A stretch of 33,133 nucleotides of DNA from a virus, in IMG/VR virus record IMGVR_UViG_3300049846_001230, positions 1 to 33,133 of that record, one strand, 5' to 3'. Under the pieces are notes generated by a model. It saw nothing but the letters and a program-made list of their open reading frames with translations, had not been told where the DNA came from and did no database searches. The position numbers and the translations under genes were made by a program. Positions 1 to 33,133 of this stretch are shown here, piece after piece (position 1 is the first letter of the stretch; each line of letters opens with the position of its first letter).

Positions 1-1
1 C

Positions 2-79
2 CAGATGCTCAACACTGCTGCCGGCGATTCTCCTCTTTGTGGCGTTATTTACTGCAAGCTTTTGGTCTACGAGTTGTAA
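2..79 (+). CDS. C-terminal end of an upstream late gene (partial)
   Basis: An open frame enters from the left edge and stops at TAA 77-79, ending in residues KLLVYEL. The next gene starts one base later at ATG 81, the same tight spacing used throughout this operon, which supports it as a real gene end. Only about 25 residues are visible, so no product can be assigned. By position it would be a late structural gene just before the internal virion proteins. Confidence 0.45.
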   Translation, partial: QMLNTAAGDSPLCGVIYCKLLVYEL

Positions 80-80
80 A

Positions 81-521
81 ATGGGTGATACTTTATTGTC
101 TAAAAGCTTAGTGCAGAGTTCTGATGGGTCACAGTTTCAAGATCCTTTTCAGGTTGCTCGAAGCAAGTTTGAGAGTCAGCAGGAGCTTAGTTCTTCTCCT
201 ATGGAAGCAAGCTCCGATCAGCCTCCTATGTTTAATCCTGCATCGGCTCAAGAGGTTCAAGCCTATAGCGCTTCTGGGCTCTCTGATGTTTTAAGAAAAG
301 CAGGGATTGATGATAGGGGTTTAGCCTTAAATGAAATCGGAAGGTTTCAGCTTATAGGAAGGCTGAAGCAGAAATTCGGAGAGCAGTTTCAGCAGAACTC
401 TCAGGCTTTGGATGTTCTTAAGGCTTTCAACGATCAGCTAAATGGTTCAGAAGATAAATCCAGCATGACTGCTGCTGTTTCTGGAGCAGACAGGACGCTT
501 AAAGCAATCTTGGGTGGTTAA
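81..521 (+). CDS. Small virion-associated protein, paralogue of the 1748-2026 product
   Basis: The product has 146 residues and no recognised family. The N-terminal half is Ser/Gln-rich and probably disordered. The C-terminal half is helical and carries NEIGRFQLIGRLKQKFGE, matched in the 92-residue product at 1748 by NRIGKFRLIQALQVRFGD, so the two are paralogues. A GTG start at 39 would also keep the frame open, but it has no ribosome site and overlaps the preceding gene. ATG 81 follows that gene's stop by one base and has GAG at a usable distance. The stop overlaps the next start (TAATG at 519-523). Its place before the ejection-type genes suggests a minor virion component; this is inferred. 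Confidence 0.7.
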   Translation: MGDTLLSKSLVQSSDGSQFQDPFQVARSKFESQQELSSSPMEASSDQPPMFNPASAQEVQAYSASGLSDVLRKAGIDDRGLALNEIGRFQLIGRLKQKFGEQFQQNSQALDVLKAFNDQLNGSEDKSSMTAAVSGADRTLKAILGG

Positions 522-940
522 TGGGATATTACATAAAAAACTTTGATAGAACTAACGAAAAAACCATTGAGCTGATTAAGCTTTGGTGGGGCGAGAAAAC
601 TGGAGAGGGCTTGGGGACGATGGCTCTGACTGACTACGGTTTTATGGTGTTTAATGAGTCTCATAGGCCTATAGCGGCTTTGTTTGCCTATCCTGTGATT
701 GGAGGCAGCCTTGCTCTTTTGGGTTTTCCTATAGCTAATCCTAATGTTTTTAGGGATGAGCGCAGGGAGGCTCTTGGGGCTTTAGCTACAGCAGCCGAGT
801 CAGCCATGCGAAAGCTTAATTACAGCTACGTTGTGAGTTATGCTGGAACCAAGGGAGCTAAGGAGCTTTTTTCTAGGCTTGAGTGGTTTAATGCAGAAAC
901 TCAAGTGGAGCTTTTTGTAAAGGATTTAAGAAAGGCGTAA
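521..940 (+). CDS. GNAT-like small internal virion protein (T7 gp13-like position)
   Basis: The product has 139 residues. Its alternating strands and helices, with a central LLGFPIANP stretch, a helix near residues 85-100 and a C-terminal GTKGAKELFSRLEWF, resemble a GCN5-type acetyltransferase fold. No clear acetyl-CoA loop (R/Q-x-x-G-x-G/A) is visible, so catalytic activity is doubtful. T7-like phages carry a small internal virion protein of similar size (gp13, about 138 residues) just before gp14-gp16, which fits this neighbourhood. ATG 521 overlaps the previous stop by one base, and the next gene begins two bases after its stop. The fold is a family-level guess; the operon position is seen. 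Confidence 0.6.
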   Translation: MGYYIKNFDRTNEKTIELIKLWWGEKTGEGLGTMALTDYGFMVFNESHRPIAALFAYPVIGGSLALLGFPIANPNVFRDERREALGALATAAESAMRKLNYSYVVSYAGTKGAKELFSRLEWFNAETQVELFVKDLRKA

Positions 941-941
941 T

Positions 942-1748
942 ATGGGAAGTAGTGGTGGATTTTTTCAAGATGTTTTCGATATAGGTGCTAATATCGCTAC
1001 TGGCGGTATTTATGGAGAATATCAGGCAGCTAACGCTCAGGGAAAAATCGCTGAGCAGCAGATGGCTCAACAGAAAGATGATAGAGCTTTGGCTCTTAGG
1101 TTCGCTGAAGCTACTCCAGAGGAGTTAGCTCAGCTTAACAGATCCATAAGCATCAATGAAGCTGATATTCAACGAAAAGAGAAGCTTCTGGCTTCGGCCG
1201 ACCCTGCTTTGATTGAGGCTGGTACGCAAGCATTAGCGCTTTTGAGGGGAGAGGAGTCTAAGACTTTGGCTCCATTAAGAAATCAGTTTCAGAAACAAGA
1301 GTCAGAGCTAAGAAACAAACTTGCCGCTCAGTTGGGCTCGGGATATGAGACCTCTACAGCGGGAGTTCAGGCTTTGCAAGCTCTTAGAGATTCTCAGTCC
1401 ATGCAGCTTGCCCAAGCTCAGGAAAATACCTTGGGTCAGCTTTTAGGAGTTGCTCAGAATGTATCTGGTCAGGGCTTTGGAAATGCTATTTCAAACACAG
1501 CGACTCTTGGTCAGCTTTTTGGAGATATTCAGAAGCGCAAGCTTGCAGCACTTCAGGGCTCACCTATCGATACAGCAGGCTCTCAGTTTGTTGGAGATTT
1601 GCAGCGAGCAAGAGCTGGAGTAAAGTCTGCCAAAAAAGGCGCAGAGATAATTGGAACTATTATTGGATCAGCAAGCGGAAACCCTGCTGCTGGAGGAGGC
1701 GGAGGAGGCAGCGCTGGACAAGCCGCTAGCCCGAATCCGTTCGCATAA
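942..1748 (+). CDS. Internal virion / DNA ejection protein (T7 gp14 or P22 gp7-like role)
   Basis: The product has 268 residues. It opens with a Gly-rich hydrophobic stretch (SSGGFFQDVFDIGANIATG), common in ejection proteins that enter the membrane. A long Gln/Ala/Leu-rich helical coiled coil follows at about residues 30-165, then a Gly-run tail (GGGGGGS) and a Pro end. This composition and the place between a gp13-like gene and two large coiled-coil genes match the smallest ejection protein of podoviruses. The gene starts 2 nt after the previous stop, and its last base is the first base of the next ATG (TAATG). The role comes from composition and synteny, not from a catalytic motif. Confidence 0.6.
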   Translation: MGSSGGFFQDVFDIGANIATGGIYGEYQAANAQGKIAEQQMAQQKDDRALALRFAEATPEELAQLNRSISINEADIQRKEKLLASADPALIEAGTQALALLRGEESKTLAPLRNQFQKQESELRNKLAAQLGSGYETSTAGVQALQALRDSQSMQLAQAQENTLGQLLGVAQNVSGQGFGNAISNTATLGQLFGDIQKRKLAALQGSPIDTAGSQFVGDLQRARAGVKSAKKGAEIIGTIIGSASGNPAAGGGGGGSAGQAASPNPFA

Positions 1749-2026
1749 TGAAAGAGAAAATGAGAAACGCAACATTAGGTGAGCTTTTAGGTAAAGCAGG
1801 AAGCAAGGCCGACATAGGCCTTAAAGACCTTCCTATGATCTTGGGCGAAAAAATGCCTGAGCTTCCTAAGAACAGAATTGGAAAATTTAGACTTATTCAG
1901 GCGCTTCAAGTCAGATTTGGGGATGGCTACAGAAACCTTCCTCACATAAAAAGCATTATTGATGAATTTGACAAAGAAGTAGAGACTGAGAATGTAATCA
2001 GGGCAAATATGAAAGGCAGAAACTAA
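1748..2026 (+). CDS. Small virion-associated protein, paralogue of the 81-521 product
   Basis: The product has 92 residues, is helical and basic, and belongs to no family I recognise. Residues about 41-59 (NRIGKFRLIQALQVRFGD) align with the C-terminal half of the 146-residue product at 81-521, and both carry an upstream Leu-rich KAG motif. It lacks the other protein's disordered N-terminal half. It starts on the stop of the preceding gene and is followed after one base by the 401-residue gene, so it sits inside the internal-virion block. A chaperone or minor component of the ejection assembly is possible but not demonstrated. Confidence 0.65.
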   Translation: MKEKMRNATLGELLGKAGSKADIGLKDLPMILGEKMPELPKNRIGKFRLIQALQVRFGDGYRNLPHIKSIIDEFDKEVETENVIRANMKGRN

Positions 2027-2027
2027 T

Positions 2028-3233
2028 ATGGCAAGCATAGTTCAAACCCTAGCAACTCAAGAGAACGATTCTGGCGGAAGCGTTTCCGAATCATTACAAA
2101 GTGGATTAAAAGCTGGGGTTCAGTTAGCAACTGCAAAAGAGCAAGTTGAAACGGCTAAGGTAAAGCTTCAAGAGCAGAAGTCAGATTTGATTGCTAAGCA
2201 GGCTGGAACGGCAAATAGCTTACTAACTAATTTGGCTCGTGCAAATCCGGCAATAGCTAAAAAGATGCTAAAGACTGTAAGGGAGAAGCTCATAAACTTA
2301 GGAGTTGATCCTGATATTGCAGACTATACCATTTCTGACGATGCAAACAGAAAGCGTCAGATTGCTTTTAGTCAGATGGCTGGAAACAAGCTTACTCAGA
2401 ATCCTAATTCTGCTCAGGAATACATGCAGGGTTTAGCTGACTTGGTTGGTTACGACCAGGCTGCTCAGATGTTTGATGCTGAGTTTAAGAGAAGGCAGCA
2501 GGATAAGCAGTTTGCAATCCAAATGTCTAAAGTTGATCAAGCCGAGGCCAAAGCAGAAAGAACTCAAGCTAAGCTTGATGATAGATTGATGAGACAGGAA
2601 ACTCAGGCTCTTTCAAAGCGTCTTGAAGCAGACTCTGTCCCTGAGGTTGTAAACTCAATCAAGCAAATTGATAAGGAGGTCGGAGGGCTTTATTCAGATG
2701 AGGCTTCTGTAAAGTTTGATAAAATAGCTGGCTCGACTGGTTGGTGGGCTGGATTAAAGATTCCATTCACTGAGCTTGCTCCGCTTGAGTCGGCTTTGAT
2801 TGCCGACAAAGACAAGCCATTGTTTCAAGCTGTTGCAGCATTAAGAAATAATTACTTAAAACTTAGATCGGGCGGCGCAGTTACGTCTCCAGAAGCAGAC
2901 AGATTTCTTCAAGAGCTTGGTCAAGGCAATATCAGATCAGGTAAGGACTTGCAAAATGGTATTCAGCTCCTAACTGATGCTATGAGAGAAAAGGTCAAAA
3001 CTATTGAAGCTGGTTATACTCCTGAAGCGGTTAAACTTCTTGCTGAGCGTGGCGCTCCAGTTTCAAGCAAAAACATCCCAAGCGCAGGACAAAAAAAGGA
3101 AGCCGTGATGGCTCCAGATCAGAAGCTTATTGAGTTTGAGGCTTTTTTGGACAAAAAACAGCTAACCCCAGAACAAAAGAAAAAAGCATTAGAGCAATTT
3201 AAGGCAAAACAAGCTACTGCAAAGGGTATGTAA
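2028..3233 (+). CDS. Coiled-coil internal virion / ejection protein, 401 residues
   Basis: The product is strongly helical, with a Gln/Lys/Ala coiled coil at about residues 20-60 and 140-205, and no enzyme motif. A more globular segment (GLYSDEASVKFDKIAGSTGWWAG) lies near residues 220-245. It occupies the slot of T7 gp15 or P22 gp20 between a small and a very large ejection-type protein. The C terminus is Lys/Gln-rich (LTPEQKKKALEQFKAKQ). ATG 2028 follows the previous stop by one base, and the stop overlaps the next ATG (TAATG at 3231-3235). The ejection role is inferred from order and composition. Confidence 0.6.
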   Translation: MASIVQTLATQENDSGGSVSESLQSGLKAGVQLATAKEQVETAKVKLQEQKSDLIAKQAGTANSLLTNLARANPAIAKKMLKTVREKLINLGVDPDIADYTISDDANRKRQIAFSQMAGNKLTQNPNSAQEYMQGLADLVGYDQAAQMFDAEFKRRQQDKQFAIQMSKVDQAEAKAERTQAKLDDRLMRQETQALSKRLEADSVPEVVNSIKQIDKEVGGLYSDEASVKFDKIAGSTGWWAGLKIPFTELAPLESALIADKDKPLFQAVAALRNNYLKLRSGGAVTSPEADRFLQELGQGNIRSGKDLQNGIQLLTDAMREKVKTIEAGYTPEAVKLLAERGAPVSSKNIPSAGQKKEAVMAPDQKLIEFEAFLDKKQLTPEQKKKALEQFKAKQATAKGM

Positions 3234-5458
3234 TGGCAGGCATTAAAGGAATGGCGAATCCAGAACAAGTTAAGCCAGTGAGTCCAGAGTTGAATATCCA
3301 GGCTCCTGAGGGCATGAGATTTAGCTCTCCACAAGATCAGTACGTTGATGGTTCTGATGTTGATATTGATTCTTTGGTTGCAGAATTTGAGGGCGGAGTT
3401 CAGGCTCAGTCGATCAATCAGCAACCAGCTCAGGACATTGATATTGATTCGCTTATGAGCGAGTTTGAGCAACAAACTGAGCCTATGGGTTTTCTGGGCG
3501 AAGCCGCTGCTCGTGCTAAATCAAGCTTTGCTATAACTCAAAAAGAGCTTAAGCAATCTTTGGAAGATTCTTACGGCAAGCAGAATGTTCGACAAGTTGG
3601 TGAGGATCTTCAGTACAGGAATGGAACCAAAGGAGACTGGCAGACCTGGGATGCTGGCTTTGAGCCTGTTGGAGATGTTTTAGACTTTACCAGAAGTGTT
3701 GTTGAGGAAGTTCCAGCTAGTGCTGCAACGGCTTTAGCGGCCATTCCTGCTGTCGCTACAGCGATTGGAACTGGAGGAGCTGGGGTTCCTCTTGCTGCCG
3801 GACAAATAGCTGCTGCTAGATCAGCCGGCGGAGTTGTAGGACAAGCTCTTGGAGATGCTGTTCAGGCTCTTGTAGGCATTGAGCGCGATCCAGAAAGATC
3901 GGCAGCAGTTGAATATAGTCTCACGGCCGCTTTGAGTCCGATTGCTGGAGCCATAGGTGATTTTGCAACCAAGAAGCTTGCTCAGAGAACTTCTCAGCAG
4001 GCTAAGCTTTTAGCTCCAAAGGATTTATTTAAATCCGAGGTTGTAAACATTTCTGAGTCGGTTGATTTCCTGAAAAACCAAGGGATGCTTCAAAACATTC
4101 CTGGAACTGACACCCCCTTGATTCTTTCTCAGCTAAACCCATCAAACGCTAGCGCTCAGATGGTTGCTCAAAAAGCCTCTAAGCTGCCTCAGTTCAGACA
4201 AGCCTTAGAGGAGCAAGCCCAAGGCATAGAAAATGGCCTACAGGGCTTTATAAGAGGTTTAGGGAATGTTTTAGGAGAGACTCCTGAGACTGGAACTAAG
4301 TTCAAGAATCTTGTGGTTGAAAACATTAAGCGCGAGGGCAAGCTGATAGGTGATGCAAGGAAGCTTCTGGTTGATCAGGCTGGAAATGCTGAGCTTCCTG
4401 TCCCTAAGCTTAAAAAAGCAGTAGAGAACTATGCTTCTGAGCTTGGGTTTAAAGTCGGCGGGCAGAATGATTTAAAAGCTATGAAAGATTTCTTGGTTGA
4501 AGAACAAGGGTTCAGCAAGCAAGCTGCTGATTTGATTACCAACAAAACCTCCAAGATGCTTGAAAGAGTTACCAACAAAGAAGGCAGAATGACTGCTGAA
4601 GAACTCATGGGAGCGTATGTAGAGCTTAACGGAGCCTATAGGAACGTGGTTGAGCGCGGAATGGATGCTGATCCACTTTTCAGAAGAAAGCTTGGAGAGC
4701 TTAGAAGGTTCATAGCTGATGAGATTACTGAAAAAGTAGGAGTCATAGCTGATCCTGTTGCTAAGTCAAAATATGTAAACAGCCTAGCAGAATACAAGCA
4801 GTTAGTTGAAGCTGCTGATGAGTTCAAGAGTTTATTTAAAAACGAAAAGATTGCATCACACAGCCTGAGCAAGGCCATATTTGATAAAGGCAAAGGCGGT
4901 TTAGATAATCTTGAAGCTGCTAAGGTTTTGCTTAAAGACTCTCCTGAGCTTTTTGATGAAGTAAAAGGAAACTATCTGAAAGAAATCAGAGCTAAGCACT
5001 TTAATTCTGCAACAGGGAAAACCAACTGGAACGGGTTTCTTAAAGACGTAAACAGCTTAGGACCTGAGATGATTGATTCGGCTTTTGGTTCTAATGCTAA
5101 AGAGGGCTTAAAGCACTGGACTACAGTTATGAAAGCTGTAGAGGAAGGCTTGCCTAATCTGGAGAATCCAAAAGAAAAGGCTAAACTTGTTAAAGACCTT
5201 GTGCTTTCAGCTAAGTCTAAAGTTGCAGCAGCTAATACTGCCGTGAGTGAAATCTTAGACTTAGATACCCAGAAGTATTTAGCTCAAGCAATCAGCCGAG
5301 ATGGAATCGAGAGCTTTTTAGCTACTGTCCCAAAAGATCAGAAGTCCTTAGTTCGTTCTATTCTTGAGGGAGTTCAAAAAGGTGCTCAAGCTTCTGCTAT
5401 TGCGCTTCCTGCTGCAACCAGAGAGACAATCAGAGAGAAGCGGGAGACCAAACAGTAA
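3233..5458 (+). CDS. Large internal virion / DNA ejection protein, 741 residues
   Basis: This is the largest virion protein visible. Residues about 35-85 contain two copies of an acidic motif, DVDIDSLVAEFE and DIDIDSLMSEFE. An Ala/Gly-rich hydrophobic stretch near residues 165-205 (AATALAAIPAVATAIGTGG and following) looks membrane-active. The remainder is long helices rich in Lys, Glu and Leu. No lytic transglycosylase motif is evident, unlike T7 gp16. Size, hydrophobic segment and position last in the ejection block suggest the large ejection-channel component. It overlaps the preceding and following genes by one base each. Confidence 0.6.
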   Translation: MAGIKGMANPEQVKPVSPELNIQAPEGMRFSSPQDQYVDGSDVDIDSLVAEFEGGVQAQSINQQPAQDIDIDSLMSEFEQQTEPMGFLGEAAARAKSSFAITQKELKQSLEDSYGKQNVRQVGEDLQYRNGTKGDWQTWDAGFEPVGDVLDFTRSVVEEVPASAATALAAIPAVATAIGTGGAGVPLAAGQIAAARSAGGVVGQALGDAVQALVGIERDPERSAAVEYSLTAALSPIAGAIGDFATKKLAQRTSQQAKLLAPKDLFKSEVVNISESVDFLKNQGMLQNIPGTDTPLILSQLNPSNASAQMVAQKASKLPQFRQALEEQAQGIENGLQGFIRGLGNVLGETPETGTKFKNLVVENIKREGKLIGDARKLLVDQAGNAELPVPKLKKAVENYASELGFKVGGQNDLKAMKDFLVEEQGFSKQAADLITNKTSKMLERVTNKEGRMTAEELMGAYVELNGAYRNVVERGMDADPLFRRKLGELRRFIADEITEKVGVIADPVAKSKYVNSLAEYKQLVEAADEFKSLFKNEKIASHSLSKAIFDKGKGGLDNLEAAKVLLKDSPELFDEVKGNYLKEIRAKHFNSATGKTNWNGFLKDVNSLGPEMIDSAFGSNAKEGLKHWTTVMKAVEEGLPNLENPKEKAKLVKDLVLSAKSKVAAANTAVSEILDLDTQKYLAQAISRDGIESFLATVPKDQKSLVRSILEGVQKGAQASAIALPAATRETIREKRETKQ

Positions 5459-5769
5459 TGAAATTCATTGACGATGCTGCCGTAGATAGTCTTGCTAAAA
5501 GCTCAACCATACTTCAGTGCATGGTTCAGCTCTTAGACTTCGAGTGCAGCAAATATCATGTTCAAGCAGAACTCATAGACGCCGAAAACAACACAGCTTT
5601 GATAAACTGCGACCCCATGACTCCTCAGCAGATTCTTGAAGTCTGCAAGAAAGTAAGCTCGCAGTTCAAAAGAAAAGATGGCAAGTTTTCATGCTTGCCT
5701 AAAGAAAATAACGAAATCTTTGTAGTGTGTGAAGCCGGAAAGCTCGAAGATTACTGTCAGGTTAATTGA
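5458..5769 (+). CDS. Cys-rich hypothetical protein, last gene of the late operon
   Basis: The product has 103 residues and no recognised family. It contains seven cysteines scattered over the chain without a CxxC pair, so a zinc ribbon is not suggested. The secondary structure pattern is mixed alpha/beta (HVQAELIDAENNTALINCD; EIFVVCEAG). It starts on the stop of the 741-residue gene. Its 3' end overlaps the 3' end of the opposing 5762-5980 gene by 8 nt, so the rightward and leftward operons converge with essentially no spacer and no strong terminator. Confidence 0.6.
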   Translation: MKFIDDAAVDSLAKSSTILQCMVQLLDFECSKYHVQAELIDAENNTALINCDPMTPQQILEVCKKVSSQFKRKDGKFSCLPKENNEIFVVCEAGKLEDYCQVN

Positions 5770-5980
5770 TTTCAGACAGAGGGCTGTTCATGCTCTGCAT
5801 TTCAGAAACATAATTTAGAAATCCTGCAACAAAAGCTATCTTAGTGTTTTTGGTTTGCCCTGCTTCAATAATCTGCTTTGATCTTCTGTCGATCTCTCTC
5901 CACTGCTCCATAGTTAGGTCTCCTATGTCTAAAGCCTTGTTGTGATCAAGCTCAATCAAGAACATTCTTTTTTCTATCAT
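5762..5980 (-). CDS. Hypothetical protein, last gene of the leftward operon
   Basis: The product has 72 residues from ATG 5980. A GTG at 5989 would add three residues, but ATG 5980 has AAAGG upstream and overlaps the preceding small gene by one base (TGATG). The sequence is helical (LTMEQWREIDRRSKQIIEAGQTKNTKIAFVA has the rhythm of two amphipathic helices) with no known motif. It ends head-on inside the 3' end of the rightward operon. Function unknown. Confidence 0.6.
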   Translation of the reverse strand: MIEKRMFLIELDHNKALDIGDLTMEQWREIDRRSKQIIEAGQTKNTKIAFVAGFLNYVSEMQSMNSPLSEIN

Positions 5981-6141
5981 CACTTCCACCTTTCAGCTTC
6001 TACTTTTTGATTTCTCTGATCAGCCGAATAAGCCCAAAGTATATTCCAAGCGGTAAAAGCAAGTAGAAATATAATCCCGATAAGAAAAATAAGCAAAGCT
6101 GCAACACATTCATCATGTCCATATTTAGTCCTCCATTTCAT
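5980..6141 (-). CDS. 53-residue single-TM protein
   Basis: This small frame encodes a basic N terminus, one transmembrane segment (about residues 13-36, VAALLIFLIGIIFLLAFTAW) and a charged C-terminal helix. Its TGA overlaps the next gene's ATG by one base, and its ATG lies inside the end of the 26-residue gene upstream. The only visible ribosome site is a weak GAG. A second frame within the same DNA (ATG 6122 to TAG 6000, 40 residues) also encodes a hydrophobic segment and has a stronger GGAGGA site, so which frame is used, or whether both are, is uncertain. Small holin, antiholin or superinfection-type proteins look like this, but no function is assigned. Confidence 0.5.
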   Translation of the reverse strand: MKWRTKYGHDECVAALLIFLIGIIFLLAFTAWNILWAYSADQRNQKVEAERWK

Positions 6142-6205
6142 TGTTTAACTCGTAAGCAATTAAAAGAATAAGAAGTATTCCGATCATTAGCTGTAGTTCA
6201 TTCAT
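6125..6205 (-). CDS. 26-residue single-TM microprotein
   Basis: ATG 6205 overlaps the stop of the metallophosphoesterase gene (ATGAATGA), so it is positioned for coupled translation. The product is MNELQ, then a hydrophobic run of about 14 residues (MIGILLILLIAYEL), then an acidic tail. It is too short for family recognition. It is the first of the very small membrane-type frames filling the interval 5980-6205. Confidence 0.45.
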   Translation of the reverse strand: MNELQLMIGILLILLIAYELNNEMED

Positions 6206-6980
6206 CTTTGTAAATCTTTCCAGCAGCTTTGCATGAGTAGTTGTCAAGTATGTGAACCTTTTCGTGGTAGAAATACTTGGTTTCATTGTCTACAAAAACC
6301 AGCCCAAATCCCATTTGCCATTGGTGATGGCCTTTGACATACCCGAAGATTTTATCGTTACGCTTATCTCCAAGCCAGCCTACTGAAAAGCAAACATGGT
6401 TGGTTCCATCCAGTCCAACCACATGAGACTCCTCAAGTCTGTGGATATGGCCGTAAACCAGAGAGCAGATTGCTTTGCTTGCCGTAGCCTTAGCAGAGTT
6501 GCTTAGCGGCTCGTGGCGGGCTTTCAGAACGCTTCCTCCAACGTCATATTGCTGACTTGGTGAATAAGCATGAAAAGTCCACCCAGATCGCTGATTCATT
6601 TTCAGAATCAGTTCTGTTGACGTTACTCCAAACAATGCTGGGGCTTTGTTGCACAAGTATCTTTCCAGTCTAAACTCATGGTTTCCTTCTATGTAAACCT
6701 TCTTAGCAAACGGGAAAAGAGTATCAAGCTCATCAAGTCCGGCAATTACATCTTGAACCTCTAGGACTAAATTCTGCTGAACCATCGGATGCTTGTCGTG
6801 ACCTGATGTCGCATAGAAGTCTCCATAATCTCCAAGAATCACTATTTCAAAATCAGCTATATGAAAGTATTTTTTCACTATGTCCTGATAGACTCTAATC
6901 ATAAGAGCATAAGCTTTTCTGTCGTGATAGGGTCTGTGGGTGTCTGGAATCAGCAAAACAATTCGTAAAGGCTTGTTCAT
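6198..6980 (-). CDS. Calcineurin-like metallophosphoesterase
   Basis: The product has 260 residues with the full metal-binding set of the metallophosphoesterase superfamily: D13-T-H15, G50-D51-x-x-D54, G99-N100-H101-E, H156 (ARHEP) and G177-H178-x-H180. Both metal sites look intact, so it should hydrolyse phosphodiesters or phosphomonoesters. Relatives in phages include protein phosphatases and nuclease-type enzymes, and the substrate cannot be read from sequence. ATG 6980 is preferred to a TTG one codon earlier. It follows the DUF3987 gene after about 65 nt and overlaps the 26-residue gene, at the end of the replication cluster. Confidence 0.85.
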   Translation of the reverse strand: MNKPLRIVLLIPDTHRPYHDRKAYALMIRVYQDIVKKYFHIADFEIVILGDYGDFYATSGHDKHPMVQQNLVLEVQDVIAGLDELDTLFPFAKKVYIEGNHEFRLERYLCNKAPALFGVTSTELILKMNQRSGWTFHAYSPSQQYDVGGSVLKARHEPLSNSAKATASKAICSLVYGHIHRLEESHVVGLDGTNHVCFSVGWLGDKRNDKIFGYVKGHHQWQMGFGLVFVDNETKYFYHEKVHILDNYSCKAAGKIYKDE

Positions 6981-7044
6981 CAACTACAGGCTAAGTGCTA
7001 AAGCTTAAAACTTTAACATTCTTGAGGTCTAGTTTTCATTTCTG

Positions 7045-8283
7045 CTACAAAGCGGAGTTGTCTAAAACTGCATAAACGATTTGACCTTCGGCAGGAATAA
7101 ACTTGATTTTCTTCATCGTCACAAGAGTTTTCAGATGCTCGTCAAGCTGAGCCGAGGTTGCATGCTTGTAGGTGTAGCGAACTAAATCCTGCTTAGTCCA
7201 CTGAGGTTTTTTTCTCATCACTTCCCAGACAAGACTAAAAGACATCAGGTTCTTGTTTTCTCCAGTTGTACTAAATGGGGCATACATGTCTGATTCGATT
7301 GTTTCGAGAAGCCTACATGCTGCCATCAGGTGTTCTGGAGTTATAATCAGTTCATCGGACTGGTCAGCAGCAAGAACCTGACTTAGCTTCAAACAATGCC
7401 ACATCTTTCTGGAATAATACGAAGCCATCTCTCCCTTAGGGTTCTCATCTATCTTGGCATTACGTTTTTCGAGAATCTCGTTATAAGCCTCTTTAAAGCC
7501 CTTTGTGGTCTTAAACCTTCCAGCCATACTAGCTATGGAGTTTAAATCAGCTATGAGCTTATTACGCTCCTCTGGAGAGTTTTTAGTCCCTACTTCTTCT
7601 TCGTCAAGCCAGCCTAGGTTTCCTCTGAACCTTTCTTTCTCTGAAATAAACAGAACTCTGGAAGCAAATCCCCCTGCTATTCCGTTCTTTCCTATAGCCT
7701 CCATCAGCCATGTCGGAGTAGAGCAGTAGAGCAGGTTTAAGCATGGGTTGAAAATAGTTATGTCTCCTCCGCTGAGCGTTTCCTTATTCCAGCCCTTTTT
7801 CACTGACCAGATATTCGGATCGCCGCAATCGTAGAAGTCAGTAAGAAGCTCCTGCACTCCTCCTAAACCCTTAGCGTCACCTATGGTTACTTTAGCTTCA
7901 GACGAGTAGCTGAAAATGCTTGAGTTCTTATAAACCACTCCTTCATATTCAAAAGTCTTTCTGTTTCCAGCATCAGACATTTGCTTGATTAGGCTTGCTC
8001 CACTCATTTGAGTAGACATGAAGTTCAGCCCATCTACTTCATAAAGCAGTTCCATGATTGCTCTGCCGGCTGTAGATTTATTTGCTATTCCTGAGTCAGC
8101 TATCAGCATCACGAATAGATTCGGAAAGATTACCTGAGTTCCGTTGTAAACTATCCAAGTCCTGCGCTCCAAGCATCCAGCTATTCCTGAGATTGCAGAC
8201 CAAAGGAGAAACTTCTGACTTACTCCTAAGTTTTTGTTGTAGTCCAAAAAGGCTTCAATGAAGCTTGGATAATTCCTAGACAT
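7045..8283 (-). CDS. DUF3987-family primase-helicase-like ATPase
   Basis: The product has 412 residues. The N-terminal helix (FIEAFLDYNKNLGVSQKF), a P-loop-like VMLIADSGIANKSTAG at about residues 58-73, an acidic SYSSEA near 125-130, CLNLLYCSTPTW at 181-192 and an arginine in GGFASRVLF (about R209) match the layout of DUF3987/YfjI proteins. The P-loop keeps K69-S70-T71 but has Asn where Gly normally precedes Lys. The C-terminal part resembles a winged helix (QWTKQDLVRYTYKHATSAQLDEHL). It overlaps the polymerase stop by 8 nt and has GGAGG upstream of ATG 8283. It is probably the replicative helicase or loader, as no DnaB-type helicase is visible. Confidence 0.75.
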   Translation of the reverse strand: MSRNYPSFIEAFLDYNKNLGVSQKFLLWSAISGIAGCLERRTWIVYNGTQVIFPNLFVMLIADSGIANKSTAGRAIMELLYEVDGLNFMSTQMSGASLIKQMSDAGNRKTFEYEGVVYKNSSIFSYSSEAKVTIGDAKGLGGVQELLTDFYDCGDPNIWSVKKGWNKETLSGGDITIFNPCLNLLYCSTPTWLMEAIGKNGIAGGFASRVLFISEKERFRGNLGWLDEEEVGTKNSPEERNKLIADLNSIASMAGRFKTTKGFKEAYNEILEKRNAKIDENPKGEMASYYSRKMWHCLKLSQVLAADQSDELIITPEHLMAACRLLETIESDMYAPFSTTGENKNLMSFSLVWEVMRKKPQWTKQDLVRYTYKHATSAQLDEHLKTLVTMKKIKFIPAEGQIVYAVLDNSAL

Positions 8284-10531
8284 CTTTCAGTCCTCCCCAG
8301 ACAGTTCCCATTCTAAACCTAGGAACAGGATAGCATGCTCCGAACTGGGTTTTAACAATAAGCTGCCACGAACTGCACTTGCTGATTATTTCATAAGCTT
8401 CCTCTAGACTACCTGCTTGAACCAAAACTGATCTTGAGTTCAAAGCAACAACAGGAAGATCGGCAGATGTAATCAGATTGTTTAACACATCAGCCTGTAA
8501 GCTCCTAAAGCCCCACTGGTAAGCCTTTTTGAACAGATCGTCATTGATCCTGTCATAGAACACAATCTCGCGCCCTAAGAGGTTCTTGAGCCTTCTGGTA
8601 GTCCTTATGCTGTATTGTATTCTCTCCTGACGCTTCCTGAGCCCAGGGAACAGCTCAAACACTATTCCTATGAATCTTTTTGCTTCAACTTCAGAAACAT
8701 ACTTGTCGTGAAAAGCCATGAGCTTAGTAGCTAAAGCTCTGGCCGAAACGCCATAAGCCGCTTCAGACAAAACCATAGAGGCTATTCTGAACTCAGCACT
8801 TCTGGGGTTTATAATCCCTACAGCTTTGTTAAATAGCGAAGCAGCTAAATGAGCAGAGATCGAATCTCCAGCGGAAATTAGTCTGATCATTCTTGAATCC
8901 CCTGAGTCCAAAGCAAGATACTCCTGCTCAAAGTTATTAAGCCTGATTTCTACAAACTCACACCCTTCGTCAGCGACTATGCAGCTCTTGGTTTTTCTAG
9001 GAAGCATCTCAAGGTCAAAGCCAGATCCGAAAGGATTCTTTGAACTCCCCCACTCTCCGAACTCATTATAAACAGCATCAAGAGAAAACCTGACTCGGCC
9101 ATCCTGATCAAAGTTAAAGTTAAAATAGCTGTCTAGCTCAGAATTAAGCTTGCTGAGCTTTACTAAATCCTTAAGCAACTCCTCTTTTGGGTTTGACTTT
9201 CTGAGCTTAGCTAACGCTTCTTTGTTTACCGTTTCACTTCCGGCCTTGGTTGGAATCTTGATCCCGATCTCTTTAAGCATTTCTTTGATTTGCTTTGGTG
9301 AATTTATATTCACTTTTCTATCAAGCCTTTTTTGAGTCTGCTCATCAAACCTAGCCTGAATCTGCTCTATATCTCGCTCAGTATCTTTTCTTGCTGCCTC
9401 AAGCAATTCTGAAGAAATCTTCAGTCCTTCGTTGGTCATCTTCTGAGCCTTCTGAAAAAGCTTCATATAGTTCTGAAACATCGGCATAAGACCTCGCTGC
9501 TCCAAATCAGCCTGCATGTTAATCTTTGCTTCAAACGTCCCACAGGTGTCTTTGCAGTTATAGCTCAGATGATCTCTCCAGTTACGAACATTGTTCCAGT
9601 CCGAATGATCATCTTTCCAATAAGGCTGACGAGTATAGATTCTGCCTACATTATCCAAACCCTTATCAAGCGTAGGGTGAAGTAGCTTCATAGCCCACAT
9701 GGTCTCAAAGCTTACGTTCTGAAGCCTTATTCCATACAGGCTAGCCCACTGAGATTCATACAAAGCATTTTGAGCAAGCTTCGGAATATCCGACTCAAGA
9801 ACTTTAGCAATCAGGCTCCAGAGCTTATGGTATTGAGCAGGGGTGTATGAACTTGGCAGTACATCAATCGCTATGGCTTCTTTGGGGCTAATCGCAAAAC
9901 CATGTGTGTTGACCAATCCTCTGCCTGTCTCTACATCTATTGAAAGCTCTGGAGCCTTTAAGACTTTGTTTTCTAAATAATCAACTATCTGTTCAAACGA
10001 AAGGTCAAGGCTGAGCAGAAACTTGCGATCTGGGAGCTCTAAGTTTTTGCTGTGGGACTCTGCTTTAATTCGTTGGCACCCGAAAGATATGTAAGCTTGA
10101 GACGCATAATCTCGCTGAACATACTCTGGGTGAAGGAGGGGAATCGCTTTCCTGTCTCCGAACTCAGCCTTGACTTTCAAAATACTACAATGTTGCTTAT
10201 TTATGTTTTCTAATCCGGTAATAAAATTAAGGGCATGCTCGCCCAACGGAACTATAACATTAGCTCCAGAATCGTTTATAATCTTCTTGCAAGCTATTCG
10301 AGCCAACACTCTTTGATCTTCGTTTACGTTGGATAGGTTTAATCCTGGAGGCATAAAGGGATACATGACTGTAAAGGCATAGTCTGATTCAGGAACCCCA
10401 GCCCTGTTTAGGGCATTAACTATAAGTGATTTTCTTTGATCGTTTAAAACTACTCCCAGAGCGTTTTCGTCTGGTCTTAAGAAATCCGATACGAATAAAA
10501 TTTTTATGCCTGAAAGACTGCCCTCTAACAT
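8276..10531 (-). CDS. UDG-like / 3'-5' exonuclease / family A DNA polymerase fusion with degenerate polymerase motifs
   Basis: The product has 751 residues in three parts. Residues about 8-150 resemble a family 4 uracil-DNA glycosylase (VPLGEHALNFITG, LLHPEYV, MYPFMPPG) but lack the usual GEAPG-type first motif and Fe-S cysteines. Residues about 195-335 form a proofreading exonuclease with D199-x-E201, N255 with E259 in place of the second Asp, and Y324-x3-D328. Residues about 360-751 have the family A frame (VNINSPKQI, SSKNPFGSGFDLEMLPR, YG at 593-594, GTVWGGLK). In that frame the motif A Asp aligns with R530, the motif C His-Asp aligns with S699-R700, the motif B Lys aligns with Ser, and the TGR arginine with Glu. 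E535 is kept. Polymerase activity is therefore doubtful. A terminator-like hairpin lies just upstream. Confidence 0.85.
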   Translation of the reverse strand: MLEGSLSGIKILFVSDFLRPDENALGVVLNDQRKSLIVNALNRAGVPESDYAFTVMYPFMPPGLNLSNVNEDQRVLARIACKKIINDSGANVIVPLGEHALNFITGLENINKQHCSILKVKAEFGDRKAIPLLHPEYVQRDYASQAYISFGCQRIKAESHSKNLELPDRKFLLSLDLSFEQIVDYLENKVLKAPELSIDVETGRGLVNTHGFAISPKEAIAIDVLPSSYTPAQYHKLWSLIAKVLESDIPKLAQNALYESQWASLYGIRLQNVSFETMWAMKLLHPTLDKGLDNVGRIYTRQPYWKDDHSDWNNVRNWRDHLSYNCKDTCGTFEAKINMQADLEQRGLMPMFQNYMKLFQKAQKMTNEGLKISSELLEAARKDTERDIEQIQARFDEQTQKRLDRKVNINSPKQIKEMLKEIGIKIPTKAGSETVNKEALAKLRKSNPKEELLKDLVKLSKLNSELDSYFNFNFDQDGRVRFSLDAVYNEFGEWGSSKNPFGSGFDLEMLPRKTKSCIVADEGCEFVEIRLNNFEQEYLALDSGDSRMIRLISAGDSISAHLAASLFNKAVGIINPRSAEFRIASMVLSEAAYGVSARALATKLMAFHDKYVSEVEAKRFIGIVFELFPGLRKRQERIQYSIRTTRRLKNLLGREIVFYDRINDDLFKKAYQWGFRSLQADVLNNLITSADLPVVALNSRSVLVQAGSLEEAYEIISKCSSWQLIVKTQFGACYPVPRFRMGTVWGGLKDV

Positions 10532-10553
10532 TTAAGCCCCCGTAAATGTATTG

Positions 10554-10590
10554 ATGAAAAAAAGAAAGCCGAAGTTAGGCGGGGTTCGGC
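10554..10590 (-). terminator. Rho-independent terminator upstream of the polymerase gene
   Basis: Read on the minus strand, GCCGAA (10590-10585) and TTCGGC (10573-10568) form a 6-bp stem around a 10-11-nt C-rich loop, followed at once by TTTCTTTTTTT. It sits between the SSB-like gene and the polymerase gene, so it would lower expression of polymerase and downstream genes relative to the SSB-like gene. Confidence 0.7.
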
Positions 10591-10633
10591 AAACACCCTT
10601 TTAGCTCGTGCATCGAAGCTGCCTATAAACTTA

Positions 10634-11053
10634 TTAGAACGGAAGCTTTAAGCTTTTAACAGCCTTAACTTCTGGATAGCCTGAAGGCGTTCCATCTTGG
10701 TTTTTCCCCTCAACCAAAGTGATGCTAATTTCAGAGCCAACTAAAGTTGACCAGTCAAAAGCTCCCCCTGCAAAGTCCTCATTCTTACAAGCTTTATATA
10801 AGCCTTTAAGCATCCCTGCGCCTTTACCAGAAAGCATAGTGTTATACCAAGCTTTATGGTTATTGAAGCGAGTAAGGTCGCCTTCAGCTCCAAAGATCGT
10901 GAACTCCCATTTGATGTAGTTTGCGCCCGAACTCTTAGCTGTCTTAAGCTCTAAGCCCGTTACTCGCGCTGAGTAAACTCCAGGAACCACTCCTGTTAAT
11001 TCGACTGCTTCAGATAAATCCGGCGCTATCAAAAAGTTTTGTGGGATTGTCAT
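10634..11053 (-). CDS. DUF669-like single-stranded DNA-binding protein candidate
   Basis: The product has 139 residues. The pattern GVYSARVTGLELKTAKSSGANY followed by I-K-W-E-F-T-I-F, then RFNNHKAWYNT and GMLKGLYKACKNEDF, matches the DUF669 type found next to Sak4-like recombinases, which is thought to act as a phage SSB. An in-frame GTG at 11074 lies before the ribosome site, whereas ATG 11053 follows AAAGGAG at the right distance and is chosen. Two hairpins lie in its leader (11066-11108), and a terminator follows it. Partners are probably the Sak4-like ATPase upstream and the replication proteins downstream. Confidence 0.7.
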   Translation of the reverse strand: MTIPQNFLIAPDLSEAVELTGVVPGVYSARVTGLELKTAKSSGANYIKWEFTIFGAEGDLTRFNNHKAWYNTMLSGKGAGMLKGLYKACKNEDFAGGAFDWSTLVGSEISITLVEGKNQDGTPSGYPEVKAVKSLKLPF

Positions 11054-11065
11054 GTTTTCTCCTTT

Positions 11066-11108
11066 GAGAGTCACTAAACTCTCGGTTGTTAGTAAGCATT
11101 ATTGCTTA
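11066..11108 (-). promoter_or_regulatory. Two hairpins in the leader of the SSB-like gene
   Basis: GAGAGT (11066-11071) pairs with ACTCTC (11078-11083) across a 6-nt loop, ending just before the AAAGGAG ribosome site. TAAGCA/TGCTTA (11093-11098 and 11103-11108) forms a second small hairpin upstream. Placement against the ribosome site suggests control of translation or mRNA stability, which is an inference. Confidence 0.4.
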
Positions 11109-11115
11109 TCTAAAA

Positions 11116-11415
11116 TTATTTTAAAGTTACAGGAAGTATGTCTACACCAATCGGCTGAGTCATGTTCGGGTGATCATAGCCCTCAAACCTTAGGCTCAAA
11201 TCCCCAGCGCAGATAATGTTTTCTATATGACTACCAAGATTCTGTAAGTTCGCATCAAGATCATGCTTCAGATCCTCATGCAAAGCTATTCCTGTAGCCA
11301 TAAGTTCTTCTTTGGATCGGTAAATCATGTCGTAAGCAAGTAAGATCATGCGATCTTCAGCGTTCAGCCCATGAGTGTTTATCGGGTAGCGGAGCTTAGG
11401 GAATGATCCGATCAT
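11116..11415 (-). CDS. Hypothetical protein in the recombination cassette
   Basis: The product has 99 residues and no recognised family. The C-terminal half is helical then beta-rich (DANLQNLGSHIENIICAGDLSLRFEGYDHPN). Its start overlaps the stop of the Sak4-like gene by 4 nt (ATGA), so the two are translationally coupled. It sits between the ATPase and the SSB-like protein, where many phages encode an accessory recombination or replication protein. No function is claimed. Confidence 0.6.
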   Translation of the reverse strand: MIGSFPKLRYPINTHGLNAEDRMILLAYDMIYRSKEELMATGIALHEDLKHDLDANLQNLGSHIENIICAGDLSLRFEGYDHPNMTQPIGVDILPVTLK

Positions 11416-12161
11416 CTTGCCTTCACAATCTCAGCGTAGTTGGCTGGAATTTCTGGAGGAAGGCCTCTAGCGCTCTTACAAAACGGACTCTTAGGATCTG
11501 CCTTAGTTTGCCAAACGTGCTGACCAGATTGGTTCAGTTTAGCAAAATAAACTTCCTGAAAATATATCCCAAGCTTATTACTCATTTGTCCTGGGAACAT
11601 GAGCTGATTCGTAATCACTCCAGTAGTTTCGTCCTTTTCTCTCATCGTATGACCGATTACAACTACGTTACAGTCCAAAGAAAGTATTCCTGTGATGATT
11701 TGCTTAACGTGAGTCGCAAGCAGGCCGTAGTCTGATTGAGAGTTCTGGTCGGCATTTGGTCGCTTGATCCCAAGCTGACTCACATATCTGTAATCCTCAA
11801 GGATGCTGTCAGCCATTGTGCTAATAGTATCAAGAACAAGAGTTTGAAACGGAAGCGGCTTGCCTGCGTTCTGCAAAGCATAGATGGCATTAAGGTCATC
11901 TAGGAACGCTTGCATGCGTGGTTTTCGTTTGCCGGCTTCGCCTTTGATCGGCATTTTTCCGTACTGAACAACAGAAATAGATTCCAGCACTTCTTTGTTC
12001 TTAGCATGAAACAATGCTGTAGATTCTATCTTATTGTCGAAGTCAGAGTAGTGCTTTATTCCAGGGAATGTTGAGGCTCCGATGCTTTTGCCCGATCCAG
12101 ATTCTCCAGTAAGAAGAACCTTGACGAAGCTTGATCCTGAGCTTAGTTCGCTTAGTTTCAT
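11412..12161 (-). CDS. Sak4-like RecA-fold recombination ATPase
   Basis: The product has 249 residues. Walker A GESGSGKS lies at 19-26, Walker B TLVLD at about 107-111, and a switch-type VVVIGHTMREKDE follows near residue 165. The order and length fit the Sak4 (RadA/RecA-core) single-strand annealing proteins of phages, which usually pair with an SSB encoded nearby; here the DUF669-like gene is two genes downstream. The ribosome site AGGAA precedes ATG 12161. The generic alternative is a phage NTP-binding protein of unknown role. Confidence 0.8.
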   Translation of the reverse strand: MKLSELSSGSSFVKVLLTGESGSGKSIGASTFPGIKHYSDFDNKIESTALFHAKNKEVLESISVVQYGKMPIKGEAGKRKPRMQAFLDDLNAIYALQNAGKPLPFQTLVLDTISTMADSILEDYRYVSQLGIKRPNADQNSQSDYGLLATHVKQIITGILSLDCNVVVIGHTMREKDETTGVITNQLMFPGQMSNKLGIYFQEVYFAKLNQSGQHVWQTKADPKSPFCKSARGLPPEIPANYAEIVKAR

Positions 12162-12258
12162 AGTTTTATTCCTTTGTTGTTTGAGTGAATCTAAGTTTGC
12201 ATGATTTAGGCTTTAAGTCACTGACATAATTTAAGCATGACGCAAAACTGGACTATGG

Positions 12259-12272
12259 TGAATAATTATTCA
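12259..12272. promoter_or_regulatory. 14-bp perfect palindrome upstream of the Sak4-like gene
   Basis: TGAATAATTATTCA is a perfect palindrome in the 139-bp gap between the gene ending at 12301 and the Sak4-like start at 12161. A second short palindrome ATGCGCAT lies at 12287-12294. The position fits an operator for the replication/recombination genes. I could not place a convincing -35/-10 pair around it. Confidence 0.35.
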
Positions 12273-12300
12273 TTCCAAGAAACAATATGCGCATAAGTAT

Positions 12301-12900
12301 TCATAGCCTTGACTCCACATAATTTATAATATGCTCGCACAGCTCTTTTTCGTCTCTCCACGCGCCATCCAGCTCGCTTAGATAACGCTTTATAGACCAT
12401 TTCCATAACTTATTATTTTCAGTCCAGAACTTGTAAAGGCCATAAGCCTCACACGCTGCAATCGTTTGAAATGGCTCCTCTAGCGGTTGAAATTTAGCAT
12501 GAATGTAAACCTCTAACTTAGCCCATAAGTATTGCCAAAAATAAGGCTTGCCACGTTTAGCGATTGTTTCGACTCCATGAAGTGATGGCGGTACAAAGTC
12601 TTTGCCTGTGATGTATTCTGTTTTTATTAAATCATTTAGTTGTTCGTCTTTTTTTGCTTGCTTTAAAAGTCCTACCATAAGTAACCAAGCCTGATCGCGG
12701 CTGAAATCATGTTTTGAGGCCACGCATCTTTGATAAATCGGTTCTTTTTTCTTGGCGGTCATGTCTTTAATAAAAATATAACGAGTAAGACTAACAGCCT
12801 GTGGATGCTCAGTAATTGCAAGAATTCCAGCTAAATGACTTGAATCTTCGGAATCGCTCGAGCCGTTAATGCAGGGGTAGCCGTATTCATCAAATCTCAT
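12301..12900 (-). CDS. Conserved-type phage protein of unknown function, 199 residues
   Basis: The product starts MRFDEYGYPCING and contains CVASKHDFSRDQAWLLMVGLL, a pattern I associate with an uncharacterised phage family, but no domain name can be given. It is helical and Trp-rich near the C terminus (WKWSIKRYLSELDGAWRDEKEL). It lies alone between two non-coding gaps (12162-12300 and 12901-13011), so it may have its own promoter. GAAAG lies upstream of ATG 12900. No membrane segment or catalytic motif is seen. Confidence 0.6.
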   Translation of the reverse strand: MRFDEYGYPCINGSSDSEDSSHLAGILAITEHPQAVSLTRYIFIKDMTAKKKEPIYQRCVASKHDFSRDQAWLLMVGLLKQAKKDEQLNDLIKTEYITGKDFVPPSLHGVETIAKRGKPYFWQYLWAKLEVYIHAKFQPLEEPFQTIAACEAYGLYKFWTENNKLWKWSIKRYLSELDGAWRDEKELCEHIINYVESRL

Positions 12901-12936
12901 TCGTTCTACTTTCTTTTACTTTCGTGCTATTTTTAT

Positions 12937-12958
12937 GAACCTTATGTGACTTAGGTTC
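12937..12958. repeat. Inverted repeat flanked by a short direct repeat
   Basis: GAACCT (12937-12942) and AGGTTC (12953-12958) form a 6-bp stem with a 10-nt loop. CTATTTTTAT occurs immediately on both sides. On the plus strand this resembles a terminator, but no plus-strand gene reads into it. On the minus strand it lies in the leader of the 199-residue gene, between it and the tRNA. Role unknown. Confidence 0.4.
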
Positions 12959-13011
12959 TATTTTTATACACTTTGCAGTATTATTAACTGCTTTTATTAT
13001 ACTTTTAAAGT

Positions 13012-13101
13012 TGGTGCGTTGTGATGGACTTGAACCACCACGCCCCTTTACAGAGACACAGATTTACAGTCTGCTGCCTTACCAATTCGGCACAACAACG
13101 C
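13012..13101 (-). tRNA. tRNA-Tyr (anticodon GUA)
   Basis: Read on the minus strand, GCGTTGT pairs with ACAACGC as a 7-bp acceptor stem, followed by ACCA, so the CCA end is encoded. The anticodon loop is CTGTAAA between GCAGA and TCTGT (GTA, Tyr). A long variable arm gives a class II tRNA, as expected for bacterial tRNA-Tyr. The T arm is GGTGG-TTCAAGT-CCATC. The 5' end lies 4 nt past the lysozyme stop, so it is probably processed from the lysozyme mRNA. Confidence 0.93.
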
Positions 13102-13105
13102 ATGT

Positions 13106-13585
13106 TTATATTTTTAAAAACAATTCACTTTCTGTTTTTCTTCTCTTAACCAAGCCATTTAACTTGATCTTTTTACCTGTCTTGCTGTCAGTAGCGTAAA
13201 CCCATTTATTAAACTCATTCGCAGCGCCTTGAAAATCTCCGGCGTTTAGTTTTTTCAAAAGCGTAGAGTCTCCAAACCCCTCTGCAATAGCATCCTCGTC
13301 TTTATCCAAACCAACATTGTAAGCAAATGATACCAACGCCCCAAGCTGATTGTCATTTATTTTTACAGTCACCATGCCTAAAATTTCTTTCTCAAGGTTT
13401 TCGATGTGCTGGTCTAATTGCCACTCAGCCTGCTCTCTAGTGATTCGATCTGTGATTTTAACCTTTTGCCTAGATGGATAATAAAACGTGGTGCCATACC
13501 CAATCGTGACCTTACCAGCACTACAATAGTAAGCCTTGTCTTTAAAGCCTTCGTAAAACTTAATGATTTCTTTAGCTGAGTTCAT
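13106..13585 (-). CDS. Phage lysozyme, glycoside hydrolase family 24 (endolysin)
   Basis: The product has 159 residues. It shows the T4/P22-type catalytic set E12-x8-C21-x5-T27 within KFYEGFKDKAYYCSAGKVTIGYG; Cys in the second position occurs in some lambdoid-type endolysins. Length and the C-terminal helices (NQLGALVSFAYNVG; WVYATDSKTGKKIKLNGLVKRR) fit GH24. There is no signal-anchor segment at the N terminus, so release would need a holin. ATG 13585 overlaps the stop of the 47-residue gene (ATGA). It cleaves peptidoglycan glycan strands. It lies in the leftward block, away from the late genes. Confidence 0.95.
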   Translation of the reverse strand: MNSAKEIIKFYEGFKDKAYYCSAGKVTIGYGTTFYYPSRQKVKITDRITREQAEWQLDQHIENLEKEILGMVTVKINDNQLGALVSFAYNVGLDKDEDAIAEGFGDSTLLKKLNAGDFQGAANEFNKWVYATDSKTGKKIKLNGLVKRRKTESELFLKI

Positions 13586-13725
13586 AAGTCACCAATATAT
13601 TCACATTTAAACTCTTTTTCTTGAATTCCGTACATATAAAAATAGCCTTTTCTTTTTCTTCTGTATGGACTGAACCAGAACATATCAATCCAAGCATTAT
13701 AATAAACATAAACTTTTTTACTCAT
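13582..13725 (-). CDS. 47-residue basic aromatic protein, coupled to lysozyme
   Basis: The frame starts at ATG 13725 within the stop of the 28-residue gene and stops at TGA 13582 across the lysozyme ATG, so it has 4-nt overlaps at both ends. The product is rich in Tyr, Phe, Lys and Arg (YNAWIDMFWFSPYRRKRKGY) and has one Cys. It is not a clear transmembrane protein. No family is recognised. The double coupling is the main evidence that it is real. Confidence 0.55.
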   Translation of the reverse strand: MSKKVYVYYNAWIDMFWFSPYRRKRKGYFYMYGIQEKEFKCEYIGDL

Positions 13726-13808
13726 GCGTTTCTCATCACCATACTTAAAAAATAAACGCCCATTCCTAAATTTGCAAACGATAATGTAAGTGAAATTGTT
13801 TCGGTCAT
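13722..13808 (-). CDS. 28-residue single-TM microprotein upstream of lysozyme
   Basis: ATG 13808 overlaps the stop of the 136-residue gene, and TGA 13722 overlaps the next ATG. The product is almost all one hydrophobic helix (residues about 5-24, with LTLSFANLGMGVYFLSMVM) with a short basic end. It is two genes before the endolysin, where a holin or a pinholin-like peptide could sit, but 28 residues is short for known holins and the role is only a possibility. Confidence 0.5.
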   Translation of the reverse strand: MTETISLTLSFANLGMGVYFLSMVMRNA

Positions 13809-14215
13809 TTTGATGCCTTTGTTAGTTGTTCTAGTTGCTTTTTTATCTCATTAGCTTTCCAGTCAGGGTCTTTAACAGTGCTAGGGTCTTCCCAATTTGC
13901 GTCGTCTGCATAAAAATCATTACTCTCTTTGAGTAGTTTGATTACAGCTTCCTGCGCCGCTAGTTTTACTTTCGTCTGACCAAGTTCCCAAGCTGCTTCT
14001 TGCCAGTTGTTAAAGGCTTTACTAAAATGTTGCTCTTGCTCTTTAACCCTCTGCTCAAGCTGCTCAACGGCGGTGTATTCGATTGCTCTAATACCTACTG
14101 TTATTTCACTCAAAAACGGCGGTAATGTTTCATACCTCTCCACGTTTATTTTCTCTTTTTCAGTTCCTAAGTCTGTTGGATAAATCCAAAACTCTCTCGG
14201 CTTATCTGTTTTCAT
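13805..14215 (-). CDS. Coiled-coil phage protein (KPREFWIYP family-like), 136 residues
   Basis: The N terminus MKTDKPREFWIYP, followed by an IEYTAVEQLEQRVKEQEQ helix, is a pattern found in many small phage accessory proteins of unknown function. Residues about 50-100 form a coiled coil, and the C-terminal part is acidic then basic. ATG 14215 starts one base after the stop of the 34-residue Cys-pair gene. No enzyme motif is present. Confidence 0.6.
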   Translation of the reverse strand: MKTDKPREFWIYPTDLGTEKEKINVERYETLPPFLSEITVGIRAIEYTAVEQLEQRVKEQEQHFSKAFNNWQEAAWELGQTKVKLAAQEAVIKLLKESNDFYADDANWEDPSTVKDPDWKANEIKKQLEQLTKASK

Positions 14216-14216
14216 T

Positions 14217-14321
14217 TTAATCCCCTAAGCACTTTTTACAAATTAGAGTGCCAATATATAGTTTTTCGCATATAGGACAATAGCCCCAAAAACTATCAAT
14301 AGAAATTATTTTATAACTCAT
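14217..14321 (-). CDS. 34-residue zinc-ribbon-like microprotein
   Basis: The product carries CPIC and, about 11 residues later, CKKC, a spacing that suits a single treble-clef or zinc-ribbon knuckle. GGAG lies upstream of ATG 14321. It starts 1 nt after the upstream 33-residue gene, and the next gene starts 1 nt after its stop. It is too short for family assignment. DNA-, RNA- or protein-binding are all possible. Confidence 0.5.
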   Translation of the reverse strand: MSYKIISIDSFWGYCPICEKLYIGTLICKKCLGD

Positions 14322-14438
14322 TTCACTTTCTCCATTTCTGAAACAGTTCTTTAATTTTGTTTAAGCATCTTCCGCAGTATCCATCTCCAATTATCCAATG
14401 AGGTTCTTTGCAGTTGCAGTTCATTTCACTTTCTCCAT
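14318..14438. repeat. Pair of exact 18-bp direct repeats (14318-14335, 14421-14438)
   Basis: TCATTTCACTTTCTCCAT occurs twice, 103 bp apart. On the minus strand each copy holds the ribosome site GGAG, the last codons and stop of one gene and the ATG of the next. The copies frame the 33-residue gene, consistent with insertion or duplication of a small cassette. Confidence 0.75.
14323..14424 (-). CDS. 33-residue Cys/His microprotein
   Basis: ATG 14424 overlaps the stop of the 127-residue gene. The product has CNC near the N terminus, a His (PHW) and CGRC, followed by a basic amphipathic helix (NKIKELFQKWRK). Four cysteines plus His fit a small zinc-binding unit. Its ribosome site region is an exact 18-bp copy of the one before the next gene (14318-14335 and 14421-14438), which suggests duplication of the start region. 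Confidence 0.5.
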   Translation of the reverse strand: MNCNCKEPHWIIGDGYCGRCLNKIKELFQKWRK

Positions 14439-14804
14439 GTATTGTCGTCCAGCTTCAATAAGAGCATTTATCTCTTTGCCTACATAGCCGCCATATTTTT
14501 TAATTTGTATTTCTTCCCAGTCTATCCAGTTTTTTATCACACTCTCAGCCTCTTTAAGACGAGATTCAACAAAATCAATTCGCCCTAATAATGCTTTCTC
14601 AATTTCTTTGTGTGCATTATTCTCAGCCTCTAAACTCTCAATCTTCTCAGCTTGCTGTTGGAGTTTGGCTTTCATCTCTGATTCAAAATTTTCAAAAGCC
14701 TCGTGATAAACTTTACACAGTTTTTCATAATCAATTTTACCTGTATCGTCAGCGCACTTTTCCCATCCATTATCGTAAACGTGGTCAGCGTACGTCATGC
14801 TCAT
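14421..14804 (-). CDS. Coiled-coil hypothetical protein, 127 residues
   Basis: The N terminus (MSMTYADHVYDNGWEKCADDTGKIDYEKLC) is followed by a Gln/Glu/Lys coiled coil at about residues 35-90 and an amphipathic C-terminal helix. No family is recognised. The start overlaps the stop of the 104-residue gene by 4 nt (ATGA), and the stop overlaps the next small gene in the same way, so it is part of a coupled chain. It is probably a cytoplasmic accessory protein. Confidence 0.6.
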   Translation of the reverse strand: MSMTYADHVYDNGWEKCADDTGKIDYEKLCKVYHEAFENFESEMKAKLQQQAEKIESLEAENNAHKEIEKALLGRIDFVESRLKEAESVIKNWIDWEEIQIKKYGGYVGKEINALIEAGRQYMEKVK

Positions 14805-15115
14805 TTTAATACCTCAATATCTTTGGTCATTTCTTCTAATTTATCTCTCATGTCGTTTATTCTCCAATCACAAATAACAGAAGTTTTGTTTATTAAACCT
14901 AGATAACCATTAACAAAAATTAAAGCATCCTTGATCTTGGTAATATCACACTCAAGCATCTCTTTATATGCTGAAATTCCGGCGTCGAAAGCTTTATTAC
15001 AAACATCTCCGTATGTAGGTGCTTCTATATGATTTTCACCGCCCATGAAACAACTAAGAGTCTTGTTTAGTTCATTCATAAACTCTGATTTCTTTTCTTC
15101 CAACTTCGATTTCAT
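14801..15115 (-). CDS. Helical hypothetical protein, 104 residues
   Basis: The product begins with a charged helix (KSKLEEKKSEFMNELNKTL), then a Cys-containing central part (THREE separated cysteines, no CxxC) and a C-terminal Lys/Glu helix. No domain is recognised. Both ends overlap neighbours by 4 nt (ATGA), so translation is coupled. It may pair with the adjacent coiled-coil product, which is an inference from order alone. Confidence 0.6.
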   Translation of the reverse strand: MKSKLEEKKSEFMNELNKTLSCFMGGENHIEAPTYGDVCNKAFDAGISAYKEMLECDITKIKDALIFVNGYLGLINKTSVICDWRINDMRDKLEEMTKDIEVLK

Positions 15116-15324
15116 TTTATCTCCCTAACTTCTAGCTTTATGTTATGTGCCTGACTTAAAAATACTATTCTTTCGTCTATCATATTAAGAACTAAGCAAG
15201 CTTGTTCACAGGACTCTTTTTTATCAAACTTCCCCAAATCAATCGCTGGCATCATATAAACAAGCTTTCTGCAATACCAGCCGTTTTCTTCGTCGTAGTG
15301 TGGCTCGAATTGGTAGTTAGTCAT
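15112..15324 (-). CDS. Hypothetical protein, 70 residues
   Basis: The N-terminal part is Tyr- and acid-rich (NYQFEPHYDEENGWYCRK) and looks like a short beta-hairpin, followed by a helix with two cysteines (CEQACLVLNMIDERI). No family is recognised. ATG 15324 overlaps the stop of the 41-residue gene, and its own stop overlaps the next ATG. Confidence 0.6.
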   Translation of the reverse strand: MTNYQFEPHYDEENGWYCRKLVYMMPAIDLGKFDKKESCEQACLVLNMIDERIVFLSQAHNIKLEVREIK

Positions 15325-15446
15325 TTAGAACTCCTTAATTTCTTAAGACAACGCTTGCAGGTTATGTTCTTTTTTTCTGCTGCAACTAAAATACCTTTAT
15401 TCCAGCGAGTTCCGCATGGTGAAACAAAGTTGTGAACTTTGCTCAT
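15321..15446 (-). CDS. 41-residue basic zinc-ribbon-like microprotein
   Basis: The frame starts at ATG 15446 with GAGGTG four bases upstream and ends on the next gene's ATG (ATGA). It overlaps the 3' end of the 133-residue gene by 50 nt in another frame. The product has SPCGTRW, then TCKRCLKK: one Cys plus a CxxC pair and many Lys/Arg, consistent with a small metal-binding, nucleic-acid-contacting peptide. The strong ribosome site and end coupling support it. Confidence 0.5.
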   Translation of the reverse strand: MSKVHNFVSPCGTRWNKGILVAAEKKNITCKRCLKKLRSSK

Positions 15447-15798
15447 CTATCACCTCGACAGTTACTTTAGTTTTCTTGCCGACAAACTTTTGTAAGTGTT
15501 CGTTAAAAAATCCTGAACCTGTGCCCATAGGTGAGATAAGTTTTGTTTGATCGTTTTTTCTCCATTCACACTCAAACTCAAATTTATCAGGCTCGGTGTA
15601 GAAATCAGTCTCCATTAAATCGCAGAGCTTTTCGTCTGAGTTTTTTAATTCGCCAATTTTATAAGTGTAATAAGTATGATCTACCCAGTCTTTAATTAAA
15701 ACCTGACCAACCATTTGCATTTTTTCAGTTATTATAAGTCTTTTGATTTCCTTACTCTCATTAACTTTCAGCGCCTCTAAAAATGTTAGCTTTTTCAC
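15397..15798 (-). CDS. Hypothetical protein, 133 residues, mixed alpha/beta
   Basis: GTG 15798 is chosen over an ATG at 15840 because it is preceded by AGGGGGA and overlaps the stop of the 25-residue gene by 3 nt (GTGA). The product then begins MKKLTFLEALKVNESKEIKR. A beta-rich middle (YYTYKIGEL; KFEFECEWRK) and a C-terminal strand set (KKTKVTVEVIDE) suggest a compact fold. No family is recognised. The last 50 nt are shared with the 41-residue gene. Confidence 0.6.
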   Translation of the reverse strand: MKKLTFLEALKVNESKEIKRLIITEKMQMVGQVLIKDWVDHTYYTYKIGELKNSDEKLCDLMETDFYTEPDKFEFECEWRKNDQTKLISPMGTGSGFFNEHLQKFVGKKTKVTVEVIDEQSSQLCFTMRNSLE

Positions 15799-15872
15799 AT
15801 CATCCCCCTTGTAAAATGTCCTAGAACTAATAAAACCCATATAAGTATAAATAGCTTTGGGATTGGCTTCAT
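15795..15872 (-). CDS. 25-residue single-TM microprotein
   Basis: ATG 15872 overlaps the stop of the nuclease gene (ATGA), with GAGAGGTG upstream, and its TGA overlaps the GTG start of the 133-residue gene. The product is MKPIPK, then a hydrophobic helix (LFILIWVLLVLGHF), then TRGMM. It is the same kind of coupled tiny membrane peptide as those at 13722, 18487 and 18880. Confidence 0.5.
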   Translation of the reverse strand: MKPIPKLFILIWVLLVLGHFTRGMM

Positions 15873-16888
15873 TTCATCACCTCTCCAGATCCATACTTTC
15901 CTTCAAGGATATTTTTCTGCAAAGTCTTTGGAGCCTGACATACATCAAGGTACTGACAGCCTCCATAGGCTGCACACGGGTTCGGAGCTGTCATGGGGAA
16001 GTTGCCGGATTCGTAAGCCCCAATAAGCCTATAGGAAGCCTCAACATAGGCTGAGATCATTTCCTGATAGTCATCTTCAGAGATGGTTGTAAGCTGTCTT
16101 GCAAACTCTGATTTTGTTTTAGCAACCTGAATACCGTTGACTAGGAATGAATCGGTCTTAAGCCCCAAGATGTTGTTTGCAGCCCAGACGTAGCCTGTGT
16201 ATTGATGATTAGGGCTGATTCGGTTATAGAAATCCTTACCCAAAGCCGCTGTAGTCTTGTGGTCTGAAATGCTTACCAAACCTGAGATTTTGTTTCTCAG
16301 CACTAAGTCAATCTGTCCGTGAAAGATTATTAGAACTCTGTCATCTTCATAAAGCTTTCCTTCCACAAGCTTTTCCACATAAGGCTCTCCGTTGTGATCT
16401 CGATAGACCTCCATGCCATCTTCAGCATAGTGCTTGAAGTAAGCTTTCAGGATCTTTATGCCATTAGCTAAGCTTCGCTTGTCATCATCTCCGAGCCATC
16501 TTAGAGGTTCGGCCGCTTTAACAAATTCCATAATGGAGTCCAGAGCGGTAGGGTAGGTTGATTCAGGGATCAATCCGCCAATCAAGCTATCGATCATTTT
16601 CGATTCCTTGTCTGTTATCTGCCGGCTTTGTTCTGGAAGCATATACCAGTGCTCCAGAGCCTTGTGGATGGCTTTACCAAAGGTCTGAGCTTCTGAGTCA
16701 TCCTCATTGGTTAGCTTCATTAGGAGCCTGTACTGAGCTTTCCTCATGCACTCCTGGATTATGGCTAGAGAGCTGAAGTTCATCTCTATCCGATACTTTC
16801 CGTTTTCTAGTTTTTTTAGTTCCAGCATCCGCTTTTGCTGACTCAAGGGCTTGCTTGTCGTGTTCAATTCTGGAGTCGTTAAGATCAT
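15869..16888 (-). CDS. PD-(D/E)XK nuclease with four cysteines (RecB/Cas4-like)
   Basis: The product has 339 residues from ATG 16888, which has AGGA upstream; ATG 16828 or 16783 would also work and would reduce a 185-nt overlap with the preceding gene. The core holds H75 (FGKAIHKALEHW), D194 (GQIDLVL), D209-H-K211 (SISDHKTT) and Q229-x3-Y233 (HQYTGY). C47 near the N terminus and C305, C311 and C317 near the C terminus could hold an iron-sulfur cluster, as in Cas4/AddB-type nucleases. It probably processes DNA ends for recombination with the Sak4/SSB pair encoded 4-5 kb downstream. Confidence 0.85.
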   Translation of the reverse strand: MILTTPELNTTSKPLSQQKRMLELKKLENGKYRIEMNFSSLAIIQECMRKAQYRLLMKLTNEDDSEAQTFGKAIHKALEHWYMLPEQSRQITDKESKMIDSLIGGLIPESTYPTALDSIMEFVKAAEPLRWLGDDDKRSLANGIKILKAYFKHYAEDGMEVYRDHNGEPYVEKLVEGKLYEDDRVLIIFHGQIDLVLRNKISGLVSISDHKTTAALGKDFYNRISPNHQYTGYVWAANNILGLKTDSFLVNGIQVAKTKSEFARQLTTISEDDYQEMISAYVEASYRLIGAYESGNFPMTAPNPCAAYGGCQYLDVCQAPKTLQKNILEGKYGSGEVMK

Positions 16889-17159
16889 ACATAATTCCTA
16901 TCTTGCGTTTTTGAAACAGCATAAGGAGCTCTGTTTCGGTTAGTTTATATTCAGAGGCAAGCTTGGTAAGCTCGTCTCTAGTCAGAGTTTTAGAGTCTCT
17001 TGTGATTCGGATTGAGGTTTTTGAAGCTGTTCTACTGATGCTTACTCCCATGACTTCCTTAGACTGATTAGGACTTGAGGATCTCACAAGGGATTTAACA
17101 AAAGCATAGAAGCTTTCAGCATCATAGGAGCTGAAGGGCTTGCCTATGAGCCTACCCAT
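16704..17159 (-). CDS. Hypothetical basic protein overlapping the nuclease gene, 151 residues
   Basis: ATG 17159 is preferred to GTG 17165 because AGGTG lies just upstream. Residues about 1-90 are structured (SRTASKTSIRITRDSKTLTRDELTKLASEYKLTETELLMLFQ). The last 60 are low-complexity, with a KKTRKRK cluster, and lie in DNA also used by the nuclease N terminus. No family is recognised. A helix-turn-helix is conceivable in the LTRDELTKLASEYKLTETEL part but is not certain. Confidence 0.6.
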   Translation of the reverse strand: MGRLIGKPFSSYDAESFYAFVKSLVRSSSPNQSKEVMGVSISRTASKTSIRITRDSKTLTRDELTKLASEYKLTETELLMLFQKRKIGIMYDLNDSRIEHDKQALESAKADAGTKKTRKRKVSDRDELQLSSHNPGVHEESSVQAPNEANQ

Positions 17160-17478
17160 CGTCACCTACTTCAATCACTACCTTAGGCCATTTAACGGGT
17201 TCTTTGGTCTTTACAGCTTGCTTGATAGCCTCTCCTCTGGCTTCCTCAGCAGAATCAAAAACATTTACTGCATAAAGCTTAGGAGTGTTAAGCATAGACT
17301 CGTAGAAATCCAGAAGCATGACTAAAAACTGGTTGAAATCAGCCTTTACAAGCTTCTTATCGCCCCTTCTGTAAGTTCTTTTCTTGTCTACCGGTGCTGA
17401 CTCTAGGTGCTTGTCTATTCGTTCAATGGTGGACTTATAAATGCGTCTGGGAATATCTTCCTTAGGATCTCTTGCCAT
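17152..17478 (-). CDS. Hypothetical basic protein, 108 residues
   Basis: The N-terminal third is basic (PRRIYKSTIERIDKHLE; KKRTYRRGDKKLVKADFNQF), followed by a helix and a C-terminal strand (WPKVVIEV). It could bind nucleic acid, but no named domain is evident. The gene overlaps the upstream 63-residue gene by 17 nt and the downstream start by 8 nt. Confidence 0.6.
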   Translation of the reverse strand: MARDPKEDIPRRIYKSTIERIDKHLESAPVDKKRTYRRGDKKLVKADFNQFLVMLLDFYESMLNTPKLYAVNVFDSAEEARGEAIKQAVKTKEPVKWPKVVIEVGDDG

Positions 17479-17653
17479 CTAAAGCCTCCAGTTTTGAAAT
17501 TACAACAGTGGTTAGCTTGCCCTTGTCGACGCCTTCCATAATTTCAGCAGTTCCATGATCGTTAATTATTAGGGCACTTTTGAAAAGCTTTACCTTAACA
17601 CCCATATAAATATGAGTCGGATCGTCTGACATAAGTTCTGGGTGTACTGTCAT
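17462..17653 (-). CDS. Hypothetical small beta-rich protein, 63 residues
   Basis: The chain (HIYMGVKVKLFKSALIINDHGTAEIMEGVDKGKLTTVVISKLEAL) alternates short strands and turns, suggesting a small barrel or sheet. No family is recognised. ATG 17653 overlaps the stop of the 126-residue gene by 4 nt. Confidence 0.6.
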   Translation of the reverse strand: MTVHPELMSDDPTHIYMGVKVKLFKSALIINDHGTAEIMEGVDKGKLTTVVISKLEALDGKRS

Positions 17654-18030
17654 TTTACGCTCCCGCGTTTGTCTTTAGAGTCAGTGCTTCTGTGAGACCA
17701 TTCTGGGTTGAAATACGATCTGATTCTGATTGCAGCATTTTGCCATACAGTAAGAATGGCTGACTCAGATAGTTCGCGCTTCATAGCTATGTTCGTTACC
17801 TGGCTTAAGCTATAAGTCTGCTTGGCAATACTATTCCGCTCGCAATAAATATGAATTGCTATTGTCCCGCAATACTCCATGCCAGGCTGAGTCTCGGCAT
17901 AATTCTGTCCGATTCTGTGAAGGATCTCGTTAGCTTCCATATCCTTAGGCAGCTTTTGAACATCAATGCTGACATCGGCTCCAAGCTGTTTTCTTAAGGG
18001 TACTGCTTTTTTTGTTTCATTTACTGACAT
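17650..18030 (-). CDS. Hypothetical protein, 126 residues
   Basis: The product contains an N-terminal acidic part and a helical middle (EANEILHRIGQNYAETQPG), a hydrophobic strand with two cysteines (YCGTIAIHIYCERNSIAK) and a helical C-terminal half (MKRELSESAILTVWQNAAIRIRSYFN) with a basic end. No family is recognised. ATG 18030 is 62 nt from the stop of the upstream gene, a larger gap than usual here. Confidence 0.6.
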   Translation of the reverse strand: MSVNETKKAVPLRKQLGADVSIDVQKLPKDMEANEILHRIGQNYAETQPGMEYCGTIAIHIYCERNSIAKQTYSLSQVTNIAMKRELSESAILTVWQNAAIRIRSYFNPEWSHRSTDSKDKRGSVK

Positions 18031-18092
18031 GACATGACCTTTCGGCTCTTATGAGCCTGGTTAATAGTTTGAACTGTAAAGCCTGCTTTACA

Positions 18093-18437
18093 CTAAGCTT
18101 TTAATCTTCTGACTTCTTTTTCGGATTCAATTCTGGCCTCCTCGCTCAAGACAAGCTCCAACATGCGCTCTTGATCAAGCTTAGAGTCCTTTGAAAATAT
18201 CCAGCGCTTGCCGGACGGTGTAGAAATCACCTCAATATAGCCCATTTCCTGAAGCACATGACTTAGCATAGAGACTTCATAGCCAAGCTTTTTGGCCTTA
18301 GTGCTGTATTTGGTGAAAACAGTCTTAAACGGAAGCCCTGTGCCCCATTGCTTAAACTGCAAGTTCAAATGAACTTTAATATCTTCACCAATTTTATTGA
18401 TTTCTTCATTTATTGTTTTTTGAGTTAGTTCTGACAT
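18093..18437 (-). CDS. Winged-helix-like hypothetical protein, 114 residues
   Basis: Residues about 30-75 (GLPFKTVFTKYSTKAKKLGYEVSMLSHVLQEMGYIEVI) followed by STPSGKRWIF have the helix-helix-wing order of a small DNA-binding domain, then a charged C-terminal helix (EEARIESEKEVRRLK). The match is at pattern level only. It lies directly downstream of the shared 21-bp element at 18463-18483 and may be the first gene of a sub-operon, with AAGGAATAAAAAG before its start. Confidence 0.6.
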   Translation of the reverse strand: MSELTQKTINEEINKIGEDIKVHLNLQFKQWGTGLPFKTVFTKYSTKAKKLGYEVSMLSHVLQEMGYIEVISTPSGKRWIFSKDSKLDQERMLELVLSEEARIESEKEVRRLKA

Positions 18438-18462
18438 ATCTTTTTATTCCTTAGTTGTTTGT

Positions 18463-18483
18463 ATCGTTAAATCATTAAATCAT
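18463..18483 (-). promoter_or_regulatory. Promoter/operator element shared with 21103-21123
   Basis: On the minus strand this is ATGATTTAATGATTTA followed by ACGAT, 20 of 21 bases identical to the element at 21103-21123. It contains two tandem TGATTTA units. A TTGCAT with a TTTAAC 17 bp downstream could be a sigma70 promoter overlapping it. It stands directly upstream of the 18093-18437 gene. Confidence 0.6.
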
Positions 18484-18486
18484 CAG

Positions 18487-18651
18487 TTATGCAACACTAT
18501 TTGAGATAATTCTGCCATAGGTCGGGGGAGGAGCTTGTTTTTTGGGCTTAGATGTGGCGTATGAAATAAAGCTCCATAGGATAAAATAAGCCATAAGGAT
18601 CCCCAAAAAAACTGACATAGCATAAAATATCTCTTTAGTTTCCGGCTTCAT
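18487..18651 (-). CDS. 54-residue single-TM protein
   Basis: ATG 18651 overlaps the stop of the 79-residue gene (ATGA). The product has a short polar N terminus, one strong transmembrane helix at about residues 10-31 (YAMSVFLGILMAYFILWSFIS), then a basic and Pro-rich tail (SKPKKQAPPPTYGR). It ends just before the shared promoter element. It is a small phage inner-membrane protein of unknown role. Confidence 0.6.
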   Translation of the reverse strand: MKPETKEIFYAMSVFLGILMAYFILWSFISYATSKPKKQAPPPTYGRIISNSVA

Positions 18652-18887
18652 AGGTTTTCAATCCTCGCGTCTAAGTCTATATCCTCCTGAAGGCTCTTAG
18701 CTTCAATCTTCAGATCCTCAATGAGAAGATCAAGACTGATGCCCTCTTGGGCGACCTGTTTAATCAAGACGTAATCAGGGCGCTTATGACCTAGCAAGAT
18801 GTTAAGCCTCAGGTCTATAGCTTCGTACTTTGCTTCGTGCTCACGGATTGAAGCCCTGAGCGTATCAAGCCTTAATTGCTTATCCAT
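18648..18887 (-). CDS. Coiled-coil hypothetical protein, 79 residues
   Basis: The product is almost entirely charged helices (LRLDTLRASIREHEAKYEAIDLRLN; IEDLKIEAKSLQEDIDLDARIENL) forming a likely helical hairpin. No family is recognised. ATG 18887 lies inside the end of the 30-residue gene upstream, with GGGGGT before it. Confidence 0.65.
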   Translation of the reverse strand: MDKQLRLDTLRASIREHEAKYEAIDLRLNILLGHKRPDYVLIKQVAQEGISLDLLIEDLKIEAKSLQEDIDLDARIENL

Positions 18888-18972
18888 TTATTACCCCCAT
18901 CAGGCTCAGAGAATTTAGAGTTAAGAAAAGTAAAAGCAGTACAACATAAAAAAACACTTCTGCTTTGTCCAT
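18880..18972 (-). CDS. 30-residue single-TM microprotein
   Basis: ATG 18972 is preceded by GAGGTG five bases upstream and starts 2 nt after the stop of the 60-residue gene. The product is MDKAEV, then a hydrophobic helix (FFYVVLLLLFLTLNSLSLMG). It ends 8 nt into the next gene. A good ribosome site and tight fit support it as real. Confidence 0.5.
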   Translation of the reverse strand: MDKAEVFFYVVLLLLFLTLNSLSLMGVING

Positions 18973-18974
18973 CG

Positions 18975-19157
18975 TTACACCTCAGCAACATAAAGACTTC
19001 GCAAGATGTGAGTCACGGACTGCCTTGCTTGCTTAGTCTTAAGGTTAAAATGTTGCTTCAGGCTTTCGACCATAAAGTCATAAAGACTCTGGTCTATAAG
19101 TCCATCGTTGACCTCATTTGTTGCTAGTATCTGAATTATTAGCTCTTGCTTGCTCAT
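18975..19157 (-). CDS. Hypothetical helical protein, 60 residues
   Basis: The sequence (KQELIIQILATNEVNDGLIDQSLYDFMVESLKQHFNLKTKQARQSVTHIL) looks like three to four helices and could be a small helix-turn-helix, but no family can be assigned. It is 6 nt from the stop of the 108-residue gene. Confidence 0.6.
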   Translation of the reverse strand: MSKQELIIQILATNEVNDGLIDQSLYDFMVESLKQHFNLKTKQARQSVTHILRSLYVAEV

Positions 19158-19163
19158 GTTGTT

Positions 19164-19490
19164 TTATCCCCCATATTTCATTTGATTTTTGTATTCAGTG
19201 TATCTCTGGTCTTCGATTGATTCTAAGTGCTCTTGATAAAAATCATCATACCTTGAGTCGAAAAAAGCTTGCATGGCTTCGTCAATCTCGGTTTGTTCTT
19301 GTGGCGTGAAATCCTCAAGCCTTCGCTCAATTCCTGATGTTTCATCATATATGCTTTCAATCCAGTAGTCCGAGTCATACCGTGAAAGCTTGAAGCCGAT
19401 TGTAATTATCATCCGATTGCATAGCTCATTGGTTGAAAAGTGATTTGATTCATAGGTAAATTGATTTGAGTCTAGTTTTTTTGATTTCAT
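19164..19490 (-). CDS. Acidic hypothetical protein, 108 residues
   Basis: The product has an N-terminal mixed region (NELCNRMIITIGFKLSRYDSDYWIESIYDETSG) and an acidic helical C-terminal half (EQTEIDEAMQAFFDSRYDDFYQEHLESIEDQRY). Strong acidity and small size are like many phage early inhibitors or anti-defence proteins, but there is no specific match. It starts 3 nt after the preceding gene. Confidence 0.6.
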   Translation of the reverse strand: MKSKKLDSNQFTYESNHFSTNELCNRMIITIGFKLSRYDSDYWIESIYDETSGIERRLEDFTPQEQTEIDEAMQAFFDSRYDDFYQEHLESIEDQRYTEYKNQMKYGG

Positions 19491-19493
19491 ATT

Positions 19494-19868
19494 TTAGCTT
19501 CCAAAAAAATGTATGTTTTTATCGTCACCTATATAAGCTTCACATTGACCAAATTTTTTAGATAATTCGGTCAGCTCTTTAGTAAATTGCATATTTTCAC
19601 GATCCCAAAAGCCCGTTCCGTGCCCGTTTCTAGTCAGCCAAAAATCATGGCCTGCTTGCTCGTTATCCCAAGAGTCAAGCATTGAGGCTGCCTGATCTTG
19701 AAAAGATTCACAGTCTTTTTTTGCCTTAATGACAGCCTCTTTGGATAGATCCTCAAGACTGAAGTTATCATCCATCGGGTTGTCTTGATTATCTACACTA
19801 GACCACAGGGCGCATATTAAATAATGCTCAGTAAATGAATCTATTGATATTTCTTTTAATGTTTTCAT
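19494..19868 (-). CDS. Conserved-type phage protein with GHGTGFWD motif, 124 residues
   Basis: ATG 19868 is chosen because GTG 19880 lies inside the preceding gene. The C-terminal half (HDFWLTRNGHGTGFWDRENMQ; YIGDDKNIHFFG) matches a small uncharacterised protein seen widely in phages. The N-terminal half is acidic and helical. No function is known to me. Confidence 0.7.
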   Translation of the reverse strand: MKTLKEISIDSFTEHYLICALWSSVDNQDNPMDDNFSLEDLSKEAVIKAKKDCESFQDQAASMLDSWDNEQAGHDFWLTRNGHGTGFWDRENMQFTKELTELSKKFGQCEAYIGDDKNIHFFGS

Positions 19869-19869
19869 C

Positions 19870-20046
19870 TTATGACTCACTTTCGTTAATGTTTTTTAAT
19901 GACTCTAAAAACTTAATCAGCTCAGGAATTGACTCATCATTTAAGTCCATAGTGTTTGTCTGATTGCCTGAATAATCGCTCAGCTTGATACTGACTGTGG
20001 TTTTATCAGTCAGCTTGTTTAGTTGGTTTTTATAATAATTATTCAT
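19870..20046 (-). CDS. 58-residue hypothetical protein
   Basis: ATG 20046 is preceded by AGAGG at 8 nt, within the end of the upstream gene, and TAA 19870 is one base from the next ATG. The product has a basic N-terminal helix (NNYYKNQLNKLTDK), a strand (TTVSIKLSDYSG) and an acidic C-terminal helix (DESIPELIKFLESLKNINES). No family is recognised. Confidence 0.6.
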   Translation of the reverse strand: MNNYYKNQLNKLTDKTTVSIKLSDYSGNQTNTMDLNDESIPELIKFLESLKNINESES

Positions 20047-20281
20047 ACTTAAGCCTCTCGTTGATTTCTTTAGTTTTGTTACTTAAAGACTTTTCAAGAT
20101 TTAAAAAATTATCATAAAGTTCTCTATATGTTATCAAGTTTAAATCATTCATCAACATATAGAGTGTTTTAGCTCTTGATATATTTTGATTTAAAACATC
20201 AAGACGGCTAGCATTTTCAATCATTTCTAAAGAATGGTTTAAATATCTTTTAAAAATAGCTAGTTGTTCTCTGTTATCCAT
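20039..20281 (-). CDS. Helical hypothetical protein, 80 residues
   Basis: The product is all helix by pattern (EQLAIFKRYLNHSLEMIENASRLDVLNQNISRAKTLYMLMNDL) with a Lys/Glu-rich end. No family is recognised. It starts 6 nt after the 106-residue gene and overlaps the 58-residue gene by 8 nt. Confidence 0.6.
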   Translation of the reverse strand: MDNREQLAIFKRYLNHSLEMIENASRLDVLNQNISRAKTLYMLMNDLNLITYRELYDNFLNLEKSLSNKTKEINERLKYE

Positions 20282-20287
20282 ATTTTA

Positions 20288-20608
20288 TTATCCTTTACTG
20301 TTTAAAATTTCTATCGCTATTTGTTCGAGTCCTTTGTAGTTGTTAGCGTCTAGTCCTAGTCTGTTGTAATAAATGTCACTCAGCCCGTACTGGTAAAAAT
20401 ATCCTTTTTCATGTTTTGAACAATTTACTATTGACGGGTGTTTGTTCTCCATTAAAAAAACAAATGCAAAAACACCGCTAAAGTCTGACAGATAAACACC
20501 GTGCTTTGATCTTTTATAAAAGCATGTTGCAGTTTTACTTGTAAAAAGTGAATCAATACATTCTTTATCGTTTTTAGCAAGCTTGACGCCGTTACTTAGA
20601 ATAATCAT
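20288..20608 (-). CDS. Hypothetical protein, 106 residues
   Basis: The product is mixed alpha/beta with aromatic strands (GVYLSDFSGVFAFVFLMEN; GYFYQYGLSDIYYNRLG) and three separated cysteines. No family is recognised. ATG 20608 overlaps the stop of the DUF7222-like gene by 4 nt, so it is the second gene of the leftward operon. Confidence 0.6.
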   Translation of the reverse strand: MIILSNGVKLAKNDKECIDSLFTSKTATCFYKRSKHGVYLSDFSGVFAFVFLMENKHPSIVNCSKHEKGYFYQYGLSDIYYNRLGLDANNYKGLEQIAIEILNSKG

Positions 20609-21033
20609 AACTCACCTACACTCTCAAATGATCTGCAAACCTCCTCAGCAGTAAACCATGCAAGAGCATTTAAAACCTGTTGATGCTGCTTTGCTTTTGG
20701 TTTGCTACCGTATAAAGCTTCACCTATCTCATCAAGTGTATAGTCAGCTTTGCCTAAGCAGTTAAAAGACTGCACAAGCTCTAACAAGCCTGTTTCACCT
20801 ATTGACTCGGAGGTCTCTTTTAATAGTTCAATGATTTTAGACCTATGCTTTAGAGCAAACTTCACAGTTTCGTGATAATAGATAAAATCACCGAATCCGC
20901 CGCTTATACCGTGATTGTTTACATCAGAATAAGACTCTTTGAAGCTTTCAAAGCCTCCGAACTGGCGAACTGTTGCGCGTATCAAGCTAGCGTCTATATG
21001 TGAAGCCTTAGTAAATTGTGTTAATGTCATCAT
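20605..21033 (-). CDS. DUF7222-like phage early protein, first gene of the leftward operon
   Basis: The product has 142 residues: LTQFTKASHIDASLIRATVRQFGGFESFKESYSDVNNHGISGGFGDFIYYHET, then LDEIGEALYG and QQVLNALAWFTAEEV. This matches a small conserved phage domain (DUF7222 to my recollection) of unknown function. It is the first gene downstream of the 21075-21103 promoter, with AAAGGA upstream of ATG 21033. Being first suggests strong early expression and perhaps a host-takeover role, an inference only. Confidence 0.75.
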   Translation of the reverse strand: MMTLTQFTKASHIDASLIRATVRQFGGFESFKESYSDVNNHGISGGFGDFIYYHETVKFALKHRSKIIELLKETSESIGETGLLELVQSFNCLGKADYTLDEIGEALYGSKPKAKQHQQVLNALAWFTAEEVCRSFESVGEL

Positions 21034-21074
21034 TTTTATAATCCTTTGTTTTGTTGTTGTTGCCTTATGTAACT

Positions 21075-21103
21075 ACAATAACTCTATCGGACAGTATCGT
21101 CAA
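21075..21103 (-). promoter_or_regulatory. Sigma70-like promoter for the leftward early operon
   Basis: On the minus strand TTGACG (21103-21098) is followed after exactly 17 bp by TATTGT (21080-21075). Transcription would begin near 21068, 35 nt before the first start codon at 21033. The tandem TGATTTA element (21103-21123) lies immediately upstream, touching the -35. Confidence 0.65.
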
Positions 21104-21123
21104 TCGCTAAATCATTAAATCAT
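21103..21123 (-). promoter_or_regulatory. Tandem TGATTTA element, copy of 18463-18483
   Basis: On the minus strand this is ATGATTTAATGATTTA followed by GCGAT, one base different from the element upstream of the 114-residue gene. Further TGATTTAA-like units lie at 21488-21496 and 21557-21578. It could be a UP element or the site of a phage regulator. Confidence 0.6.
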
Positions 21124-21215
21124 TCTTTTTTGATATTATTCTATTATTGTCTATTTTTGATACAGTTAGTTCTTATTCTTATATGCTTATTTCTTAAGCC
21201 TTATTAAATACTTAA

Positions 21216-21344
21216 GACTCTATGAGTCAATATGAGCTCTTTTGAGCTATTTTATTCTAAGGCTTTTAAACGTCTTATAATGAGACTTTGAGCCTTTTGG
21301 CGAGTCTTTATAAGACTGAACTAAATTCTCTCAGCCTTGAGGCT
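21216..21344. repeat. Cluster of five short hairpins in the control region
   Basis: Within 130 bp there are GACTC-TAT-GAGTC (21216-21228), AGCTC-TTTT-GAGCT (21235-21248), GTCT-N7-AGAC (21272-21286), AGTCTT-TAT-AAGACT (21303-21317) and AGCCT-TG-AGGCT (21333-21344). They lie upstream of the leftward promoter and do not coincide with a gene. Protein-binding sites, an origin structure or a non-coding RNA are possible. Confidence 0.55.
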
Positions 21345-21462
21345 ATTAGAGCTTATTAAGACCTATTGAGTCCTATAGCCTTAATTGATTTATTCCGGCT
21401 TAGAGCTCTTATATATATTAAACCTAAGCTTGCTTAAGCCTTCTTAAGCTTGCCTCAGCCTA

Positions 21463-21485
21463 TTTCAGTCCGTTTCAGTTCGTTA
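21463..21485 (+). repeat. 10-bp phased iteron pair, left copy of an inverted repeat
   Basis: TTTCAGTCCG and TTTCAGTTCG follow each other with a 10-bp period and then TTA. The 19 bp at 21467-21485 match the reverse complement of 22298-22316 in 18 of 19 positions. Helical phasing suggests a protein-binding array. Confidence 0.6.
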
Positions 21486-21586
21486 TATGATTTAAACTGA
21501 TTTGAACTCTTTTAGTCTAAATTAGTCTAAAACAGATAACTCTAAACCCTTAACCCTGATTTAATCATTTAAATCATCTTTGCTTT

Positions 21587-21706
21587 ACCCTAAAACCTTA
21601 AAACCGTTGGTCTAATGAGCGGGGGGTATATCTTATTAATAAAAAAAAAAAAAAAAAAATAATATATATAAGAAATTATGGTTTTAAAGTTTTTAAGTTT
21701 TAGGGG
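21587..21706. repeat. AT-rich region with 19-A tract flanked by an imperfect inverted repeat; origin candidate
   Basis: Nineteen consecutive A (21641-21659) follow six G (21621-21626). On the left lies CCCTAAAACCTTAAAACC (about 21588-21605); on the right GGTTTTAAAG...AAGTTTTAGGG (about 21680-21705), its reverse complement with an extra internal 8 bases. Such an easily melted tract between divergent operons is typical of phage replication origins, but none is proven here. Confidence 0.45.
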
Positions 21707-21923
21707 GTTAAAGTCTTGTTATTGTTAGTGACTGAGTGCAGAATAGAGGTGAAAAATAAGGTTTTAATGAAATATGGTTCTAAGGTGTATAGCTTATATC
21801 TGCTATTAGGTTCTTTTATATCATTCTGCATCATGCCTTATTCTTGGTCACATTCACTCGTTCGCTCAAACTATATTCTAGTGTGACTTATTTGCATCAC
21901 TAGCTTACTTGTTGTTTACTTAC

Positions 21924-21940
21924 TTGATAATCATTATCAA
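21924..21940. promoter_or_regulatory. Perfect palindrome identical to the Fur-box core
   Basis: TTGATAATCATTATCAA is an 8-1-8 palindrome containing the 7-1-7 Fur recognition core TGATAATnATTATCA without mismatch. It is flanked by an 11-bp direct repeat ACTAGCTTACT (21899-21909 and 21940-21950), 41 bp apart, close to four helical turns. It could bind host Fur or a phage regulator. Confidence 0.55.
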
Positions 21941-22167
21941 CTAGCTTACTCAGTTTATCATGCACTCAGCTTATATTAACTCTCTTTATTATTCATTCAA
22001 ACCAAATAAACTTTACTAAACAACTGGCACACTAAATGCCGGCAGAAATTCTCAAACCCCCTATATACGACTTAAGACTTAGAAAAACGGAAATGAAAAT
22101 TCTAGGCACCCATCAGGAAATTTTGTGAAAATTTGAAGTTCTATACAAATATGAGTTTATATTAGCC

Positions 22168-22196
22168 TTTACTGAGTTTTTAATCCTATATATAAA
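22168..22196 (+). promoter_or_regulatory. Sigma70-like promoter for the rightward late genes
   Basis: TTTACT (22168-22173), a 17-bp spacer and TATAAA (22191-22196) would start transcription near 22203, about 150 nt before the TerS gene. It is the best match on the plus strand in this region. Confidence 0.45.
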
Positions 22197-22297
22197 CAAG
22201 CTGAAGCATGCTGAGGTGAGCCAAGCAAGCTTAATTAACTTGTAAAAAATCATACTTATATTAACTTAAGCTTTTGCAGTTTTTTTTGAGGTTATTC

Positions 22298-22316
22298 TAA
22301 CGAACTGAAACGAACT
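22298..22316 (-). repeat. Right copy of the inverted iteron
   Basis: Its reverse complement AGTTCGTTTCAGTTCGTTA matches 21467-21485 with one mismatch, 813 bp away and in opposite orientation. It lies in the leader of the TerS gene. Confidence 0.6.
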
Positions 22317-22351
22317 CCAAGCAAGCTACAGAAATACTTCCTGATATTGAC

Positions 22352-23059
22352 TTGCAATCTCAACAAGCTTTAAATGATTTAATGAATGAAACTAATAAAG
22401 CTACTCCTGTGGAGTTTGAAGAAATAAGCCTTGATCCTGAAGCGAATCTACTTACTGACGAAACCATTACTCAGGATCAGATCAACGAAATGAAAATGCT
22501 TGGGATGCCTAAGCCGGAATCAGTTTCCTGGGAGCGCTGGCAGAGAATCCAGTCTGTACGCTCAGAGCATGAGCTGATGATTATGATGAAAGCTACTGGA
22601 AGCTCCAATGGAAAGATAGCTAAAGAACTTGGGTACTCTGATTCTCAGGTTTCTAAGATTCTAAACACTCCTGAGGTGAAGTCTAAGGTTTCGGCTCAGA
22701 TCCATGACATTTATGGAGATGACGTTAAGCAGGCCATGAAAGCTAGAGCCATGAAGTCTGTTGAGGTTTTTGATGAAGTCTTAGAAAACGGAAAGACTTC
22801 TGAGAAGCTTCAGGCAGCCCAGTATATTCTTGATCATACTGTCGGCAAGGCTCAGCAGAATGTTCAGGTTAAAGGAGCTATCTTAGCTGACTTCATTGTT
22901 CAGGTAGAGCAAATGTCCAGAGATCAGCTACGAGACGTGAGTTCAAACCCTGAACTATTGACCAAAAAACCCCACAAGTTTGATAATGTTATTGAACAAT
23001 TTGCTCCAAGTGATTTTGTCGTTGGAAAGAGGTCTGACAGTGAAAAACAAGGCGAATAA
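22352..23059 (+). CDS. Terminase small subunit (TerS) candidate
   Basis: The product has 235 residues from TTG 22352; ATG 22382 is the first ATG, and neither start has a good ribosome site. The frame is open upstream to 22301. Residues about 84-106 (SSNGKIAKELGYSDSQVSKIL) form a helix-turn-helix, and the rest is helical (AMKARAMKSVEVFDEVLENGKTSEKLQAAQYILDHTVGKAQ), as in TerS proteins, which recognise the packaging site. It is first in the rightward operon but separated from TerL by 6.8 kb. The alternative is a transcription regulator. Confidence 0.65.
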   Translation: MQSQQALNDLMNETNKATPVEFEEISLDPEANLLTDETITQDQINEMKMLGMPKPESVSWERWQRIQSVRSEHELMIMMKATGSSNGKIAKELGYSDSQVSKILNTPEVKSKVSAQIHDIYGDDVKQAMKARAMKSVEVFDEVLENGKTSEKLQAAQYILDHTVGKAQQNVQVKGAILADFIVQVEQMSRDQLRDVSSNPELLTKKPHKFDNVIEQFAPSDFVVGKRSDSEKQGE

Positions 23060-23276
23060 AGGTTTTATCAAAGAGCTCTCTAAAGCTCCTAAAAGCCCTA
23101 AGGCTGAAAGAAGTTCTTTTTCCTATTCAGACCCAGTGGTCACCCCTAAACGCATTAAATCGGTAGCTTTTAAAGCTAATAGCAGAGACAAGAAAACTTC
23201 TGCTGATTCTGATTTAGTCACTGAGCAATCTAAACATTTATCAAGAAAAGGAAGCCTTAATGGAAAGCAAAGTTAA
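23040..23276 (+). CDS. Basic Ser/Lys-rich hypothetical protein, 78 residues
   Basis: GTG 23040 is chosen because AGAGG lies 7 nt upstream; an upstream ATG at 22980 would overlap TerS by 80 nt. The product is rich in Lys and Ser (KSPKAERSSFSYSD; KRIKSVAFKANSRDKK), probably disordered, with no motif. It overlaps TerS by 20 nt and the next gene by 17 nt. Confidence 0.6.
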   Translation: MKNKANKGFIKELSKAPKSPKAERSSFSYSDPVVTPKRIKSVAFKANSRDKKTSADSDLVTEQSKHLSRKGSLNGKQS

Positions 23277-24501
23277 TGGTGGAAAGTCTAAGGAATTAGC
23301 ATCCTACCGAGTGGATGTTTCAGCTAGAACTGCTGGAACAGTAACGCCTAATAAAGGCGGCTACAAGATAGCCGATACAAGCACTACGGCCAGAGTCGGA
23401 GATGTTTACAGAGCTGAATCTGGAACAGCAGCCTTGGTTGGGGTTGAGTGCCCTATCATAGAAGCTAACACTAATGATTTTACAATAGCCTCTAAAACTG
23501 CTCCCACGGCAGCAGATACTTTCTATATACTTAGACCAGTTACGCCTCGCTATGATTCTACTGGAGCTTCACAGGCCACAATAGACACCACAGGACTGGC
23601 TACTTCAGCAAGACAAGACACTCAGATCACTTCGCTTCAGCTTCTTGACGATGCTGTTAGCACTACCGGATCTGCCGTTCCTGCTAAGGGCTTTCAGGTT
23701 ACTGGAACTGACGGAACCAATGCAAGAGCCCTTAAGACTGATGCTAACGGAGAGCTTCAAATTGATGTTTTAACGCTTCCAAGCGTAACTGTTGGATCTT
23801 CAGCCCTGCCTACTGGAGCATCGACTTTGGCTGAGCAGCAAACTCAGTCTACAGCTCTTTCAGCTATTCAGACAGCAGTTCAGATCATTGATGACTGGGA
23901 TGAAACAGACAGGGCTAAGGTAAACCCTATAGTTGGTCAGGCTGGAGTTCAGGGCGGCTCTGGAGCCGTTTCTGCAAACACTCAGAGAGTTGTTTTGGCT
24001 ACCGATGTTGCGCTTCCTTCTGGTACTAATAACATTGGTGACGTAGATGTTCTTTCTTTGCCTTCGATTCCGGCCGGCACAAACAATATCGGTGATGTTG
24101 ACGTGCTGACGCTTCCTGCTATTCCAGCTGGAACCAACTTAATTGGTTATGTAGCTACTGCTTCTGGGTCAGGAAGCACCAATGCTTTAAGCAGGTCATC
24201 TTCTACAGCCCTTGAAGCCTCTAGGGTTATTAAGGCTTCTTCTGGCAGACTTCAGTTTATAAACGTAACCACAAGCAGAACTTCTGATCAGTATTTTCAG
24301 ATCTTCAACTCCACGACTGTTCCTGCTGATGGAACGGCTCCAATTTATGCTTTTAAGCTTCCTGCTGATTCGACTATATTCATAGATTTGAACCCTATAG
24401 GTTCTTACTTTTCTACAGGAATAAGTGTTTCAAACTCTACAACTCTAGCAACCAAGACGATTGGTTCTGCTGATTGTTACATTACGGCGGAGTATTTATA
24501 A
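23260..24501 (+). CDS. Phage appendage/fibre-type structural protein, 413 residues
   Basis: The product is Thr/Ser/Ala/Gly-rich and beta-prone. Imperfect repeats LPSGTNNIGDVDVLSLPSIPAGTNNIGDVDVLTLPAIPAGTN lie near residues 250-295, a pattern of phage tail or neck fibre proteins. SANTQRVVLATD near 238-249 recurs as GSQRVTIASD in the 26950-28092 product, so the two are related in part. The C-terminal 100 residues look like a beta-sandwich (GRLQFINVTTSRTSDQYFQIFN). AAAGGAAG precedes ATG 23260. Confidence 0.65.
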   Translation: MESKVNGGKSKELASYRVDVSARTAGTVTPNKGGYKIADTSTTARVGDVYRAESGTAALVGVECPIIEANTNDFTIASKTAPTAADTFYILRPVTPRYDSTGASQATIDTTGLATSARQDTQITSLQLLDDAVSTTGSAVPAKGFQVTGTDGTNARALKTDANGELQIDVLTLPSVTVGSSALPTGASTLAEQQTQSTALSAIQTAVQIIDDWDETDRAKVNPIVGQAGVQGGSGAVSANTQRVVLATDVALPSGTNNIGDVDVLSLPSIPAGTNNIGDVDVLTLPAIPAGTNLIGYVATASGSGSTNALSRSSSTALEASRVIKASSGRLQFINVTTSRTSDQYFQIFNSTTVPADGTAPIYAFKLPADSTIFIDLNPIGSYFSTGISVSNSTTLATKTIGSADCYITAEYL

Positions 24502-24502
24502 T

Positions 24503-25162
24503 ATGGGAGTAAGTTTAATAAAGGGGTTCAGACAGCCCACGGTTCAAAAGTTTACATCTGGTTCTGGAACATACACAACTCCTGCTGGAGCAAAATACAT
24601 AAGAGTTCAGATGATTGGCGGTGGTGGCGGAGGGGCTGGCTCTGGTACTGCTGCTGGAACTGCTCCGACAGCAGGTGGAAGTACAACTTTCGGCTCAAGC
24701 TTTTTAACTTGCACAGGCGGTGGAATAGGTGATTTTGCCAACTATCGAGGCGGTAATGGCGGAACTGCAACAATATCCGCTGGAACTGGAATAGCTGTTG
24801 ATGGCGGAGCGGGTGGCGGTACAGGACTGGTAGCTTCGTCAAACGCTCATTGCGGTGGTATGGGCGGTTCTGGTTTTTTTGGTGGAGCTGGCGGCGGTGG
24901 TGGAGTCAGTGATTCAGGCCGAGCCGCAAAAGCAAACTCAGGCGCAGGCGGTGGGGGCGGCGGAACAGGAACAACTGCTTCATCTCAAGCCGGACCAGGT
25001 GGCGGATCTGGAGCTTATATAGAAATTATTATTACAAACCCATCGGCATCTTACGCTTATGCTGTTGGAGCCGCTGGTAGTGCGGGCGGAGCTGGAGCTA
25101 ATGGTTTTGCTGGAGGCGCTGGGGCTGAGGGAGTTATCATCGTCACGGAGTTTTACGGATAA
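24503..25162 (+). CDS. Glycine-rich fibre-tip/adhesin protein, 219 residues
   Basis: ATG 24503 lies just past the stop of the preceding gene, with GGAG upstream; an in-frame start at 24461 would overlap that gene and is rejected. The N-terminal 40 residues (QKFTSGSGTYTTPAGAKYIRVQMIGG) match a glycine-rich domain of phage receptor-binding proteins, followed by many polyglycine runs to the end, like the polyglycine sandwich of tail adhesins. It probably binds the host surface. Confidence 0.75.
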   Translation: MGVSLIKGFRQPTVQKFTSGSGTYTTPAGAKYIRVQMIGGGGGGAGSGTAAGTAPTAGGSTTFGSSFLTCTGGGIGDFANYRGGNGGTATISAGTGIAVDGGAGGGTGLVASSNAHCGGMGGSGFFGGAGGGGGVSDSGRAAKANSGAGGGGGGTGTTASSQAGPGGGSGAYIEIIITNPSASYAYAVGAAGSAGGAGANGFAGGAGAEGVIIVTEFYG

Positions 25163-25371
25163 TGGGCTTATTTCATTGGTTAAAAGAGCATTTTGAGATT
25201 CTAACAATAGGTGTTGGTGGTGTTGCCGGGGGAGTTAAGGTTTTGAGCACTCAGGCTGATCATGGCAGAAAGATCGATAAGCTTGAGGAGTGTCACGAGC
25301 AAGTTAAAGAAGATTTAAGCGAAATCAAGGGCGACATCAAGACGCTTTTAGAAAGAACAAAGCACTTATGA
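25162..25371 (+). CDS. Small membrane/coiled-coil protein, 69 residues
   Basis: The N-terminal segment (HFEILTIGVGGVAGGVKVL) is a weak transmembrane or amphipathic region, followed by a coiled coil (DHGRKIDKLEECHEQVKEDLSEIKGDIKTLLE). This layout occurs in phage lysis-region proteins, but the function is not certain. ATG overlaps the previous stop (TAATG). Confidence 0.6.
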   Translation: MGLFHWLKEHFEILTIGVGGVAGGVKVLSTQADHGRKIDKLEECHEQVKEDLSEIKGDIKTLLERTKHL

Positions 25372-25484
25372 AATATATAATAGCTACCCTGATTTTAAGT
25401 GGATATGTTGCTGAAAAAGTGAACCTAAAAACGGTTACAGTTTGCGAAAAGAATGTTTGCTATAAAACAAAAAAAGCTTTGTGA
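25368..25484 (+). CDS. 38-residue peptide with hydrophobic N terminus
   Basis: ATG 25368 overlaps the previous stop by 3 nt (ATGA). The product MKYIIATLILSGYVAE then has two cysteines (VCEKNVCYKTKK), suggesting export or a membrane anchor. It sits between two small membrane proteins in a possible lysis cluster. No family is recognised. Confidence 0.45.
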   Translation: MKYIIATLILSGYVAEKVNLKTVTVCEKNVCYKTKKAL

Positions 25485-25494
25485 GAAGGATTGA

Positions 25495-25689
25495 ATGAAA
25501 AAAGAATATCTTTTAGCGATTACTCCCTTTTTGGTCATTTTGCTTTCTTGGGGATTGTTTTATAAAAACCAAGAGATTGCGGCCAGCATTGTTGTTGTCA
25601 TTTATCTTGGGTTTGTTTTTGGCTTTGATAAGGTAAAGATAAATCTAAAGTCTAAAACCATAGAGATCAAAGATGAATCTAAAGATTGA
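25495..25689 (+). CDS. Two-TM holin-like protein, 64 residues
   Basis: Two hydrophobic segments, about residues 5-22 (YLLAITPFLVILLSWGLF) and 27-45 (IAASIVVVIYLGFVFGF), are separated by a short loop (YKNQE), followed by a charged tail (KVKINLKSKTIEIKDESKD). This is a class II holin-like layout. AGAAGGA precedes the ATG. A holin would release the lysozyme encoded 12 kb away; this is inferred from topology only. Confidence 0.5.
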   Translation: MKKEYLLAITPFLVILLSWGLFYKNQEIAASIVVVIYLGFVFGFDKVKINLKSKTIEIKDESKD

Positions 25690-26059
25690 GCTGCTTAAGG
25701 CTCTGTGTTTTATCTTAATAGGCGCATGGCTTGGAGTTCGCTTCATGCCTGAGCCAAAGCTTCCTGAGGTTTCTGTCGTTCAGCAGCAGGCCGCTAAATG
25801 CAAAGCAGTAGTTAAGAAGGAAACCAAGCCTGATGGGAGCAAGTCTGAGGAAATTTCTTTTGAGTCCGATGCTGTTCAGAAGCAGGAAGTTTTGATTTTA
25901 CCAAAAAGTAGTCCTTATGAACTGTTTGCTGGTATAGGGACTGATAGGAAATTTCAGGTTTCTGTTAAAAAAGACAATCAGCTACATGAGCTAAAATCAG
26001 ATGGCAACAAAAACCATGTGTATTATTTTAGTTATAAGGTTCTTGACATAAATCTTTAG
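25673..26059 (+). CDS. Single-TM protein with extracytoplasmic domain, 128 residues
   Basis: An N-terminal signal-anchor (LLKALCFILIGAWLGVRF, about residues 7-24) is followed by a periplasmic-type part with one Cys. It could be a spanin or another envelope protein, as it follows the holin-like gene and overlaps it by 17 nt, but no Rz-type coiled coil is evident. A C-terminal strand set (GTDRKFQVSVKKDNQLHELK) suggests a small beta domain. Confidence 0.5.
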   Translation: MNLKIELLKALCFILIGAWLGVRFMPEPKLPEVSVVQQQAAKCKAVVKKETKPDGSKSEEISFESDAVQKQEVLILPKSSPYELFAGIGTDRKFQVSVKKDNQLHELKSDGNKNHVYYFSYKVLDINL

Positions 26060-26067
26060 GAGACCCT

Positions 26068-26484
26068 TTGGTTGCTTTTAGTAAATTTGATTCATTTGTT
26101 GAAGGTTTAGCAAACAAGAATCACAATCTTGGTCAAGATAATTTGAAAATAGCTCTAACTAACTCGTTACCAGTCAGAACCAACTCGATTCTTGCCGATA
26201 TTTCTCAAATAAGTGAAGGAAATGGGTATGTTTCTGGAGGTAAGAACGTAACAATAACATCATCTACTCAAAGTGGAGGGGTTTATAGCCTTGTTGGAAG
26301 CGATGTTGTCTTTTCTGCGTCTGGAGGGTCTATATCTTCCTTTAGATATTGTGTTTTGTACAACAACACAACAGCAAGTAAGGATCTTATTGGTTGGTTT
26401 GACAATGGACAGACCGTTTCGCTTCTTGATGGTCAGTCTTTTAGGATTCAGTTCAATTCTGGCTGCGTTTTGCAGCTAAGTTGA
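26068..26484 (+). CDS. Phage structural protein of the MVAFxKFxxFVExLA family, 138 residues
   Basis: The product starts at TTG 26068 with AGGAG upstream. VAFSKFDSFVEGLANKNHNLGQDNLKIALTNSLP, then LADISQISEGNGY and FRYCVLYNN, with IGWFDNGQTVSLLDG, match a family of small phage virion proteins that I know only as uncharacterised. The fold looks beta-rich. A GC hairpin (26462-26476) near the gene's end could act as a weak terminator. Confidence 0.7.
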   Translation: MVAFSKFDSFVEGLANKNHNLGQDNLKIALTNSLPVRTNSILADISQISEGNGYVSGGKNVTITSSTQSGGVYSLVGSDVVFSASGGSISSFRYCVLYNNTTASKDLIGWFDNGQTVSLLDGQSFRIQFNSGCVLQLS

Positions 26485-26500
26485 TTTTGTAATATATTTT

Positions 26501-26530
26501 TTGACCATGTATTATGGTGTGAAGTATTAT
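26501..26530 (+). promoter_or_regulatory. Internal sigma70-like promoter
   Basis: TTGACC (26501-26506) and TATTAT (26525-26530) are separated by 18 bp, each one base from consensus. It lies in the 65-bp gap before the 26550 gene, whose ATG has AGGAGA upstream, so the 26.5-29.8 kb genes may be transcribed separately. Confidence 0.6.
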
Positions 26531-26549
26531 TTAACTTATAGGAGATATT

Positions 26550-26942
26550 ATGGCTTTAGCTTTTTCGTCAACAGTAAGAAACAACATGCTTGATCAGATC
26601 ACTTCGGCGGTTGGATCGTCTGGTTTTCTTCGTATTTATGATGGATCAAGACCAGCTACGGGTGGAGCAGCGACCACTTTGCTTGCGGAGCTGACCTGTA
26701 ACGCTACTTTTGCTCCAGGGGCTTCCGGTGGTGTTTTAACGCTTAACGCGATCACTCAAGACTCATCTGCAAATGCAACAGGAACGGCTACATGGTTTCG
26801 CATTGTTACATCAGGTGGAACATTTGTTCTTGATGGAAGCGTGGGGACTTCGGGTTCGGATCTAAACCTTAACACGACTTCAATCGTTTCGGGTGCAGCC
26901 GTATCGGTAACATCATTTACGATTACAGCCGGAAATGCGTAG
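26550..26942 (+). CDS. Small beta-rich phage structural protein, 130 residues
   Basis: The pattern ALAFSSTVRNNMLDQITSAVGSSGFLRIYDGSRPATGG, then LLAELTCNATFAPG and TATWFRIVTSGG, is one seen in small phage virion proteins of unknown role. It is Thr/Ser/Ala-rich with no signal peptide. It is downstream of the internal promoter, and its codon use (GCG, ACG, TCG) differs from the early genes. Confidence 0.7.
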   Translation: MALAFSSTVRNNMLDQITSAVGSSGFLRIYDGSRPATGGAATTLLAELTCNATFAPGASGGVLTLNAITQDSSANATGTATWFRIVTSGGTFVLDGSVGTSGSDLNLNTTSIVSGAAVSVTSFTITAGNA

Positions 26943-26949
26943 GTCGTAA

Positions 26950-28092
26950 ATGGCTGATAACATCACGCTAAACGCCGGATCGGGCGGATCGGTTGTTGCC
27001 GCTGACGATATTTCGTCGGTATGGTATCAAAGAAACAAAATCACTTTGGGAACTGATGGCGTAAATGATGGAGATGTAAGCTCCTCAAATCCAATGCCTG
27101 TAGCTATACTTGATGCAACGGTTACTGGAAACATCACTACTCAAAACTTAGTTCCCGCTGGAACAGCAACGGCTAACTCGGCCGTATTGTCAGGAGACCT
27201 TAAAGGATTTGGAGCGGCAACAGTTCAGGTTACTGGAACATATACCGGAGCGCTGTCTTTGCAATACACTGTTGATAATTCAACATGGGTTACTAACAAT
27301 AACGTGCCTGCAATGATGGACATAAACGGTGCATATCTTTCTTCGATAAACTCAGGTAACACTGGAATTTATTTCTTAAATGTTGCGGGTGTTCGTCAAT
27401 TCAGGATTACTGGACTGGCGGCTATGACAGGAACGGCCACAGTTACGATCCGAGTTAGTAATGCCGCTGGTATGCCGATTACTCCTGCCAACATAAGAAC
27501 CACTACCAATCAAATTGGTGGAGTGACGATAGCTTCTGGAAACGGTACTGCAACGGCTGGTTCGCAACGAGTAACGATTGCCTCTGACAACACAGCCTTT
27601 ACCATTTTGGCGACTGGAAATACGGCTGACGATTCTCCTGCATCTGGAAATCCTGTACCTATTGGCTTAACAGCAAGGCAAACCAACAGAACGGCTGTTG
27701 GCGATGGTGATGTAGTAAGACAGGCTGCTGATGATATTGGTCGCGCTGTAGTAGCTATTGGTCAAGTAAGAGACCTGATGGTTCATCAACACACTCAGAT
27801 AGCTTCAACTGCGGCAGAAACCACTGTTCTTTCTGCGGGAGCTGCGGGAGTTTTTCACGACATAACTCAAATTGTTTTAACAAACCAAACAGCGACAGCG
27901 GTGAACTGTACGCTTAAGGATGCTACGGCAGGAACAACAAGAATGATTATTGCTTTGGCCGCATCAGGTGGTGCGGTGATTCCGTTTAGCAGACCAATGA
28001 ATCAGGCTGCCGCTGCAAACAACTGGACAATTACTTTAAGCTCGGCTGCCGTTACCGTAAACGTATTTGTGCAAGCAGAGAAAAACGTATAG
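26950..28092 (+). CDS. Phage appendage/neck-type structural protein, 380 residues
   Basis: The N-terminal third includes DGVNDGDVSSSNPMPV, and GSQRVTIASDNTAF near residues 205-218 is a motif also present in the 23260 gene. The centre holds a beta domain (GFGAATVQVTGTYTGALSLQYTVD). The C-terminal part has a HDITQIVLTNQTATAVNCTLKD strand set. Such proteins are common in tail or neck regions; the exact position in the virion is unknown. The gene is followed 7 nt later by the next. Confidence 0.65.
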   Translation: MADNITLNAGSGGSVVAADDISSVWYQRNKITLGTDGVNDGDVSSSNPMPVAILDATVTGNITTQNLVPAGTATANSAVLSGDLKGFGAATVQVTGTYTGALSLQYTVDNSTWVTNNNVPAMMDINGAYLSSINSGNTGIYFLNVAGVRQFRITGLAAMTGTATVTIRVSNAAGMPITPANIRTTTNQIGGVTIASGNGTATAGSQRVTIASDNTAFTILATGNTADDSPASGNPVPIGLTARQTNRTAVGDGDVVRQAADDIGRAVVAIGQVRDLMVHQHTQIASTAAETTVLSAGAAGVFHDITQIVLTNQTATAVNCTLKDATAGTTRMIIALAASGGAVIPFSRPMNQAAAANNWTITLSSAAVTVNVFVQAEKNV

Positions 28093-28099
28093 GTGAATT

Positions 28100-28906
28100 A
28101 TGGCTGATACAAAAATTAGTGCATTAACAGCGATAGGAGCATTAGCGGCAGGAGATAAAGTACCTGTTGCCGATGCTGATGATTTAACGACAACTAAATC
28201 AGCGACAATGACTGATATAAAAACATATTTCGATACATTGGCGTTATCGTCTGCGAACATTACTGCTCTCCCTGCGGCTGGTACGGTCGCTGGAACTGAT
28301 ACTCTACCAATAAACCAAACCGATACGGCTGGCGAGGTAACGGTAAATCAACTAAAAACCTATATTGGTCCAACGCTAATTTCTGGGAATAGTGGAACAG
28401 TAAATGCTCAAGCGGCACCATCTGAAACATGGCAAGTGCTAACTTCAAATGCTGCGGCAAATGCTACAACAGGTATGGTGACAGTAATGACTTCATCCAC
28501 TTTAGCTGCTGGAACGTACTGGTATAGATATGACATTATAGCTCAATCATCATTAGCAACAACCTCATTAAAATTTGCGGTAGATGCAACAGGAACAGTT
28601 ACTAGACATTTATATAGACTATTATGGCCTTCGGCTGGTGTTACGGCAGCGACAGGCGTTGTCGATCAGGAAGCTCCTGCGGTTACGACTGGTTCGGTTT
28701 ATGCTTGGCAGGGAACAAGGGTTGATAATACTACTCTTGGTCCACAAACAGACGTAGACACCATCAATGCCGATATTCATTTTGTTATTGAAGGGATGCT
28801 CACAACGTCAACATCGGGAAACTTACTGTTAACTCATGGTTCTGAAACCGCCAACTCGACTCAAGTAATGGCTGGAACTTGTTTGCAGTTAAAAAGAATG
28901 GCTTAA
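28100..28906 (+). CDS. Tail-fibre-like protein (MADTKISALT family), 268 residues
   Basis: The N terminus MADTKISALTAIGALAAGDKVPVADADDLTTTK, followed by TMTDIKTYF, is a recurrent phage tail fibre attachment motif, partly repeated at DTLPINQTDTAGEVTVNQLKTYIG. A jelly-roll-like C-terminal domain (GTYWYRYDIIAQSSLATTSLKFAVD) may be the receptor-facing part. It is 7 nt downstream of the previous gene. Confidence 0.7.
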   Translation: MADTKISALTAIGALAAGDKVPVADADDLTTTKSATMTDIKTYFDTLALSSANITALPAAGTVAGTDTLPINQTDTAGEVTVNQLKTYIGPTLISGNSGTVNAQAAPSETWQVLTSNAAANATTGMVTVMTSSTLAAGTYWYRYDIIAQSSLATTSLKFAVDATGTVTRHLYRLLWPSAGVTAATGVVDQEAPAVTTGSVYAWQGTRVDNTTLGPQTDVDTINADIHFVIEGMLTTSTSGNLLLTHGSETANSTQVMAGTCLQLKRMA

Positions 28907-28909
28907 TAT

Positions 28910-29077
28910 ATGGCATTTAAAATACTAGACGAAAATGGAGTGGACGCTTTGTTACTAGAAGATGGTACAGGGGTTATTTTATTGGAAGAATTTGTGGCAC
29001 CAGATAGTGTTCCGAACGCTTTAATGATGATGGGTATAGGGGATTGGGCTGTTTTGTTTTTGTTTATTCTTTTGTAA
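28910..29077 (+). CDS. 55-residue protein with LLxEDG motif and C-terminal TM
   Basis: The frame fills the gap between two longer genes. KILDENGVDALLLEDG and VILLEE are typical of phage fibre-attached beta repeats. The last 15 residues (GDWAVLFLFILL) are hydrophobic. It starts 3 nt after the preceding gene's stop and ends 10 nt before the next ATG. No clear ribosome site is visible. Confidence 0.55.
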   Translation: MAFKILDENGVDALLLEDGTGVILLEEFVAPDSVPNALMMMGIGDWAVLFLFILL

Positions 29078-29087
29078 GGATGCTTAA

Positions 29088-29834
29088 ATGCTTTTACTGC
29101 AAGAAAACCTTAGATCAGAAGCAGCAACAGGCACAGTAAGCGTCACATTAGATAACTTCACATCTTCGGCAAGCGGTACTGAAATAATATCAGGAAGTTC
29201 TGCTCAAACATTAAGTGATTTTTCTTCTTCGGCCTCTGGCTCAGAGATCTTTACTGGGTCGTCAAGTCAAACCATAGCTGACTTTGTTTCGTCGGCCACT
29301 GGAACTGAGACCTTCTCTGGAACAAGCGCTCAGACTCTTGCAGGCTTTACTTCCAGCGCGTCTGGACTAGAAACCATCTCTGGTAGCTCTGCTCAAACAT
29401 TATCAGCGTTTAGCAGCTCTGCAAGCGGAATTGAGACCATAAGCGGATCTTCTTCTGGGTCTCTATCTGCCTTCACTTCTTCTGTTAGCGCTTTTGAAAC
29501 ATTCTCTGGATCTTCGGCTCAAACAATTAGTGACTTTGTTTCGTCTGCTTCGGGAGTTTTTGGCGATGAGGTTTCTGGAACTGCAAATGTTATTCTTGTT
29601 GATTTTAGTTCAAATGCAACTGGAAGCTCTGTTGCTAATGTTACTGGAACAGCCAGTCCAGTTATGGATAGCTTTGGTTCTTCGGCTAGCGGAAGTGTTT
29701 CTATTGAGTATGTTCTGGATGCTGCATCTGGAGGATTCTCTTACTCTGGAAAGCCTTATGAGTTTAGCATATCAAAAAGAAGATTGAATTATGGAACCGT
29801 AAAGTATTCAGGAAGATCAAAACTAAGGAGATAA
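29088..29834 (+). CDS. Repeat-containing phage appendage protein, 248 residues
   Basis: Nine imperfect copies of a unit with consensus F-x-S-S-A-S-G-x-E-T-x-S-G-S-S-A-Q-T-L-S lie at residues about 24-200. Conserved Phe residues fall at 24, 45, 66, 87, 108, 129 and 150, a strict 21-residue (63-bp) period, then 173 and 196. The tail is basic (KRRLNYGTVKYSGRSKLRR). Ser/Thr/Gly-rich repeats like this form beta-structured fibres or spacers. AAGGA lies upstream of ATG 29088. It may change length by slippage. Confidence 0.65.
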   Translation: MLLLQENLRSEAATGTVSVTLDNFTSSASGTEIISGSSAQTLSDFSSSASGSEIFTGSSSQTIADFVSSATGTETFSGTSAQTLAGFTSSASGLETISGSSAQTLSAFSSSASGIETISGSSSGSLSAFTSSVSAFETFSGSSAQTISDFVSSASGVFGDEVSGTANVILVDFSSNATGSSVANVTGTASPVMDSFGSSASGSVSIEYVLDAASGGFSYSGKPYEFSISKRRLNYGTVKYSGRSKLRR

Positions 29835-29835
29835 T

Positions 29836-31362
29836 TTGACAGACATAACGGCTTCAATAGAAAGATATATTTATTATAAAAACAACAAGTGGGCTTTTCT
29901 GACCCAATGCTGCTACACCAAAGATGAAGTAAATGTAAAAGATCCGATTAAGCTTATGCCTGACAAGGAATATCTTGAACTTTATGCTACTCTTTGGGAG
30001 CGTTATCCGCTTTTAGCTATTCCAAAGACTCGTCGTATGACGTTTTCATGGACTACAATATGCCTATATCTGCATGATGCTATCTTTAACAGAGTTAGGA
30101 ACTTTGCTTTCGTTTCTAAGAAAGAAGATGACGCTGATGACTTAATCAGAAGGGCTAAGTTCATATTTGACCACATTCCTGAGGACAAGATTCCGAGAGC
30201 TCTGCTACCTGAGTGCGAATACAAGTTCAATCATCTTAGCTTTCCGAGTCTTGATTCTAAAATCAGGGGCTTTCCTCAGGGAGCAGATCAGCTTCGTCAG
30301 TTTACGTTTTCTGGAATCTTTGGGGATGAGTCAGCTTTCTGGGATCAGGCTGAGGAGTTTTATTCAGCAACCTTTCCTACAATTGATGGTGGCGGCCGTA
30401 TGACTCTGGTTTCTTCTCCAGCTCCAGGCTTCTTTAAGCGTTTATGCTTTGATGCTATGGACGTACCAGGTGACATTAACGTAACTGAGCATCAGCCTAA
30501 CTACACTTCTCCTATGCAGGGTGTGAGGCTTTGGAAGAACAAGAAAAACAGATTCTTGGTTCTTGAGATTCACTATACTGCCGATCCAACTAAGCGTGAT
30601 CCGAGCTATAAGGAATCGATTAAAAACTCTATGCCTTTGCCCAAATACCTTAGGGAATATGAGCTTGAATGGGACACCTACTCTGGTCAGCCTGTTTATC
30701 CTGAGTTCAATCAGAATGTCCATGTTGTGCATGATGAGCCTAAGCCCAGCTTTGGGCTTCCGATGCTGATAGCTTGGGACTTCGGACTCACTCCTGCTGC
30801 TGTTGTTGGTCAGTACGAGGGCAACACTCTTTATGTGATGAAAGAGTTTACCGGAATAAACATTGGGGCTGAGAGATTTGTTCCTCAGGTGATTGCTCAG
30901 CTTAGGCTGCTTTATCCTGAGTTTTCTGATCTCAAAAAACACTGGAAATGCTGGGTCGATCCATCTGGGTTTAACAGAAACGACAACGATGAGCGCAGAA
31001 CTGCCGATACTGTTGCTAAAAATGGCTTCAATCCGATGCCTGGAGGGATAACTTGGGAAGGCAGAAGGCAATCTGTAGCAGATTTGCTCTCTAAGCTTGA
31101 CAAAGGGCTCCCGACTTTTCAGATTTATGAAAAAGGCTGTCCAGTTTTGGTTAAAGGCTTTAAAGGCGGCTACCATTATCCTGACAAAAACATGGAGATA
31201 GCCCCGAATCAGCTACGACCTGTGAAAAACGCTGCATCTCATCCTCACGATTGTCTACAATATATTTGCGGTGGAATAAAAAGCATTAAGGCTGATTATG
31301 GCTTTACTATTCCTACGCCTTCATACAGTAAGGACATGAGAAATGGCAGAACAAAATACTGA
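29836..31362 (+). CDS. Terminase large subunit (TerL)
   Basis: The product has 508 residues from TTG 29836, with AAGGAG five bases upstream. The ATPase domain has LLAIPKTRRMTFSW at about 59-72 in place of a standard Walker A, and Walker B FGDESAF with D164-E165, then a coupling motif LVSSPAPG. The nuclease domain has AWDFGLTP (D315), WVDPSG (D375) and SHPHDCLQY (D472). It cuts and pumps DNA into the procapsid with TerS and the portal. It overlaps the portal start by 20 nt. Confidence 0.92.
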   Translation: MTDITASIERYIYYKNNKWAFLTQCCYTKDEVNVKDPIKLMPDKEYLELYATLWERYPLLAIPKTRRMTFSWTTICLYLHDAIFNRVRNFAFVSKKEDDADDLIRRAKFIFDHIPEDKIPRALLPECEYKFNHLSFPSLDSKIRGFPQGADQLRQFTFSGIFGDESAFWDQAEEFYSATFPTIDGGGRMTLVSSPAPGFFKRLCFDAMDVPGDINVTEHQPNYTSPMQGVRLWKNKKNRFLVLEIHYTADPTKRDPSYKESIKNSMPLPKYLREYELEWDTYSGQPVYPEFNQNVHVVHDEPKPSFGLPMLIAWDFGLTPAAVVGQYEGNTLYVMKEFTGINIGAERFVPQVIAQLRLLYPEFSDLKKHWKCWVDPSGFNRNDNDERRTADTVAKNGFNPMPGGITWEGRRQSVADLLSKLDKGLPTFQIYEKGCPVLVKGFKGGYHYPDKNMEIAPNQLRPVKNAASHPHDCLQYICGGIKSIKADYGFTIPTPSYSKDMRNGRTKY

Positions 31363-33133
31363 GTTTAAAGATAGCGACCTGATAAATTATTTAGAGAATT
31401 GTAGAAAAGAAGCTTCTGAGGCTAAACGAGACCGAATGGACAAGAATCGAGTCAATTTCGATGCCTACCATTTGCGTCAGGATTGGTCGCACAAGCTTAA
31501 GGGGCAAAGCCGAGAGTTCTTGCCTAAGGTTGCAACTGCTGTCGAACAGAACGCCAATATGATTCAACAAGGCCTGCTTGATTTAGGGAAGTGGTTCAAT
31601 GTCACGCCTCAAGCTGGCTTAAATGAAGATATGATGAGTATCAAGCCAAGTGTTATCTATAATCTTCTTGAGCGTCAGCTAAGCAAAGATGGGTTTGTTA
31701 AAAAGACTGGAGATATGCTTAAGCTTGGGATGCTTGGGGGTTTGATTATTGTTAAGGTGGGCGGAAAGTACGTCAATAAGCCTAAGTTTGTGGTTGAGCA
31801 AGAAGTTAAAAAGGGAAAATACTTCAAAAAGCTTATCAAGAAGGACTTAAAAGCATGGCAGCTTGATATTCAGCTTATCAGGCAAGAGGACTACTACCCA
31901 GACCCTACGGGAAGAAGGCTTTATGAGGCTTGCGATTTCTACATGGATCTGCACGAGGTTAAGAGACTTGCTGAAGGTGACGATGCCATTTATGACATGA
32001 AGGCTGTCGAGCAGCTTGCTGGGGGGCTTGATTCCACAGGCCAGAGTCAGGAATGGGCTAAGTCCAGAGAGACTGATCAGAATGTTGCTGGGGGCGGGTA
32101 CAGAAAGCAGATCAAGATCACTGAGGTTTGGGGTAACGTCTTGGACTCAGAAGGAAACTTGGTTTATGAAAATGTAGTCTATACCGTTGCTAATGATCGA
32201 TTTGTTATTCAGAAACCTACTCCGAATCCTTACTGGCATCAAGAAAGTCCGTTTGTGACTGATTCTATTCTCTCGGTTCCTCATGCCGTTTGGCCTAAAG
32301 CTATGATGGATGCAGCAACAAGCTTGAACTTATCTGCTAACGAAATCTTTAATCTCCTGCTTGACTCTGGAATTGTTTCTGTTCATGGGATTAAGCAGCT
32401 TAGAAAAGACTGGTTAGACGATCCTTCTCAGGTTTCTAACGGTGTTGAGCAGGGCTCTACCTTGCTTGTAAACTCATCTTGCCCTCCAGGTCAGAAGGTT
32501 TTGGAATCGGTTTATACCGGAGGCCAGCCGAATGAAGCTATGAACATGCTGAATGTTGTTAATCAGGAGTCGGCTGCTGCTATGTTTACGAGTGAGATCC
32601 GATCAGGCGGGGCTGATATGAAGAACATCAGAGCGACTGCTGTGGTTGAGAACTCTCAAGCTCTTAACAACATGGCTTCTGGAATGATTAAGAACATTGA
32701 GGGTGATGACAACTCTGGGCTTATTACTCAGATTCTTATTAAGGCTTGGAAAACTATTGCTCAAAATATGGACGATCTTGACAGTGCAGAAGTTAAGGCT
32801 TTGATAGGAGAAAAAGAGGCTCGTAGGATTTTAGCTATGGGTCGTGAACAGGTTTTTGTTGATACGGTTCAAAGCAGCAGATTTAGAGTTTTCGGAATCT
32901 CGGCCGTGATGAATAAGATGAAAGATTTCACAAAACTTACTGCTATGATGCAGACTATTTTTTCCAACCCTATGCTCACAGAAGCGTTTCTTAAAAAATA
33001 CTCTATTCCTAAGTTTCTGGACGAGATTATGCTTTCGCTTGACATCAATACCTTTAAGCTTGAAGCTGATTCAAACGAAGGTGGAGAACTGACTGAAGAA
33101 GCTGCTCCAGCCCCTATGGGCGCTGACGTAAAC
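31343..33133 (+). CDS. Portal protein (partial, C terminus outside the window)
   Basis: ATG 31343 lies inside the end of TerL. At least 597 residues are visible without a stop. The N terminus is helical (LENCRKEASEAKRDRMDKNRVNF), followed by YHLRQDWSHKLKGQSREFLPKV and VATAVEQNANMI, then a WPKAMMDAATSLNLSANEIFNLLLD helix and GGADMKNIRATAVVENSQALNN, consistent with a podovirus-type portal of the P22/Bcep22-like kind. It forms the dodecameric ring at the packaging vertex. The next genes (scaffold, capsid) are not visible. Confidence 0.85.
   Translation, partial: MAEQNTEFKDSDLINYLENCRKEASEAKRDRMDKNRVNFDAYHLRQDWSHKLKGQSREFLPKVATAVEQNANMIQQGLLDLGKWFNVTPQAGLNEDMMSIKPSVIYNLLERQLSKDGFVKKTGDMLKLGMLGGLIIVKVGGKYVNKPKFVVEQEVKKGKYFKKLIKKDLKAWQLDIQLIRQEDYYPDPTGRRLYEACDFYMDLHEVKRLAEGDDAIYDMKAVEQLAGGLDSTGQSQEWAKSRETDQNVAGGGYRKQIKITEVWGNVLDSEGNLVYENVVYTVANDRFVIQKPTPNPYWHQESPFVTDSILSVPHAVWPKAMMDAATSLNLSANEIFNLLLDSGIVSVHGIKQLRKDWLDDPSQVSNGVEQGSTLLVNSSCPPGQKVLESVYTGGQPNEAMNMLNVVNQESAAAMFTSEIRSGGADMKNIRATAVVENSQALNNMASGMIKNIEGDDNSGLITQILIKAWKTIAQNMDDLDSAEVKALIGEKEARRILAMGREQVFVDTVQSSRFRVFGISAVMNKMKDFTKLTAMMQTIFSNPMLTEAFLKKYSIPKFLDEIMLSLDINTFKLEADSNEGGELTEEAAPAPMGADVN

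What the first reader, a model, noticed from the sequence alone, without database searches (positions are those of the whole stretch)
8276..10531. Family A DNA polymerase whose catalytic aspartates look replaced by arginine
Aligned by eye to phage PolA-type sequences, the motif A I-D-L-S-Q-A-E reads I-R-L-N-N-F-E (Asp to R530), motif C V-H-D-S reads N-S-R-S (Asp to R700), the motif B O-helix has Ser in place of Lys and of the Phe/His, and T-G-R reads F-G-E. The exonuclease metal residues (D199, E201, E259, Y324, D328) remain. Both metal-binding Asp turning into Arg is not a neutral drift pattern. The protein may be an exonuclease or scaffold, with the host supplying polymerisation, or a new polymerase variant.
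Basis: partly seen in the sequence, partly recalled or inferred. Interest (0 to 1): 0.85.

Follow-up and report, generated by a model that had tools for sequence, protein, structure and literature searches.

The report
Phage DNA polymerase lacking catalytic residues
A small group of uncultured phages carries, where their relatives keep the DNA-copying enzyme, a well-folded, conserved version whose copying site is destroyed (an essential aspartate is an arginine in all three known members) while the residues of its DNA-trimming site are kept, which suggests the phage has the host copy its DNA and keeps this protein for trimming or holding DNA.

Summary
The gene is real: window 8276-10531, minus strand, 751 aa, an N-terminal uracil-glycosylase-like region, a 3'-5' exonuclease and a family-A polymerase domain. 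The polymerase site is destroyed. Motif A Asp (Klenow D705) is Arg530. Two independent contigs (L091, 65% identical; L095, 45%), same gene order, also have Arg there; 113/113 other scorable relatives have Asp. Other polymerase-site residues (R668, K758, F762-position, Q849 equivalents) are lost too. The exonuclease residues persist, but D424 has become Glu259 in all three, so 'remain' is slightly too strong. The lineage's polymerase domain diverged far more than its exonuclease domain; none of 1,653 pairs of intact relatives shows such a gap. ORFs are intact; AlphaFold gives a confident PolA fold (pLDDT 93.5). No second polymerase was found; the missing ~6 kb is inferred to be structural. Best reading: a polymerase-dead PolA kept as a 3'-5' exonuclease/DNA-binding protein, with synthesis by the host. 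Activity is untested. The literature held describes the mirror image (phage divPolA1: exonuclease dead, polymerase intact), not this.

The parts
8276..10531 (-). polymerase-dead PolA homologue, 751 aa (UDG-like, 3'-5' exonuclease, thumb, palm/fingers)
   Evidence: ORF and translation; Pfam PF00476; PHROG 17; AlphaFold pLDDT 93.5, pTM 0.89; Foldseek best hit E. coli Pol I 8oo6 E 1.7e-26
10106..10504 (-). N-terminal uracil-DNA-glycosylase-like region, residues 10-142, degenerate: SDFLR in place of G-[ED]-x-P-G and no PFxG
   Evidence: PF03167 18.6 bits, below cut-off 24.3, against 80.1 bits in relative MW202489; motif read
9482..10036 (-). 3'-5' exonuclease region, residues 166-350
   Evidence: 58-78% identity to the sister proteins, above the polymerase domain in every pair; active-site columns
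9920..9946 (-). Exo I motif L-S-I-D199-V-E201-T-G-R
   Evidence: both acids kept in all three members
9746..9775 (-). Exo II motif A-Q-N-A-L-Y-E259-S-Q-W; Glu where relatives have Asp (Klenow D424)
   Evidence: 87/87 relatives Asp; Glu in all three members
9542..9568 (-). Exo III motif L-S-Y324-N-C-K-D328-T-C
   Evidence: Tyr and Asp invariant
9041..9070 (-). position of T-x-R (Klenow R668), here F-G-E493-W
   Evidence: Arg in 58/58 intact relatives, Glu/Glu/Leu in the three members
8921..8956 (-). motif A, F-V-E-I-R530-L-N-N-F-E-Q-E; R530 codon AGG at 8942-8944
   Evidence: Arg in all three members, Asp in 113/113 other scorable relatives
8744..8800 (-). O-helix (motif B) region with Lys758 and Phe/His762 equivalents replaced by Ser
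8408..8455 (-). motif C region P-V-V-A-L-N-S-R700-S-V-L-V-Q-A-G-S708; no acidic residue in either register
   Evidence: predicted strand 694-697, turn, strand 701-706
7045..8283 (-). DUF3987 primase/helicase-like gene; its start overlaps the end of the polymerase gene by 8 bases (same overlap in L091)
   Evidence: PF13148 and PHROG 14296 'DNA primase'
10634..11074 (-). DUF669 gene, possible SSB-like protein, same replication block
   Evidence: PF05037
11412..12161 (-). Sak4-like single-strand annealing ATPase
   Evidence: PHROG 124, PF13479
15869..16888 (-). PD-(D/E)XK exonuclease of the same module
   Evidence: PF12705, PHROG 1218

Best explanation
The gene encodes the orthologue of the replicative PolA of a group of podovirus-like phages, and in one lineage it has lost DNA synthesis while the folded protein is maintained. 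It most likely works as a 3'-5' exonuclease that still uses the thumb and palm as a DNA-holding platform inside the phage's replication/recombination set (DUF3987 helicase/primase, DUF669 protein, Sak4 annealing protein, PD-(D/E)XK exonuclease), trimming or proofreading 3' ends while a host polymerase does the synthesis. Shown: the sequence changes, one clade, intact ORFs, predicted fold, stronger conservation of the exonuclease than of the polymerase domain. Inferred: no synthesis, active exonuclease, use of host polymerase.
For: Asp705-to-Arg in 3/3 members against Asp in 113/113 relatives. R668, Q677, F762-position and Q849 equivalents are invariant or nearly so in 58 intact relatives and gone in all three. 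D705A eliminates E. coli Pol I polymerase activity (PMC3686724). Exonuclease D199, E201, Y324, D328 and E259 invariant in all three. Polymerase-domain identity is about 0.25 below exonuclease identity in each of the three pairs; none of 1,653 pairs of intact relatives reaches even -0.20. Family-conserved columns are kept in 19 of 47 exonuclease and 13 of 66 polymerase cases, Fisher p 0.02. One clade, SH-aLRT 100, on a long stem. Models of two members with pLDDT 93.5 and 92.6. Orthologous position beside DUF3987 as in complete phage MW202489. No other polymerase among the window's ORFs scanned; the absent ~6 kb corresponds to structural genes of MW202489.
Against: D424A abolishes exonuclease activity in E. 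coli Pol I (PMC3686724) and here that position is Glu, so the exonuclease may be weak or dead. The window is incomplete, so a second polymerase is unlikely but not excluded. Only three members are known, two on contigs of 5-10 kb. dS is saturated, so no reliable dN/dS could be given. PolB2 of archaea was also called inactivated from its residues and proved an active polymerase (PMC8764526).
Confidence: 0.6

Rival explanations
1. Both sites are dead: the Asp-to-Glu change in Exo II also kills the exonuclease, and the protein is a pure DNA-binding scaffold, for example an adaptor that brings the host replicase to phage primer-templates.
For: D424 is essential in Klenow (PMC3686724) and is Glu in all three members; the UDG-like region has lost its motifs as well; the fold is kept.
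Against: A pure scaffold has no reason to keep D199, E201, Y324, D328 and a carboxylate at 259 invariant across 45% identity; the exonuclease domain has the highest share of invariant residues, 53% against 26% for the polymerase domain.
Confidence: 0.22
2. The protein still polymerises, through an unusual site with other metal ligands, or performs another nucleotidyl transfer.
For: PolB2 was wrongly called inactive from motif C substitutions (PMC8764526); in one register L095 keeps QVDDS at motif C; Arg530 is invariant, so the position is under selection.
Against: PolB2 kept a normal motif A; here motif A, the O-helix and the R668, Q677 and Q849 positions are lost together, several of them replaced by different residues in different members, and no conserved acid with an evident ligand role was found in their place.
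Confidence: 0.06
3. Relict gene in decay after the phage turned to the host polymerase.
For: Polymerase and UDG-like motifs are eroding and differ between members; L095 has lost most of the last helix.
Against: Three ORFs down to 42-45% identity without a stop or frameshift, with pN well below pS (0.24 against 0.74 for window-L091), conserved 8-base overlap with DUF3987, confident folds, and an invariant exonuclease site.
Confidence: 0.07
4. Artefact: sequencing error, wrong frame, or AGA/AGG read as another amino acid.
For: None found.
Against: Three independent contigs; Asp to AGG needs three base changes; AGG encodes family-conserved R481 and R661.
Confidence: 0.01

Closest known systems
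UDG-exonuclease-polymerase PolA of phages such as MW202489 (ctMlz233) and Microcystis phage Mel-JY34 (PHROG 17)
   Same: same order of domains, same position beside DUF3987 in the replication block, homologous over the whole length (22-25% identity)
   Different: those keep both catalytic Asp, the O-helix Lys, the T-x-R Arg and, in MW202489, a recognisable UDG motif; this lineage has lost all of them and has Glu for Asp in Exo II
divPolA1 of large Flavobacterium-type phages (PMC11348598)
   Same: divergent PolA with one of its two active sites destroyed, in a replication gene block
   Different: mirror image: divPolA1 keeps the palm residues and has lost the exonuclease; it is encoded in addition to a regular polymerase, which was not found here
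Archaeal PolB2 and the C-terminal half of eukaryotic Pol epsilon ('inactivated' family B polymerases; PMC4104785, PMC2669801)
   Same: polymerase fold kept after substitution of catalytic residues
   Different: family B, not A; in PolB2 the exonuclease is disrupted too; and PolB2 later proved active (PMC8764526)
Bacterial PolX with exonuclease better conserved than polymerase (PMC12926913)
   Same: same pattern of constraint: the nuclease outlives the polymerase
   Different: other polymerase family (X) and other nuclease (PHP)

Membership tests
Family A DNA polymerase (by descent and fold) | significant similarity to PF00476 and Klenow | tested here: met
   72.5 bits against cut-off 34.3; phmmer E 8e-15
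Family A DNA polymerase (by descent and fold) | thumb-palm-fingers fold with N-terminal 3'-5' exonuclease domain | tested here: met
   AlphaFold pTM 0.89; Foldseek to bacterial Pol I structures, TM about 0.7-0.8 by target length
Family A DNA polymerase (as an enzyme) | motif A Asp (Klenow D705) | tested here: not met
   Arg530 in all alignments
Family A DNA polymerase (as an enzyme) | motif C Asp (Klenow D882) | tested here: not met
   Arg700 or Ser708 depending on the register, no acid at either place
Family A DNA polymerase (as an enzyme) | O-helix Lys (K758) and T-x-R Arg (R668) | tested here: not met
   Ser585 and Glu493; both lost in all three members
Family A DNA polymerase (as an enzyme) | template-directed DNA synthesis | not testable with these tools
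   needs purified protein
DEDDy 3'-5' exonuclease | Exo I Asp-x-Glu, Exo III Tyr and Asp | tested here: met
   D199, E201, Y324, D328 in all three members
DEDDy 3'-5' exonuclease | Exo II Asp (Klenow D424) | tested here: inconclusive
   Glu259, a carboxylate but not the canonical residue; 87/87 relatives Asp
divPolA1 | palm catalytic residues conserved, exonuclease inactivated, extra to a regular polymerase | tested here: not met
   the reverse pattern and no second polymerase found in the window
Family 4 uracil-DNA glycosylase domain | G-E-x-P-G and P-F-x-G motifs, PF03167 above cut-off | tested here: not met
   18.6 bits against 24.3; motifs absent in all three members

The most novel reading that the evidence does not exclude
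A phage lineage has turned its own replicative polymerase into a dedicated accessory subunit: a PolA that cannot polymerise but still binds primer-template and proofreads or trims 3' ends in trans for the host replicase, with Arg530 filling the emptied metal site as a phosphate-binding residue.
Probability: 0.25. Interest if true: 0.82.

Novelty: new variant of a known kind. Interest (0 to 1): 0.66.

Why it matters
Phage PolA is used as a marker of replication strategy and is assumed to be the replicase when present. A lineage in which it sits in the replicase position but cannot copy DNA breaks that assumption, and gives a natural separation of proofreading from synthesis in family A: the reverse of the known exonuclease-dead phage PolA variants. 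It makes testable whether a polymerase can be recruited as an exonuclease or scaffold working with a host polymerase. It also warns that homology-based labels (Pfam scores it well above cut-off) do not imply activity.

Tried and rejected
Wrong frame, sequencing error and recoded AGR codons: rejected. Pseudogene: rejected on intact ORFs in three contigs and the conserved overlap with DUF3987. dN/dS: computed by Nei-Gojobori, but synonymous sites are saturated, so only pN against pS and between-domain identity are used. Single-protein scans of viral and prokaryote contigs with the window protein, a degenerate exonuclease motif and a two-sequence profile found nothing, or only L091; the sister contigs were reached through the neighbour DUF3987. 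Clamp-binding motifs: no motif shared by the three proteins. Motif C register: MAFFT variants, hhalign and model topology were compared and do not agree. The AlphaFold models were built on an alignment that already used the hairpin register, so they are not independent evidence on it. The quick tree joins several long branches, so only the unity of the three members is taken from it, not their nearest relatives. An artefact in A8: L069 and L115 show odd residues through misalignment, an intein and a split, not true losses.

Full report
Observation. The window's minus strand at 8276-10531 encodes 751 aa. It matches family-A polymerase well above the Pfam cut-off, PHROG 17 'DNA polymerase' and Klenow, and 674 phage records by tblastn, all below 60% identity. 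Aligned to relatives and to E. coli Pol I, motif A Asp705 is Arg530. The profile of the family aligns its motif A and motif C Asp with D705 and D882 of Klenow, so the assignment of the columns is sound. Neither gives an acid.

Lineage. Searching with the polymerase itself failed, but 80 distant PolA loci were found with a profile, and neighbours led to two close sisters: L091 (65% identity) through DUF3987 and L095 (45%) through a DUF3987 profile. Both have the same gene order (Sak4-like, small gene, DUF669, PolA, DUF3987; L095 has one extra small ORF between PolA and DUF3987), and both have Arg at motif A with codons AGG and AGA. Motif C is Ser or Asn in L091; in L095 it is Asn678 (HNS, hairpin register) or Asp686 (QVDDS). 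Of the other relatives, 113 of 113 scorable sequences have Asp at motif A and 114 of 114 at motif C, split genes included. The three members form one clade with SH-aLRT 100 and a long stem.

Constraint. In 58 intact relatives the positions of R668, Q677, F762 (His here) and Q849 are invariant or nearly so; all are lost in all three members. The exonuclease positions D199, E201, Y324 and D328 are kept, and E259 replaces Asp424 in all three. Window-L091 identity is 0.78 in the exonuclease and 0.53 in the polymerase domain; window-L095 0.58 and 0.34; L091-L095 0.57 and 0.31. Among 1,653 pairs of intact relatives the polymerase domain is on average the more conserved (+0.05), and none falls to -0.20. 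Family-conserved columns are kept in 19 of 47 exonuclease and 13 of 66 polymerase cases (Fisher p 0.02). Synonymous change is saturated, so constraint is judged from these contrasts and from the intact frames, including the 8-base overlap with DUF3987 in the window and L091.

Structure. AlphaFold models of the window protein (pLDDT 93.5, pTM 0.89) and L095 (92.6, 0.88) are complete PolA folds; Foldseek's best PDB matches are E. coli, Aquifex and Bacillus Pol I structures and the apicoplast polymerase. The polymerase domain is thus predicted to be maintained as a folded body after loss of its site. The models used the family alignment and do not test activity or metal binding.

Genome context. 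The record is a 33,133-base linear virus fragment. Its layout follows the complete circular phage MW202489 (40,250 bases), whose polymerase lies in the same place; the part missing from the window corresponds to about 7774-14110 of that record, annotated as virion or hypothetical proteins, and in sister contig L093 the first genes after the portal look like a scaffold and a capsid gene by their sequence (by eye). No other polymerase was recognised among the window ORFs scanned. A second polymerase is therefore unlikely but not excluded.

Mechanism. From established biochemistry, D705A removes polymerase and D424A exonuclease activity of E. coli Pol I (PMC3686724), and the exonuclease site is D355, E357, D424, Y497, D501 (PMC9324360). 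Arg in place of D705 together with loss of the dNTP-binding Lys and of primer-terminus contacts leaves no known route to synthesis. The exonuclease keeps a carboxylate at each metal-ligand position, one of them Glu. The most likely role is a 3'-5' exonuclease with a DNA-holding polymerase body, working with host polymerase in a replication-recombination module; the last step is inference. The main rival is a scaffold with both sites dead. The caution of PolB2, declared inactive from residues but found active (PMC8764526), applies, although PolB2 kept motif A.

Comparison. A survey of 6,560 phage PolA proteins reported divPolA1 with the exonuclease dead and the palm intact, beside a regular polymerase (PMC11348598): the reverse pattern. 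A survey of bacterial polymerases names PolX as the clear case in which a nuclease is better conserved than the polymerase (PMC12926913). The passages read of two viral PolA papers mention no catalytically dead PolA (PMC6302109, PMC9069017). Within the papers held (most subscription journals are not), no polymerase-dead, exonuclease-retaining family-A lineage was found. I therefore rate it a new variant of a known kind.

Noticed in passing
L058, L060, L063, L071, L117, L126, L153, L166 and about 30 further loci, polymerase gene at reference (L080) residues 550-558: In many intact relatives the PolA gene is split into two ORFs at one and the same place, just after N-L-Q-N-I-P and before motif A, the second half in another frame or after a spacer of several hundred bases; catalytic residues are kept in both halves. 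Rfam found no known intron in ten of these loci.
   Followed up: partly
L010 4317-6812: The large terminase of the closest sister contig carries an insert of about 320 aa with a LAGLIDADG domain after W-D-F-G-L, intein-like, absent from the window's terminase at 29836-31362.
   Followed up: partly
L115 2672-5194; L051 and L052 from 5755: PolA genes of relatives with intein-like inserts: in Exo III of L115 (Pfam Intein_splicing) and in motif B of L051/L052 by sequence.
   Followed up: partly
window 11412-12161, L091 420-1172, L095 1733-2485: The Sak4-like protein of L091 is hardly closer to the window's (64%) than L095's is (60%), although the flanking DUF669 and DUF3987 proteins are 80-84% identical between window and L091: possible gene replacement by recombination.
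   Followed up: no
window 10106-10504: The N-terminal UDG-like region has lost its catalytic motifs in all three members, while 34 of 58 intact relatives keep G-[ED]-x-P-G.
   Followed up: partly
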